NCBI GenBank assembly: GCA_020630735.1
Contig: JAHDIP010000010.1
Span: 1-56,629, forward strand
From: Saprospiraceae bacterium
GTDB taxonomy: Bacteria; Bacteroidota; Bacteroidia; Chitinophagales; Saprospiraceae
Direction: 5' to 3'
DNA length: 56,629 bases
The translations under genes and the position numbers were made by a program. A model generated the notes under the pieces. The model saw nothing but the letters and a program-made list of their open reading frames with translations, was not told where the DNA came from and did not search any database. Below, in pieces: positions 1 to 56,629 of this stretch. Positions within the stretch are counted from its first letter, which is position 1, and every line of letters starts with the position of its first letter.

Positions 1-78
1 TTAATTAAGCTTTTCATTTTTCTTCTCTTTTGATGGTTTCTCCTACTAATCAATAAACCAATAATTCTACGAATTATG

Positions 79-86
79 TATATTTG
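79..86 (+). promoter_or_regulatory. Bacteroidota -7 box
   Basis: TATATTTG matches the Bacteroidota -7 consensus TAnnTTTG and lies 17 bases before the ATG at 104. No clear -33 TTTG is seen at the expected distance, so this is a partial match. Confidence 0.45.
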
Positions 87-103
87 CAATCAAAAAAAAT
101 CCG

Positions 104-481
104 ATGGAAGAATGGGAATTTGAATTTGAATGGCTGCGTGTTCGGCACATCGTAAAAAAGTCCTTTGACAAAAAGGATTTACCTGACTTAAATGGTATTT
201 TATTTTTAATCGGAATACAAGAGTTGGGCAGATGGAAAGAGCAGTTTTCGAAAGAAGAAAAACAAGATTTAATGCATATTGCCATCTGTCGCTTATTAAG
301 TTATGATGGTCATTATAATTTTGTGGGACGAGATGCAGATGGCTGGCCGCATTATGAAGTCGCTATACCTCCTAAAACCAAAGGTGTTAAAGAACAAGAA
401 AAATGGTTGAAAATTAAAGTGATCCAATACTTCAAAGAACTAGAAAATGAGAATGGTGGATTTAGTGAGGAAGAAGAATAG
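104..481 (+). CDS. Conserved hypothetical protein, 125 aa
   Basis: I do not recognise a named domain. The product is a small, soluble, acidic protein with no signal peptide or membrane segment. It is rich in Trp and Glu, starts with a Glu/Trp-rich stretch (MEEWEFEFEW) and ends in an acidic tail (SEEEE). A central DADGWPHYE stretch and a basic/amphipathic C-terminal helix are the most distinctive parts. The ATG is preceded by a TAnnTTTG promoter box, which supports this start. It reads in the same direction as the cyclophilin genes that follow but is about 90 bases upstream of them, so it may be a separate unit. It resembles small cytosolic proteins of unknown function seen in Bacteroidota; this is an impression, not a search result. 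Confidence 0.75.
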   Translation: MEEWEFEFEWLRVRHIVKKSFDKKDLPDLNGILFLIGIQELGRWKEQFSKEEKQDLMHIAICRLLSYDGHYNFVGRDADGWPHYEVAIPPKTKGVKEQEKWLKIKVIQYFKELENENGGFSEEEE

Positions 482-572
482 GGCTAACTTCAATAAAAAT
501 GAAAGTAAAAGTTAAAATCCACTTGGATGTGATTTTTCGTTACGTAATTAATTCCTTAAAAAAAATATAGAA

Positions 573-1223
573 ATGAACCGTTTATTACTTTTGATAGCCC
601 TTGTAGGTAGTTTAATCTTTACGAGTTGTGGTGGTGAGAAATACACTTATGCTGAAATCGAAACCGATATGGGAACGATGAAAGTTAAATTATATAACTC
701 GACACCTCAGCACAGAGATAATTTTATCAAATTAGCAAGCGAAGGCTTTTATGACGATTTGCTATTTCACCGTGTAATAAAAGGCTTTATGGTACAAGGT
801 GGTGATCCTGAGTCGAAAGGAGCACCTTTAAATAAAAGCCTTGGTGCAGGTGGTCCTGGTTATACTATTCCTGCTGAAATTAGTGCTATGCATATTAAAG
901 GAGCATTGTCTGCTGCTCGACAAGGAGATGCTGTCAATCCTGAAAAGCGTTCTTCTGGATCGCAGTTTTATGTAGTACAAGGAAAACCACAGTCAAGTGC
1001 TCAATTAGACAATTTTGAGCGCCAAAAGAAAATAAAATATCCACCAGCAATTCGCAAATTGTACGAAGAGTTGGGGGGAACACCTTTTTTAGATCAAGAT
1101 TATACTGTTTTTGGCGAAGTTGTTGAAGGAATGGATGTGATAGACAAGATTGCTAATGTGAAAACACAACCAGGTGATCGTCCTGTCGAAGATGTAAAAA
1201 TGAAAGTTAGATTATTAAAATAG
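573..1223 (+). CDS. Lipoprotein cyclophilin-type peptidyl-prolyl isomerase
   Basis: This protein is predicted to catalyse cis-trans isomerisation of Xaa-Pro bonds in proteins passing through the periplasm. Residues 1-19 form a lipoprotein signal peptide with lipobox FTSC (Cys19), so it should be membrane anchored. The rest, from about residue 27 to 216, is one cyclophilin domain. It contains FHRVIKGFMVQGGD with the catalytic Arg, SSGSQFYVVQG, and YTVFGEVVEGMDVIDKIA. An insertion of about 30 residues before the final YTVF strand is common in Bacteroidota cyclophilins. It is followed 45 bases later by a second cyclophilin of very similar sequence that has gained a PKD domain, so the pair looks like a tandem duplication. 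Family assignment is firm; the specific substrate is unknown. Confidence 0.93.
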   Translation: MNRLLLLIALVGSLIFTSCGGEKYTYAEIETDMGTMKVKLYNSTPQHRDNFIKLASEGFYDDLLFHRVIKGFMVQGGDPESKGAPLNKSLGAGGPGYTIPAEISAMHIKGALSAARQGDAVNPEKRSSGSQFYVVQGKPQSSAQLDNFERQKKIKYPPAIRKLYEELGGTPFLDQDYTVFGEVVEGMDVIDKIANVKTQPGDRPVEDVKMKVRLLK

Positions 1224-1268
1224 GATTGAAATATAGTTTCTTCCTTAGAATATGTTAAATAAGTGAAC

Positions 1269-2162
1269 ATGCAAAAAATGAAAAATTTAGGCTTTGTCTT
1301 TATACTAGCCTTGCTGATATCTGCTTGTGGAAAACCTATTGCAGATTTTACCTATAGTGGTGCCGATAAACCTGCTCCTGCAGAAGTTGATTTTGAGAAT
1401 AAATCAAAAAAAGCCGAAAGTTACGAATGGGATTTTGGCGATGGTACAAAATCAAGTGAAGCTTCGCCAAAACATAAGTATGCTTCTTCTGGAAATTATA
1501 CTGTAAAATTGACAGCGAAGAAAGGACAAAAAATGACGGAGAAAGAACGTAAAGTTTTTATCGAAGCTCCTGTCGATTGCCTAGTCGAGTTAGAAACAGA
1601 CTTTGGAACGATGACAATCAAGTTATTTAATTCAACTCCAAAGCATAGAGATAACTTCATTAAATTAGTAGAAGAAGGCTTTTATGATGGCTTATTGTTT
1701 CATCGAGTGATCAATGGATTTATGGTGCAAGGTGGCGATCCGAATTCTCGTGGTGCAAAAGCAAATGCTTCTTTGGGCTCTGGCGGACCAGGTTACCAAA
1801 TTGATGCGGAGTTTGAAGCAAATAATGCACACGTTAAAGGTGCCTTATCTGCTGCAAGAATGGGCGACAATGTTAATCCTGAAAAGAAATCTTCAGGGTC
1901 GCAATTTTATGTGGTACAAGGTAGAAGTGTAACAGGTGATATGCTTGACCAAATGGAGGCAAAGAAAGGTATCCGCTATACGAAAGAACAACGTGAAGCA
2001 TATCTTGCAAATGGAGGAACACCATTTTTAGATGCAGAGTATACGGTCTTTGGGCAAGTAATAAAAGGTATGGATGTAATTGACAAAATTGCAAACGTCG
2101 AAACCAATCGTGCCGACCGACCAGTGAAGGATGTGAAAATGAAAATGAAAGTCGTTAAGTAA
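1269..2162 (+). CDS. Lipoprotein PKD-domain cyclophilin PPIase
   Basis: Second of two adjacent peptidyl-prolyl isomerases. The in-frame GTG at 1263 could extend it by two codons, but the ATG at 1269 gives a normal lipoprotein signal ending LLISAC (Cys20). Residues about 25-100 form a PKD domain, with the typical WDFGDGT and a terminal YTVKLTA strand. Residues about 105-297 form a cyclophilin domain with FHRVINGFMVQGGDP, SSGSQFYVVQG and YTVFGQVIKGMDVIDKIA. Many residues are identical to the upstream gene. The PKD domain probably acts as a spacer or binding module holding the isomerase away from the membrane; that role is inferred. A weak inverted repeat follows the stop (2179-2231). Confidence 0.92.
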   Translation: MQKMKNLGFVFILALLISACGKPIADFTYSGADKPAPAEVDFENKSKKAESYEWDFGDGTKSSEASPKHKYASSGNYTVKLTAKKGQKMTEKERKVFIEAPVDCLVELETDFGTMTIKLFNSTPKHRDNFIKLVEEGFYDGLLFHRVINGFMVQGGDPNSRGAKANASLGSGGPGYQIDAEFEANNAHVKGALSAARMGDNVNPEKKSSGSQFYVVQGRSVTGDMLDQMEAKKGIRYTKEQREAYLANGGTPFLDAEYTVFGQVIKGMDVIDKIANVETNRADRPVKDVKMKMKVVK

Positions 2163-2178
2163 ACGCATCATATGCCTA

Positions 2179-2231
2179 AGGAATGAGGTATAAACAAGCC
2201 AAGAATGTAAATTTATTTTTAACTCATTCCT
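2179..2231 (+). terminator. Possible terminator hairpin after PKD-cyclophilin
   Basis: Inverted repeat AGGAATGAG (2179-2187) and CTCATTCCT (2223-2231), nine perfect base pairs around an AT-rich loop of 35 bases. There is no strong U-tract, so termination is only possible. Confidence 0.35.
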
Positions 2232-2266
2232 AAGTAAGTAGGTGAAGCAATTTAATAGCAATACTA

Positions 2267-3013
2267 ATGAATACACAAGCAACTGCTCTAGGAATAGATA
2301 TTGGAGGATCTGGCATCAAAGGTGCTATTGTAGATTTGGAAAAAGGTGTACTGTTATCAGAACGTCATCGTATTCCTACTCCGAAACCCGCTACTCCTGA
2401 AGCAGTTGCTTCAGTGTTCAAACAGCTTGTAGACCATTTTAACTGGAAAGGAAATATTGGTGCTGGTTTTCCTGCCATTATCCAAAATGGAGTAGCAAAA
2501 ACAGCTACGAATGTTGATGACGGATGGATTGATACAGATGCAGCGAAATTGTTTTCTGAAATTTGTGGACAAAAAGTAGTTGTCTTAAATGATGCAGATG
2601 CTGCTGGTCTTGCAGAGTACAAATTTGGTCTTGGTGGAGAAAATAAAGGAGTAACGCTTCTCCTAACCATCGGTACAGGAATTGGTTCAGCTCTGTTTAT
2701 TGACAAGCATCTGGTGCCAAATACAGAATTTGGTCACGTCTTTTTTAAGAAAAAAATTGCCGAATTATCGGTGTCTGATCGAGCAAGAAAAGAACAAGAA
2801 TTAAGCTACGAAAAATGGGGTAAACGATTCAATAAATACCTCTTACATATGGAACGTCTCCTTTCTCCAAATCTCATTGTATTGGGTGGTGGATGTAGTA
2901 AAAAGTTTAGCCAATATAGCCATTGCTTTACAACGAATGCCACTGTCCAACCTGCCAAATTATTGAATGAAGCGGGGATTATTGGTGCCGCTTATTATGC
3001 CAATCAGACCTAA
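2267..3013 (+). CDS. ppgK: Polyphosphate glucokinase (ROK family)
   Basis: Predicted to phosphorylate glucose to glucose-6-phosphate using inorganic polyphosphate and/or ATP, in the cytoplasm. The 248-residue length fits polyphosphate glucokinases rather than the longer ROK repressors. The N-terminal phosphate-binding motif GIDIGGSGIKGA is at residues 9-20. A second phosphate motif LTIGTGIGSALF and the conserved NDADAAGLAEYKFG stretch follow. EFGH is present, but the Cys-rich zinc motif of ROK regulators is absent, and there is no HTH. It stands alone between the cyclophilins and a convergent gene set, 16 bases from the end of the latter. Polyphosphate rather than ATP preference is inferred from family resemblance. 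Confidence 0.88.
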   Translation: MNTQATALGIDIGGSGIKGAIVDLEKGVLLSERHRIPTPKPATPEAVASVFKQLVDHFNWKGNIGAGFPAIIQNGVAKTATNVDDGWIDTDAAKLFSEICGQKVVVLNDADAAGLAEYKFGLGGENKGVTLLLTIGTGIGSALFIDKHLVPNTEFGHVFFKKKIAELSVSDRARKEQELSYEKWGKRFNKYLLHMERLLSPNLIVLGGGCSKKFSQYSHCFTTNATVQPAKLLNEAGIIGAAYYANQT

Positions 3014-3028
3014 AGAGCACTCTCTTTT

Positions 3029-3859
3029 TTAGAAGCGATAAATTTTTATACACTCTTTTTGTAGAACATACAATCTATTCTGTTGGATATGTATTTTGTC
3101 TTCTGTAGAGACATCAGGAGGTAAAGGTAAAGTATTAGAGAATAGAGATGTTAAGTGAAAGGTATGTACTAATCCTTCTTTTACATAAATCAACTGCCTA
3201 TTTAATATCTGAAAATCAGTCAAGCCTTTTAAGTCAATTGTTTTGATATAATTTCCATAAATATCGAAAACTAAAATGCCTATGCTCGGATCATTTACAT
3301 AAAGTCGGTTATCTTTTTCGAGCATAAAATTGGGCTGGATGGAGATGCCTAATTCTAAACTTAGATTATCGCCTTCTTCGAGTACTACTCCTCTCCTATT
3401 TATTTTCTTTACCTTAAATGCTAGGTCATCGTAAATCCAAATATTATTGTCATTCGACATACCGATTGCTTTTACTTCGACCACATCAAGATTGTACAAA
3501 TTAAATTCACTTGTTTGGTTAAGTGTACGGTCTAGCGTAACGATAGTCAAGTATTCTGGATAGTACAATAAAATATTAAACGGGTTGGTAGCATCGATCA
3601 TGCCCAAACTTCCCAGGTTATTATTGTTGAACCGAAAAATTTCTTTTCCTTCGGCATTGTATTTAACAACATCATTATCTGTCGTTCGTATATAACATTG
3701 TTGTACTTTGTCGGTACTTAAAAGGGTAGCTTTTACTGGAATTTCCTTTAGAAGGGTATAAACAGAATCAGTTTGAGCAGGAAGAAAGCTATAATAGAAC
3801 AAGCATAGGGCAATTACCAAGATTGTTCGATTATTTTTTGTAAACAGTGCCTTCTTCAT
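3029..3859 (-). CDS. Secreted hypothetical protein, beta-propeller-like
   Basis: Function unknown. The Met at 3859 opens a signal peptide (MKKALFTK, a hydrophobic core, then FLPAQ), so the protein should be exported. An earlier in-frame ATG at 3874 would add five residues. The mature part has repeated short beta-strand patterns such as VYNDPSIGILVFDIYGNYIKTIDL, VVKYNAEGKEIF and NIWIYDDLAFKVKKINRRG, which look like NHL or six-bladed propeller repeats. There is no T9SS sorting domain. The start overlaps the 3' end of the LpxH-type gene by 29 bases, so the two, and the dioxygenase gene upstream, are probably co-transcribed. A scaffolding or sensing role is possible but not shown. Confidence 0.72.
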   Translation of the reverse strand: MKKALFTKNNRTILVIALCLFYYSFLPAQTDSVYTLLKEIPVKATLLSTDKVQQCYIRTTDNDVVKYNAEGKEIFRFNNNNLGSLGMIDATNPFNILLYYPEYLTIVTLDRTLNQTSEFNLYNLDVVEVKAIGMSNDNNIWIYDDLAFKVKKINRRGVVLEEGDNLSLELGISIQPNFMLEKDNRLYVNDPSIGILVFDIYGNYIKTIDLKGLTDFQILNRQLIYVKEGLVHTFHLTSLFSNTLPLPPDVSTEDKIHIQQNRLYVLQKECIKIYRF

Positions 3860-4646
3860 TTTCAAAAAATTCAATTGTTAAATCGTTGCCATCAAAAACA
3901 GCATAAGAGTTGAAGTTCATCCACTCTCCTAGGTTAATATAACGACTGGTTTGGTTTTTTAGCGTGTAGTCGATTGGTAAATGTCGGTGCCCAAAGATAA
4001 AAAAGTCAGCAGCAAGGGTATCTAATTTTTTATTGGCATAGATCAATAGCCACTCTTTGTCCTCACCGAGGAAGGTAGATTCATCGCCATTAGACTCTCG
4101 ACTTCTACCCGACCAAAAGTTAGCCAAGCCAATGCCAAAGTTAGGATGTATCCGAGCAAATAACCATTGACATATCGGATTAGCAAAAACTTTTTTGATG
4201 AATTTATAACCATAATCACCAGGTCCTAAACCATCACCATGACCGATAAAAAATGTTTTACCTTTTATGGTTTTAACGATAGGTTCTCGATAAATCGGAA
4301 TGCCAAATTCATCTTCAAAATACTTGAACATCCACATATCATGATTGCCAATGAAAAAGTAAATCGGAATACCGAAGTCACGCAATTCTGCTAATTTGCC
4401 AAAAAGGCGAATATAGCCTTTGGGTACAACGTAGCTGTATTCAAACCAAAAATCAAAGACATCGCCAACTAAATAGATTTCTTCAGCGTCTTCTTTTATT
4501 TGGTCTAACCAACGGACGATTTGACGTTCACGTTCAGCACTAGTATATTTAGCATTTACACCTAAGTGGAAGTCGGAGGCAAAGTAGATTTTTTTCTTCA
4601 AATTATTAGAATAAAGACTATTGTGGACGTTCCATAACAGAACCAC
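3831..4646 (-). CDS. lpxH: UDP-2,3-diacylglucosamine diphosphatase (LpxH family)
   Basis: Calcineurin-like metallophosphatase, predicted to cleave UDP-2,3-diacylglucosamine to lipid X in lipid A synthesis at the inner face of the inner membrane. All metal motifs are visible: DFHLG (Asp25, His27), GDVFDFW (Asp62), GNHD (101-103), GHGDG (His136) and FGHRH (His220, His222). The ATG at 4646 overlaps the end of the dioxygenase gene by 29 bases. The usual family N-terminus begins about residue 17 (KKKIYFASDFH), so a TTG at 4601 is an alternative start. Other members of this phosphatase group in Bacteroidota are annotated only as metallophosphatases, so the LpxH assignment is likely but not certain. 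Confidence 0.83.
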   Translation of the reverse strand: MVLLWNVHNSLYSNNLKKKIYFASDFHLGVNAKYTSAERERQIVRWLDQIKEDAEEIYLVGDVFDFWFEYSYVVPKGYIRLFGKLAELRDFGIPIYFFIGNHDMWMFKYFEDEFGIPIYREPIVKTIKGKTFFIGHGDGLGPGDYGYKFIKKVFANPICQWLFARIHPNFGIGLANFWSGRSRESNGDESTFLGEDKEWLLIYANKKLDTLAADFFIFGHRHLPIDYTLKNQTSRYINLGEWMNFNSYAVFDGNDLTIEFFENEEGTVYKK

Positions 4647-5139
4647 ATTTTTTACAAGTTCTAAGATCTGTTGAATCCATAAAATTATTCATCACTATTG
4701 GCAATTGATTGACAATGTCTTTCATCTCAAAACTATCTTCATGCAATTTGTGATTACAGTTTTCACAGAACCACATTAACTTATCTTCCTCATTACCTCT
4801 GCGGTAACGTTCGATCACAAGTCCAACTGTATTAGCAGGACGTTGTGGTGAATGAGGGATACGAGGAGGCAACAGAAACATTTCACCTTCTTTTATCTGA
4901 ATGTCTTCAGGAGTGCCATCTTCGTTGATAATTTTGAGTGTAATATCTCCTTCTATTTGATAAAACAATTCTTCACCATCTTCGTAGTGATAATCTTTTC
5001 TACCATTAGGACCACCAACGATCATTACGATATAATCTTCATTTTCAAAATAGACTTGTTTGTTGCCAATCGGCGGCTTTAGAAGGTGACGGTGTTCGTC
5101 CACCCATTTTTGAAGATTAAATGGTTTTGCTATAGACAT
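4618..5139 (-). CDS. haaO: 3-hydroxyanthranilate 3,4-dioxygenase
   Basis: Opens the ring of 3-hydroxyanthranilate with O2 to give 2-amino-3-carboxymuconate semialdehyde, a step of kynurenine (tryptophan) breakdown and of quinolinate/NAD synthesis. The 173-residue cupin has the catalytic Fe(II) ligands His51, Glu57 and His96. The C-terminus has the second, rubredoxin-like metal site with Cys125, Cys128, Cys162 and Cys165. These positions agree closely with characterised bacterial enzymes of this family. The gene starts 74 bases from a divergent SDR gene and overlaps the LpxH-type gene. Other kynurenine-pathway genes are not in the window. Confidence 0.95.
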   Translation of the reverse strand: MSIAKPFNLQKWVDEHRHLLKPPIGNKQVYFENEDYIVMIVGGPNGRKDYHYEDGEELFYQIEGDITLKIINEDGTPEDIQIKEGEMFLLPPRIPHSPQRPANTVGLVIERYRRGNEEDKLMWFCENCNHKLHEDSFEMKDIVNQLPIVMNNFMDSTDLRTCKKCGSVMERPQ

Positions 5140-5213
5140 ATCCTAATAATTTTTTTTGCTAATAAATAATGCTAAATTTAACACAAAATTTTGATACAAA
5201 ACACGATATAGAT

Positions 5214-5999
5214 ATGAATTTAAGCTTAAAAGGAAAAAATGCTCTTATCTGTGGAGGTAGTAGAGGAATAGGAAAAGCAACAGCAGTAGCTATTGCAAAT
5301 CTAGGCGCTAATGTTACGCTTGTATCTAGAAGTCCAGAACTAATGTCTGACATTGTGCATGAGTTAGACGATTCGCAGGATCAACATCATGATTTTTTAA
5401 TGGCTGACTTTAGAAATAGTGCAGACCTTAAACGGAAAATTCATACTCTAGTTGTACGGAAACCAATACATGTTTTAGTCAACAATACTGGTGGACCAAA
5501 AGGAGGAGCGATAGTAGAGGCTAATGTTGAGGAATTTACAGATGCTTTTCACAATCATTTAGTTTGCAATCATATCTTAGTACAGTCTGTAATGAAAGGA
5601 ATGAAGAAAGCAGGGTTTGGCAGAATAATAAATATCATTTCTACTTCTGTAAAACAACCATTGAATAATTTGGGTGTGTCAAACACAACCCGTGGGGCTG
5701 TTGCAAGTTGGTCAAAAACAATTGCAAATGAACTAGGACCATTTGGTATCACTGTTAATAATGTATTACCAGGCAAAACCAATACTGGGCGTTTAAAAGA
5801 AATTATTACAACACAGGCAACAAAAACAGATACATCAGCCGAAGATGTCGAAGAAGCAATGAAGAAAGAAATTCCTGTTGGTCGCTTTGCAGAGCCTCAT
5901 GAAATTGCTGCGGCCATAGCTTTTTTAGCCACACCAGCAGCAGCTTACATTAATGGCATTAGTTTGCCAGTAGATGGTGGCTTGATTAAAAGTTTGTAA
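5214..5999 (+). CDS. Atypical SDR family oxidoreductase
   Basis: Rossmann-fold short-chain dehydrogenase/reductase of 261 residues. The cofactor motif is GGSRGIG (residues 14-20), the central NNTGG replaces NNAG at about 90-94, and the C-terminus has the usual LPVDGG. The catalytic YxxxK is absent: the aligned positions are Ser156 and Arg160 (SNTTR). This matches a subgroup of beta-ketoacyl-ACP-reductase-like SDRs that lack the active-site Tyr. The Met at 5214 was chosen over 5169 because the Rossmann strand follows it directly. It is divergent from 3-hydroxyanthranilate dioxygenase across a short shared promoter region, which suggests a role linked to aromatic or kynurenine metabolism; that link is inference. 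The substrate is unknown. Confidence 0.85.
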   Translation: MNLSLKGKNALICGGSRGIGKATAVAIANLGANVTLVSRSPELMSDIVHELDDSQDQHHDFLMADFRNSADLKRKIHTLVVRKPIHVLVNNTGGPKGGAIVEANVEEFTDAFHNHLVCNHILVQSVMKGMKKAGFGRIINIISTSVKQPLNNLGVSNTTRGAVASWSKTIANELGPFGITVNNVLPGKTNTGRLKEIITTQATKTDTSAEDVEEAMKKEIPVGRFAEPHEIAAAIAFLATPAAAYINGISLPVDGGLIKSL

Positions 6000-6022
6000 G
6001 CATTAGACTATAAGTCTATTCC

Positions 6023-6787
6023 TTAATTTATAGCATCTAATAGTTTTTTTGCTTTTGTCTGTTGCGGAAAAGCTTCTTTAATAATATTTTCTAAGTTGCT
6101 TTTAGCAGCGGATAAATTATTGTTTTGTATATATGCTAAGGCTTGATACCATAGTGCTTTTTCTTCATCTCCGTTATTATCTATTACACGTTGGAATTTT
6201 TCAATAGCTTTCTCAAACTCTTTTAGCTCAATGTAATTTTGTCCTTCGAGTAAACGTACCGTATTATACTTAGGGTATGTTTCAGGAATTTTGGATAATG
6301 TCAAAAGTGATTCTACATAATTTCCAGACAAGAATTCTGTATCACCTTTTTTTAATAGAGCATAAAACGCTTCTTGATCATTTGCCCCTTTCAATGTAAT
6401 TATTGTGCTCGTTTTGGTGTCTTGCCAATACTGTTGAGCGAGTTGCTGCGAAGTTTGGCTAGGTTGTTTTAATAAAAATAAAGCTGCTACTAATAAGGCA
6501 ACAGATGCCGCAATACCGATTAGGTATTTTTGATAATTTAGACGGACGATTTTTGATTCCTTATTAGGCTTTTTATCATTTAAAAATTTTTCTTTGTTTT
6601 TATTCGGGCTGCCTGCATCATACAGTTCTTCTACTACTTTATGAGCATACTCATATTGGTTTAGTTTTTGGCGAAAGCCAGCTTCATTTTTTAACCGTTG
6701 ATTAAAAGTCGCTAGTTCGGTTTCAGTGAGATCGAAATCTAAATAGCGTTCAATGAGTTCAATATCTTTTGTGGATTTTTCTTGCAT
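6023..6787 (-). CDS. Membrane TPR protein, probable anti-sigma factor
   Basis: Follows the sigma-factor gene on the same strand after about 60 bases. Residues 1-85 form a soluble, charged N-terminal part with helical YLDFDLTETELATF and FRQKLNQYE segments, as in cytoplasmic anti-sigma domains. A single membrane helix spans about residues 88-107. The remaining 145 residues form TPR-like repeats (FLSGNYVESLLTLSKIP, ELKEFEKAIEKFQRVI, ALWYQALAYIQNNNLSAAKSNL) that should lie in the periplasm. No zinc-binding anti-sigma motif is present, unlike the paralogous system at 32.8-34.3 kb. The proposed job is to hold the sigma factor inactive until the TPR part senses a periplasmic signal. This is inferred from architecture and gene order. 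Confidence 0.7.
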   Translation of the reverse strand: MQEKSTKDIELIERYLDFDLTETELATFNQRLKNEAGFRQKLNQYEYAHKVVEELYDAGSPNKNKEKFLNDKKPNKESKIVRLNYQKYLIGIAASVALLVAALFLLKQPSQTSQQLAQQYWQDTKTSTIITLKGANDQEAFYALLKKGDTEFLSGNYVESLLTLSKIPETYPKYNTVRLLEGQNYIELKEFEKAIEKFQRVIDNNGDEEKALWYQALAYIQNNNLSAAKSNLENIIKEAFPQQTKAKKLLDAIN

Positions 6788-6846
6788 GATTTTTTGTTTT
6801 GTGTAGGGAACTATTTGATATAAAATCTATTAACCATTGCTAAGGT

Positions 6847-7434
6847 CTAATTGGAGGGTTTATTTAACTCAACAAAGAATTTACGTTTTAGTTCTTTTTT
6901 GCAATTGTATTTTGCTTGTACAATACCTTGATAGTTTTTGTATCCTAATTCTTCCCAAATATTTTTTAGTTTTTCGCCATTAATTAAATAAGTATAAAGT
7001 GTTTTACATTTTTGACAAAGATTAGCAATTGCATTTCTTAAAGAAGTATGCTTCACTTCATCCGTTATTAATTCTTCCCATAAATCTTCATCACTCTTAT
7101 GCTCTCCTTCACTTATGTCTCTATCAAATTCTTCTTTGTAGTCAACTCGTTCATTTTTTCTTTTTCGCTGCATATTATGAAACGCATTAATACACATCCG
7201 ATAAATGTATCCTTCGATATTTTGAGATGGCAACTCTTGTTTCCCTTCTACAAAACGTTCCCAAAACTTTAAGAGTACTTGTGCAAAAACTTCATCTGCA
7301 TCAAATTGAGACTTTGTTAATTGAAGCAGTTTAGGTTGACACTTTTGCTTCACCTGCGCAAAGAAATGATTGAAATCTTTGCTATTGCCATTTTGAGCCG
7401 CCTCAAATACATGTGAAAAGTTTGTATGATTCAT
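6847..7434 (-). CDS. RNA polymerase sigma factor, ECF-like
   Basis: Alternative sigma factor of 195 residues that should direct RNA polymerase to a specific promoter set. Region 2 is recognisable around residues 45-95 (FDADEVFAQVLLKFWERF, then IEGYIYRMCINAFHNMQRKRK), and region 4 lies near the C-terminus (EKLKNIWEELGYKNYQGIVQAKYNCKKELKRKF). It is divergent from the exported-protein genes that begin at 7811, with a 376-base gap between, and precedes the TPR anti-sigma-like gene. The spacing suggests an operon with that gene. The target promoters are not identifiable from the sequence; the divergent cassette is the obvious candidate but this is unproven. Confidence 0.83.
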   Translation of the reverse strand: MNHTNFSHVFEAAQNGNSKDFNHFFAQVKQKCQPKLLQLTKSQFDADEVFAQVLLKFWERFVEGKQELPSQNIEGYIYRMCINAFHNMQRKRKNERVDYKEEFDRDISEGEHKSDEDLWEELITDEVKHTSLRNAIANLCQKCKTLYTYLINGEKLKNIWEELGYKNYQGIVQAKYNCKKELKRKFFVELNKPSN

Positions 7435-7810
7435 AGTAGTTAGTTTCAGCTAAAAGCGGAGAAATAAAAAATTATGTTTTTATTCCGTCTGTCAAAAATA
7501 GAGCCTTCCATTTAAGAGACACAAAATATTGAAAAAATAAAACTAGTTGAATGCGAATAAAAAAATACATGATTTTTTCTGTCTCCTAAGATACTAAAAT
7601 TCAGCTTCTTGTAAGAAAGTTAAATCGAAAAAATAAAATTTATGCTTTATCTTTTTTTAGTGCTGTGTCTTTTATGTAAACCTTATTGATGCATCGATAA
7701 AACTATGATAGACTTTTGATAAATAAAAGTATTCATCAAAATAATAAATCAAAAAGCGTAAGCCGAAAAGCTAAAAGAGTAGGCATTAAAAATTTAAAAC
7801 TAAAACAAAA
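7435..7810. other. Divergent intergenic region, sigma factor / T9SS cassette
   Basis: A 376-base AT-rich gap without a credible ORF. It must hold promoters for the sigma factor gene (minus) and the first exported-protein gene (plus). A near-palindrome GATGCATC occurs near 7689-7696. I cannot identify a sigma-specific promoter motif here. Confidence 0.5.
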
Positions 7811-8824
7811 ATGAAAGTACGATTATTATCAATTATGCTGCTTTTAACAGCATTTGTAACACAAATAAATGCACAAACTACAATAGAACGAACGAGTTGT
7901 AGCTCGCTAAAAGTAGAATTTTTATCAACATCATATTGTGTAAACTGCTTTGATTGTAGTTCTGTATTTGCACCTATTTCTCTTGTACCAGAAATTGAAC
8001 TATTTAGAAATGGAAATTTTTATCAAAGAAAAACGGGAACAACAGCAAGCTTCAGTAGTTTGCCAAGTGGGAGTTATACCGCAAGGGCTCGTTATCCTAT
8101 AGCCAATACTCCTTTAACACAATGTGTTAGAGTTGATCTTGCAGTAATGGGACTAATAGGAACAATGGTAAGTGGAAGTTATACAGAACCAGTTGTTATA
8201 GGTCCTCCTGTAGTAGATGCATTTCTTATAGACTTTGATGGAGAACATTATAATAATGTCTTTTGTTCGGGCTATATAAGTGATGATATTTATTTGGTGG
8301 GTAATAATACAACAGGAGAAGATCGCTATTTTATAAGTATTACTGGCGATTATGGTACGCATACAGCTTGGAATGGAAAATGGTTTCAAGGAGAGATAGG
8401 AGTAGTAGAGTTAAGGAATGAAGTATGGAGAGTAAATCATCCGAGTTGGAACTTTTGGCCAGGTGAATATACTGTTTATATTTATGCAAGACAAAATGGT
8501 TGTTCTTTTTGGGATGATCAAGAAATTACTTTTACTGTAGTAAATGATGGAAGTTGTAGACTAGCAAATGAAGAAGAAAAAGTAGACGTGATAGTGTCTC
8601 CCAATCCTACTTCAGAAGAGATTCGTTTAAATAACTTGAGCGTTTCTTTTGATGAAAATATTCCATATACAATTCATGACCTTTCGGGTAAACAAGTACT
8701 TAGTGGTTCATTATTATCTCCTACTGAACCTATTCAGGTAAGCGATTTACCAAACGGAATGTACTTTGTAAAAGTAGCAACGGAAGACAAATTGATTACG
8801 AAGAAGTTTATGGTTACAAAATAG
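7811..8824 (+). CDS. T9SS type A sorting domain protein, Cys-rich
   Basis: Exported protein of unknown function, 337 residues. A signal peptide (MKVRLLSIMLL... INAQ, about 22 residues) is followed by a Cys-rich N-terminal segment with CSSLKVEF and CVNCFDCSS. The middle is beta-rich and resembles Ig-like domains (LVPEIELFRNGNFYQRK, SGSYTARARYP). The last 80 residues are a typical type IX sorting domain: SPNPTSEEIRLNN, IHDLSGKQVL, LPNGMYFVKV and KKFMVTK. It should be carried across the outer membrane by the T9SS, with cleavage of the sorting domain and anchoring or release at the surface. It is the first gene divergent from the sigma factor and has its own terminator hairpin downstream. Confidence 0.85.
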   Translation: MKVRLLSIMLLLTAFVTQINAQTTIERTSCSSLKVEFLSTSYCVNCFDCSSVFAPISLVPEIELFRNGNFYQRKTGTTASFSSLPSGSYTARARYPIANTPLTQCVRVDLAVMGLIGTMVSGSYTEPVVIGPPVVDAFLIDFDGEHYNNVFCSGYISDDIYLVGNNTTGEDRYFISITGDYGTHTAWNGKWFQGEIGVVELRNEVWRVNHPSWNFWPGEYTVYIYARQNGCSFWDDQEITFTVVNDGSCRLANEEEKVDVIVSPNPTSEEIRLNNLSVSFDENIPYTIHDLSGKQVLSGSLLSPTEPIQVSDLPNGMYFVKVATEDKLITKKFMVTK

Positions 8825-8840
8825 ACTATTGATGTCCAAT

Positions 8841-8890
8841 AATTTCGAAGTTAAAAGATGTAAATTCAAACAACTTCTAACTTCGGAATT
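8841..8890 (+). terminator. Terminator-like hairpin
   Basis: Arms AATTTCGAAGTTAAAAG (8841-8857) and CTTCTAACTTCGGAATT (8874-8890) pair over 17 positions with two G-U type mismatches, and the right arm is followed by CTTTT. It separates the first T9SS gene from the M43 protease gene. Confidence 0.6.
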
Positions 8891-8908
8891 CTTTTAAATG
8901 TTATCTTT

Positions 8909-10132
8909 ATGAAAAGGATACTTCTTTTTTGGTTTCTTTTATTATCGACCCTTTTAGGTAAAAGCCAACCCTGTGGTTTTGATTTAATACAAACAGATCG
9001 TCATTTTTATTCAACTATAGAACAGAATGAAAATGTCGTAAAAGAATGGAAACAGAATAATTCTTTACACTTGCAAAGCAGAAGTGCTATCGTCATTCCA
9101 GTCGTATTTCACATTGTGTGGCACGAAGAAGAAGAAAACATTACAGATCAACAAATTCAGTCGCAAATAGATATTCTTAATAGAGATTATAATCTTGATA
9201 ACATAGAGTTGTCCTCTATCGCTGATGAGTATGCAGAAATGGCTGCTACTATAAATATATCTTTTTGTATAGCTAGTAAATTTGATGGTACGAATATCGT
9301 AAAAGGAATTAGTCGAAAGCATATAGATCGAGAGTCCATAGGGGCATTTAATAATTTATATGTTTCAGATAGAGGCGGAGACGATGCTTGGGATACCCAA
9401 AAATATCTGAATATATGGGTTTGTAAATTGCCAAGCGGATTATTAGGATTTGCTACAATGCCCAATTCTGTTGAGCCTTACAAAGATGGAATTGTAATGG
9501 ACTACAGAAATATAGGAAGTATAGGGACTGCAACCGAAAACGCTCCTTATCACTTAGGGCGTACATTGACACATGAAGTAGGACACTACTTAAATTTATT
9601 GCATCCTTGGGGAAAACAGGAAGGAGAATGTGAAGAAGATGATCTTGTTGAGGATACGCCAGCTCAAGCTTTTGCTAACCTAGGTTGTAATAGAAATACA
9701 GATTCTTGTAATTCGAGTGATAATCATTTGAACTTTATGGGATATGCTGATGACGCATGTATGGCTCTTTTTACAGAAGGTCAGAAGGCTAGAATGATAG
9801 AATGTTTACTTGCATTGAGACCCCAATTGAGATCAAGTGAAAACTGTAGTAACTGTATTCATCAGCCTGATCTAGAATACTCAAAAGTATCTGTTTTTCC
9901 TAATCCGGCAAAAACATCGTTTTCTGTTTTTATAGAAAATGAACTAGAAAATGATCCCTTATTCCAAATAGAATTATATGATCCGTTAGGAAAAAAAATA
10001 ATAGAAAAACAAGAGATTAAGACGAATTCTTTTCATACTTTTGATTTTCCACAGCATATACCTTCTGGTATTTATTTTTTGTTAGTTAAAAGCAAAGACG
10101 TAAGCATTATAAAAAAAATCACAAAAACCTAA
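8909..10132 (+). CDS. M43 family zinc metalloprotease with T9SS domain
   Basis: Secreted metzincin protease of the pappalysin/cytophagalysin group, 407 residues. The signal peptide covers about 19 residues. The catalytic zinc site HEVGHYLNLLH begins at about residue 221, with His221, His225 and His231 as ligands and Glu222 as catalytic base. The downstream FMGYADDACM carries the Met-turn. The upstream VIPVVFHIVWH and WKYLNIWVCKLP-type strands are typical of the family. Four or more Cys near DSCNSSDN and ENCSNC may form disulfides. Residues about 330-407 are the T9SS sorting domain (SVFPNPAKTSFSVF, LYDPLGKKII, SGIYFLLVK, IIKKITKT). It probably degrades proteins outside the cell. The neighbouring trypsin-like gene makes this a two-protease cassette. 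Confidence 0.93.
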   Translation: MKRILLFWFLLLSTLLGKSQPCGFDLIQTDRHFYSTIEQNENVVKEWKQNNSLHLQSRSAIVIPVVFHIVWHEEEENITDQQIQSQIDILNRDYNLDNIELSSIADEYAEMAATINISFCIASKFDGTNIVKGISRKHIDRESIGAFNNLYVSDRGGDDAWDTQKYLNIWVCKLPSGLLGFATMPNSVEPYKDGIVMDYRNIGSIGTATENAPYHLGRTLTHEVGHYLNLLHPWGKQEGECEEDDLVEDTPAQAFANLGCNRNTDSCNSSDNHLNFMGYADDACMALFTEGQKARMIECLLALRPQLRSSENCSNCIHQPDLEYSKVSVFPNPAKTSFSVFIENELENDPLFQIELYDPLGKKIIEKQEIKTNSFHTFDFPQHIPSGIYFLLVKSKDVSIIKKITKT

Positions 10133-10142
10133 ATCTTCGAAT

Positions 10143-10193
10143 AAGTAAGTGCTTGGTCAAAAAAGTAACTTATTTCTGTCCAAGCACTTACTT
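10143..10193 (+). terminator. Long hairpin after M43 gene, probable terminator
   Basis: Perfect 14-bp arms AAGTAAGTGCTTGG (10143-10156) and CCAAGCACTTACTT (10180-10193) around a 23-base loop, 11 bases after the stop. The arm sequence recurs in reverse orientation near 43030-43046, so this may be part of a dispersed intergenic repeat. Confidence 0.6.
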
Positions 10194-10670
10194 AAATATA
10201 CTTTAGGAGAAAATTAACTAGAAGAAAAGTATGTTTTTATAGCGGATTAAACGACTTTTTTATAAATAAGTAACGAATAAAAAATAAGTCTGCCATTTGG
10301 AGATAGAGATTTTGTCGAAAGCCAAGGCAAAAAACGTAGACGATGCAGGGCATCGACGAGGCTTTTTAACGCAAGCTTACGATAAAAGATTATCGGTGAA
10401 ATGATGGAGTTATTCTTTAGTCGTTACTAAAATGAGAAAAGTGTTTTATGTTTTTTAAATCAAGTGTCTTCTAAGTAATACCCATTTATTCGTCAAGAAA
10501 ATTTAGAAGATAGGTAGTTTTCAGTCGCATCAAAATAATATTAAAATTAGTTAGGAATGGTAGATAGCATAGTTGTCTAGCAAAGCTTTCCTATTTACAA
10601 AAAGAGTCTTTGTAAAAGACTTTTATAGAAATAAACCATAAATATTTTAGAAACTAAATACAATTTAATT
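10194..10670. other. Structured intergenic region
   Basis: No credible ORF. It holds several small hairpins: CGATGC/GCATCG (10341-10346 and 10350-10355) nested in AAAGCC/GGCTTT (10318-10323 and 10360-10365), CGATAA/TTATCG (10380-10385 and 10390-10395), and an AAAGAGTCTTT/AAAAGACTTTT pair at about 10600-10624. The promoter of the fibre protein gene should be in the last 100 bases. Confidence 0.45.
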
Positions 10671-11759
10671 ATGAAACGATTTACTTTTTTATTCGCAATG
10701 CTATTTTTTGCATCGTTTACAATAAACGCTCAGACAACTTACGGAACTGGCGCAGGTACTCAAGGAGGATGGAGTGGTACGTATTTTGGCTATGAAGCAG
10801 GAAGCGTTAACACTGGTATTAGTAATGTTTTTATTGGTGGTAAAGCAGGTAGAGATAATACAACAGGACAATGGAATACCTTTTTAGGAGGTCTTGCTGG
10901 ATTACTAAATACTACAGGAGAATTTAATACTTTTCTTGGTAGTAATGCTGGTAGAAATACTACTGAAGGGAGCCATAATTCTATGATAGGTGTTAATGCA
11001 GGGTTGAACAATAAAACAGGGGGACACAATGTACTTATAGGTGTCAATGCTGGTCGACTGAATACTGACGGAAGTAGAAATTTAGCAATAGGTACAAACA
11101 CTGGTTATAGTAATACTTTGGGTAATGATAATATCTTTTTAGGGTACAATTCAGGTCGACTGAACGACAAAGGGAATAATAATACCTTCTTAGGAGTCAA
11201 TGCTGGTTATTCTAATAAAGAAGGAGATTACAATACCTATCTTGGTTCTTTTGCAGGCTATGATGCAGTAGGAGGTAATAATGTATTTATTGGTTCTTAT
11301 GCAGGGAGATATGAGTCAGGTAGCAATAAATTGTATATCGATAATAGTAGTACATCTTCACCTCTCTTATATGGTGATTTTAATACCAACCAATTAGCAG
11401 TAAATGGTCAATTAAAAATTGGTGATGTAACGTACAATAGTAATTATAAACTCTTTGTGGAGAAAGGTATCCTTACCGAAAAATTGAAAGTTGCTACTAG
11501 TGGAACTACTAACTGGGCAGACTATGTTTTCGAAGAAGATTACGATCTAAATAGTCTAGAAGAAGTTGAAGCTCATATCAAAGAAAAGAAACACTTACCT
11601 AATGTACCATCAGCAGCAGAAGTGAATGAAGAAGGTGTGGATATGGTAGAAATGGATGCTACACTATTGCGCCAAATTGAGGAGCTTTGGTTACATATGA
11701 TTGACTTGAAGAAAGAGAATGAAGAATTGAAGAAGGAAATTGAAAAAATGAAAAACTAA
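10671..11759 (+). CDS. Exported repeat and coiled-coil fibre-like protein
   Basis: Protein of 362 residues with a signal peptide (about 21 residues, ending INAQ). Residues about 30-225 are roughly ten tandem repeats of about 20 residues built on NTFLGxxAGxxNTTGxxN, for example NTFLGGLAGLLNTTGEF and NTFLGSNAGRNTTEGSH. Such repeats are like the head repeats of trimeric autotransporter adhesins. A short beta segment (NQLAVNGQLKIG) follows, then the tail DYVFEEDYDLNSLEEVEAHIKEKKHLP common in Bacteroidota fibre proteins, and a coiled coil to the C-terminus (LKKENEELKKEIEKM). There is no type IX sorting domain, unlike its neighbours. It is probably a surface or extracellular trimer; trimerisation and export route are inferred. 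Confidence 0.82.
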   Translation: MKRFTFLFAMLFFASFTINAQTTYGTGAGTQGGWSGTYFGYEAGSVNTGISNVFIGGKAGRDNTTGQWNTFLGGLAGLLNTTGEFNTFLGSNAGRNTTEGSHNSMIGVNAGLNNKTGGHNVLIGVNAGRLNTDGSRNLAIGTNTGYSNTLGNDNIFLGYNSGRLNDKGNNNTFLGVNAGYSNKEGDYNTYLGSFAGYDAVGGNNVFIGSYAGRYESGSNKLYIDNSSTSSPLLYGDFNTNQLAVNGQLKIGDVTYNSNYKLFVEKGILTEKLKVATSGTTNWADYVFEEDYDLNSLEEVEAHIKEKKHLPNVPSAAEVNEEGVDMVEMDATLLRQIEELWLHMIDLKKENEELKKEIEKMKN

Positions 11760-11771
11760 AGCAATAACAGT

Positions 11772-13472
11772 ATGAAAATTAAAATATATCATAGCATACT
11801 ATTTCTATTCATCTTTACTGCAGTAAACCTTTTCGGACAAGATGGAGGTCCTTTAAAAGTGGGAGAAGAGATACTCATAAAGTATGAATCTCCACATCCT
11901 TATAAAAGTGGCGATGATGATAAAAATGAAATAGTATGGCAGCAAGAAATAACCCATAAGAATGCATCCTATATTGCTATTCATTTTAGCAAAGTAGCGC
12001 TTTCGGAAGGCGATTTTATATTACTTAGGTCTCCCGATAATTCTAGATCATGGAAATATTCTGATTCTGATAAAAAAGAATTTTGGAGTATTCCTATACA
12101 TGGCGAAAAAGCGATAATAGAAATTCATAGTACAAATAAAGTAGGAAGTTTTGGATACACTATTGATAAAATTGCACGAGGATACACTCAAAAAGAAATG
12201 GAATTAGAAACAGAAGCAGCTATTTGTGGAGAAGATGATTCTGAAAATGCAGTTTGCTATATCAATTCAGAACCTGAACCTTATTACAGATCAAGAGCCG
12301 TTGCTCGATTACTTATAAACGGTGTAGGCGCTTGTACTGGATGGTTAATCGGAAGTGATGGTCATATAATGACAAACAATCACTGTGTAGGCAGTCAAAA
12401 TAGTGCAAGTAATGTAACAGTAGAATTTATGGCTGAAGGTAGCGAGTGTGACTCTCCATGCCAAACGTGGTTTGGCTGTCCAGGAACTATAGAAGCAACT
12501 TCTACAACATTAATTCAGACAGATGGGTTTTTAGATTATTCATTATTGCAGCTACCTACTAACGTTTCAGATACCTATGGGTTTTTACAAGTAAGAGAGA
12601 CAGGTCCTATTCTCAATGAACGCATTTATATACCACAGCATCCGCAAGCTTGGGGGAAAAGAGTTGCCTTATATTCAGATAGTGATCCAGATGGTTTTCC
12701 AGTTATTACCACTTTATCAGCGCCTCGTTGTACAGGGGCAGGAATTGGAGATATAGGCTACTTGGCAGATACACGACAAGGATCTTCTGGCTCTCCTGTA
12801 ATTAGCTATAATGACAATTGTGTTGTAGCGCTTCACCATTGTGCCAATTGTCCAAATAGAGGTGTTTCTTTGGGAGAAATAATAAATGATTTAGGAGATA
12901 ATGTGCCTACAGATGCGATAAGAACTTCTTGCGAAGATCAGTTAACTCTTTCATCAACTTATTCTGATGAAGTAGATTATGAAGAAGCAAACGATTGGAT
13001 TCAATCTACTGCTACCATTAATGATGGATCATACATTATTTACGATGCAGGAAATTCCATATGTTTGAATCCTGATTTTAATGTAGAGAATGGCTCAGTG
13101 TTTTTAGCACACATAGATGGTTGTCATTATTATTCTCCCGAAAACGCACCACCTATTCAAGAAAAAAATCTAAAACATTTAGAAGAACAAATAATAGAAA
13201 CAAAAGGAGAGCTAGTAGCAATTAGAAACTACCCAAATCCTTTTTCGAAACGAACTACATTTGAATTTGAATTACAAGAACAAAACAAAGTACGATTGGC
13301 AATATATGATGTGACAGGAAAGTCAATCGCAATATTGATTGACAATAAAGCTATGGAAAAAGGTTTTCATACAATCGACTTTGATGCTGAACATATTCCT
13401 GATGGAATATACTTTTACCAATTATCAACAGAACAAGAAAGCATTACCCAAAAGATGGTTCTGAAACGATAA
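11772..13472 (+). CDS. Trypsin-like serine protease with T9SS domain
   Basis: Secreted S1-type endopeptidase, 566 residues, 12 bases after the fibre gene. The signal peptide covers about 23 residues. The catalytic triad is His204 (TNNHCVG), Asp255 (LDYSLLQL) and Ser339 (GSSGSPV). The fold and the Cys pattern (ACTGW, NNHC, ECDSPCQTWFGC) resemble the lysyl-endopeptidase group of bacterial trypsins. Residues about 415-450 carry a beta segment ending ENGSVFLAHIDGC that is common before the sorting domain in this phylum. The last 80 residues are a T9SS domain (RNYPNPFSKRTTFEF, IYDVTGKSI, PDGIYFYQL, TQKMVLKR). Predicted to hydrolyse extracellular proteins; the P1 specificity is not decided here. 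Confidence 0.92.
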   Translation: MKIKIYHSILFLFIFTAVNLFGQDGGPLKVGEEILIKYESPHPYKSGDDDKNEIVWQQEITHKNASYIAIHFSKVALSEGDFILLRSPDNSRSWKYSDSDKKEFWSIPIHGEKAIIEIHSTNKVGSFGYTIDKIARGYTQKEMELETEAAICGEDDSENAVCYINSEPEPYYRSRAVARLLINGVGACTGWLIGSDGHIMTNNHCVGSQNSASNVTVEFMAEGSECDSPCQTWFGCPGTIEATSTTLIQTDGFLDYSLLQLPTNVSDTYGFLQVRETGPILNERIYIPQHPQAWGKRVALYSDSDPDGFPVITTLSAPRCTGAGIGDIGYLADTRQGSSGSPVISYNDNCVVALHHCANCPNRGVSLGEIINDLGDNVPTDAIRTSCEDQLTLSSTYSDEVDYEEANDWIQSTATINDGSYIIYDAGNSICLNPDFNVENGSVFLAHIDGCHYYSPENAPPIQEKNLKHLEEQIIETKGELVAIRNYPNPFSKRTTFEFELQEQNKVRLAIYDVTGKSIAILIDNKAMEKGFHTIDFDAEHIPDGIYFYQLSTEQESITQKMVLKR

Positions 13473-13488
13473 TATAAAAAAAAATACA

Positions 13489-13518
13489 GCCTTCCAGGTC
13501 GACCAGGACTTGGAAGGC
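13489..13518 (+). terminator. Terminator hairpin after trypsin-like protease
   Basis: GCCTTCCA (13489-13496) pairs with TGGAAGGC (13511-13518), extended by imperfect GGTC/GGAC pairing in the loop. An A-tract precedes the left arm, giving a U-tract for transcription from the other strand. Confidence 0.55.
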
Positions 13519-13587
13519 ATTCGTATTAGATCTATGGTAAGATAGATTCTTATACTAAATTTAAAATTAGCGTAAAAATCTAAAAAA

Positions 13588-14994
13588 ATGAAGAAAATAA
13601 ATATATTTTACATTTTGTTAACTATTGCGTTTTTTACTAATGCAATGGTTACAAAAGCTCAGGTGGCGGGTATAACACAACTATCACTCGTTAGCTATGA
13701 TAGTGCTACCCCGACCCCCAATATAATAGATACAGATGTGATTGGAGATGGCTCAACTCCTATCCAGAGTTATGAATATTATGCAGACCCTCTTGTCATA
13801 GAAAGTAATGGGATAATGAAAACAGATATTTTTTATGAAGCCCCATCACCTGGCCAAACGGTTTACTTAAGAATATGGTTAGATGCCAATGGTAATGGTG
13901 TATTTGAAGCAAGTGAAATACTGATATCTACTAGCAGTTCTACTGGCGTTTTTTTCCCATCACCCAATATACCTGTTTTAGCACCTGATGTTGAATTAAT
14001 GACAATGCAGTTTATAATGTATGATGATAGTAATTACACTAATGAGATTTCTAATATCCTGTTGAGTGTAGTAGAGTTTGGCGATCCACCTCCTTTAATT
14101 ATACATACGAGTGGTAAAGAAGGTATAGTTACATTTGAAGAAGAGGAAGAGTATCTTTATTGTCTACCAATTGATGATCGAATAGTTTTTCTTGTTAAAT
14201 ATGAATTTTTAGGAAATTATAATATTGAAAGAATAGAACTAAACGGTAATGAAGTAGAAGTAGATGACTATACAAGAATTTCTATTGCAGTTGGAGAAAA
14301 TGAACATCCTCGAGATAGATTTATAATTGATATTGATCCGTCTCAACTTAGTAATATAAATAGATTAGATTGCATAGCTTCTAATGGCGGAACAGAACAT
14401 TATAAAGGGATTTATTTTACTCTAGGTTGTTGTCCTACAAATACGGCAACATATAATGAATATAATCCACCATTTTATCATACTGGTGCTTCAGATAGAA
14501 TAAGCTTAGGAACTCCTCTAGGAGCTCCAGAAGATGGAGGTCTGTTACAAATACAAACAAATGAAGAATATTCTTTCCAAGCAGTAAATGAAATTGAGTT
14601 TCATCCTGGGGTTGAAATAGAGGGCGATGAAATGGAAGATGATGGTTTCCTTTTTGCTTATATTCATCCTTGTGTTGATGTTCAGGGAAATAACTCTCGG
14701 GTACAGGATACAAATGATCAAAAAACTTTTGATCATTTATCTAGTCTGTATAAAGTATCGCCAAATCCTTTTTCAGATCAAGTTACCATTAGTTACTCTT
14801 TATTAGAAAAAGATGTAGTTAACTTGAATTTATATAATGTCAATGGACAGATGATTAAACAATTAGTGGTCGACAAATATCAAGTTGATTTCAATGAAGT
14901 TCAATTAGATACCTCTACCTTGCCACAAGGAACGTATTTCATGAAGCTTCAATTAGGACAATCTATTTATACCAAAAAAATAGTTAAATTGTAA
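13588..14994 (+). CDS. T9SS type A sorting domain surface protein
   Basis: Exported protein of 468 residues with no enzyme motif. The signal peptide covers about 25 residues (ending TKAQ). The first half has a beta-rich GEVAL-like region (TVYLRIWLDANGNGVFEASE) similar to domains of secreted Bacteroidota proteins. Later a segment ends HPGVEIEGDEMEDDGFLFAYIHPC, homologous to the ENGSVFLAHIDGC segment of the upstream protease, so the two share a module. The C-terminal 80 residues are a sorting domain (KVSPNPFSDQVTISY, NLYNVNGQMI, LPQGTYFMKL, TKKIVKL). It is followed immediately by the long palindrome that touches the CHAT gene. Its role, perhaps adhesion, is unknown. Confidence 0.83.
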   Translation: MKKINIFYILLTIAFFTNAMVTKAQVAGITQLSLVSYDSATPTPNIIDTDVIGDGSTPIQSYEYYADPLVIESNGIMKTDIFYEAPSPGQTVYLRIWLDANGNGVFEASEILISTSSSTGVFFPSPNIPVLAPDVELMTMQFIMYDDSNYTNEISNILLSVVEFGDPPPLIIHTSGKEGIVTFEEEEEYLYCLPIDDRIVFLVKYEFLGNYNIERIELNGNEVEVDDYTRISIAVGENEHPRDRFIIDIDPSQLSNINRLDCIASNGGTEHYKGIYFTLGCCPTNTATYNEYNPPFYHTGASDRISLGTPLGAPEDGGLLQIQTNEEYSFQAVNEIEFHPGVEIEGDEMEDDGFLFAYIHPCVDVQGNNSRVQDTNDQKTFDHLSSLYKVSPNPFSDQVTISYSLLEKDVVNLNLYNVNGQMIKQLVVDKYQVDFNEVQLDTSTLPQGTYFMKLQLGQSIYTKKIVKL

Positions 14995-14999
14995 TTGTT

Positions 15000-15048
15000 T
15001 GCATTAATCTCAGTACATTGTGATTCACAATGTACTGAGATTAATGCA
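15000..15048 (+). terminator. Near-perfect 49-bp palindrome at CHAT start codon
   Basis: Arms 15000-15023 and 15025-15048 are fully complementary over 24 bases around a single central T. The last base of the right arm is the A of the CHAT gene ATG. As RNA it would form a very stable hairpin ending the upstream transcript, and it would sequester the ribosome-entry region of the CHAT gene. It can serve as terminator, translation block or protein-binding palindrome; the sequence alone does not decide. Confidence 0.75.
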
Positions 15049-17873
15049 TGTTTAAAACTATAACAAAACAAGCTATATTTTTTTCCTCATTCGTCCTGTT
15101 TTTAACGATGTTTTATTCTGAAAAAAACTATGCTCAGAATATAGGGGATACTCTTGTTATCTTACAATATGATTCTTTAGGAAAACTTCATTTTCAAAAG
15201 AATGAATTAGATAGTTGTATCTTCTACAATCAACAACTATTAAACATCTTTACAAAAAAAGAGGACTGGGAAAATGTAATCAAGAATGTTAACATGATTG
15301 CTTATTGTCATTATGCAAAAGAAGATATTGACAAAATGGGAGAATGTTTACTAAGCCAAGAAAAGGTTATAGATAAAATATTAGCATTAAAAGGGAGTTA
15401 TTCTTCCTTGCTAATGAAGTACTGGAACCTTCTAGCGACATACTATTTTAAAACAGGTAATCTTAGTCAAAAAATAAACTATAATAAAAAAGCACTCGGA
15501 GTTTTAGAAAATAAAGCACAACCAGATTCGATTAAATTAGCCGTTTTATATCAAAATCTAGCTATAGATTATCAAGCATTAAAAGATCATAAAACAGCTT
15601 TAGATTATTCTTTGAAAGGACTCTACATTTATCGTCCCCGAGGAGATCGAAAAGAAACTGAATTAGATTCACTGGCTTTTATCAATACGATAGCTACGCA
15701 ATATGCAGAATTAAAAGATATAGAAAAGGCAAACTATTATTTTAAAGAAGCTTTAAGGTTTCTTAGAAAAAACAGCGCTTTTGGATCTATTCAAAAAATA
15801 GAATTAACAGCTTTTTTGAATCTGAAAAAATACTTTCCTGAATCAGAGTTAGATTTATTAATAAGTGAATACCTCAATCCTTTTCAAAAATCTATTTTTT
15901 TAAAACGAACAAGCGATTACTATCTTACTAGGGGAGATACCACAGAAGCATTACAATTGCTTAATCAATCACTAAAACTTTGTAAAGATAGTTTAGGGCT
16001 AAAAAGTAGAGGTACAAGTAGTCTTTACCTTGCACTTGGTGATTTTTATAAGATTAAAAAACCTGATCAGGCATTATCATATTACCAAAGAGCCTTAACT
16101 TCGATCGTTTGGGATTTTAATGATAGTATAGATGTCTCAAAAAATCCAACGATTAACCAAGTTACGTATTCCAAAATAGATTTGTTTGAAATATTAAAAG
16201 CTAAGGCAGAAACATTAAAACAATTAGGTCGGTTTGATATAGCTTTAAAAACTTATGAACGTTCGATCGAAACAATGGAAGATATTCGGCAAAATTATAT
16301 TGCCGAAAGTTCAAAACTAATGCTACAAGAAAAAGGCTTAGAATTATTTGAAGATGCAATTGAGGTCGCTATACAATTAGGAGAAAATGAAAAAGCTTTG
16401 GTCTTCTCTGAACAAAGTAAAGTAGCGTTGCTACAAGAAGTTGTTCAAGATAGCAAAGCCAAAATGTTTGCTTCTATACCTGAGGTTTTTCTAGAAAAAG
16501 AAAAACAACTAAAAGAAGAACGAGGAGTTTTAGAACGACAACTATATGCCGCTCAAGAGAAAAACGATACTTCAGAAGTCCTTCAGTTAAATAACGAATT
16601 ATTTACGCTTAGTAGAACATACACGATTTTTAAAGAAAATTTACTAAACGATTTTCCTGAATATCATAACTTGAAATATCAGGAAGAACAGGTCAGTTTA
16701 ATTAAACTTCAAGAAAAACTAAAAGAGAATCAAAGTATCATCGAGTACTTTTATGGCGAAAAACAGATGTATACGTTTGTCATTCGGAATGACCGCTTAG
16801 AGGTGTTAGCAGTTCCAACTGATGGAAAACTGATGCAGGATATCAAATCCTTTAGAAACTTGGTTAGAGAAATATCAACAGATATTACCTACTATAAAAG
16901 TTTTACGAATACACTTTATGGATTATATACAAAATTGCTTGAACCCACTTTACCTTTCCTAGATGGTGTAGAAGAAATAACAATTATTCCAGATGGGGCA
17001 ATCTCCTATATTCCTTTTCAAGCATTAATAAAATATCCAGTTGCAGGGACAATTAAAAAAAATCGTTACGATACACTACATTATTTGGTAAATGATTACT
17101 GTTTTGATTATGTATACTCCTCAACCTTATCTACGACTTTTGAGGAATTGAAAGTAGATCATCATCGTTCAAATTTTGGCGGCTTTGCTCCTGTTTTTGA
17201 TGCCTCTAGAAGTAATGAAAAACTAGAGGAACTCAAATATAGTTTAAAAGAAGTTACAATTATTGATTCTATATTAGGAGGACAATCCTATTTGAAAGAA
17301 GCAGCTACCCGAAGCAACTTTAAGAAAGATATCAACCAACATAAAATTATCCACCTGTCCACACATACGTCTATAGACGATCAAAATCCAATGAATAGCG
17401 AAATTCATTTTATTGATAGTTCATTGACGATTAGTGAAATTTATGGCTTACCGATACAAGCACGTTTAACAGTATTGAGTGCTTGCGAAACAGGTGTCGG
17501 CGAACTAAAAAGAGGAGAAGGTATTATGAGTTTAGCGAGAGCCTTTACCTATGCTGGTTGTCCAAGTATCTTTACCAGTCTTTGGAGTGTGAGCGATGAA
17601 GAAACGGCTGGTTTGATGATCAATTTTTATGAAAATTTACATCAAGGAAAAGAGCAACACAGAGCCTTACACACGGCACAACAAAATTATTTAAGCAACA
17701 TCCAATTTTCGGAAAAAGCGCATCCTTTTTATTGGTCAGGATTTATTCATATAGGACAACAAGATGCCCTCTTTAATAATATATCATCGAACAATTGGTA
17801 TTGGATTGGATTTATAGGAATATTATTACTAGTTGGTTTATCTTTTTGGAAAAAAAAAGCCGCTTTAAACTAA
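15048..17873 (+). CDS. TPR and CHAT (caspase-like) domain protein
   Basis: Protein of 941 residues. An N-terminal signal sequence (to about residue 30) and a C-terminal membrane helix at about 916-935 followed by KKKAALN suggest that the body lies in the periplasm and is anchored by its tail. About residues 35-450 are TPR-type repeats (LQNLAIDYQALKDHKTALDYSLKGL, ALGDFYKIKKPDQALSYYQRAL). About 640-910 is a CHAT domain with the cysteine-protease dyad His773 (HLSTHTS) and Cys813 (LSACETG), and the conserved RGEGIMSLARAF and SLWSVSDEETA. CHAT proteins are clan CD peptidases; some cleave specific partner proteins. The substrate here is unknown. Its place at the end of the exported-protein cassette beside a sigma/anti-sigma pair suggests a sensing or cleavage role, which is inference. 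Confidence 0.88.
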   Translation: MFKTITKQAIFFSSFVLFLTMFYSEKNYAQNIGDTLVILQYDSLGKLHFQKNELDSCIFYNQQLLNIFTKKEDWENVIKNVNMIAYCHYAKEDIDKMGECLLSQEKVIDKILALKGSYSSLLMKYWNLLATYYFKTGNLSQKINYNKKALGVLENKAQPDSIKLAVLYQNLAIDYQALKDHKTALDYSLKGLYIYRPRGDRKETELDSLAFINTIATQYAELKDIEKANYYFKEALRFLRKNSAFGSIQKIELTAFLNLKKYFPESELDLLISEYLNPFQKSIFLKRTSDYYLTRGDTTEALQLLNQSLKLCKDSLGLKSRGTSSLYLALGDFYKIKKPDQALSYYQRALTSIVWDFNDSIDVSKNPTINQVTYSKIDLFEILKAKAETLKQLGRFDIALKTYERSIETMEDIRQNYIAESSKLMLQEKGLELFEDAIEVAIQLGENEKALVFSEQSKVALLQEVVQDSKAKMFASIPEVFLEKEKQLKEERGVLERQLYAAQEKNDTSEVLQLNNELFTLSRTYTIFKENLLNDFPEYHNLKYQEEQVSLIKLQEKLKENQSIIEYFYGEKQMYTFVIRNDRLEVLAVPTDGKLMQDIKSFRNLVREISTDITYYKSFTNTLYGLYTKLLEPTLPFLDGVEEITIIPDGAISYIPFQALIKYPVAGTIKKNRYDTLHYLVNDYCFDYVYSSTLSTTFEELKVDHHRSNFGGFAPVFDASRSNEKLEELKYSLKEVTIIDSILGGQSYLKEAATRSNFKKDINQHKIIHLSTHTSIDDQNPMNSEIHFIDSSLTISEIYGLPIQARLTVLSACETGVGELKRGEGIMSLARAFTYAGCPSIFTSLWSVSDEETAGLMINFYENLHQGKEQHRALHTAQQNYLSNIQFSEKAHPFYWSGFIHIGQQDALFNNISSNNWYWIGFIGILLLVGLSFWKKKAALN

Positions 17874-17881
17874 AGCGGCTT
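17857..17881 (+). terminator. Terminator hairpin overlapping CHAT stop codon
   Basis: AAGCCGCTTTA and TAAAGCGGCTT form an 11-bp stem. The TAA stop codon begins in the loop and lies partly in the right arm. The preceding A-tract and following TCTC suggest function mainly on the minus strand or as a bidirectional stop. Confidence 0.6.
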
Positions 17882-18099
17882 CTCTAAGAGTCGTAAGTAT
17901 CTAGACTTAAATAGTCGTTATTTTTGATGTGACTATATTTTCATTGTGCAAGGCAAAAATTCTTTGCATAGCCTAGCTCTGGAAATAATTTTTAACGCAG
18001 TAAAATGGAAAAAGAGTCCATCATAAAATGCGTCGAATATTTAGTGCTAGTTACTTGTATATTTAACTATATGGATTAGTCGTTGTTGTGCAATCGTTT

Positions 18100-18417
18100 T
18101 TAGTGCTTACGAACTTTTCTATTATTTGCAGCTCTAAAAATAGTATGATTAGCTTTTTGTTGCTTTTTGCGAATCACTAATCGTTCTTTAGGCGTTACTA
18201 CACCATCAGCTTTTGCTCGTTTCTTAGCAACCGTTATTGTTCTCTTATCTTTTTTAATTTTAACCGCTTCGGCTTTTGTGATGGTACCTTTCTTTATTCC
18301 GTTTTGTACATATTTCTTTTTCTTAATCTTAACTGGAGCAGGCTGCGCTATTTGAGCTTGCATTGTAAATGTAATTGCGAATAAAAAGAAGCCTAACATT
18401 AATATCTTGTTTCTCAT
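18100..18417 (-). CDS. Small exported basic protein, function unknown
   Basis: A 105-residue protein with a signal peptide (MRNKILMLGFFLFAITFTMQAQ) and a highly basic, Lys-rich mature part containing PVKIKKKKYVQNGIKKGTI and TPKERLVIRKKQQKAN. About one third of the mature residues are Lys or Arg. The KKGTITKAEAVKI and KADGVVTPKERLVI stretches look like two weak repeats of an EF-hand-like or helix-turn-helix unit (GxITxxE). I do not recognise a family. It may bind nucleic acid, polyanion or cell-surface polysaccharide outside the cytoplasm; that is a guess from charge. It is isolated, about 220 bases from the convergent CHAT gene. Confidence 0.65.
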   Translation of the reverse strand: MRNKILMLGFFLFAITFTMQAQIAQPAPVKIKKKKYVQNGIKKGTITKAEAVKIKKDKRTITVAKKRAKADGVVTPKERLVIRKKQQKANHTIFRAANNRKVRKH

Positions 18418-18782
18418 GACGATTATAATTTTAGTTTGAAAATAATTGGTTTTGCTATTTAGACGAGCTAAAATTAGGGAGGTTTAAAAATGCTTTCTTT
18501 TTTAAAACTTGTTTAACAAAAAGTACGTATACCCGTTAAAGGAATCTTAATTTTGAGCATATATACAGGAAATTTAACAGCTATAACCAACTATTTTATG
18601 ATGTAAAAAAAATAGTTGAGGTAAATTCCCTTTGCAAAACATTGCTAAGTGTATAGTCAAAATTAAAATTAGAAGCTCAATCATAACACTCGCTGTTTCA
18701 CCATAGATCATATAGATTTGAGCAAATTTTTATTTTCATTATAATTTTCACTTTAATTTATCCAAACACTTACCTTTGTCGT
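18418..18782. other. Intergenic region before mce
   Basis: A 365-base AT-rich gap. No credible gene or long repeat is seen. The -7 box at 18771-18778 for the epimerase gene is the only recognisable signal. Confidence 0.5.
18771..18778 (+). promoter_or_regulatory. Bacteroidota -7 box of mce, near-leaderless
   Basis: TACCTTTG fits TAnnTTTG and ends five bases before the ATG at 18783. If used, transcription would start at or next to the start codon. No good -33 TTTG is present at the expected distance. Confidence 0.5.
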
Positions 18783-19187
18783 ATGATAAGATTAGAACAC
18801 ATCGGTATAGCAGTAAAAGACCTTAAATCTGCAAATACCTTATATAAACAGCTTTTAGGAAAAAGACACTATAAAACAGAAGAAGTAGCTTCTGAGCATG
18901 TTATTACTTCTTTTTTCAAAACGGGACAATCAAAAATAGAATTATTAGAAGCTACAAGTCCTGAAAGTGCCATTGCAAGATTTATAGAAAAACGAGGTGA
19001 GGGTATCCATCACATTGCTTTCGAAGTAGAAGACATCGAAGTAGAAATGGAACGACTTAAGGAAGAAGGTTTTAGACTACTCAACGAAAAACCAAAACGA
19101 GGTGCAGATAATAAACTCGTTTGCTTTGTGCATCCAAAATCTGCCAATGGTGTGCTTGTAGAACTTTGCCAATCAATAAAGGAATAA
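18783..19187 (+). CDS. mce: Methylmalonyl-CoA epimerase
   Basis: Interconverts (2R)- and (2S)-methylmalonyl-CoA, linking methylmalonyl-CoA mutase with propionyl-CoA metabolism in the cytoplasm. The 134 residues form one VOC-fold domain of the usual length. The metal and catalytic positions are seen in LEHIGIAV (His6), GEGIHHIAFEV and GVLVELCQ (Glu near residue 128). The KSANGVLVELC ending is typical for the family. The mutase genes are not in the window. The gene appears to stand alone, with a TAnnTTTG box directly in front. Confidence 0.93.
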   Translation: MIRLEHIGIAVKDLKSANTLYKQLLGKRHYKTEEVASEHVITSFFKTGQSKIELLEATSPESAIARFIEKRGEGIHHIAFEVEDIEVEMERLKEEGFRLLNEKPKRGADNKLVCFVHPKSANGVLVELCQSIKE

Positions 19188-19207
19188 AGATGTAGAGGGC
19201 TTTGAAT

Positions 19208-19375
19208 TATTGCAAAAGAATAATCTGAATAAAAAATCAAATCGCTAGTCGAAGTTTTTAACTTCGACTTAATATTTGCGCCGTTTTTAACGGCATCTTT
19301 TGCAAGATGCACAACTCTAGATAAGCTGCTAAAATTATCAATGACCAAAAAACATTTTGGCTTCAAGATAATTCG
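19208..19375. repeat. Degraded copy of MITE-like repeat (copy 1)
   Basis: Shares the block TAATATTTGCGCCGTTTT followed by AACGGCATCTTTTGCAAG (19269-19305) with the copies around 20.9 and 25.1 kb. It has a different core: a GTCGAAGTT/AACTTCGAC hairpin (19248-19256 and 19260-19268) in place of the ~55-base core of the other copies. A shared CAAAA-TTTTGG-TTCA segment at 19343-19367 extends into the ORF upstream of the permease start. Ends are approximate. Confidence 0.6.
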
Positions 19376-19391
19376 AAATGATAACCATCAT

Positions 19392-20171
19392 ATGGACCCA
19401 ATATATTATGTCATCGCTATTGTAGGAGCAGCTTTCGCTGGAGCAATCAACACCTTTGCAGGAAATGGTTCAGCGATTACCTTGACGATTCTTACGGAGA
19501 TATTGCAGCTTCCTCCTAATATGGCAAATGGGACAAATCGGGTTGGTATTTTTTCTCAATGCACTGCTGGAAGTTACGTTTTTTATAAAAACGGAAAGCT
19601 TGATGTTCGAGGTAGTTTAGCGTATATCATCCCAACCATTATTGGTGCTATACTAGGAGTTTTAGTCGCTGTTCAAGTGAGCAATGAGCAATTCAAGTCA
19701 GTATTTAGTTTTTTGATGGTAGGAATGCTTTTTGTTATTTTGGTCAAGCCCAAACGTTGGCTCAAGCCTGCTAAAGAAAAACGACAAACAAATCTAATGC
19801 TTATTATTCCTGCTTTTTTAGCCTTAGGATTTTATGGCGGGTTCATCCAAATGGGAATGGGCGTTTTTTTCTTAGCAGCAATGGTACTAGGAGCAAAATA
19901 CAATATTACAGAAAGTAATGCAGTCAAAACTTTTGTAGTTGGTGTCTATACGATATTAGTCATTGCGATCTTTCAGTGGAAAGGATTGATTGATTGGAAA
20001 ATGGGCTTAATCATGGCGTTTGGTCAGACTATAGGAGGATGGCTTGCGGCTACTTATGCTTCCAAATATCCGAAAGCAGATTTGTGGGCCTATCGTTTAT
20101 TGGTAGTCGTAGTTATTTTTGCAGTAGTCAAGTTGTTTGGATTACATAAGTTTATCTTTGGATTATTCTAA
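19392..20171 (+). CDS. TauE/SafE family sulfite or anion exporter
   Basis: Integral membrane permease of 259 residues and about eight helices. The family moves sulfite, sulfoacetate or related organic anions across the inner membrane, but members are diverse. Family marks are the N-terminal GAAFAGAINTFAGNGSAITL, the loop NGTNRVGIF, and the second-half ALGFYGGFIQMGMGVFFLAA and GGWLAATYASK. The ATG at 19392 was preferred to 19341, because the first 17 codons of the longer frame fall in the degraded repeat copy and add a charged tail not seen in the family. No neighbouring sulfur genes point to the substrate. Confidence 0.86.
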   Translation: MDPIYYVIAIVGAAFAGAINTFAGNGSAITLTILTEILQLPPNMANGTNRVGIFSQCTAGSYVFYKNGKLDVRGSLAYIIPTIIGAILGVLVAVQVSNEQFKSVFSFLMVGMLFVILVKPKRWLKPAKEKRQTNLMLIIPAFLALGFYGGFIQMGMGVFFLAAMVLGAKYNITESNAVKTFVVGVYTILVIAIFQWKGLIDWKMGLIMAFGQTIGGWLAATYASKYPKADLWAYRLLVVVVIFAVVKLFGLHKFIFGLF

Positions 20172-20777
20172 ATAAAAAAGCTGCCAAAAGACAGCTCATA
20201 GTTTTCATAGCTTTTTTTAAGAAAAAAAGGGGAGGGAACAATTCGTTAAAAGTTCCCTTCCGACCTACTAGTGTGTATAGGAGTAAAATTTTTATAATTG
20301 GAAATTATTAATCAGTAGGAGTGGAGTATTTTGAAATCCCTAAAACTTAAGTCAAAGATAAGTCAGTACGATTGTTGCTTAAAATTGCTTTATGCCATGC
20401 CTATAAAATTATAGTATAATAAAGGGAAAAGAGAAGCAATAAGGGATGAAACATTAAATCAAGATTAAAATAAGATCGGTAAATGTTTTGTTGAATTATA
20501 TTTTAATTCATAACCGCTGTTTTAATTTATTTTTACTGAAATATGCTTCATTTTGAGCAAAAAACGAAAATTTTAAATTGTTCGCTGGAAAATGGTTTTA
20601 TAACCCATTACATACCAGTTCTTTATGTTGTTGTTAGAGTGACTTTTATTTGGAAATAGCCCCTTTTTGTCATTGCTAAGCGTCATAAAAAGCAGCATCT
20701 TTGTATTATACAATTCCCCAAATAATCTACACTTCAATCGTTAGTCCGTCATTTTGAATACATCATATTATGGTTCA
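20172..20777. other. Gene-free region between permease and exoprotein
   Basis: No credible ORF. Besides the terminator at 20173-20220 there is a second hairpin, GGGAGGGAAC (20230-20239) with GTTCCCTTCC (20252-20261), nine of ten pairs. The rest is AT-rich without a recognised signal. Confidence 0.5.
20173..20220 (+). terminator. Terminator-like hairpin after TauE gene
   Basis: A-rich left arm AAAAAAGCT and right arm AGCTTTTTTT flank a small AGCTG/CAGCT stem, directly after the stop codon. The U-tract on the plus-strand RNA suits termination. Confidence 0.6.
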
Positions 20778-21080
20778 TTGACAATTTTTGCAAAAAAAAA
20801 GAAAAACCCAAGCCAAAAGATAAAATCGCTGGTCATTGGCTTAAGCTTGTGTCTGTGACACAAAGAGTGCTGATTTAAACTATGACCCAATATTTGCGCT
20901 GTTTTTAACGGCATCTTTTGCAAGCGTACTAAACGCTAGAAAGGTAGTTGCTCTATCTATACCTACTGGTATTCAGTTTAAGAATCATCATTCGTAGCTA
21001 TCCTTTGATTCTCAGTAGCTTTAATCGATTGATAATCCCAAAACCACTTTGGTTTCAGTATAAAATGCAAAAATTGTCAA
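20778..21080. repeat. MITE-like element with 15-bp terminal inverted repeats (copy 2)
   Basis: A 303-bp segment bounded by TTGACAATTTTTGCA (20778-20792) and its exact complement TGCAAAAATTGTCAA (21066-21080). Inside is a ~56-base core bounded by GGTC and GACC (20831-20886), then a block (20884-20955) that recurs inverted at 25056-25127. It has no coding capacity. It lies 27 bases before the start of the large exoprotein gene and may carry or displace its promoter. Confidence 0.7.
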
Positions 21081-21107
21081 AGAGCCTTATTTTAATACTA
21101 TAGAAAA

Positions 21108-24100
21108 ATGAACAAACTTTTAACTCTACTATTTTGCCTATTCAATACTTTACTAATAGCCCAAGTCAACTATACTGCCAATGACCAGCTCAATCCATAT
21201 AATGGTGTCTTTAGAGCAGGCGTAAATCCTGGTTATTATGGTTCAAATTGGGATGATTTTTATTTGACCGATATTGCAGCAGGTAATGCCGCCGCAGGAA
21301 CACTAGGCTCAGGTATTCGTGCATTTCGAACAACATTACCAGAGTCGATAGCCTTGCAATATGAATACAAAATTTGGACGCCTATCTACAATTATTACCG
21401 ATCATTAGGTTTAGAAGATAATACCTTAGTGGTAGGTTTTGCCCATCCTGATCACAAAGACCCTGTCCAATATTGCTCTGGGATACAAACCGACATGTTT
21501 GCTAATTTGTACGAACCAATTTGGGACGGTGGTTTGAATGGAACGCCTGTTAACGACGAAAATTATTTTGCTCGTTATGTGTATGATTTGGTAAATGCTG
21601 TAGGTGACAATGTGAAATTTTGGGAAATTTGGAACGAACCTGGTTTCGATTATTCTGGTGTGAAAGGTTGGCTAAGTCCAGGTCAACCAGGTAACTGGTG
21701 GGAAAATAATCCTGACCCTTGTGATTACAAATTGCGTGCACCCATTTTCCATTTTATCCGAACAATGCGCATTGCTTACGATGTCATCAAAACGATGTCG
21801 CCAGACGACTATATCGTTTTATCAGGTGTAGGTTACGAAAGCTTTTTAGATGCGGTACTCCGAAATACCGATAACCCTAATAATGGTATTGCTACAGCAG
21901 ACTATCCGCTTGGAGGCGGTGCTTATTTTGATGTTATTGGTTTTCACAACTATCCTCACTTCGATGGAAGTGTTCGTTATTGGGACGGTAATGGATTTGT
22001 ATATACTCGTCATTCTGATGCGGCAGTTGAAGCAGTTTCTACTCGTCAAGGAGTACGTGAAAATCTACTGGCTCAGTATGGTTATGATGGAAATACCTTT
22101 CCCAAAAAACTATGGACGATTACCGAAATAAATGTTCCTCGGAAGGCCTTTGCTGAAGAATTTGGATCGGAAGAATTACAACGCAATTATAACATCAAAA
22201 CGGTTGTTAATGCCATTGATAATGGTATTACACAAACACATTTTTGGGCATTAGGTGAACAAAAATATATTGAAGATGCTACCAACGAATTTGATCTTAT
22301 GGGATTGTATCAACGGCTCAATGATATCGAACCATTCGAACAAGTAATCAATGATGGAGGTATCGCTTACAAAACAGCATCCGATTTATTATTCGGAAAA
22401 ACGAAAGACATCAACCGAACGAATCAGATGAATTTGCCTGCTAGTGTAAAAGGTGGAGCCTACCGAGATGCATCTGGACATTATACTTACGTCCTTTGGG
22501 CAAGAACAACGATAGATAAATCTGAAGCAGCAAATGCTGTATACTCTTTTCCCAGTAGCTTAGGATTAAACGAGTTGAAAAAGAGAGAATGGTTCTACTC
22601 GTATAACCAACAAGAAACCACTATTGCTAGTCAAAATATAAATCTAACAGGAACACCAATTTTTCTAACGTCTAGCGCAACCAATTTAGGAATACTAACT
22701 TTAGTTTGTCCTGCGACGAACGAAATTGAAGCAATGACAACTCAAGATGTAGGCGGAAAGGTAATCACTTTTGATGCACCATTTGCTAGTACAACTTGTC
22801 CTAGTGGTGGTGCTACTGTACAACAGGTATCTACCTTAGGAAGTGGAAGTTTTTTTCCTTTGGGAGTAAGTGTCGTAAATTATAGAGTAACGGATAATTG
22901 TGGAAATGAAGAGCTTTGTTCAATGACGATAAAAATAGCAAGTACAGGTGGTGGTCTTGGTGATTGTAACCCATATCGTTCCGATTATAATTATCGAGGT
23001 ATTTACAAAGGACACAAATACTTGATCTCAAAATCAAAAAAGACTTATGCCGAAGCAGTAGCACAAGCCGCTTCACATGGTGGACAGTTAGTCTCCATTA
23101 ATGATGCAGCGGAAAATGAATTTTTGAAAAATAATATACCCGAGGTTGGCTTTATTGGTTTGTCTGATGAGTTATCAGAAGGCAACTTACAATGGCCAGA
23201 TGGTTCACCCCTTTCGTATACTAATTTTGATAATTGCTCTTGGTGTGGAGTCAATACTGCTGCTAATGACTACTTAGAATTTCATCCGTGGAATGGACAG
23301 TGGAGTTTTGTAGATGCTAACTATGAACAGTATCATATTATGGAGCTGGCTTGTAGCGAAATTACAGCTTGTGGTTGCCCAAGTACCTACGAACCAGTTT
23401 GTGGATCAGATGGCATTACGTATAATAATGCTTGTGAAGCAGAATGTGCTAGTGAATTCAATTACACTTATGGCGACTGTTCTCCTACTAGTGATTGCCC
23501 AAATACGATTGGTGGATACACTTCTCTTGGAGAATACAATGGGCATAAATATTTTCTTTCGAACAATAACAGTAATTGGTTAAACGCACAAGCTGCTGCT
23601 CAATCAAATGGTGGTTACCTCGCCTCTATCAATGATGCAGGCGAAAATACATTTCTTAAAAACAATATTTCTCAAATCGTTTTTATCGGTATCAATGATG
23701 CTTCATCGGAAGGCAATTATCAATGGGCAAGTGGCGAATCAGTTTCTTACCAAAATATAGCAGGAGGAAATAGCTCAAATAATGACTACGGAAATATGAA
23801 TTTCTGGGCAGGATCATGGAGCTTCGAAAGTGCTTTGGTTGAGAGACCATACATAATAGAAATTCCATGTGATGGTGGTGGTGGCTGTACTGACAATGAT
23901 AATGATGGTGTATGTCTCGCCGAAGATTGCGACGATAATAATGCAAACATTCCTGCTCCTGTTGGCTCAACGTGTAATGATGGAAATTCCAATACAACAA
24001 ATGATGTGATACAGGCTGATGGTTGTACTTGTGCTGGTACGCCTGTTGGTGGCGGTTGTAATGTGAATTATACCACTACTTCTAGTAGTATCACGATTAC

Positions 24101-25022
24101 AGGTTTAAATACAGGACATGTTATTCTGAAATTATTTAATGCTAGTTGGACAAGTGTCTTTGATTGTTTAGATAATTGTGGAGAACCACTCGTAGTTTCA
24201 GGTTTAGCAAATGAAACACATCATTTAGTCGTCAATCTTTATGATGCTAACTGGAATCATATTTGCGAAGTGCAAGAAGATATTATACTTAATGGCGGTG
24301 GCTGTACAGATAATGATAATGATGGAGTTTGTGTGCCTACCGATTGTGATGATAATAATCCAAATCTTCCAACTACAATTGGTTCTTCGTGTAATGATGG
24401 AAATGCTAATACAACGAATGATGTAATACAAGCCGATGGTTGCACTTGTGCTGGTACTGAAATCGGAGGTGGTTGTAATATTAACTACACAACAACATCG
24501 AACAGTATTACAATTACTGGCTTAACATCTGGTCATATTATTATGAAACTATTCGGACCAAGTTGGAATACAATTTATGATTGCCTAGATAATTGTCCAA
24601 ATCCATTAACGATAAATGGTTTGTCTAGTGGTGTTCACCATTTGAGTGTCAACCTCTATGATGTGAATTGGCAACCTACTTGTGAATTGATAGAAGATGT
24701 TACGATAGGGAATAGTTTTAATTTGATTGCAAAAGAACCAATCATTTTGGATCAAGGTCGTACCATTTTAGTTGAAAATTTATATCCGATACCTGCTAGA
24801 GATATTGTGCAGTTAGAATTAAGTGCTGATGAAGAGACGAGCATCCAAGTGCAATTATATGATTTTAAAGGACAACGCTTAGAGCAAAGAAATATAAATT
24901 TGTTAAAAGGTAAAAATAAAATTACTTGGGACGTTGATGTTTTACCAAGCGGTTTGTATCAATTCGTTATAGATACACCAAATGGTCATCAACCAATTCG
25001 ATTTGTAAAACAACGGCTATAA
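21108..25022 (+). CDS. Mosaic T9SS exoprotein: glycosidase-like, lectin, Kazal, Cys-rich domains
   Basis: Exported protein of 1304 residues. After a signal peptide (about 19), residues 20-510 resemble a clan GH-A glycoside hydrolase with WNEP (Glu177) and ITE (Glu340) as likely acid/base and nucleophile. Then follow a HYR-like domain (about 530-610), a C-type lectin domain (625-750), a Kazal inhibitor domain with [22 protein letters not shown] (754-794, split here as one short motif), a second C-type lectin domain (800-924), two copies of a unit with [10 protein letters not shown] and DCDDNN Cys/Asp motifs plus a beta domain (925-1061 and 1063-1201), and a T9SS sorting domain (1224-1304, [21 protein letters not shown]). 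A polysaccharide target is likely but the substrate is unknown. Repeat copies flank the gene. Confidence 0.85.
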   Translation: [1304 protein letters not shown]

Positions 25023-25034
25023 AAAAATGATTCT

Positions 25035-25188
25035 TTGACAATTTTTGCATTTTAGATAAGGCAGCTACTTTTTTAGCGTTTAGTATCCTGCAAAAGATGC
25101 TGTTAAAAATGGCGCAAATATTGGGTCATTGACTTAAGCTTGTGCCTGTGGTACAAAGAGTGCTGTTTTTTTAAACTACGACCAGCGA
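25035..25188. repeat. MITE-like element (copy 3), inverted relative to copy 2
   Basis: Starts with TTGACAATTTTTGCA (25035-25049), the same terminal sequence as copy 2. The block 25056-25127 is the reverse complement of 20884-20955. The core 25124-25183, bounded by GGTC and GACC, matches the copy 2 core in direct orientation. The opposite terminal repeat is missing, so this copy is truncated. Confidence 0.65.
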
Positions 25189-25198
25189 AAAAATAAAA

Positions 25199-25231
25199 AG
25201 ATTAGATGATTGTTTAACAATCATCTAATCT
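25199..25231 (+). terminator. Perfect 33-nt hairpin after exoprotein
   Basis: AGATTAGATGATTGTT (25199-25214) and AACAATCATCTAATCT (25216-25231) pair perfectly around one T. It is likely a terminator for the exoprotein transcript, although no U-tract follows. Confidence 0.55.
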
Positions 25232-25305
25232 GAAATAACTTCAAAAAATCCACTAGTCTATTGCAATAAAAAAAATTGAAATTTAACAATTTAAAATAGA
25301 TAGTT

Positions 25306-25902
25306 ATGAAATGGGAAACATTATTATGCATCGGCGATAGTATTACGATAGGTGCTAGAAGTTATTTAGGCTATCCAGAATACCTTGGTTCTTTTCTAGA
25401 AGAAAACGCACAGACAAAGTGGAATGTACTAAATAATGCTATTTGTGGATATACTTGCATGGATATTTGTAGAGACCTGACAAGCAATTTTACCAACCTG
25501 AAAGAACAAAATCCATCTGTCATTACGATCCTTATAGGTACAAATGATTTAAAGAAAAATACTGATAGGGCTCTTTTTAAAATTGCTTATAATCAACTTA
25601 TCATAAAAGCCAAATTATTGCTAGGCGATAATAATATTATTTTGATCAAAGTTCCAATGCTGGCAAAAGGTGTCAAATATCCGTATAAATTTCAGATGAA
25701 TGAGGAGATTCCTAAGTACAATAAGATCATTGCTGAACTTGCAAAACAATACAGTTTACCACTATTAGAATTGAATCTCTCTGATGATCTATTTTATGAT
25801 GGGGTACACCTCAACGAAGCAGGATCTAAGAAAGTAGCAGAACAAATTTTATCGTTTATGCTTCAAGATAAAGGTTATGCGTATCCTGCAAGTGACTCAT
25901 AA
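25306..25902 (+). CDS. SGNH/GDSL hydrolase
   Basis: Esterase or lipase/acylhydrolase of 198 residues without a signal peptide, probably cytoplasmic. The SGNH blocks are visible: GDS (residues 10-12, catalytic Ser12), Gly/Asn block GTND (78-81), and DGVH (165-168) with the catalytic Asp and His. Substrates of this group include acylated sugars, lysophospholipids and carbohydrate esters. The last 26 bases overlap the start of a glycosyltransferase gene, so the two are translationally coupled. This suggests deacylation of a glycan or glycolipid that the transferase builds; that is an inference. Confidence 0.86.
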   Translation: MKWETLLCIGDSITIGARSYLGYPEYLGSFLEENAQTKWNVLNNAICGYTCMDICRDLTSNFTNLKEQNPSVITILIGTNDLKKNTDRALFKIAYNQLIIKAKLLLGDNNIILIKVPMLAKGVKYPYKFQMNEEIPKYNKIIAELAKQYSLPLLELNLSDDLFYDGVHLNEAGSKKVAEQILSFMLQDKGYAYPASDS

Positions 25903-27070
25903 GTTACCGCATCCACCTTTAGATGGCGGCTCTATTGTTATAGATAGTTTGACGACTGGTTTACTCGCTGCGGGACATCAAGTAAAGGTCGTGTCTATTA
26001 TTTCTCCTAAACGAAATGTCAAAGCATCCGAAATACCTAAGGCCTACGTAGAGGCTGTTAATTTAGAAACAGTACTAGTAGATACAAGACTCAAAATTGT
26101 AGATGCTTTTTTGAATTTATTTACAGGAGAATCCTATCATATTTCTCGATTTATAAATACAGCTTTTTCCGAAAAACTTAAAAGTGTTTTAACAAAAGAA
26201 GTATTTGATGTCATACAACTAGAGTCTATTTTTGTACTACCTTATATCGACTTAATTAGGCAATATTCTAAAGCAAAAATTATACTGAGAACACAAAATA
26301 TAGAGCATCTCGTTTGGGAAGGATTGACGAAGAACGAAAAGAATTGGATGAAAAAAAGTTATCTAACCCTATTGACAAAACGACTGAAAAAATTTGAATT
26401 AGAAAATATTGTCAATGCAGATGCGATTATTGCAATTACCAAAGTAGACGAAAAGTATATCAGACAAGCGCTTTCTGCTCATCCAAAAATTACAACTATT
26501 CCTTTCGGTATCTCTTTAGAAAAATTTATAAATCATCCACCAAAAAAAATCATTCCAAACTCAGTATTTCATCTTGGCTCTATGGATTGGTTTCCAAATG
26601 CAGAAGCTGTTGATTGGTTTTTAGAAAAAGTATGGAATGACTTTGATCGAAAAGCTGAAATAAAACTATACTTAGCGGGAAAATTTATGCCCGAAAAATT
26701 ATTAAAACTCAATAATGAACACCTAATCATAGAAGGAACAATTTCTAGACCATTAGAATATATGTCCAATAAACAAATTATGATTGTTCCGCTTTGGTCA
26801 GGTAGTGGTATACGAGTCAAAATTATCGAAGGTATGGCTTTAGGCAAGGTCGTAATAGCTACGACAATTGGTGCTCAAGGTATTGAATGCACTCCTAATG
26901 AAAACATTATTATAGCTGACAGTCCAGAAGAATTTAAAACCAGCTTACTCAAATGCATAGAAGACGAACATTTTTGCCATAAAATAAGCGAAAATGCGAA
27001 GCAATTCATCTACCAAAACTATAGCAATGAAGCAATAACAAAACGTTTTCTAGCTTTTTATCGAGCTTAA
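25877..27070 (+). CDS. Glycosyltransferase family 4 (group 1)
   Basis: Predicted to transfer a sugar from an activated donor to a glycan or lipid acceptor at the cytoplasmic face of the membrane. The 397 residues show two Rossmann halves. The N-terminal half starts ILQVTHKLPHPPLDGGSIV with the Gly-rich acceptor loop. The C-terminal half contains the domain junction LGSMDWFPNAEAVDWFL and the donor site SGSGIRVKIIEGMALGKVV, with the E-x7-E-like Glu and the Gly-Ser-Gly. The start is fixed by the overlap with the SGNH gene. Neighbours do not define which polymer is made. Confidence 0.88.
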   Translation: MRILQVTHKLPHPPLDGGSIVIDSLTTGLLAAGHQVKVVSIISPKRNVKASEIPKAYVEAVNLETVLVDTRLKIVDAFLNLFTGESYHISRFINTAFSEKLKSVLTKEVFDVIQLESIFVLPYIDLIRQYSKAKIILRTQNIEHLVWEGLTKNEKNWMKKSYLTLLTKRLKKFELENIVNADAIIAITKVDEKYIRQALSAHPKITTIPFGISLEKFINHPPKKIIPNSVFHLGSMDWFPNAEAVDWFLEKVWNDFDRKAEIKLYLAGKFMPEKLLKLNNEHLIIEGTISRPLEYMSNKQIMIVPLWSGSGIRVKIIEGMALGKVVIATTIGAQGIECTPNENIIIADSPEEFKTSLLKCIEDEHFCHKISENAKQFIYQNYSNEAITKRFLAFYRA

Positions 27071-27181
27071 TGTTATCGAGCTATTTGTAGGCTTTTCGTC
27101 CAAGTTCTTTGTTAATCCCATTATTTTTTGCAATTTTATGTCTCCTCGGCTCAATAAAAAACACAAATACTATCTTTAATT

Positions 27182-28204
27182 ATGTCTAATACTAAAGATC
27201 TTACATCACAGGATTTGTTAATTACAAGATTGTTGAACATTGTGGGGACAAGAAAGAAACTCGCAATGGAGTTTTCTAAATTACTCCAAATTACTAGTGA
27301 TGGAGCTTATCGTCGTATACGTTCAGAAACGGTGATGAACTTTGAAGAAGTTACACAGATTGCTCGGCATTATAATGTTTCAATTGACCAAATTGTAGGA
27401 CTCCATAATGATGGTAAGCATGTGACTTTCGATTATCTAGGATCAGATGATAATTTGAAAGATTACCTTAATTTTCATGCAAAGGTATTTAGTCAATGTA
27501 GAGGGGCACGTACCGTTCACTTTTATTGTTCTTGTCGAGATTTTTCATTAACCTACCTGATCTATTTTCCAGAACTATGGCTATTTAAAGGGTTCTTTTT
27601 TACCAAACTTATTTGGAATATGGAGATGATGAAAGATCAACAATTTTCTCCAGAAAAAATGATGGAAGTCTTAGGAAAGGAAGGAGTTGATCTGAAAAAC
27701 TTTAACCATTTAAAAGATAGTGCCCGATACAATACAAAAGACATTTGGAACTATGACACCTTCAAAGGGCACATCAATCAAATTCAATATTGCTGGGAGT
27801 TAGGTTACTTCGAAAATAAAGAAATAGCACTGAGGCTTTGTGACCAAACTATGCAGTTGGCAAAGCATTTTGAAAAACAAGCATCTGTCGGTCGAAAATT
27901 TAGGTATAATGAATATGATCACCCTCTTGGTAATTATGAATTATATCTTAATGATGCAATTCCGTTAGAGTATTTTGTACTTCGGGAGTTAGATAACGAA
28001 AAGATGATTTATCACAATAGCAATCTTGGGGAATACTTAGCTACATCAGACAAAAATTATTGCGATAGAATGCAAGATTACATTCATATTCTTATCCGAA
28101 AATCTTCACAAATTAGTATTGCCAACGAGCGTATGCGAAACCGCCTTTTTAATCATATCTATAAACAGATAGAAGAACTTATAACCTTAATAGAGAAAGA
28201 CTAA
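27182..28204 (+). CDS. HTH-containing hypothetical protein, 340 aa
   Basis: Probable DNA-binding regulator. Residues about 22-75 look like a helix-turn-helix of the Xre or LacI-like kind (KKLAMEFSKLLQITSDGAYRRI, then FEEVTQIARHYNVSIDQIVG). The remaining 260 residues are helical, with aromatic-rich SLTYLIYFPELWLFKGFFF and acidic/basic helices, and no known domain. Such proteins in Bacteroidota are often annotated as hypothetical or helix-turn-helix domain proteins. The C-terminal part may be a ligand or dimerisation region. It is isolated, with 111 bases upstream and 115 bases to mfd. The DNA target is unknown. Confidence 0.7.
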   Translation: MSNTKDLTSQDLLITRLLNIVGTRKKLAMEFSKLLQITSDGAYRRIRSETVMNFEEVTQIARHYNVSIDQIVGLHNDGKHVTFDYLGSDDNLKDYLNFHAKVFSQCRGARTVHFYCSCRDFSLTYLIYFPELWLFKGFFFTKLIWNMEMMKDQQFSPEKMMEVLGKEGVDLKNFNHLKDSARYNTKDIWNYDTFKGHINQIQYCWELGYFENKEIALRLCDQTMQLAKHFEKQASVGRKFRYNEYDHPLGNYELYLNDAIPLEYFVLRELDNEKMIYHNSNLGEYLATSDKNYCDRMQDYIHILIRKSSQISIANERMRNRLFNHIYKQIEELITLIEKD

Positions 28205-28283
28205 CTTTAATGAAAATGAAAATATAAATGTTCATAATTCTAACTTGACGAATAGGGAGGAATATAGTTTTTAATTTTTATCA

Positions 28284-28315
28284 TTTGAATATTCAGTCTT
28301 AGGGTTGTAAATTTG
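28284..28315 (+). promoter_or_regulatory. Canonical Bacteroidota promoter of mfd
   Basis: TTTG at 28284-28287 (-33), 20 bases of spacer, and TAAATTTG at 28308-28315 (-7). The -7 box ends four bases before the GTG at 28320, so transcription should begin at the start codon. This makes the mRNA effectively leaderless. Confidence 0.7.
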
Positions 28316-28319
28316 CGCT

Positions 28320-31300
28320 GTGGAAAATTTACAACGATTATTAGAGCTTTATCGTGATGAGAAGCGAACCCAACAAATTGTAGATGCTCTCCGAGCAGAA
28401 ACACCAACTCGCTTGCAATTAAGCGGAATAGTAGGAGCGCAAGAAGCCTTTGTTATTACAGGCGTTTATCTCACCGAACCACAAAGCAATCTTATTATAG
28501 CAAGTGACAAAGAAGAAGCAGCTTACCTACAAAATAATATAGCTAGTCTTTTTGATAAAAAATCGGTTCGTTTTTTCCCAGATTCATTCAAACGCCCCAT
28601 GTACTTCGAGGAATTGAACAATAGTAATGTTCTCGAACGGACAGAAACAATCAATAAAATAACTTCTTCTAATGCTATAGGTGAATTAATTGTCACTTAT
28701 CCTGAAGCCCTTTTCGAAAAAGTAGTATCACCGTCGGTATTAGAAAAAACACGTCTTGATATCGTTGTTAATGAAAAGCTTGATGTTGATTTTATTATTG
28801 AAGTTTTAGTAGAGTATGGCTTCGAACGTGTAGATTTTGTATATGAACCAGGGCAGTTTTCTATTCGTGGAGGTATTGTCGATATATTTTCTTACGGAAA
28901 TGAATGGCCTTATCGAGTGGAACTATTTGATGATGAAGTCGAAAGCATTCGAACCTTTAATCCGATTACTCAGCTATCGCAAATGAAAATAGCTCGGGTG
29001 TCTATTATTCCAAATATTAATACAAAGTTTCGTCAAGATCAAAAAGTTTCCCTGTTCAAAGTCTTGCCAGAAAATACAGTGATATGGATGAAAGACTTCC
29101 AACACTTATTGGATAAATTAATGATCTGTTTTGAAAAGGCTGAAGAATTTGCCAAAAGTATTTCTGTATTAGATGAAACAGAATTGGCAGAGTTATTTAA
29201 AGAACGTGCCTTTATTCGCCCCAACGAAGTTATTCAAGACATTGAAAGTTTTCCGATTTTATCATTAACAAAAGGGAAGCAAGCTTTAACAATAAACGAA
29301 ACGATAAACTACAGCACAAAACCACAACCAAGCTTCAATAAAAATTTCAAAATTTTAATTGAGCATCTAAATAGCAATACTAAAGATGGCATCGAAAATT
29401 ATATTTTTACTGACAACCCAAAACAAATAGAACGCTTTTATGCTATCTTCGAAGACCTCGAAGCTAATGTCAAATTTCATCCTGTCAACAAAGCTATCAA
29501 CCAAGGCTTTAAAGATGAGACCTTAAAAATTGCAGCTTATACCGATCATCAAATTTTTGAGCGTTTTCATAAATATAAGCTTCGTAGAGGGTTTACAAAA
29601 GACAAATCACTCAATCTCCGAATGCTTCGAGAGTTGCGCCCAGGAGATTTTGTAACACACATAGACCATGGTATTGGTCGATATTCTGGCTTAGAAAAAA
29701 TAAATATCAACGGACACATTCAGGAATCTGTTCGGGTAATTTATAAAAACAACGATGTCCTCTATGTAAGTATCAATTCTTTACATAAAATTTCTAAATA
29801 TTCTGGCAAAGAAGGTACTCAACCCAAACTAAGCAAACTCGGTTCGGAAGCATGGAAAGCCCTTAAGAATAGAACGAAACGAAAAGTAAAAGACATTGCT
29901 CAAAACTTGATCAAGCTTTACGCTAAGCGCAAAGCGGCCCCAGGTTTTGCTTTTCCACCTGATGGTTATTTACAAAACGAACTTGAGGCATCTTTTATCT
30001 ACGAAGATACACCTGACCAACTCAAAGCGACCAATGATGTAAAAGATGATATGCAAAAGGCTTATCCAATGGATCGGTTGATCTGTGGTGATGTAGGTTT
30101 TGGAAAAACAGAAGTCGCTATGCGAGCTGCATTCAAAGCGGTAATTGGTGGAAAGCAGGTAGCTATTTTGGTGCCGACAACTATTCTTGCTTTACAACAT
30201 TATAAAACCTTTAGCGAACGGTTGAAAGAATTTGGAGCTACAGTTGATTACATTAACCGTTTTAGAACAACGAAAGAAAAGAAACTTGTTTTTGAAAATC
30301 TAAAAGCAGGAAAAATTGATATCGTAATCGGTACGCATGGTTTGCTCAATAAAGATGTTGGCTTCAAGGATTTGGGTTTGTTGATAATTGATGAAGAACA
30401 AAAATTTGGTGTAGCTGCAAAAGAAAAACTTAGAGGGCTAAAAGTCAATGTCGATACACTAACTTTAACAGCGACACCTATTCCTCGAACACTTCAATTT
30501 TCATTGATGGCTGCTCGAGATTTATCTGTTATAAGAACAGCACCACCCAATCGTCAACCTATCCATACAGAAACTAGAGTTTTCAATGAAGAAGTAATCA
30601 AAGAAGCAATTTATTACGAAATCAATAGAGGTGGTCAAGTATTTTTTGTACATAATAGAGTAAAGTCATTGCCTGAAATGCGAGCGATGATTGCTCGTCT
30701 TTGTCCTGATATCGATATCGCAATGGCGCATGGTCAAATGGAGTCTAAAGATTTAGAACGCACCTTGCTGAATTTTATAGATCGCCGATATGATGTATTG
30801 GTTTGTACCAATATTATCGAAACGGGACTAGATATTGCTAATGCCAACACGATTATGATCAATAATGCACAGAATTTTGGTATGAGTGATTTACATCAAT
30901 TGCGTGGTCGAGTGGGGCGTTCAAATCGAAAGGCTTTTTGTTATTTGTTTAGTCCTCCGTTATCTGTTATTTCTTCGGAGGCTCGAAAGCGACTAAAAGC
31001 ATTAGAAGAATTTTCTGACCTCGGTAGTGGATTTAATATTGCAATGAGAGATTTAGATATTCGAGGTGCAGGAAATTTATTGGGCGGAGAACAAAGTGGA
31101 TTTATTACAGACATTGGCTATATCACGTATCAAAAAATATTAGAGGAAGCTATTCAAGAATTGAAGGAAACAGAGTTTAAAGATTTATTCAAAGAAGACT
31201 TAGAGAAAAATCGTCAGTTTGTGCGAGATGTTCAAATTGAAACAGATGTTGAACTCTTAATTCCTGGTGAATATGTATCGAGTATTCAAGAACGACTAAA

Positions 31301-31703
31301 TTTATACACGGAGCTAAATAATCTGGAAACGGAAAAGGCTATAGAAGATTTTACTAAAAAACTAGAAGATCGTTTTGGTCCTTTACCTCGACAAATTAAA
31401 GAGTTATTCCATGCTCTTCGCTTACGTTGGATTTGTAAAGAGTTAGGCTTTGAACGGGTGTTACTAAAGAATAGAAAATTACGTTGCTACTTCGTTCATA
31501 ATCCACAATCACCTTATTACGAAACGGAGTTGTTTCAGAATATTGTCAAATTTGTAGCAACACAAGGTGTATTAATGAACTTGAGTTTCAAAAAATCGAA
31601 TAAGCATTTTATCCTTATTCGAGACGGTGTCAAAAATTTGGAAGCTGCAAGAAATGTATTAGCAAAAATAAAAGAAATTGTTGATGTTCCAACAACTGCT
31701 TAA
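28320..31703 (+). CDS. mfd: Transcription-repair coupling factor
   Basis: Mfd removes RNA polymerase stalled at DNA lesions and recruits the UvrA/UvrB repair machinery. The 1127 residues match the family length. The N-terminal part resembles UvrB domains. The polymerase-interacting (CarD-like) domain starts near residue 440 with LRPGDFVTHIDHGIGRYSGL. The translocase has Walker A GFGKTE near 594, DEEQ near 690, TATPIPRTL, and RGRVGRSN (motif VI). The TRCF C-terminal domain covers about 990-1090. The start is GTG, because an in-frame stop (28308-28310) lies just upstream and no Met occurs for many residues. It has its own promoter and overlaps no neighbour. Confidence 0.97.
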   Translation: MENLQRLLELYRDEKRTQQIVDALRAETPTRLQLSGIVGAQEAFVITGVYLTEPQSNLIIASDKEEAAYLQNNIASLFDKKSVRFFPDSFKRPMYFEELNNSNVLERTETINKITSSNAIGELIVTYPEALFEKVVSPSVLEKTRLDIVVNEKLDVDFIIEVLVEYGFERVDFVYEPGQFSIRGGIVDIFSYGNEWPYRVELFDDEVESIRTFNPITQLSQMKIARVSIIPNINTKFRQDQKVSLFKVLPENTVIWMKDFQHLLDKLMICFEKAEEFAKSISVLDETELAELFKERAFIRPNEVIQDIESFPILSLTKGKQALTINETINYSTKPQPSFNKNFKILIEHLNSNTKDGIENYIFTDNPKQIERFYAIFEDLEANVKFHPVNKAINQGFKDETLKIAAYTDHQIFERFHKYKLRRGFTKDKSLNLRMLRELRPGDFVTHIDHGIGRYSGLEKININGHIQESVRVIYKNNDVLYVSINSLHKISKYSGKEGTQPKLSKLGSEAWKALKNRTKRKVKDIAQNLIKLYAKRKAAPGFAFPPDGYLQNELEASFIYEDTPDQLKATNDVKDDMQKAYPMDRLICGDVGFGKTEVAMRAAFKAVIGGKQVAILVPTTILALQHYKTFSERLKEFGATVDYINRFRTTKEKKLVFENLKAGKIDIVIGTHGLLNKDVGFKDLGLLIIDEEQKFGVAAKEKLRGLKVNVDTLTLTATPIPRTLQFSLMAARDLSVIRTAPPNRQPIHTETRVFNEEVIKEAIYYEINRGGQVFFVHNRVKSLPEMRAMIARLCPDIDIAMAHGQMESKDLERTLLNFIDRRYDVLVCTNIIETGLDIANANTIMINNAQNFGMSDLHQLRGRVGRSNRKAFCYLFSPPLSVISSEARKRLKALEEFSDLGSGFNIAMRDLDIRGAGNLLGGEQSGFITDIGYITYQKILEEAIQELKETEFKDLFKEDLEKNRQFVRDVQIETDVELLIPGEYVSSIQERLNLYTELNNLETEKAIEDFTKKLEDRFGPLPRQIKELFHALRLRWICKELGFERVLLKNRKLRCYFVHNPQSPYYETELFQNIVKFVATQGVLMNLSFKKSNKHFILIRDGVKNLEAARNVLAKIKEIVDVPTTA

Positions 31704-31715
31704 TAACCAACCAAG

Positions 31716-32396
31716 ATGAATCAAAAACTCAAGCACATCAGTTTAGTCGTCAGAGATTACGACGAAGCAATCGACTATTATGTCAATACACTACAATTCA
31801 AATTAATAGAAGATACACGCTTATCAGAAACAAAGAGATGGGTGATTGTTAAACCTAATGGACAATCTGAATTTTCTTTACTCCTTGCAAAAGCCTCCAA
31901 CGAAACACAAGCTACCAGAATAGGTAATCAAACAGGTGGACGAGTGTTTTTATTTTTACATACCGATAATTTTGAAAGAGATTTTGAAAACCTTCTCCAA
32001 CATAATGTGAAAATTGTGCGAGAACGCTCGGACGAACCATATGGAATCGTAGCCGTTTTTGAAGATATGTATGGCAATCTTTGGGATTTGATTGAACCCA
32101 AAACAACCACGTCCACTTTATTCTACTTTACAGCAACACTAAAAGTAAAAGACCCATCGAGAATAGATCAAGTAATAAAAGCGCTACTAGAGTTGCAAAC
32201 TGCTACACGAAAAGAACGTGGTAATATTTCCTATGAGGTACAACAATCGAATGATGATCCTTCTACATTTATCGTTTGGGAATGTTTTAAAGACGAAGCA
32301 GCTTTTGAAGAACACTCTACATCAGCACATATTCAAGCATTTAGAGCGAAAGCTTTAGTCGATATCGTATCGGGTATTTCTACAAAAAAAATATGA
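31716..32396 (+). CDS. VOC/ABM two-domain protein
   Basis: 226-residue fusion of two small alpha/beta-barrel domains. Residues about 1-125 are a VOC (glyoxalase-like) domain: KLKHISLVVRDYDEAIDYY, VWVIVKPNG-like strand WVIVKPNG, and YGNLWDLIEP at the end. Residues about 132-226 are an antibiotic-biosynthesis-monooxygenase (ABM) domain (FTATLKVKDPSRIDQVIKAL, then FIVWECFKDEAAFEEH). VOC domains bind metals or ligands; ABM domains act as small cofactor-free oxygenases or binding domains. It follows mfd by 12 bases, so it may be co-transcribed. The reaction is unknown. Confidence 0.82.
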   Translation: MNQKLKHISLVVRDYDEAIDYYVNTLQFKLIEDTRLSETKRWVIVKPNGQSEFSLLLAKASNETQATRIGNQTGGRVFLFLHTDNFERDFENLLQHNVKIVRERSDEPYGIVAVFEDMYGNLWDLIEPKTTTSTLFYFTATLKVKDPSRIDQVIKALLELQTATRKERGNISYEVQQSNDDPSTFIVWECFKDEAAFEEHSTSAHIQAFRAKALVDIVSGISTKKI

Positions 32397-32780
32397 AAAA
32401 ATTATGGTTTCCGCTACCAACGAAAACCATAAAAAAGGATGAGTATAAAATTTTTTATATTTTACTAGATAGGACTATACAATCGACCAATACCAAAAGG
32501 TGGCATATAGAGATACTCCTAGCGCCAATAAAAGTAGCCAGAAGTGTGTGCTTTTGTAAACGTCTCTTTTTTTCTCCAAAATCGTATATGAAATATGAGA
32601 GAAAAAAATCAAATTTGTAAATCCTAATGTTATCATTTGTGATTGAGGGACTACACAGGTTATATATCTTCTTCAAAGACGGGTGAACTTCAAAAAAGGT
32701 TGCATGAGAAGTGATATTTTTTTTGATCTATGAAAAATAATAATTTATTTGACCATTACTAAGAATTCATATAGCTGTAT
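32397..32780. other. Gene-free region between VOC/ABM gene and anti-sigma gene
   Basis: 384 bases with no credible gene. The short frames here have unusual composition and no family match by eye. No strong terminator or repeat is seen. Confidence 0.5.
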
Positions 32781-33560
32781 TTATTCCGAAATTTCTGTTT
32801 TTAGAGCAGTCGCCTTTTTTGCGTAAAACCCATTCTCAATTTTTAATAATTCATCCAGAATGATACGAGCATCGGTTTTATTATCATTTTTAACATAAGC
32901 TAGAGCCAAATACCAACTCGCCTCTTCATAATACTGCTCATCATTAAAACGGGCAGTACTCAGGTAGTCAATCGCATTTGGGTAGTTTCCTTCTTCTAAG
33001 TAAGCCATACCTGCCAAAAAGGTAGCTTTAGCATCTTCTTGATTGTTATCCAAATACTGTTCAAAATAAGTTAAACTATTCGCATAGTCTTTTGCATTAT
33101 AAAAGTCAATTGCTTTACTATAATTTGCATCCAATTTTACAGCATCGTTTCCACCTCTTAGTTGACCGCCCTCTAGCTCAAATCCATCATAATAGCTCTG
33201 ATAAAGCCGCTCACCAGATGAAGCATTCCAATACAATAAACCTGCAATAGGTATGATCAACATCATAGCAGCAGCAGCCACCCTATTCAAGGTAATCAGA
33301 CGAGACTGTTTAGGCAATGCTCGAATACTTGCTTCTGTGTTGGTTTGATTGCCAAACCGATTTTTTAGTTCTTCCAATTGTTTATCTTCTTCAAAGTTAT
33401 AATGATTGGCAAAGCCCTCTAATGCTTCGCTACAAAGTGGACAATCTAATAAATGATTTTCGATCTGGTAACGTTGCTCGTCATCAGTCGATTCACTCAG
33501 GTAATGCTGTATTTGCTGAGCATTCAAACATTTAGAATTATCAAAAATTGCCTTTTTCAT
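32781..33560 (-). CDS. Zinc-type anti-sigma factor with TPR domain
   Basis: 259 residues, downstream of an ECF sigma gene. The cytoplasmic N-terminus has a HxxxCxxC-like zinc motif (His36, Cys40, Cys43) typical of ZAS anti-sigma domains. A membrane helix lies at about 93-111. The periplasmic C-terminus holds TPR units (AIDFYNAKDYANSLTYFEQYL, FLAGMAYLEEGNYPNAIDYL, ASWYLALAYVKNDNKTDARII). The architecture matches the gene at 6023-6787, but that one lacks the zinc ligands. Likely role: tether and inhibit the adjacent sigma factor and release it on an envelope signal; this is inferred from the family. Confidence 0.83.
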   Translation of the reverse strand: MKKAIFDNSKCLNAQQIQHYLSESTDDEQRYQIENHLLDCPLCSEALEGFANHYNFEEDKQLEELKNRFGNQTNTEASIRALPKQSRLITLNRVAAAAMMLIIPIAGLLYWNASSGERLYQSYYDGFELEGGQLRGGNDAVKLDANYSKAIDFYNAKDYANSLTYFEQYLDNNQEDAKATFLAGMAYLEEGNYPNAIDYLSTARFNDEQYYEEASWYLALAYVKNDNKTDARIILDELLKIENGFYAKKATALKTEISE

Positions 33561-33676
33561 CGAGTTAAAATTTTTCCAGCTTTTACCAAAGTAAATTTGC
33601 TGTTTTAAATAACTTCTACATGTACACAGTGTAAAAGTCTCTTTTCTACTTAAACGTCGTTATTTTTATCAACGGT

Positions 33677-34279
33677 TTACTTTTCCTTCAACAACACCTT
33701 CAACTTTCGTTTACCATTTTGTAAAAAACTCTTTACTTGCTTTAGATCATAATTGGTTTCTTCTACGATCTTTTTATAACTTTTTTCTTCTAGAAAAAAC
33801 AGTCGAATACATAGTGCCTGCCCTTCAGGTAAACGACTGAGTGCCTTTTCGATTTTTTCCCTCAAAGAGTCCTCCCCTTTATTATAAAGACGCACAAATC
33901 CTTCGTTTTCCATAAAATGATCTGAGTTTTTTTCAACTTTTTCCCAATCTTCTAGGATTTCTTCCGATTTTTTTTGTTTACGCAGGTATGAAAAACAATG
34001 ATTTCGGACAAAAATAAAAAGCCAAGGCTTAAAGCGTTGAATATCATTTTTAGGAATTTTTTTGAACAGGAGTTCGAAAATGATAATGGTTACATCCTTA
34101 CTAGTTTCCTTATCAAATAAAAAATTTAGGCATAAACCAAAAACGACAGTGTAATAACGTTTGAAAAGTTCATTTATAAAATGTTCGCTGCCCGAACGCT
34201 TATAGCGTTCGATCAGTTCTTCATCCGTCAAAGTTGTCAGGCTAGATTTTCCCAAAGTGTATGAGTTGTTGTATTTCAA
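33677..34279 (-). CDS. ECF RNA polymerase sigma factor
   Basis: About 200 residues with sigma-70 region 2 (HFINELFKRYYTVVFGLCLNFLF, KPWLFIFVRNHCFSYLRKQKK) and region 4 (RLPEGQALCIRLFFLEEKSYKKIVEETNYDLKQVKSFL, given here in parts). It directs polymerase to an envelope- or stress-related regulon; the regulon is unknown. The first start in frame is a TTG at 34279 that overlaps a TACCTTTG promoter box. A TTG at 34255 is an alternative that would place the start just after the transcription start. It precedes the zinc anti-sigma gene by 116 bases and is probably co-transcribed with it. Confidence 0.83.
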   Translation of the reverse strand: MKYNNSYTLGKSSLTTLTDEELIERYKRSGSEHFINELFKRYYTVVFGLCLNFLFDKETSKDVTIIIFELLFKKIPKNDIQRFKPWLFIFVRNHCFSYLRKQKKSEEILEDWEKVEKNSDHFMENEGFVRLYNKGEDSLREKIEKALSRLPEGQALCIRLFFLEEKSYKKIVEETNYDLKQVKSFLQNGKRKLKVLLKEK

Positions 34280-34284
34280 AGGTA
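34277..34284 (-). promoter_or_regulatory. -7 box of ECF sigma gene
   Basis: On the minus strand TACCTTTG overlaps the TTG proposed as first start codon. If this promoter is used, the real start must be at or after it, favouring the TTG at 34255. Confidence 0.45.
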
Positions 34285-34325
34285 AGAAATGAAACCGAAA
34301 AAAGGAAGCTAAAATAACAGACAGA

Positions 34326-34362
34326 CAAAGGCCTAATCTAAATTAATTAAATTAGGCCTTTG
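34326..34362. terminator. Hairpin between sigma gene and DUF4837 gene
   Basis: CAAAGGCCTAAT (34326-34337) and ATTAGGCCTTTG (34351-34362) form a perfect 12-bp stem around a 13-base AT loop. It sits upstream of the sigma gene and downstream of the DUF4837 start region on the minus strand, so it may end the DUF4837 transcript. Confidence 0.55.
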
Positions 34363-34404
34363 TTGATTATCGGTACACTGTAATAAAAAACGAATAATAA
34401 AAGT

Positions 34405-35508
34405 TTATTCAAACTTTATACTAGACAGAATATGTTCCATCTGCTGCATATGTTCTCGTTTTTCTTTACCAGGAGCATGTATAAATCCGTCTACAAAAAT
34501 AACTTCATCGGTATCAGGTTTTAAGATCAAGTAACTGATAAATGGACCTCCCATAAAGTCATTTACAATATCCCAAATACCACGCGCTTCAAAAGCATAA
34601 CTACCATTGATTTCGGTAGTAGAAGTAAACATAGGTAAGTCGACATCATTGGTACGCATATAAGTGTCTTCAATATGGGTCGAGATATATCGCTTTCCGA
34701 TCGTATCTCGAATTGCTTTGATGCCTTCTTTAGTGAAAATTGATTTGTCATCATACTTTAGACGTTTAAACAGAATATTACTACTCTGATCAAAAGTCTC
34801 CCGTCTTATCCACATCGCATCATTAATTGAATCATTAACAGCTAAATAATAATCACCAGGTAATTTTATACTTACGCCCATATTTTGCTGGATAGAATTA
34901 CTCAACACAGGGTTGAGTTGATTCATCGGATAGGTATTTGCATCAATTAATTCTTTATCCTTTGCATGAATTTTTTTATAAATTGCTGGAAAACGCCCTT
35001 TGATATTTTTAGCTAAAGCCTTTTTATCTTTTCCAAAAAGATAAATTAATGTTTGGTCAGTAGCCCATTTATCGTAGCCTAGGGTAGTATTGTAATTTTC
35101 ATCTTCAGATGCTCGGCGTAGTTTTTCGTTACCGATGTCATTTTTTATCCACTTTGTTGTTCTCGATTGATCATCACTCAGATCACCCAAAAAGAGGATT
35201 GTACGAAGTTCTTTTCGAGGAGGCTCCGACAAAAAATCAGATGGGGTAAAATGTTTGATATCTAAAATGGGTTCAGGTTGAGGTAAAATAGGATAAGCAG
35301 AGCTAAAATAATATTGGAAAGTATCTCCTACTGCTCCTTCCCATAGTTCTTGATCAGCGACAACGGCTAGGAAATTTTTATCACCATATGCACCAGGCAT
35401 TGGCGACCAAGAACTATTACGGTCGCTGCTGCTACAACTTGTAAGAAGTAAGACGATACTCGTGTAGCACATAAGCAACAAACCATTAGTGGTTTTATTC
35501 TTTTTCAT
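34405..35508 (-). CDS. DUF4837 family lipoprotein
   Basis: Exported lipoprotein of about 367 residues, function unknown. The Met at 35508 (MKKNKTTNG) starts a lipoprotein signal with LTSC; earlier in-frame Mets up to 35625 lie in an AT-rich leader and are less likely. The body contains PGAYGDKNFLAVVADQELWEGAVG, which marks the DUF4837 family common in Bacteroidota envelope proteins. The C-terminal part has DMWIRRETF-type strands and ends EHMQQMEHILSSIKFE. A role in envelope assembly or stress is possible but unproven. It lies just upstream of the second sigma/anti-sigma pair and may be in its regulon. Confidence 0.8.
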   Translation of the reverse strand: MKKNKTTNGLLLMCYTSIVLLLTSCSSSDRNSSWSPMPGAYGDKNFLAVVADQELWEGAVGDTFQYYFSSAYPILPQPEPILDIKHFTPSDFLSEPPRKELRTILFLGDLSDDQSRTTKWIKNDIGNEKLRRASEDENYNTTLGYDKWATDQTLIYLFGKDKKALAKNIKGRFPAIYKKIHAKDKELIDANTYPMNQLNPVLSNSIQQNMGVSIKLPGDYYLAVNDSINDAMWIRRETFDQSSNILFKRLKYDDKSIFTKEGIKAIRDTIGKRYISTHIEDTYMRTNDVDLPMFTSTTEINGSYAFEARGIWDIVNDFMGGPFISYLILKPDTDEVIFVDGFIHAPGKEKREHMQQMEHILSSIKFE

Positions 35509-36247
35509 AAATTTCATTTCGACGACTTTTGTATAAAAATAGGTATTAATTTTCATATGCTTTAGAATAATTTTGAGGAGATTACCTAAGTGATTTATCA
35601 AAATTAAAACGTAAGCAACGATCAATTAAGAACTTCCACATTTATCATTGAATATTTAGGTACGAAAGAATTCTATGAAGTTGTTTTAAAAGTATGTTGA
35701 TAATTGAAGGTAAAAGATTGGATGTCAGGACAAAGCTCTTTTTGAGTTTCGTAGCCATAGCTACGGGACGAAAAAAAGCTGAAGGACCTGGCTGCCAATG
35801 ATTTGCCTGTAGATATTAAGATACTTTTTAAACAACTTCTATAATAAAAGATGCAATTTTATGCTTTTTTGGTGCATTCTAAAAGCAAAACGTGCCAGTA
35901 GCAAGCTAATGGCACGTTTCTTTTTCTCAGATTCACTTATACAGTTTTATTGATTGAATAAGGAATTAGAAGTAAATATAGTTCTTTTTAATACAAAAGA
36001 TTTCAAATTATTTGTTTTATTTGCTTTTTTTATGCTACTTGCTCCGTGTTTAGTTGTAAATAGAGCTTTTTTTTAATATTTTACTTTACCTTAAAAAAAG
36101 ATACTACTGGTCAAAATTAGAGTGCAGCCTTCTCGAATTTGAACACTTTATGATTTTTAAAATGTTAAAGTGTCCAGTATTATCATTGTAGGAATAATTT
36201 TTGCCATAATATTGTATGGTCACGCTATGATTTTAACCTATTCCACA
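35509..36247. other. Gene-poor region with palindromic element
   Basis: Over 700 bases without a credible gene. It contains the near-palindromic element at 35677-35839 and a short inverted repeat ACACTTTA/TAAAGTGT at about 36144-36174. The latter lies near the start of a longer in-frame reading frame of the secreted-protein gene. Confidence 0.5.
35677..35839. repeat. Near-palindromic intergenic element
   Basis: The ends GAAGTTGTTTTAAAAGTAT (35677-35695) and its complement (35821-35839) match at 18 of 19 positions. Inside, a long imperfect stem runs from about 35715 to 35795, closing at CGTAGC/GCTACG (35750-35755 and 35760-35765). It looks like a MITE or large REP-like element. No coding content. 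Confidence 0.65.
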
Positions 36248-37249
36248 ATGAAGAAAATACGTTTTCTACTTCCTCTTCTCCTCTTAAGCATTAGCATTAA
36301 CACTGCTATTGCACAAGAACCTACTGGTTGGGGTACTAACTATGCAGCTGTTGACGAACGCAAGATTGTCGAAACTAAGTGGCGTTATACCTATGCTATT
36401 CACCTCGAATCCAATACGATTATACATCAAGCCGAAGAAGATTATGAATACTTCTTGCACTTTCGTTATGATTATACCTATGCTCAATTTTTGAATGGAG
36501 AGATGTCAAAAGGTACTTGGAGTTTGAGTGGAAGCGAGTTGTTTTACAGTTTTAAGCATATCAATAAATTCGAAATTGCAGATATTGACAAGACCGTATT
36601 GGTCTTAGAATTTACTCAAGCGAATAGTAAAGGGACTTATCAATATCATTTTATAAAGGTAGATAGTAAAGATGCTCCCTTTGTAAAACCTCCAAACGAA
36701 TTACCAGATGTGAATGTGGAAGCGATTAATCCGAAAAAACGTCGATTATTTGCCTTTGGTAAAAAGAAGAAAAAACGAAAAAAGAAAGAAGAAGTTACGG
36801 TACCCAAACCTATATACATTAATATTGAATTGATAGGAGGTGGCTATTATGGTGGTATCGATCCTGTACTTAGAGATTATATCCAAATCAAAAGTAATGG
36901 TCGACTCATCAAAGAATTTAAAAGTGTGAATAATGGCTTAGTAGTAACGAAAAAAAATATACCTCGTGAAGAATTAGAACAATTTGCAGAATACATTATC
37001 ACTCAAAAGTTTTTTGACTTTGAACGATTATATGATTGTGAATCGAATCTTTGTCAAAAACGTAAACATATCAAACCTACTCCTATCCCGCTTCGATTGG
37101 CTGTAGCTTATGGTAATCGTAAGAAAGTAATCACTGTAAGTATTTGGGGAAAAGATAATCAAGACATGAAATATGTGGATTATCCTCCTGCTATAGATAA
37201 TATTATTGATGCTATTCAGCGTATGGCGCATAGAATGGATCAGTCTTAA
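36248..37249 (+). CDS. Secreted protein of unknown function, 333 aa
   Basis: The Met at 36248 starts a clean signal peptide (MKKIRFLLPLLLLSISINTAIAQ); the longer frame from 36170 would hide it behind a 26-residue hydrophobic tail. The mature protein has a lipocalin-like beta region (GTWSLSGSELFYSF, VLEFTQANSKGTYQYHFIKV), a Lys-rich linker (KKRRLFAFGKKKKKRKKKEE) and a C-terminal domain with NIELIGGGYYGGIDP and Cys-bearing CESNLCQKRKHIKP. I do not recognise the family. It converges with the epimerase gene across a structured hairpin region. Confidence 0.75.
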   Translation: MKKIRFLLPLLLLSISINTAIAQEPTGWGTNYAAVDERKIVETKWRYTYAIHLESNTIIHQAEEDYEYFLHFRYDYTYAQFLNGEMSKGTWSLSGSELFYSFKHINKFEIADIDKTVLVLEFTQANSKGTYQYHFIKVDSKDAPFVKPPNELPDVNVEAINPKKRRLFAFGKKKKKRKKKEEVTVPKPIYINIELIGGGYYGGIDPVLRDYIQIKSNGRLIKEFKSVNNGLVVTKKNIPREELEQFAEYIITQKFFDFERLYDCESNLCQKRKHIKPTPIPLRLAVAYGNRKKVITVSIWGKDNQDMKYVDYPPAIDNIIDAIQRMAHRMDQS

Positions 37250-37250
37250 A

Positions 37251-37380
37251 AGATCGCTTCGCTGCGAGAAGACAAAAAAATCAGCAAAGCTGAAATTGCG
37301 AGAGGTCAGATCACTTTAATGTGAATCTGACCTCTCGCCGTCTAAACTTGTTTAGACCGTCTGTCTTTTCGCAGCGATCT
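37251..37380. terminator. Multi-hairpin convergent terminator element
   Basis: An outer stem pairs 37251-37274 with 37362-37380 (with a 5-base bulge). Enclosed are three hairpins: TCAGC/GCTGA (37281-37293), GCGAGAGGTCAGAT/ATCTGACCTCTCGC (37298-37311 and 37325-37338) and GTCTAAAC/GTTTAGAC (37340-37347 and 37350-37357). It lies between two convergent genes and covers the stop of the epimerase gene, so bidirectional termination is likely. Confidence 0.7.
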
Positions 37381-38380
37381 AAATTACCTGAAACCCATGC
37401 GCATAAGGATCATCATCATCGATGATAATATTATTGTGCCCAGTCACTCTTGCCCAACCTTCGATACTCGGAATAATCGCATCAAAACTGCCTAGTGTTA
37501 CTTCTTCCTCTACCCTTCCTATAAATTGACTTCCAATAATACTTTCGTGTACAAAACGATCTCCCTTTTTTAGTTTCCCTTTAGCAGCCCATTGAGCCAT
37601 ACGAGCTGAAGTACCAGTGCCACAAGGCGAACGGTCTATCGCTTTATCACCATAAAAAACAGCATTACGACCATCAGCTTCAGGACTAATGGTATCGCCT
37701 GTCCAAAGCAAATGACTTAGACCATTTATTGTAGGATTTTCAGGATGTATAAATTGGTGCATTGTATTTATTCGTTCTCGGATAACAGGACTCCAACGAA
37801 TCAGGTCGCCAGCAGTATAGTCTTGAATACCACTAAAATTTTCTTGTGGTTCTACAATAGCATAGTAGTTCCCACCATAAGAAACATCAATCCTCAACAT
37901 TCCCAGATCAGGGCATTCTACTTCGATGTCTTCTGCTGCTAGGTAGGATGGAATATTGGTAAGTTTTACAGATCGAACGTATTCGCCTTCTTGCTGGTAT
38001 TCGACGAATACCAAACCAGCAGGAGTTTCCAGTCGAAGTTTGCCAGCTACTTTAGGTTGAACCAATCCTTGCTCGATTGCCACTGTAACTGTTCCAATAG
38101 TGCCATGTCCGCACATCGGTAAGCAACCACTTGTTTCGATAAAAAGAATACCAATATCATTTTGAGGATCAACAGGAGGATATAAAATACTACCCGACAT
38201 CATATCATGCCCACGAGGTTCAAACATCAATCCTTTTCTAATCCAGTCAAATTCTTTTAAGAAATGTTGTCGGCGTTCGCTCATACTATTGCCATTTAAT
38301 AATGGTCCACCTCCTGCAACGACTCTTACAGGATTGCCACAAGTATGCGCATCTACACAAAAAAATGTTTTCCTTGCCAT
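37379..38380 (-). CDS. 4-hydroxyproline epimerase
   Basis: Proline-racemase family enzyme of 333 residues. Two catalytic Cys are present, Cys90 (MCGHGT) and Cys253 (SPCGTGTS). Two Cys indicate epimerase or racemase activity; trans-3-hydroxyproline dehydratases have Thr in place of one Cys. It is predicted to convert trans-4-hydroxy-L-proline to cis-4-hydroxy-D-proline. The Met at 38380 was chosen over 38404 because the latter overlaps the preceding gene and adds residues before the family start (ARKTFFCVDAHTCGNPVRV). It is the last gene of the catabolic operon with deaminase, aldehyde dehydrogenase and cyclodeaminase-family genes. Confidence 0.9.
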   Translation of the reverse strand: MARKTFFCVDAHTCGNPVRVVAGGGPLLNGNSMSERRQHFLKEFDWIRKGLMFEPRGHDMMSGSILYPPVDPQNDIGILFIETSGCLPMCGHGTIGTVTVAIEQGLVQPKVAGKLRLETPAGLVFVEYQQEGEYVRSVKLTNIPSYLAAEDIEVECPDLGMLRIDVSYGGNYYAIVEPQENFSGIQDYTAGDLIRWSPVIRERINTMHQFIHPENPTINGLSHLLWTGDTISPEADGRNAVFYGDKAIDRSPCGTGTSARMAQWAAKGKLKKGDRFVHESIIGSQFIGRVEEEVTLGSFDAIIPSIEGWARVTGHNNIIIDDDDPYAHGFQVI

Positions 38381-38384
38381 TCTA

Positions 38385-39329
38385 TTATTTTGAGTATGAT
38401 TCAAAAACTAATTTAGCTGCAGCTAAATCTTCTAATGCGTGACCAACTGACTTGAAAAAGGTAATTTCTTTTTCATTTTTACGTCCCATTTTTTTTGCTC
38501 TACATAATTCGAATAAATCGGCTCGAATGTCTGTACGATTTAATATTCCGTTTTTTAAAGGAATTACAAGATCGCCTGTTTCCTTCAATGCACTTTCATA
38601 GTTATCTACAAAAATTTCAGCCCGCATAATAACGTCATCATCGGCTTCTCGCATATCAACTTTATAAGCTCCTACCATATCAAGATGTTGTCCAGCTTTG
38701 AGCCACGTACCTTTGACTAAAGGTGTACTACTTAATGTCGCACAAGAAATAATAGCTGCATTGGAAATACCTTCTTCTATACTTTCAATAGCCTGAATAG
38801 AAAAACTAGCCTTCCCAAACAATTGGGCAATAGCCTTTGCTTTCTCTATATTTCTTCCCCATACAAATACCTGTTTGAGTGGGCGCACATGAGCATGTGC
38901 TTCGATTAACTGAGGCGCTAAAGCACCAGTTCCAATCATGAGTAAAGAAGAACTATCGGGACGAGATAAAAAGCTTGAAGCTAAAGCAGAGGCTGCAGCA
39001 GTACGTTTTGTAGTGAGTGTTTTAGCATCCATAAAAGCTAATGGAATTCCTTTATGTGCATCGAGTAAGATATAAATACCACTTACAGAAGGTAAATTAT
39101 ATTTACTATTGTTTGGGGAAACAGTGACCATTTTTACACCGAGATATTTACCTGTTTCCCAAGCAGGCATCAACAAAAGAGTCGAATCTATACCTTCAAG
39201 TGGATTCGCAAAATCATGATGATGCCGTAAGGGTACGGTATAATCAGCTTTGAATGCTTCTCGTAAAGTAGGAATTAATCGCTCAAAAGGTAAAAGTGAA
39301 ACTAACTCTTTTGTTGAAATATTGATCAT
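38385..39329 (-). CDS. Ornithine cyclodeaminase/mu-crystallin family protein
   Basis: NAD(P)-binding protein of 314 residues. The Rossmann motif GTGALAPQL (near residue 133) and the ornithine-cyclodeaminase signature (KMVTVSPNN, TKRTAAASALAS, VGAYKVDMREAD) are clear. In hydroxyproline-type operons members often act as delta-1-pyrroline-2-carboxylate reductases, converting it to L-proline, and this role fits here better than ornithine deamination. It starts four bases before the KGSADH stop codon region and ends just before the epimerase. The exact substrate needs assay. Confidence 0.86.
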   Translation of the reverse strand: MINISTKELVSLLPFERLIPTLREAFKADYTVPLRHHHDFANPLEGIDSTLLLMPAWETGKYLGVKMVTVSPNNSKYNLPSVSGIYILLDAHKGIPLAFMDAKTLTTKRTAAASALASSFLSRPDSSSLLMIGTGALAPQLIEAHAHVRPLKQVFVWGRNIEKAKAIAQLFGKASFSIQAIESIEEGISNAAIISCATLSSTPLVKGTWLKAGQHLDMVGAYKVDMREADDDVIMRAEIFVDNYESALKETGDLVIPLKNGILNRTDIRADLFELCRAKKMGRKNEKEITFFKSVGHALEDLAAAKLVFESYSK

Positions 39330-39332
39330 GTT

Positions 39333-40916
39333 TTATGAAATTGGATCTTTCGTTTGTTCACCATTCACCAACCGCCAAATGCCAAGTGAGTTTTCATCTT
39401 TGAGTGCTTCAGGTAATAATGCTTGTGGCCAATTTTGGAATGCTATTGGTCGTGCAAAGCGCTTAATTGCTCCTGTACCTACAGAAGTAAAACGACTATC
39501 AGTTGTGGCAGGATAAGGACCACCATGCTGCATTGAGTGACAAACTTCGACACCCGTTGGTACACCATTAAAAATAATTCGCCCCACTCTTTCTTGTAGA
39601 TGATGAATGACATTTTTTTGCTTAGTCAATTCATTCTCTTCTCCCATTATTGTTGCCGTCAGTTGTCCTTTTAAGCACTGAATAACTTGTAGCACCTCAC
39701 TGTCATTAGCACATTTTACTACCATTGTAAAAGGTCCAAAAACTTCTTCTTGTAATTTATGATTATTGATAAAGTGTTTGGCATCGACAGAAGCAACAGT
39801 AGGTCTACCTTGTAAGCCTTCACCACTGTTTGAAGATTCACTTTCCAAAGTAACGCCTGCTTCATTTAGTACAAGGTCTTTACTTTTATTATAATTAGCA
39901 CAAACATTTTCGTTGAGCATGGTCTGAGGAGTCATTTGTTGCATCTCTGCAGCTAAGGTATTGACAAATGAAGAAAATCCTTCACCATTTTTAACTACTA
40001 AAATACCTGGGTTAGTACAAAATTGACCAACACCTAAAGTAACCGAACCAGCATATTGTTTTGCAATTTGTTCTCCTCTGTTAGCCAAAGCTTCATCAAG
40101 AATAACAACAGGATTAATACTACCCATTTCAGAAAAAACAGGAATAGGTTCTGCTCGTTCTGCAGCTGCGTCAAAAATTGCTTTTCCTGCTTTAAGCGAA
40201 CCTGTAAAGGCGACCGACTTGGTCAATGGATGTCTTACTAATGCTTGACCTAACTCTTGACCAGTCCCATTTAAAGAACAAAAAACGCCATCAGGCATGC
40301 CTGTTCGTTCTGCTGCTCGTTGGATCGCAATTGAGACTAAAGTATTAACTCCAAGATGTGATTCGTGTGCTTTTACAACAACAGGGTTTCCGGCAGCTAA
40401 AGCAGAGGCAGTATCGCCACCAGCAGTAGAAAACGCTAGCGGAAAATTACTTGCAGTATAGACAACTACAGGTCCCGTAGGAACTAATATTTTACGAATA
40501 TCAGCTTTCGGAAAAGGAGTTCGATCAGGAATAGCCGTGTCGATGCTTGCCTCTACCCAAGAACCTTCTTCTATCACTTTTGCAAATAAACGCAACTGAT
40601 TTACGGTGCGCCCACGTTCTCCTTCTACTCTACCTTTAGGTAGACCAGATTCTGCCATAGTACGTTCTACCAAAGCATCGCCCAAACTCATAATTTCATC
40701 CGCAATGGCATTCAAAAAAGCAGCTCTTTCTTTTGGCGAGGTATCTTTATACGTTTGATAGGCAGCAGTTGCCAACTTCATCGCTTCGTCAATTTCTTCT
40801 GGCGTAGCGATATGAAATTGTCCCTTCAAGATTTTTCGGGTGCTAGGATTAAAAGCAGATAATAAGCGATCTGCCATTGCCGAGTATTTATATCCTAAAA
40901 TATTACTTCCGTTCAT
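39333..40916 (-). CDS. 2,5-dioxovalerate (2-oxoglutarate semialdehyde) dehydrogenase
   Basis: NAD(P)-dependent aldehyde dehydrogenase of 527 residues. Catalytic Glu263 is in FSEMGS and the nucleophile Cys300 is in GVGQFCTNPG. The long N-terminal region and sequences such as PVVVYTASNFPLAFSTAGGD are typical of the semialdehyde dehydrogenases that finish hydroxyproline and pentonate breakdown by making 2-oxoglutarate. The neighbouring deaminase produces this semialdehyde in the hydroxyproline pathway. The gene lies 57 bases after the deaminase gene and almost touches the cyclodeaminase-family gene. Confidence 0.91.
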   Translation of the reverse strand: MNGSNILGYKYSAMADRLLSAFNPSTRKILKGQFHIATPEEIDEAMKLATAAYQTYKDTSPKERAAFLNAIADEIMSLGDALVERTMAESGLPKGRVEGERGRTVNQLRLFAKVIEEGSWVEASIDTAIPDRTPFPKADIRKILVPTGPVVVYTASNFPLAFSTAGGDTASALAAGNPVVVKAHESHLGVNTLVSIAIQRAAERTGMPDGVFCSLNGTGQELGQALVRHPLTKSVAFTGSLKAGKAIFDAAAERAEPIPVFSEMGSINPVVILDEALANRGEQIAKQYAGSVTLGVGQFCTNPGILVVKNGEGFSSFVNTLAAEMQQMTPQTMLNENVCANYNKSKDLVLNEAGVTLESESSNSGEGLQGRPTVASVDAKHFINNHKLQEEVFGPFTMVVKCANDSEVLQVIQCLKGQLTATIMGEENELTKQKNVIHHLQERVGRIIFNGVPTGVEVCHSMQHGGPYPATTDSRFTSVGTGAIKRFARPIAFQNWPQALLPEALKDENSLGIWRLVNGEQTKDPIS

Positions 40917-40973
40917 TCTGTTATTTTTATTAAATGTTGGTTTTAGAAACTGTTTTGAATGTCAAGACAGTTA

Positions 40974-41906
40974 TTAAGAAAAATGAGGTGTTAGTAGAGC
41001 CTCGTATGCAGAAAGTTCGGGGCGTTCTGCTATACCTTTGTTAATAATATTTAGTACTCGTTCACGTTCTTCACCGATAAGTGGCAAACGAGGAGCTCGT
41101 ACATGTTCTGTGCCGATACCTGTAGCTACTTCAGCTAACTTGATGTATTGAACCAATTTTGGATTAATATCTAATTCTAGTAAAGGCATAAACCAACGAT
41201 AGATTTCTCTAGCTTCTTTTATTTTTCCAGACTTAGTTAGTTCATAAATCAAAACCGTTTCTCTAGGAAATGCATCTACTAATCCTGCTACCCAACCATC
41301 TGCTCCAGCGCATAAACATTCAAACGCAAGTGTATCTACACCACCCAATATTTTGATACGATCCCCAAAGGCGTTTCGCATACGCGTAACATTTGTCAAA
41401 TCTCTAGTTGATTCTTTTACTGCTTGAATATTATTGTATTTGATTAATTCCTTAAACATATCAACTGTCACATGAATTTTATAATCTACAGGGTTGTTGT
41501 AAATCATGATAGGCAAAGAAGTAGCTTTGGCAATTGTCTTAAAGTACTCGACTACTTCTCGATCATCAGCTTTATACTTTAGCGGGGGCAATAGCATAAA
41601 ACCATCAGCACCACGTTTTTCACCTTCTATTGCAATTTGTACTGCATCAGAAGTTCGTTGTTCGGCAATATTTAAAATCACAGGAACACGTCCCTTGCTT
41701 GTTTCGAGTGCAGCATCAAGTAAGGTAAATTTTTCTTCAGTTGATAAGGTGCTTGCTTCACCGAGGCTACCTGCTAGTACAAGACCATCTACACCTGCTT
41801 GAATTTGAGCTTCAAGATTTTTTTGAAACATAGGAATATCTAAAGCCCCATCTTTTGTGAATTTTGTAGTCACAGCAGGATAAACTCCTTCCCATTTTAC
41901 TTGCAT
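40974..41906 (-). CDS. DapA family lyase, probable Pyr4H2C deaminase
   Basis: Dihydrodipicolinate-synthase-fold enzyme of 310 residues. The Schiff-base Lys164 (AVKEST), Tyr136 (IMIYNNP) and the GSLGEA substrate loop (46-51) are present. In hydroxyproline catabolism this family includes the deaminase/dehydratase that turns 1-pyrroline-4-hydroxy-2-carboxylate into 2-oxoglutarate semialdehyde. It is the first gene of the operon, with its own promoter box and candidate operator upstream, opposite the AraC regulator. Other DapA-type functions cannot be ruled out from sequence alone. Confidence 0.87.
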   Translation of the reverse strand: MQVKWEGVYPAVTTKFTKDGALDIPMFQKNLEAQIQAGVDGLVLAGSLGEASTLSTEEKFTLLDAALETSKGRVPVILNIAEQRTSDAVQIAIEGEKRGADGFMLLPPLKYKADDREVVEYFKTIAKATSLPIMIYNNPVDYKIHVTVDMFKELIKYNNIQAVKESTRDLTNVTRMRNAFGDRIKILGGVDTLAFECLCAGADGWVAGLVDAFPRETVLIYELTKSGKIKEAREIYRWFMPLLELDINPKLVQYIKLAEVATGIGTEHVRAPRLPLIGEERERVLNIINKGIAERPELSAYEALLTPHFS

Positions 41907-41938
41907 TGTTATAATTTTTTATGTTTTGGAATTAAAAT

Positions 41939-41980
41939 GAATATGATAATACAAAAATAGAGTGTAATTCTATCATATTC
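41939..41980. promoter_or_regulatory. Candidate operator and hyp-operon promoter
   Basis: A perfect 10-bp inverted repeat GAATATGATA (41939-41948) and TATCATATTC (41971-41980) flanks the minus-strand -7 box TATTTTTG (41959 to 41952). An AraC-type protein bound to both half-sites could control the promoter by looping or direct contact. That the divergent regulator binds here is inferred from position. Confidence 0.6.
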
Positions 41981-42034
41981 TTTTAAAATTCTTGCGTAAA
42001 TTGATACTATATTACTAATAGTTCTTGAAATATT

Positions 42035-42042
42035 TATCTTTG
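42035..42042 (+). promoter_or_regulatory. -7 box of AraC-type gene
   Basis: TATCTTTG matches TAnnTTTG and lies 20 bases before the ATG at 42063. No clear -33 TTTG. Confidence 0.45.
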
Positions 42043-42062
42043 CTATCAAAAAAATATAAAAA

Positions 42063-42929
42063 ATGAAAGTTTTACCTTTCAAAATACCAAAGACAACAAG
42101 CGAATCTTTTAGAGTTCAAATAGACGATGTTCCTTATTTTTACGATCGATTACACAACCACCCAGAGTTACAAATTACTTTAGTCAAGAAAGGTTACGGG
42201 ACACTTTTTGTAGGTGATAGTATTTCGTCTTTTCAGGAAGGAGATGTACATGTTATTGGTTCTAATGTTCCTCATGTAATGAAAAATGATCCTGTTTTTT
42301 ATGAAGATGAAGAACAGGTGGCTTATTCTATCTCTGTTTTTTTCAATAAGGAATCTTTTGGCAAAGAATTTTTTAATTTGCCTGAGATGCAAAAAGTAAA
42401 AGAACTAATTAAAAATGCTGAACGAGGAATACGCATAGAAGGAAAAACAAAAGAAACACTAACCCAAAAAATAGAAGAAATTGAAAAGGCTGAAGGTTTT
42501 GATCGGTTTTTATTATTACTTTCTATCTTGAATAGTATATCCAATTCAGAAGAGTGGAACTACCTATCGAATATCAGCTTTAATGTAAATAATAACCAAG
42601 TAAGTGATCAAAAACTGAATGATGTATTTCAATACGTAATGGATAATTATGCAACTCCAATCGGTTTAGATGAAATTGCTTCGGTTGCGAACATGAGTAC
42701 TTCTGCTTTTTGTAGGTATTTTAAGTTGAGAACACGTAAAACATTTATTCGTTTTCTAAACGAATTTAGAATCGGAACAGCTTGCAGAGAATTGGTTGAA
42801 AAAAACACCTCTGTTTCGATAGTTTGCTATGAAGTAGGTTTTAATAATGTCTCCAATTTTAATCGCCAGTTTAAGACCATAACAGGTTTAACACCTTCAC
42901 AGTATGCTCAAAAATACAGGGCACAATAA
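42063..42929 (+). CDS. AraC family transcriptional regulator
   Basis: 288 residues: an N-terminal cupin-like sensor domain (HNHPELQITLVKKGYGTLFVGD, GDVHVIGSNVPHVM) and a C-terminal pair of helix-turn-helix motifs from about residue 190 (LDEIASVANMSTSAFCRYFKLRT and VSIVCYEVGFNNVSNFNRQFKTITG, shown as short parts). It is transcribed away from the hydroxyproline-type operon and is the most likely regulator of it, with a hydroxyproline derivative as likely inducer; this is inferred. A candidate binding palindrome lies in the shared promoter region. Confidence 0.9.
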   Translation: MKVLPFKIPKTTSESFRVQIDDVPYFYDRLHNHPELQITLVKKGYGTLFVGDSISSFQEGDVHVIGSNVPHVMKNDPVFYEDEEQVAYSISVFFNKESFGKEFFNLPEMQKVKELIKNAERGIRIEGKTKETLTQKIEEIEKAEGFDRFLLLLSILNSISNSEEWNYLSNISFNVNNNQVSDQKLNDVFQYVMDNYATPIGLDEIASVANMSTSAFCRYFKLRTRKTFIRFLNEFRIGTACRELVEKNTSVSIVCYEVGFNNVSNFNRQFKTITGLTPSQYAQKYRAQ

Positions 42930-42958
42930 TCGCATGGGCGTAGAAAAAAATTAAACAT

Positions 42959-43015
42959 ATGAAGGTAATTGTTTTAGGAGGAACAGGGTTTATAGGTTAT
43001 TATACCTGCCTTTAA
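42959..43015 (+). pseudogene. Remnant of NAD-dependent epimerase gene
   Basis: Nineteen codons starting with ATG read MKVIVLGGTGFIGYYTCL then stop. This is the start of a Rossmann-fold SDR epimerase (GxxGxxG motif) cut off by a stop. Only the first strand and turn remain. Whatever gene this was is gone after the stop. Confidence 0.6.
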
Positions 43016-43056
43016 AATCTACAGTTTCTTTTGACCAAGCACTTACTAAATAAAAA

Positions 43057-43087
43057 AAGCCTTTCGCAAAAGAATTGCAAAAGGCTT
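43057..43087. terminator. Bidirectional terminator hairpin
   Basis: AAGCCTTTCGCAA (43057-43069) and TTGCAAAAGGCTT (43075-43087) form a 13-bp stem with one mismatch, flanked by A-rich sequence on the left. It lies between the remnant and the end of sdhB on the minus strand. Confidence 0.6.
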
Positions 43088-43132
43088 CCTTAAATCATTG
43101 TATGTTTATGACAAAGGAGATAAAACTCCTAG

Positions 43133-43894
43133 TTAAACCGTTTTATCAGAACCGAATACAGAACCCATATAAGTACGATTCATTCTTGCTATATTGGTAA
43201 TCGAAATTTCTTTAGGACATTCTACCTCACAAGCTCCTGTATTAGAACACATACCAAAACCTTCTTCATCCATTTGTTTTACCATTGATTGAACACGTTT
43301 AGAATGCTCTACTTCTCCTTGTGGTAACAAGCCTAGATGTGATACTTTTGCAGAAGTAAAAAGCATAGCAGAGGCATTAGGACAAGCTGCTACACAAGCG
43401 CCACAACCAATACATGTAGCTGCATCGAAAGCTTGTAACGCTAAGTCTTTTTCGATCGGAATGGCATTTCCGTCTTGTGCTTGACCGGTATTGACAGAAA
43501 TATACCCACCAGCCTGAATGATTCTATCAAATGATGAACGATCAACAACTAAATCTTTTATAACTGGAAATGCTTTAGCACGCCAAGGCTCGATAGTGAT
43601 GGTATCACCACTTTTGAAATGACGCATATGAAGTTGGCAGGTTGTTGTTCCTCCTTGAGGTCCATGTGGTCGACCATTAATGACCATGCTGCAAGCACCA
43701 CAAATACCTTCTCTACAATCGTGTTCGAAAGCGACAGGTTCTTCTTTTTTCTCGATCAATGTTTGATTCAAAACATCTAGCATTTCGAGAAAAGACATAT
43801 GTTCATTAGCAGCCACTTGATAACTTTCGAATCGACCACTATCGTTATTGTTTTTTTGTCTCCAAACTTTTAACGTTAAGTTCATATCACTCAT
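43133..43894 (-). CDS. sdhB: Succinate dehydrogenase/fumarate reductase iron-sulfur subunit
   Basis: Electron-transfer subunit of 253 residues, carrying electrons between the flavoprotein and the membrane cytochrome subunit. The [2Fe-2S] ligands Cys60, Cys65, Cys68 and Cys86 are visible (CREGICGAC). Further Cys clusters [12 protein letters not shown] and [12 protein letters not shown] bind the [4Fe-4S] and [3Fe-4S] centres. Length and order fit the Bacteroidota type. It is the last gene of sdhCAB, with 55 bases between it and sdhA. Direction (succinate oxidation or fumarate reduction) cannot be told from sequence. Confidence 0.95.
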
Positions 43895-43949
43895 AATAGA
43901 AAAATTTTAAACGTTTTGAATCAGCAATTTTAATACACTTTGTAGTTGA

Positions 43950-45941
43950 TTACTTGTATGAACGTGTTTTCAATTCAACATTTTCGAAAATTAATTCTTC
44001 CTTGTGTAAAATAGGTTCGTTTTCGTCCCATTCCCAAGCAGAAACAAAAGTAAACTCATCATCTCTACGCATTGCTTCACCATCTTGAGTATATTCTTCA
44101 CGGAAGTGACCACCACAAGATTCTTCTCTCGTAAGCGCATCTACGATCATTACTTCTCCCAATTCCATAAAGTCTGCCACACGTGCTGCCTTTTCCAATT
44201 CAGGATTAAATTCATCGGTAGAACCTGGTACAAATACATCACTCCAAAATTCTTTTCTCAACTCTCTAATCAATTGACGACCTTTTTTCAAGCCTTCTGC
44301 ATTACGAGCCATACCGCAGTATTCCCACATGATTTTTCCTAGACGACGGTGGAACTCTTCAACAGACTTATCTCCTTTTATGTTCAATAATTTGTTGAGT
44401 CGTTCTTGAGTTTCTTTTTCAGCAGCGATGAATTCAGGCGTTTCATTACTTATTTTTGGTGTTCTAATTTCTTTGGATAAGAACTGACCAATAGTATAAG
44501 GAATAACGAAGTAGCCATCAGCCAATCCTTGCATCAATGCAGAAGCTCCTAAACGGTTAGACCCGTGATCAGAGAAGTTTGCTTCACCTAGGCAGAACAA
44601 ACCTGGAACATTTGTTTCTAAATTATAGTCAACCCAAACACCGCCCATTGTATAGTGAACAGCAGGGTATATTTTCATTGGCAACACATATGGATTCTCG
44701 CCTGTAATTTTTTCATACATTTCAAACAAGTTACCATACTTTGCTTCAACAACTGCTGTACCTAATTTTGTAATCGTTGCTTTATCTGCATTCGACATAC
44801 CCTTAGATATTGCTTCGGATTTTCCGTATCGTTGAATAGCATCTGCAAAATCAAGGAATACAGCCAAACCTGTTTGGTTAACACCATGTCCTTCATCGCA
44901 AGCTACCTTTGCTGCACGAGAAGCTACATCACGAGGGACTAAGTTCCCGAAAGCAGGATAGCGTCGCTCTAAGTAGTAATCTCTATCACCTTCAGGAATA
45001 TCGTTTCCAGTTTTTCGACCTTCACGAATAGCCATTACATCCTCTTTCTTTTTCGGTACCCAAACACGACCGTCATTTCTCAATGACTCCGACATCAAGG
45101 TAAGTTTCGATTGATACTCGCCTGATACAGGAATACAAGTTGGGTGAATTTGTGTAAAACAAGGATTAGCCATTAAAGCACCTCGTCTTACTGCTCGCCA
45201 TGCTGCAGTGACATTAGAACCCATTGCATTAGTCGACAAGTAGAATACATTTCCATAACCACCTGTTGCTAAAACAACACAGTGAGCCGCAAATCGTTCA
45301 AGTTTTCCTGTCAATAAATTTCGAGCAATGATGCCACGAGCTTTGCCATCTACCTTTACCAAATCTAACATTTCGTGGCGGTTGTACATTTCTACATTAC
45401 CAACTGAAATTTGTCGAGATAGTGCTTGGTAAGCCCCTAGCAATAATTGTTGCCCTGTTTGACCTCTTGCATAAAAAGTACGAGAGACTTGTACACCACC
45501 AAATGAACGGTTGGCTAAAAGTCCTCCATATTCTCTTGCAAAAGGAACTCCCTGTGCAACGCATTGGTCAATGATGTTTCGACTAGCTTCTGCTAAACGA
45601 TGCACATTTGCTTCACGCGAACGATAATCACCACCTTTTATAGTATCATAAAATAGACGGTAAACACTGTCTCCATCATTTTGATAATTCTTAGCAGCAT
45701 TGATTCCTCCTTGGGCAGCAATACTGTGAGCTCTACGTGGGCTATCATGAAAGGTAAATGCTTTTACATTGTACCCCAGTTCTCCAAGTGTAGCAGCAGC
45801 CGAAGCACCTGCCAAACCTGTTCCAACTACGATGATATCAATACGTCTTTTATTATTAGGCGCTACAAGATTCATTTTAGAACGATAGTTCGTCCATTTC
45901 GTATCAAGTGGGCCATCTGGTATATTCGAATTCAATTTCAT
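43950..45941 (-). CDS. sdhA: Succinate dehydrogenase/fumarate reductase flavoprotein subunit
   Basis: Catalytic subunit of 663 residues that interconverts succinate and fumarate. FAD binding is shown by [17 protein letters not shown] near the N-terminus and by HSIAAQGG, whose His72 is the likely covalent FAD attachment site. Substrate-site residues lie in [12 protein letters not shown] and NRLGASAL, all present. The long form with a short N-terminal extension is typical of Bacteroidota. It belongs to the sdhCAB operon. Confidence 0.96.
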
Positions 45942-45985
45942 TTTTCTGTTAGTTTTTGAACGATCTAGAAATAATTCGTTGAATA

Positions 45986-46669
45986 TTATTTAAAGAGGAA
46001 AAAGTAAATAGGAATGATAGCATAAGCTATAGGAACAAGTATCGAGAAGATAACTCCCATACCTTTTATAAATGGGGTATACTTTTTATGGTTGAGACCT
46101 AATGTTTGGAATGCACTTTGGAAACCATGTAGTAGGTGTAAAGCTAAGGCAATTAGACCTACGAGATATGCAACTACCACCAACGGGTTTTTGAATGAGG
46201 TCAATACTTTATCATAAAGGTCTTGTACTTTGTAGTCAATACCATCATAAGCAACCATGTCTACAGCGCCGAATTTCATTTTAAACCAAAAATCTCCCAT
46301 ATGGATAAGCAAAAAAGCAAAAATTAAAGTACCTAATAGCGCCATGTTTTTGGAGGCAAAAGAGGCATTAGCTCCAGTACTTACAGCATATCGAGAGCCT
46401 TTAGCGCTTCTATTTTTTAGTGCAATCAATATTCCTTGAATAGCATGTAATAAAATACCTGCATAGAGACCGAAAGAAATGGTCTTTATAAAAGGATTAT
46501 GTGTCATGAAGTAAGCGTAAACATTGAACGATTTGCCTCCATCGTTAGCTAGGAGTTGTAAGTTTCCGGCTAGATGCACAACAAGGAAGGATATTAAAAA
46601 CAAACCTGTGAGGCTCATTATTAGTTTCTTTCCGATGGAAGAGGTTAGAAAATTAGATACCCAACTCAT
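45986..46669 (-). CDS. sdhC: Succinate dehydrogenase cytochrome b subunit
   Basis: Membrane anchor of 227 residues with about five helices, of the single-subunit di-heme type found in Bacteroidota and Wolinella. The His residues in [28 protein letters not shown] and [12 protein letters not shown] fit heme b ligands. It passes electrons to or from the quinone pool. It is the first gene of the operon, and the promoter box at 46751-46758 suits its start. Confidence 0.92.
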
Positions 46670-47072
46670 ATAATTTTCGTTTTGTGAATGTTAATAACCG
46701 TTTTTTCGTTGAAAAACGGTGTTTTATGGATACTCTTTAAGGAGTTTGCACAAATCTATTTATTTATAAGCACAAAGCCAACAGCAATATGGCAATGATA
46801 GGTATGTTAAAGTTATTTAGAATCATTCTATACAGTTTTAATCATGTGGCATTTAATCAATTTTGAGGTCATAATTAGCGTGCATGAATAGATTCGGCAA
46901 ATTATAGACGGAAGATTTTTTGGAAAAAAAGCAGAAAAGACCATTATAAAATACAAAATCAATTGAGGTGTGCTACTTCTTAATTAGATTGCCGTCAAAG
47001 AGAATAGCGAGTAATGTAGTCTAGAATGATTATCTTGCATGATATTTTTTAACAGTTACCTTGTTTATGTTT
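46670..47072. other. Intergenic region before sdhC and hypothetical gene
   Basis: About 400 bases, divergent between sdhC (minus) and a small gene (plus). It holds the sdh promoter at 46751 and a hairpin ACCGTTTTTTC/GAAAAACGGT near 46690-46713. No ORF. Confidence 0.5.
46751..46782 (-). promoter_or_regulatory. Promoter of sdhCAB
   Basis: On the minus strand, TTG(G), 19 bases, then TAGATTTG (46758 to 46751) match the Bacteroidota promoter form. The expected transcript start is about 75 bases before sdhC. Confidence 0.55.
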
Positions 47073-47576
47073 ATGAAAAAAGAGACAAAAATCAGTTTTA
47101 AGCATTTTTTAGAAAAATTTCCTAAAGTAAAACTTCCTATAACGCTTAGCGATGACTCGCACCACGATTTTAGCCAACATAATCCTCCACTACCAGCGCT
47201 GATGATTGAGCAGTTTCTTATTCCGCTAGAGTCTAATGAAATTGATGAATTTACGGAATATATTCCTTGTTTTAGGTTGCCTAAAACAGAAAAAATTCAT
47301 GCTATTGTCTATTGGAAAGCTGCTTTACTGAATTATGAATATGTCTTATTGACCTTTGATAAAAAAGGAACATTTATAGATAAACAGATTATTGCGGGAA
47401 CTAAGACTAAAGATAATGCGTTAATCAGATCAGTAGCTACAATAGATGAAGATTGGATTATTTATATGGCGGGTGGTGTAGCACCTACAAATGATGAAAC
47501 AAATTACGATGCGGCTTCTACGCATACTATTAATCTGGAATTACTTGCCAACGGAAAAATTATCCACTCTAATTAA
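47073..47576 (+). CDS. Hypothetical protein, 167 aa
   Basis: Small soluble protein with no recognised domain. The Met at 47073 (MKKETKISFKHFLEKFPKVK) was chosen; ATG at 47067 and TTG at 47061 are in-frame alternatives. The sequence has ITLSDDSHHDFSQHN, AIVYWKAALLNYEYVLLTFDKKG and AGGVAPTNDETNYDAASTHTINLEL, suggesting an alpha/beta fold. No signal peptide. It lies between the sdh promoter and rnr, 130 bases before the latter. The function is unknown. Confidence 0.65.
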   Translation: MKKETKISFKHFLEKFPKVKLPITLSDDSHHDFSQHNPPLPALMIEQFLIPLESNEIDEFTEYIPCFRLPKTEKIHAIVYWKAALLNYEYVLLTFDKKGTFIDKQIIAGTKTKDNALIRSVATIDEDWIIYMAGGVAPTNDETNYDAASTHTINLELLANGKIIHSN

Positions 47577-47706
47577 TTTTTTAAATCTACAATTATTAAA
47601 ACATCATTCCCTATTATCCGTAAAAAGTATAATAGAATGAAAAACAATTAGACCTCATGTTAATGATAAAGATTAACTAGTCTATTATAAACATATCAAT
47701 ACATAA

Positions 47707-49878
47707 ATGGTAAAAAAGAAAAATAAATCTTCAGGTATAAAATACAAAAAATTAAGTGTTAAAGACCTGAAACGTGTAATACTCAATTTGTATTCACGAA
47801 ACTCCCGCAAACAGTATAATGCAAAAACTATAATCAAAAAATTAAAAATTACGAATAGTAAAGATGCTGTACAAGATGCACTCACTAAACTAGCACGTGA
47901 TAAATTTTTAATCTCTCTAGCAGATCATAAATTCAAATTAAACAACCGTTTAGCAAGCCCTCATAAATCAAAATCGCAAGGAAAAAAATACCAAGGAAAA
48001 GTCGATATGACTCGTACTGGGGCAGCATATATTATTTGCGAAGGATTGGATAGCGATGTTTATGTTGCTGCCAACAAAACGAATTTTGCATTAAATGGTG
48101 ATCGAGTAGAAGTAGTTGTTTTTGAAAAGAAAAATCGACGCAAACCAGAAGGAGAAATTACAAAAATCCTCAAGCGTTCGACAGAATATTTTATTGGCTC
48201 TGTTCGCTTGTTTAGAAAATATGCAGTCGTTATTCCAGATAAAATGAATATGCCTGTTGATATATTTGTTGATCTTGAAAACACGAAAGAAGCTAAAGAC
48301 GGAGATAAAGTTGTCGTAAAAATAACGAAATGGCCTAGTCGCCACAGCCATAGTCCAATCGGGCAAGTAACTACAGTACTTGGCGAAACAGGAAGCCATG
48401 ATATCGAGATGAAAGCCATCTTAATCAACAACGGATTCAATCTTGATTTTCCTGAAGAAGTAATTGCTGAATCGGAAGCACTAGCAACTGAAATTACGGA
48501 AAAAGAAAAAGCCGAGCGTAGAGATATGCGTAAGGTGACAACTTTCACTATTGATCCTGATACTGCTAAAGATTTTGACGATGCACTGTCTTACGAAAAG
48601 AAAGAAGATGGTAGCTATGAAATCGGTGTCCATATTGCCGATGTTACTCATTATGTGCGACCAGGTACGGCTCTAGACAAAGAAGCTTACGACCGATCAA
48701 CTTCTGTATATTTAGTAGATCGAGTATTGCCGATGTTGCCCGAAATGATCTCAAATGAATTGTGTTCCTTGCGACCAAATGAAGATAAGCGAACGTTTTC
48801 GGCTGTCTTCACTTTTGGTAAAAACGATAAAATCATTAATCGTTGGTTTGGAAAAACATTTACGCATTCTGTTCGACGATTTACATACGAAGAAGCACAA
48901 GAAGTACTTGAAACAGGTAAAGGAGATTTTGCAATAGAATTATTAGAATTGAATCGAGTAGCAAAAAAATTGCGAAAGAAAAAATTCAAAAATGGAGCGA
49001 TTGCTTTCGAAGCAGAAGAGGTGAAATTCCGATTAGACGAAGAGGGAACACCAATTGATGTATATGTGAAAGAGCGAAAAGATGCACATATGCTCATCGA
49101 AGATTTTATGTTATTAGCCAATAAAGAAGTGGCAAAGTTTATTGCTAAAAAAGGAAAGACTCAAGAAATACCTTTTGTCTATCGAGTACACGATTTGCCT
49201 AATATGGATAAGGTTGCAGACTTCGCACGCTTTGCTAACGAACTTGGTTTTAAAATAGAAACACAAACACCTCGTCAAATTGCAGACTCATTTAACTTAC
49301 TGACCAAAGAAGCTAAGAAAAATGATGCGCTTAAAATTTTGGAACCAATCGCTATCCGTACCATGTCGAAAGCAGTATATACTTCTGACAATATTGGACA
49401 CTATGGGTTAGGCTTTGAACATTATTCTCATTTTACTTCTCCTATTCGTCGATACTCTGATGTATTAGCACATCGTATTTTAGAAAAAAACCTGTCGGGC
49501 ACCTTTCGTGTAAACAAAGAAAATTTAGAAGCACAATGTAAACACATTTCTGCTCAAGAACGGAAAGCGATGGATGCAGAAAGAGAATCGACCAAGTACA
49601 AACAAGTTGAATATATCGAAAAACATGTTGGAGAAATTTTTGAAGGTCATATTTCTGGTATGATTGACCGAGGGTTGTTTGTAGAGTTGACAGCCAATAA
49701 AGTAGAAGGAATGGTCGGTTTTGATACCTTGAATGAAGCTTTTGATATTGCTAATAGTCGTTTACTTGCCACTGGAATGCGTACCAAAAAAGTATTCAGA
49801 ATGGGCGATACGATTAAAGTGAAAATCGTAAGTGCTAATCTTGCTAAGAAACAAGTGGAGATGGAATTAGTCGAGTAA
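47707..49878 (+). CDS. rnr: Ribonuclease R
   Basis: 3'-5' exoribonuclease of 723 residues that degrades structured RNA in the cytoplasm. An N-terminal helical region is followed by cold-shock domains (about 95-260), the RNB catalytic domain with DPDTAKDFDDAL (from Asp283, with four Asp), and a C-terminal S1 domain (about 635-722, HVGEIFEGHISGMIDRGLFV). Lys-rich N- and C-termini help RNA binding. It has no close partner gene and is followed by a strong bidirectional terminator. Confidence 0.96.
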   Translation: MVKKKNKSSGIKYKKLSVKDLKRVILNLYSRNSRKQYNAKTIIKKLKITNSKDAVQDALTKLARDKFLISLADHKFKLNNRLASPHKSKSQGKKYQGKVDMTRTGAAYIICEGLDSDVYVAANKTNFALNGDRVEVVVFEKKNRRKPEGEITKILKRSTEYFIGSVRLFRKYAVVIPDKMNMPVDIFVDLENTKEAKDGDKVVVKITKWPSRHSHSPIGQVTTVLGETGSHDIEMKAILINNGFNLDFPEEVIAESEALATEITEKEKAERRDMRKVTTFTIDPDTAKDFDDALSYEKKEDGSYEIGVHIADVTHYVRPGTALDKEAYDRSTSVYLVDRVLPMLPEMISNELCSLRPNEDKRTFSAVFTFGKNDKIINRWFGKTFTHSVRRFTYEEAQEVLETGKGDFAIELLELNRVAKKLRKKKFKNGAIAFEAEEVKFRLDEEGTPIDVYVKERKDAHMLIEDFMLLANKEVAKFIAKKGKTQEIPFVYRVHDLPNMDKVADFARFANELGFKIETQTPRQIADSFNLLTKEAKKNDALKILEPIAIRTMSKAVYTSDNIGHYGLGFEHYSHFTSPIRRYSDVLAHRILEKNLSGTFRVNKENLEAQCKHISAQERKAMDAERESTKYKQVEYIEKHVGEIFEGHISGMIDRGLFVELTANKVEGMVGFDTLNEAFDIANSRLLATGMRTKKVFRMGDTIKVKIVSANLAKKQVEMELVE

Positions 49879-49905
49879 TGTTGATCACTTAGTTTGCTTG
49901 GAAAT

Positions 49906-49945
49906 ACAAGAGGCTTTTTCGCCAGTAGACGAAAAAGCCTCTTGT
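49906..49945. terminator. Strong bidirectional terminator
   Basis: Perfect 16-bp stem: ACAAGAGGCTTTTTCG (49906-49921) and CGAAAAAGCCTCTTGT (49930-49945). It lies between convergent rnr and bamA. Confidence 0.8.
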
Positions 49946-50010
49946 TATATCAAGTTGTGTATATTTTATTTTTAGCAAGTTTGAAACTACGGGAACATTT
50001 GTACATGTAC

Positions 50011-52542
50011 TTATTCAGGTTCGAAACCAAGGACAATGCTAAATTTACCAAAGTCTGACCAACGATTTGCAGAAGTAAGGTTTGGTTTATCAAAGCCGAT
50101 ACCGTAGTCAAATCCAAGTGTACCAAACATCGGTAAGAACACTCTAAGACCAAGTCCTGTAGAACGACGTAGGTCAAATGGATTGATGTCTTTGAAACGC
50201 AACCAAGAATTTCCTCCTTCAGCAAAAGCTAAAACATAAATCGTTGCATTAGGATTAAGCGATAAAGGATAACGCAATTCTACTGTAAATTTATCGAAAG
50301 CTGCTGCACCACCATTATTACTTGCTGCAAGTTCTGGAACTTCATAACCTCTCAATGCAAGGATGTCATATCCTAATAAACCAGTTTGTTGATTAGATAA
50401 ACCATCACCACCCAGTACAAATCGTTCGAATGGAGATAAGCCAATTTCTTGGTTATAGTATCCAATCATACCAATTTTAGCCGCTGCTCTTACGACCAAT
50501 TTTCCTGCTATCTGCGAATACCATTCTGCAGTAAAACGCCATTTGTGATACTCTAACCACTTAAAGCGCTCTTGTGCACTCAAACCTTCATAAACTTTAT
50601 CTCTGTTAAAGAGCTTAGAGTAAGGAAGCGTAAACTGACCAGAAAGGGTGATTCTAGAGCCAGAACGAGGGAAAATAGGATCACTTACAGAACTACGTGA
50701 AATGGTTTGTTTGATGCTAAAGTTGTTGTATGCACCTGATGTAACAGGTGTGCCATCTATTTCACTAAAGTCACCAGTACTCCAATCGTTTAGGGTAAGT
50801 GTTTGGATATTAAGAGTAGTGTTTGAGATAAAGTTATCATCAGGAAATTTCAAACGTGTACCAAGACCTAATGAAAAACTTTTGATATCTAGACTTCTAA
50901 ACGAAGCATCATTTTTAGTCAATCCATTTGTCAAACGAGTATAGTAACCTGCTACTGTAAAGGAGTTAGGTTTTTTACCACCCAACCAAGGCTCAGTAAA
51001 TGACAGATTGTATGACTGGAAAAAACGACCATTCGTTTGTGCCCGTACAGATAGTTTTTGACCATCACCCTGTGGAAGTGGACTCCATGTAGATCGATCA
51101 AAAATATTTCGTAGAGAGAAGTTATTGAAAGTAACACCGAGTGTACCAATAACACCTCTACCAGCACCACCCCAACCAGCAGAAAGTTCTAACTGATCTG
51201 ACGGTTTTTCTTCCACTTGATATTCAATATCTACCGTACCTCGCTGTGGGTTAACTGGAGTATTGATACCTAAAGCTTCAGGATTGAAATAACCTAAGCT
51301 GATGATTTCTCGTTGAGAACGAATAATATCTGAACGACTGAATTTTTGTCCAGGTTTTGTACGCAATTCACGACGAATAACATGTTCGTGTGTTCGGTCA
51401 TTACCCGTAATTAATACCTTGTCTATGGTTGCTTGAGGACCTTCAAATATTCTGATTTCTAAATTAATTGAATCTTCATTGATCGCTACTTCGATAGGAT
51501 CTACCTGAAAGAATAAGTAACCATTGTCCATATACAGGGTACTAACATCTCTACCATCAGGGCTAAAACGTAAGCGTGTTTCTAGTAACTCTTGATTGTA
51601 GACATCGCCATTTTTGATACCTAAAACAGTAGCTAGTCTTTCCGTTTCATATATTGAATTTCCTTTCCAAGCGATATCTCCAAAATAATAACGATTGCCT
51701 TCGTTGATATCGATGTGCATCATCAATTGTCCTTTTTCGTTTCTCCAAATGCTGTCACCAGCTACTAAGGCATCTCTAAAACCAATAGAGTTATAGTAAG
51801 AAACGATATTATCTTTATCCGACTCGTAGTCAGCTTTTATTAATTTGGACGCATTGAAAAGACGGCGCTTTCTTTTCGTTCCTTCCAGTTTTTTGCGAAG
51901 TTTTTTATCATTTACGTTTTCATTACCTGAAAAGGTAATATCCTTAATTTTGATGCGTTCTTTTTTGTCAATTTCGAATTCTAGACGAATAGCATTGATA
52001 CTTTTTTCATCAGGTATTTCTTTAACAGAAACACTAGCATCGAGGTATCCTTTTTCTTTATAGTAGTCTTCTATTGCAGTTTTTGCATTTATTTTCGTGC
52101 TTTCTGTAACAATTGCTCCTTTAAGTAAGTAGCGATCAATACGTTCATTGATGTCATCATGTCTAGACTTTTTTGCTCCCTTAAACGAGTGTCTAGAAAG
52201 TCTTGGACGTTCTTGAACTACTATTTCTAAGAAAACAACTTCACCAACTGTTTTTTCTTGATAAATCTGAATATCTGTATATAAGCGGAGTTTCCAGAGT
52301 GCCTTCATGGCTTTTGATATTTCTGGACCAGGGATTCGGATTTTATCGCCAATTTTCAGACCAGAGATAGCGATAATAGCGTTTTCATCACTAAATTCGG
52401 CACCAGATACCTTTATACCACCAATTTCATAGTCTTTGGGTTCTGCATAAGGAGCAATATTGGCATCCGATACTTGACTAAATACAGTTGCTGTGCTCAA
52501 AAAAGTACAACATATGAGGAGTAAAAATACTATTCGTTTCAT
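50011..52542 (-). CDS. bamA: Outer membrane protein assembly factor BamA
   Basis: Omp85-family protein that inserts beta-barrel proteins into the outer membrane. The Met at 52542 (MKRIVFLLLICCTF) begins the signal peptide; 52554 adds four residues. POTRA repeats cover about residues 35-450 (IGGIKVSGAEF, IKDITFSGNENVNDKKL, IDKVLITGNDRTHEHVIRRELR). The barrel begins near 454 (GWGGAGRGVIGTLGVTF). The barrel ends FGKFSIVLGFEPE. UppS, which sits nearby in many Bacteroidota, is about 300 bases upstream on the same strand, with no gene between. Confidence 0.94.
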   Translation of the reverse strand: MKRIVFLLLICCTFLSTATVFSQVSDANIAPYAEPKDYEIGGIKVSGAEFSDENAIIAISGLKIGDKIRIPGPEISKAMKALWKLRLYTDIQIYQEKTVGEVVFLEIVVQERPRLSRHSFKGAKKSRHDDINERIDRYLLKGAIVTESTKINAKTAIEDYYKEKGYLDASVSVKEIPDEKSINAIRLEFEIDKKERIKIKDITFSGNENVNDKKLRKKLEGTKRKRRLFNASKLIKADYESDKDNIVSYYNSIGFRDALVAGDSIWRNEKGQLMMHIDINEGNRYYFGDIAWKGNSIYETERLATVLGIKNGDVYNQELLETRLRFSPDGRDVSTLYMDNGYLFFQVDPIEVAINEDSINLEIRIFEGPQATIDKVLITGNDRTHEHVIRRELRTKPGQKFSRSDIIRSQREIISLGYFNPEALGINTPVNPQRGTVDIEYQVEEKPSDQLELSAGWGGAGRGVIGTLGVTFNNFSLRNIFDRSTWSPLPQGDGQKLSVRAQTNGRFFQSYNLSFTEPWLGGKKPNSFTVAGYYTRLTNGLTKNDASFRSLDIKSFSLGLGTRLKFPDDNFISNTTLNIQTLTLNDWSTGDFSEIDGTPVTSGAYNNFSIKQTISRSSVSDPIFPRSGSRITLSGQFTLPYSKLFNRDKVYEGLSAQERFKWLEYHKWRFTAEWYSQIAGKLVVRAAAKIGMIGYYNQEIGLSPFERFVLGGDGLSNQQTGLLGYDILALRGYEVPELAASNNGGAAAFDKFTVELRYPLSLNPNATIYVLAFAEGGNSWLRFKDINPFDLRRSTGLGLRVFLPMFGTLGFDYGIGFDKPNLTSANRWSDFGKFSIVLGFEPE

Positions 52543-52846
52543 TAAGTATGACATTATTGTGATGTATTGGATCGTTTTACCGGCAATACATAAATGTAAA
52601 TTGACCGCAAATGTACGAAAATGATTGCTTAACCATTCAAATTACAAACGAGTTAATCTGCTTCTCGTTGTATACAACGCAAAAAAAAGAAATTCGGTTG
52701 GTAATGTTGGTCTTCTAAGGGATATTATCAGACGATTAAAAGTTAAAGTGTGTTAAAAATCGAGAATCAAAGTGGAAATACAAATCAAATGAAAAGTCTA
52801 AACCTACTAATTGGCTGTTTCATAGCAAATTTATTTATTTAAATTG
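52543..52846. other. Gap between uppS and bamA
   Basis: About 300 AT-rich bases with no ORF. In many relatives a small gene lies between uppS and bamA; none is seen here. The bamA promoter is probably inside. Confidence 0.45.
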
Positions 52847-53587
52847 TCAGTTCACTTGTTCGCTAGTCATTCCAAATCGTCGTTCTCGATTTTGAAAATC
52901 GAGAATAGCTTGATAAAAATGATTTTTTCTAAAGTCTGGCCAAAAAACAGGTGTAAAGTATAATTCTGAATAAGCAATTTGCCAAAGTAAAAAGTTGCTT
53001 ATTCGAGTTTCTCCACTAGTGCGGATCAAAAATTCGGGATCAGGAATATTACGAGTGCTTAGTGCCGACTTAAAAACGTCTTCATTAATTTGATCAATTG
53101 CTAAATTATCAGTTTTAACCTGATGAGCAATATCTTTAACGGCTTCGATGATTTCCCATTTGGCACTATAGTTGAGCGCCAATACGAGTGTCATTCGTGT
53201 ATTCGTTTTTGTATTTTCGATAGCTTCTAAAAGAGCATCTCTACTTTTAGTTGGCAACTTATCAATATCTCCAATAGCATTTAAGCGGATATTATTTTTA
53301 TTAAGTGTTTCCACTTCTTTTCGAATCGTTTCGACCAATAAAGTCATTAATGCATTTACCTCAAACTTAGGACGATTCCAGTTTTCTGTTGAAAAAGCAT
53401 AGAGTGTCAAATATTCTATTCCTAACTCTGCAGCTGCTTCTGTCGTTTCACGAACAGCTTTTACACCATTACGGTGACCAAATACACGTGGACGACCATG
53501 CTGTTTTGCCCAACGACCATTACCGTCCATAATAATGGCAATATGTTTTGGCAACTTATCAATGTCAATTTGGTCTTTTAAATCCAT
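52847..53587 (-). CDS. uppS: Isoprenyl (undecaprenyl) diphosphate synthase
   Basis: cis-Prenyltransferase of 246 residues that makes undecaprenyl diphosphate, the lipid carrier for cell-wall and O-antigen precursors, at the inner membrane. The motif IIMDGNGRWAKQHGRPRVFGH has the catalytic Asp21. The other conserved regions LTLYAFSTENWNRP, LNYSAKWEI, DPEFLIRTSGETRISNFLLWQIAYSELYF are present. No membrane segment. It reads toward bamA. Confidence 0.96.
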   Translation of the reverse strand: MDLKDQIDIDKLPKHIAIIMDGNGRWAKQHGRPRVFGHRNGVKAVRETTEAAAELGIEYLTLYAFSTENWNRPKFEVNALMTLLVETIRKEVETLNKNNIRLNAIGDIDKLPTKSRDALLEAIENTKTNTRMTLVLALNYSAKWEIIEAVKDIAHQVKTDNLAIDQINEDVFKSALSTRNIPDPEFLIRTSGETRISNFLLWQIAYSELYFTPVFWPDFRKNHFYQAILDFQNRERRFGMTSEQVN

Positions 53588-53794
53588 TTTCTTATGCTGA
53601 ATAGGTTATTGAACTAAGTAATATTTCAACAAAAATACAAAAAAGAACGCTAAAAGTACTTTGCAACAAAAGAGATTGAGAATCGTAGGATTATTTAACT
53701 TTCAAAAAAGGTGAGATAAGTCCTTTTTCTTGCTAAAATAAGGAAACAATTGTACTTTTAAGTTTTGGCAATAAAACCTATAAAAACAATAGAT

Positions 53795-55489
53795 ATGAAG
53801 TTCAATGATTTTGATTATAAACGACCCGAATTAGAAAATTTCACTACGGTTTTTGATGAAAACTTAAAGCAATTTATAGAGGCAGATACCTTCGAAAAAC
53901 ACGATTATTTTTTTGAACGTATTTACGAAAAACAGAAGGAGTTTTTGTCGATGTACAATATTTGCCATATCCGTCACACAATCGATACAAAAGATGGGTT
54001 TTATGAAAAAGAAAATTCCTTTTTTGATCACAATAAACCAGCTTTTGATTCCAAAAAAATAGAATTTTATAAAGCACTATTGGCTTCGCCTTTCCGAAAA
54101 GAGTTGGAAGCCAAATGGGGTAGCCAGTTATTTGTAATAGCAGAGTTGCAACTCAAGACTTTTAAGCCTACTGTCTTGGAAGACTTACAAGAAGAAAATA
54201 GATTGGGAAGTGACTATACGAAAATAAAAGCTGCTGCCAAAATAGATTTTAAAGGCGAAGAATTTACACTTTCTACTTTACTACCTAAGGAGTTGTCTAA
54301 AGATCGGACAACTCGTAAAGAGGCTAGTAATGCACGGTGGAATTTCTTCTCAGAAAAGGCATCTGAAGTTGAAGAGATTTTTGACCAACAAGTCAAGATT
54401 CGACATAATATTGCAAAAAAATTAGGCTTCAAAAATTTTATCGAATTAGGCTATGCTCGAATGATGCGTTCGGACTATGACAAAGAAATGGTTGCTCGCT
54501 TTCGTCAACAGGTTAAAGACTACGTTGTACCTATTGCAACAGAGCTATATGAACGTCAACGAAAACGGTTGAATCTGGATAAACTAAAATTTTACGATGA
54601 AGATTTTCGATTTGTATCTGGTAACCCAACTCCTAAAGGTTCGCCAGAATGGATTGTCGAAAATGCGAGAAAAATGTATGCTGACTTGTCGCCTGAGACC
54701 AATGAGTTTTTCGAATTTATGATTAATAATAACTTGATGGATTTGGTGAATAAAAAAGGTAAGGCAATGGGGGGCTATTGTACTTTTATTAGCAAATATA
54801 AAGCACCATATATCTTCTCCAACTTTAATGGTACGAGTGGTGATATTGATGTATTGACACACGAGGCTGGTCACGCCTTTCAAGTCTTCTCGAGCAGGGA
54901 AGTAGGTATCGACGAATACAATTGGCCAACCTATGAAGCTTGCGAAATTCACTCAATGAGTATGGAGTTTTTTACTTGGCCTTGGATGCACTTGTTTTTT
55001 CAAGAAGATACAGAGAAGTATCAATTCTCTCACTTGTCTGGTGCTTTATTATTCTTGCCTTATGGTGTTGCGGTGGATGAGTTTCAACATTATGTGTACG
55101 AAAACCCAAACATTACTACAAAAGAGCGTAACCAAGCATGGCGAACAATCGAAAAGAAATATTTGCCACATAGGGATTATGACGGAAATGAGTTTTTAGA
55201 AAATGGCGGCTACTGGCAACGTCAAAGTCATATTTTTCTTAATCCGTTTTATTATATAGATTATACCTTGGCTCAAATTTGTGCTTTCCAGTTTTGGAAA
55301 AAAGATAGAGAAAACCACGAAGCAGCTTGGGCAGATTATGTAAGTCTATGTAAAGTAGGTGGCAGCCAATCGTTTCTTGAATTAGTGAAATTGGCAAATC
55401 TTAACTCTCCTTTTGAAGAAGGTTGTGTGGAGGAAGTTGTAGGAACGATAAAGGCTTGGTTGGATCAAGTGGATGACTCTTCATTTTAA
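53795..55489 (+). CDS. M3 family oligoendopeptidase
   Basis: Zinc oligopeptidase of 564 residues (with the ATG at 53795; the frame extends to a TTG at 53765). The zinc site HEAGH is at residues 356-360, with a downstream Glu in ACEIHSMSMEFF as third ligand. The helical N-terminal half and the closing LLFLPYGVAVDEFQHYVYE are typical of PepF-like enzymes. It should cut short peptides in the cytoplasm; no signal peptide is seen. It is monocistronic, ending in a strong hairpin. Confidence 0.93.
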   Translation: MKFNDFDYKRPELENFTTVFDENLKQFIEADTFEKHDYFFERIYEKQKEFLSMYNICHIRHTIDTKDGFYEKENSFFDHNKPAFDSKKIEFYKALLASPFRKELEAKWGSQLFVIAELQLKTFKPTVLEDLQEENRLGSDYTKIKAAAKIDFKGEEFTLSTLLPKELSKDRTTRKEASNARWNFFSEKASEVEEIFDQQVKIRHNIAKKLGFKNFIELGYARMMRSDYDKEMVARFRQQVKDYVVPIATELYERQRKRLNLDKLKFYDEDFRFVSGNPTPKGSPEWIVENARKMYADLSPETNEFFEFMINNNLMDLVNKKGKAMGGYCTFISKYKAPYIFSNFNGTSGDIDVLTHEAGHAFQVFSSREVGIDEYNWPTYEACEIHSMSMEFFTWPWMHLFFQEDTEKYQFSHLSGALLFLPYGVAVDEFQHYVYENPNITTKERNQAWRTIEKKYLPHRDYDGNEFLENGGYWQRQSHIFLNPFYYIDYTLAQICAFQFWKKDRENHEAAWADYVSLCKVGGSQSFLELVKLANLNSPFEEGCVEEVVGTIKAWLDQVDDSSF

Positions 55490-55515
55490 AAATAACTTAT
55501 TTTGGAAAATGAAAT

Positions 55516-55554
55516 AGAGAGGTCAATAGCATCTAAGGTGCTGTTGACCTCTCT
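55516..55554 (+). terminator. Terminator after oligopeptidase
   Basis: AGAGAGGTCAATAGCA (55516-55531) and TGCTGTTGACCTCTCT (55539-55554) form a 16-bp stem with one G-U pair, followed by TTG. Confidence 0.7.
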
Positions 55555-55630
55555 TTGTATTGTGCCGAGTGATTTCAAGAAAAAGTCTTATCTTAGACCA
55601 TTACAAAATTCATAATACTGCTTGCTACAA

Positions 55631-56587
55631 ATGAAATTTACTTGGAGAATACGACTTGTTTTACTATATCTAAAATACATTCAGAATAAACAGATTCACA
55701 AAATGTCTGCTAAGGAAGCACGCCGTTATTCCGATGGAGCTAGTGCATCTATTTTTTTGCTGGAGTATCCTCCTATTTCTTTATTTAAGGTTTTTGATAA
55801 GACAATAGCTGGTCGCAATGGCGATATCCCAATTAGAGTTTATCAAGCAATAGACGGAAAAAATCTTCCTATAATCGTTTACTTTCATGGTGGAGGATTT
55901 GTGTTGCGAGATATTGATTCGCACGATAAAGTTTGTCGAAAAATTGCAAAAGATAATAAAGCAATTGTGATTTCTGTAGGTTATCGTTTAGCACCTGAAC
56001 ATAAATTTCCCAAGCCTTTACATGATTGTTATGATGCTACAGTATGGGCAGCTGAACATGCTGCTAGTCTTAATGCAGACTCTGACCGAATTGTTGTGAT
56101 GGGAGATAGTGCAGGTGGTAATTTAGCTTCGGCTGTTTGTATGATGTCGAGAGATTTAGGTGGTCCTCAAATTTTACATCAGGTGCTCATTTATCCTTGT
56201 ACAGATGGTCGATTGATTCAGCCTTCTGTCGATCAGTTTGGAGAAGGGTACTTATTGACCAAAAAAATGATGCGATGGTTTTTGGATCATTATATGTCGA
56301 AACCTGAAGATGTTTATCATCCTTACTTTTCGCTTTTATTAGCAGAAGATTTAAAAAACCTACCTCCTGCATTTGTCATCACCGCAGAGTATGATCCACT
56401 AAAAGATGAAGGGCGTGCATATGCCAAACGACTAGAGGAAGCAGGAAATAAAGTTCGCTATAAAGACTATGAAGGAATGATTCATGCTTTTATTAGTATG
56501 CCAAAAGTTTCTCCTATAGTAAAGGGGTGTTTTAAAGATATTCAGACAGAATTAACGAAAGTACTTCAAGTAGAAGCCGTTAATTAA
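55631..56587 (+). CDS. HSL-type alpha/beta hydrolase (esterase)
   Basis: Carboxylesterase of 318 residues related to hormone-sensitive lipase. The oxyanion-hole motif HGGGF begins at His86. The triad is Ser160 (GDSAGGN), Asp255 (EYDPLKDEG) and His285 (MIHAF). No signal peptide; the N-terminus is a basic amphipathic helix. Natural substrate is unknown; short-chain acyl esters are typical for the family. The ATG at 55631 is preferred to the TTG at 55622. Confidence 0.9.
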   Translation: MKFTWRIRLVLLYLKYIQNKQIHKMSAKEARRYSDGASASIFLLEYPPISLFKVFDKTIAGRNGDIPIRVYQAIDGKNLPIIVYFHGGGFVLRDIDSHDKVCRKIAKDNKAIVISVGYRLAPEHKFPKPLHDCYDATVWAAEHAASLNADSDRIVVMGDSAGGNLASAVCMMSRDLGGPQILHQVLIYPCTDGRLIQPSVDQFGEGYLLTKKMMRWFLDHYMSKPEDVYHPYFSLLLAEDLKNLPPAFVITAEYDPLKDEGRAYAKRLEEAGNKVRYKDYEGMIHAFISMPKVSPIVKGCFKDIQTELTKVLQVEAVN

Positions 56588-56629
56588 TCTGCACTTTCCT
56601 TTTGCAAAAATAATAACCATTCTTTTTTT

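Follow-up and report, generated by a model that had tools for sequence, protein, structure and literature searches.

Introduction

As far as we are aware, partners are known for few CHAT proteins, of which Csx29 is one. Csx29 cleaves the sigma inhibitor Csx30, and CASP-sigma is found in the same type III-E system (PMC10028731). DdvA, a transmembrane anti-sigma factor by the title of its PDB entries (8rot, 8rw5), comes together with DdvS from Myxococcus xanthus (PMC4374960). Here we describe a 56,629-nucleotide stretch of Saprospiraceae DNA (the window), which encodes a sigma factor, a membrane TPR protein and a TPR-CHAT protein that is predicted to be exported. We put at about even the chance that these three form one signalling module, a switch of caspase type that corresponds to Csx29-Csx30-sigma but acts outside the cytoplasm.

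Genes of the window

All of the open reading frames named in the initial annotation were found in place. On the minus strand lies the gene for a predicted ECF-type sigma factor of a divergent subfamily (195 residues, 6847..7434), which matched TIGR02985 (3.5e-11) and TIGR02937 (2.1e-10), both below their cut-offs, and fell slightly short in the latter case (40.5 bits versus 42.9). It has paralogues at CHAT loci, and among those scanned L035 was above the Sigma70_r2 cut-off and L040 above that for Sigma70_r4_2. Directly after the sigma gene comes that of a single-pass TPR protein (254 residues, 6023..6787, minus strand), which consists of an N-terminal part that is helical in an AF2 model (pLDDT 86.4), a single membrane helix at about residues 88-106 and a predicted periplasmic TPR domain, the modeled TPR part matching solved TPR structures at Z of about 15. 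Its sidedness, with the N-terminal domain in the cytosol and the TPRs outside, was assigned by the positive-inside rule only, and its score against the curated anti-sigma model NF052375 was 16.6 bits (E = 0.0059; cut-off 100). From the place of its gene, the one transmembrane helix and the helical N-terminal part we infer that it is an anti-sigma factor, with putative sigma binding and inhibition.

Divergently from the sigma gene, across an intergenic region in which no shared promoter motif was recognized (7435..7810, no strand), an exported cassette runs on the plus strand. It comprises a T9SS-tail protein (337 residues, 7811..8824; Por_Secre_tail 1.3e-12), an M43 metalloprotease with a T9SS tail (407 residues, 8909..10132; PF05572 3.1e-18, PF18962 2.8e-10), an exported repeat/coiled-coil "fibre" protein (362 residues, 10671..11759), a trypsin-like protease with a T9SS tail (566 residues, 11772..13472; PF13365 9.6e-16, PF18962 7.1e-12) and another T9SS-tail protein with a weak GEVED match (468 residues, 13588..14994; PF18962 7.4e-13). 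The two proteases and the two further T9SS-tail proteins were all above Pfam cut-offs, and a Pfam scan of the fibre protein, whose signal-peptide-like start and repeats were read from the translation, gave no match. In the defence searches the trypsin-like protein had a weak match to PDC-M35A (4.4e-05). A perfect palindromic hairpin with 24-nt arms (15000..15048, plus strand; z -7.8) follows; its 3' edge lies on the first nucleotide of the CHAT start codon, and its core pattern has one exact occurrence in the genome. That the secreted proteases and their divergent neighbours belong to the conserved arrangement was considered and rejected, the cassette not being kept with the module among the fetched loci. 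Neither of the two further T9SS-tail proteins had a relative at the loci that had been fetched when the comparison was made, and relatives of the M43, trypsin-like and fibre proteins were only scattered there (7, 3 and 7 other proteins, respectively). Two-box promoter motifs were sought in front of sigma genes (83), CHAT genes (83) and divergent genes (40) and were not clearly above shuffles; single sets fell inside or nearly inside the range of three shuffled runs, and the pooled best was 8.7 versus 7.5.

The TPR-CHAT protein (941 residues, 15048..17873, plus strand) matched PF12770 at 1.2e-55 (189.5 bits versus a curated cut-off of 24), and its TPRs were also matched by Pfam. Its N-terminus resembles a signal peptide, and a moderately hydrophobic segment at the C-terminal end, predicted as a membrane helix, is followed by KKK; the CHAT domain is predicted to be periplasmic, as the initial annotation had it. 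The AF2 model had a pLDDT of 86.0 and a pTM of 0.83. His773 and Cys813 were invariant in alignments of 12 and of 34 CHAT proteins, and the dyad was kept in 196/196 complete CHAT proteins (109/109 linked to a sigma gene, 87/87 unlinked), counts to which 80 loci contributed that had been found by patterns containing the Cys motif. Since the dyad is kept equally without a sigma link, it is no marker of the module. By its domain and dyad, the window protein is a member of the caspase-like family, and peptidase activity is predicted.

Recurrence of the neighbourhood

The same gene order recurs in relatives, with L172 as the closest case. Two well-assembled relatives, G016 and G003, had 13 of 22 (2.6 expected) and 8 of 15 (1.3 expected) CHAT genes, respectively, within 8 kb of such a sigma gene, in a binomial test that counts tandem CHAT genes sharing one sigma as independent; none of the 14 CHAT genes of G021 had such a sigma gene inside 8 kb. 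All three genomes are outside the source of the sigma profile (A1), which consisted of ten sigma factors from the window's own genome, seven adjoining a CHAT gene and three not, so that the own-genome figure of 8/17 is partly circular. A later, wider profile was built from 67 sigma factors of loci L030-L171 and the window, which makes linked counts partly circular for these loci, and to a far smaller degree for the named loci L172-L251. Of the CHAT places, the regions fetched covered 20 of 22 in G016 and 13 of 15 in G003, those omitted from these two genomes being weak or isolated, and 7 of 14 in G021. A further nine genomes contributed 60 regions picked by hand, and 20 additional regions represent 21 of 32 listed places.

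When loci were chosen on CHAT similarity alone, 22 of the 45 with 4-kb flanks had a sigma gene within 4 kb. Over all loci, sigma density was 4.4-12.0 per 100 kb up to 4 kb from a CHAT gene versus 1.6-2.7 farther out; in the small subset of G016 and G003 by themselves the farthest bin holds just two genes, and its value of 5.7 per 100 kb is noisy. Across CHAT loci, the sigma gene is followed by one for a single-pass TPR anti-sigma-like protein, often tail-to-tail with the CHAT gene. The 106 CHAT-sigma pairs were divergent in 44 cases, convergent in 42 (with a gap of at most 150 bp in 33) and on the same strand in 20. Close-packed rows on one strand are CHAT-sigma-anti-CHAT-CHAT at L193 (gaps 6-141 bp) and CHAT-sigma-anti at L264 (gaps 61 and 2 bp) and at L132. 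The window's own distance of 7.6 kb, with five genes between, is long for the family. We conclude that the CHAT-sigma link is recurrent and not peculiar to the window. Since 87 of the 196 complete CHAT proteins and all 14 of G021 have no such sigma gene inside 8 kb, CHAT proteins work also without such a sigma factor.

An anti-sigma profile matched 98 of the 106 partner genes and left 8 without a match, and a scan with it found no CHAT-anti-sigma fusion among the CHAT open reading frames of the fetched loci. A basic-small dipeptide, [RK][GSTND], was considered as a candidate cut site in the anti-sigma stalk and was rejected as not discriminating, as it was present in 68/77 CHAT-linked and 12/19 orphan partners, some of the latter not of the TPR type.

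Topology and paired divergence

The CHAT proteins are predicted to be periplasmic, usually anchored by a C-terminal helix, and to share this side of the membrane with the partner's TPR domain. Topology, called by a simple script from hydropathy and then corrected by hand, was concordant in 84/84 tight pairs with readable N-termini: exported CHAT proteins went with membrane anti-sigmas in 78/78 cases and cytosolic ones with membrane-free partners in 6/6, an agreement that in its topology comes from two lineages only. By hand, L125, L152, L169 and L204 were corrected to exported through a later start, L205 to having a transmembrane helix, L121 to cytosolic, and L276 to a cytosolic CHAT protein with a TM-free partner. 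The N-terminus was unreadable at L040, L120, L186 and L247, of which L040 and L186, being in the tight set, were set aside. The tight set includes partners without an anti-sigma profile match (L102, L277, L093 and one L141 pair), and the sigma factor of L277 is atypical, with 362 residues. Outside the tight set, L155 is a discordant pair whose sigma gene is 7.3 kb away. A sequence search for further membrane-free anti-sigmas gave 8 matches in 6/296 genomes.

Distances were correlated over 83 pairs, with a Mantel r of 0.55 for CHAT and anti-sigma, 0.54 for sigma and anti-sigma and 0.37 for CHAT and sigma, each exceeding within-genome permutations. In partial tests on 56 pairs, which were permuted freely across genomes, the CHAT protein was correlated with the periplasmic half of the anti-sigma at r = 0.27 (P = 0.001, controlling for sigma), with its cytosolic half at 0.14 (P = 0.057) and with sigma at 0.11 (P = 0.061). 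The partial r between sigma and the anti-sigma periplasmic half was 0.37, and that between the N-terminal (TPR) part of the CHAT protein and the same half was 0.32 (P = 0.001). Correlated distances can also arise by co-duplication of gene blocks. In many Bacteroidota, sigma, anti-sigma and exported CHAT protein evolve together, a pattern suggesting that the CHAT protein releases the membrane-bound lock on the sigma factor from the outer side of the inner membrane.

Possible roles of the CHAT protein

The initial annotation had raised the possibility that the CHAT protein acts on the TPR anti-sigma to switch on the cassette. The partnership is favoured by the recurrent gene order, the predicted periplasmic location and the co-divergence with the anti-sigma periplasmic half, while the cassette is lost as a conserved part. 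In the mechanism that we propose, the membrane TPR protein would keep the sigma factor at the inner membrane, and the TPR superhelix of the CHAT protein would sense an envelope or secretion-linked signal and order the CHAT site allosterically. The CHAT protein may then cut the periplasmic domain of the anti-sigma, with which anti-sigma breakdown would begin, and the freed sigma factor would transcribe its targets, probably with neighbouring exported genes among them. A broader proposal, which we hold tentatively and at somewhat less than even odds, is that of a widespread Bacteroidota family in which each periplasmic TPR-CHAT protein cuts its own membrane TPR anti-sigma and frees its own ECF sigma, with many paralogous sets in several genomes, cytosolic versions with membrane-free anti-sigmas, DdvA as a one-chain relative, and Csx29/Csx30/CASP-sigma as an RNA-guided branch of an older design.

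Alternatively, the CHAT protein could be an output: the sigma/anti-sigma pair would sense the envelope in another way and transcribe the CHAT gene, whose product would cut something other than the anti-sigma, such as cargo of the T9SS, a protein of the envelope or, in a death or defence response, the cell itself. ECF sigma factors often control neighbouring genes, and the 44 divergent pairs make shared regulation natural. T9SS-tail genes lie within 6 kb of 52/109 linked CHAT genes versus 30/87 unlinked ones and 98/400 random genes from the same loci, and ECF sigma outputs have been proposed in caspase conflict systems (Kaur et al., PMC8195603). However, divergence of the CHAT protein follows that of the anti-sigma, and of the periplasmic half in particular, more closely than that of sigma, and cytosolic CHAT proteins pair with membrane-free partners, neither of which is expected for a mere target gene. 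Moreover, PADLOC gave no defence match for the sigma, anti-sigma or CHAT protein, and we regard an output role as unlikely, at roughly one chance in four.

We give still less credence to the CHAT protein as a non-proteolytic or self-cutting sensor subunit, in which TPR-TPR contact would stabilize or release the anti-sigma, as the TPR-CHAT part of DdvA may do. The matches of DdvA to the CHAT model (Z 23.2) and to the CHAT profile (E = 1.2e-6) fit this role, as does the partial correlation of the CHAT TPR part with the anti-sigma periplasmic half, but the presence of His and Cys in every linked CHAT protein exceeds what binding alone would need, with the caveat that the Cys-motif patterns had served to find 80 of the loci. 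That the genes are functionally unconnected, ECF pairs as well as CHAT genes being abundant in accessory-rich genomes (10-48 sigma matches and 14-22 CHAT genes apiece in four genomes compared) and clustered by common location, agrees with the missing association in G021 but is highly improbable given co-location far beyond random placement in G016 and G003, a sigma density that drops with distance, the close-packed same-strand rows and the paired divergence.

With cleavage of the anti-sigma by the CHAT protein as the preferred reading, dozens of Bacteroidota CHAT proteins, of which the genomes compared encode up to 22 each and some of which are in cultured strains such as Zobellia russellii KMM 3677 (L205), Runella defluvii (L246) and Agaribacillus aureus (L174), gain a specific candidate for their substrate, with transcription as the read-out. 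If it is true, caspase-like proteases would stand at the top of envelope signalling beside DegS-type systems, and there would be a hint at the origin of the CRISPR-linked Csx29-sigma arrangement. A literature search, in which subscription literature was only partly covered, found no paper on a non-CRISPR CHAT/sigma/anti-sigma module and none on the DdvA structure.

Comparison with known systems

The EACC2-caspase systems resemble the locus in that a caspase-like peptidase, an ECF sigma factor and a TPR protein adjoin, but they have a caspase domain with EACC2 and a DUF1822 TPR gene where we find TPR-CHAT (PMC8195603). When the sigma factor, the anti-sigma and the CHAT protein were scanned with Pfam, CHAT and TPR were the only families matched, and neither the Peptidase_C14 caspase domain nor DUF1822 appeared. 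The fold of DegS, a serine protease with a PDZ domain, differs from that of the caspase-like CHAT. In RseA/DegS-type proteolysis a membrane anti-sigma is cut from outside by an envelope protease (PMC10028731), and a corresponding cut would be made here.

TPR matches dominated when the PDB was searched with the profile of the full-length CHAT protein, so the search was repeated with the CHAT domain alone. DdvA, the fold match noted above, was its top sequence match, and the alignment retained both His and Cys. DdvA shows that the CHAT fold can belong to an anti-sigma; it differs in that anti-sigma, TM, TPR and CHAT are in one chain, whereas here there are two separate proteins. The best fold match to the CHAT model was Csx29 of Craspase (8eey_B, Z 33.2, rmsd 11.5 over 631 residues), to which the sequence match was weak (E = 0.0035). 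No RNA-guided Cas7-11/gRAMP partner was recognized on reading the ORF lists of the window. As in Craspase/CASP, a TPR-CHAT protein is tied genetically to a sigma factor and a sigma inhibitor; here, however, the putative inhibitor is a membrane TPR protein and not Csx30, and the CHAT protein carries a signal peptide and a membrane anchor, in contrast to a cytosolic TPR-CHAT protein on an RNA-guided complex. The scheme would thus amount to the logic of Csx29/Csx30/CASP-sigma shifted outside the inner membrane.

Genes and predicted topology of the window

The source genome comprises 6.6 Mb in 434 contigs, one of which, C62, is the window. The ORF list contains every gene that the initial annotation had named, each at its assigned coordinates, including the ECF-type sigma factor (6847..7434, minus strand), the anti-sigma-like TPR protein (6023..6787, minus strand) and the TPR-CHAT protein (15048..17873, plus strand). 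Domain searches confirmed the TPR-CHAT protein, the M43 and trypsin-like proteases and four T9SS tails. The sigma factor matches TIGR02985 at 3.5e-11, TIGR02937 with 40.5 bits (cut-off 42.9) and Pfam region 2 at 0.021 at best; judged by its sequence, it probably belongs to the ECF group as a divergent member. A single TM helix, with basic residues before it, was predicted in the 254-aa TPR protein; the C-terminal helix of the CHAT protein is followed by such residues. The positive-inside rule is a guide to the sidedness of membrane proteins, and because basic residues flank the helices in this way it puts the TPR and CHAT domains, as a prediction, both in the periplasm.

A second sigma/single-pass TPR anti-sigma-like pair, with a more ordinary ECF sigma, lies at 32781-34279 (minus strand), approximately 15 kb from the contig's only CHAT place. 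Near the window start (573-2162) are two adjoining lipoproteins that we take to be peptidyl-prolyl isomerase-like, the second with a PKD-like stretch.

Association of CHAT with sigma and anti-sigma genes

The window's own genome has 17 CHAT places, and drawing of their neighbourhoods revealed several that adjoin a sigma gene and, after it, a gene for a single-pass TPR protein. We built a profile, A1, from ten of its sigma factors, seven of them beside CHAT, and searched it in this genome and three relatives. Of the neighbourhood, whose conservation the initial annotation had proposed as a check, the CHAT-sigma association recurred in two of the three relatives: A1 matches lay less than 8 kb from 13 of 22 CHAT places in G016 (2.6 expected, binomial P 1.6e-7) and from 8 of 15 in G003 (1.3 expected, P 1e-5); in G021 none of 14 CHAT places had a match within 8 kb. 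The own genome gave 8 of 17 against 2.0 expected, a partly circular comparison.

Loci were then scanned in named genomes, picked by CHAT alone. Among 71 distinct complete CHATs, 45 were flanked by 4 kb or more on each side; a sigma gene lay within 4 kb in 22 of the 45. Over all loci, sigma density in kb 1-4 from CHAT was 6.7, 12.0, 5.1 and 4.4 per 100 kb, and 1.6-2.7 beyond. Among the carriers are cultured Zobellia russellii (L205), Aureibaculum flavum (L203), Aquimarina (L206, L230, L231), Kordia jejudonensis (L249), Runella defluvii (L246) and Agaribacillus aureus (L174); others are Saprospiraceae MAGs, Bacteroidales MAGs and one Chlorobiota MAG (L236, its CHAT cut off).

We collected 222 distinct CHAT genes, 196 of them complete and >500 aa, and found a sigma gene (E <1e-6) within 8 kb of 109 ("linked" CHATs). 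At 106 of the 109 a same-strand gene adjoins sigma and was taken as its partner; 98 of these partners match the anti-sigma profile. The 106 pairs are divergent (44), convergent (42) or on the same strand (20). Of the convergent pairs, 33 have a gap of no more than 150 bp, which places the 3' ends of CHAT and partner tail to tail. CHAT, sigma and anti-sigma genes form a single row on one strand at L264 and L132, and at L193:9977-21381 (uncultured Flavobacteriaceae bacterium) the close-packed one-strand order CHAT-sigma-anti-CHAT-CHAT surrounds a single pair with three CHATs. L172 (Saprospiraceae MAG-138) comes nearest to the window and shares its layout: anti-sigma and sigma are on one strand, and the other carries three ORFs with signal peptides, followed by a T9SS gene and CHAT. 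Identity to the window is 32% (sigma), 29% (anti-sigma) and 37% (CHAT).

In a second set at L172:14885-16246, with a CHAT gene nearby, sigma and membrane TPR anti-sigma occupy one 453-aa ORF, either a natural fusion or a stop lost in the MAG. Four G003 loci (L096, L098, L100, L103) encode a second exported CHAT subtype lacking the C-terminal helix, each with sigma and TM anti-sigma; most also carry a signal-peptide protein of ~430 aa.

The divergent secreted-protease cassette, which had been proposed as part of the module, did not hold up as a conserved component: among the collected loci its genes occur near the module elsewhere in scattered cases at most, and the cassette is local to the window. 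T9SS-tail genes lay within 6 kb of linked CHATs (52 of 109) somewhat more often than of unlinked CHATs (30 of 87) or random genes of the same loci (98 of 400).

Matched topology and paired divergence

A search seeded with a cytosolic CHAT retrieved further CHATs without signal peptide or anchor. By hand-corrected calls on tight pairs, all 78 exported CHATs have a TM partner and all six cytosolic CHATs (L102, L121, L260, L264, L276, L277) a TM-free one; two more tight pairs, whose CHAT N-termini were unreadable, were set apart. Fisher's test gives 2.5e-9, which overstates the agreement because the tree requires just two changes. L155 is discordant, with its sigma 7.3 kb off. In the partners at L102, L260, L264, L276 and L277 a PGxYY- or GxYY-like motif in a terminal stretch replaces TM and TPR; the L121 partner keeps TPR-like repeats, with no TM.

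Tree distances over 83 pairs correlated between CHAT domain and anti-sigma (r 0.55), sigma and anti-sigma (0.54) and CHAT and sigma (0.37). All three exceeded within-genome permutations (P 5e-4), so species ancestry alone is insufficient to explain them; co-duplication of gene blocks could account for part. With 56 anchored pairs, CHAT tracked the anti-sigma's periplasmic half when sigma and the cytosolic half were controlled for (partial r 0.27, P 0.001, permuted freely and not within genomes, as in all partial tests). With the remaining variables controlled for in the same way, it tracked the cytosolic half (0.14, P 0.057) and sigma (0.11, P 0.061) more weakly. The TPR part of the CHAT protein resembled the CHAT domain in this test (0.32, P 0.001). 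Sigma likewise tracks the periplasmic half (0.37, P 0.001), which counts against a clean reading.

Sigma, anti-sigma and CHAT very likely belong to one pathway. We give roughly even odds to a role of CHAT upstream of the anti-sigma, exerted by cleavage of that protein; the chief alternative makes CHAT an output of sigma.

At 15000-15048 a perfect palindromic hairpin with 24-nt arms (fold z -7.8) touches the CHAT start codon; its core pattern has a single exact place genome-wide. Long hairpins (stem of at least 13) lie within 100 nt upstream of the start in 16 of 194 CHATs versus 29 of 1914 other genes (P 8e-7). Their sequences are unrelated, those at L245 and L205 adjoin the start codon, and they may be either translational controls or terminators.

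Comparison with known systems

His773 and Cys813 are kept in all 109 linked and all 87 unlinked CHATs. An AF2 model of CHAT from 34 sequences (pLDDT 86.0, pTM 0.83) matched Csx29/TPR-CHAT of Craspase at Z 33.2, with an rmsd of 11.5 across 631 residues. It also matched separase at Z 27.9 and DdvA, a transmembrane anti-sigma, at Z 23.2, and a CHAT-only profile against the PDB found DdvA first (E 1.2e-6), then Csx29 (0.0072). In the anti-sigma model a single long helix occupies the TM position, between a helical N-terminal portion and a TPR domain.

Fusion of two proteins in one chain often marks interacting partners. DdvA holds the CHAT fold within an anti-sigma, joining in one chain what are two partners at the present loci, and CHAT and anti-sigma may therefore interact. 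Our literature search found the CRISPR case, the EACC2-caspase/ECF/DUF1822 systems (PMC8195603) and DdvA/DdvS (PMC4374960, in passages that make no mention of CHAT), and no account of the present CHAT/sigma/anti-sigma module. Published work describes how target RNA, acting through the TPR domain, activates Csx29, which then cleaves the CASP-sigma inhibitor Csx30 (PMC10028731). By analogy, the exported TPR-CHAT would cut the anti-sigma, a membrane TPR protein, in response to a trigger that is presumably an envelope or secretion signal in place of RNA. So construed, the module would operate as the Csx29 switch does and is also similar to DdvA, yet differs from each in one defining feature.
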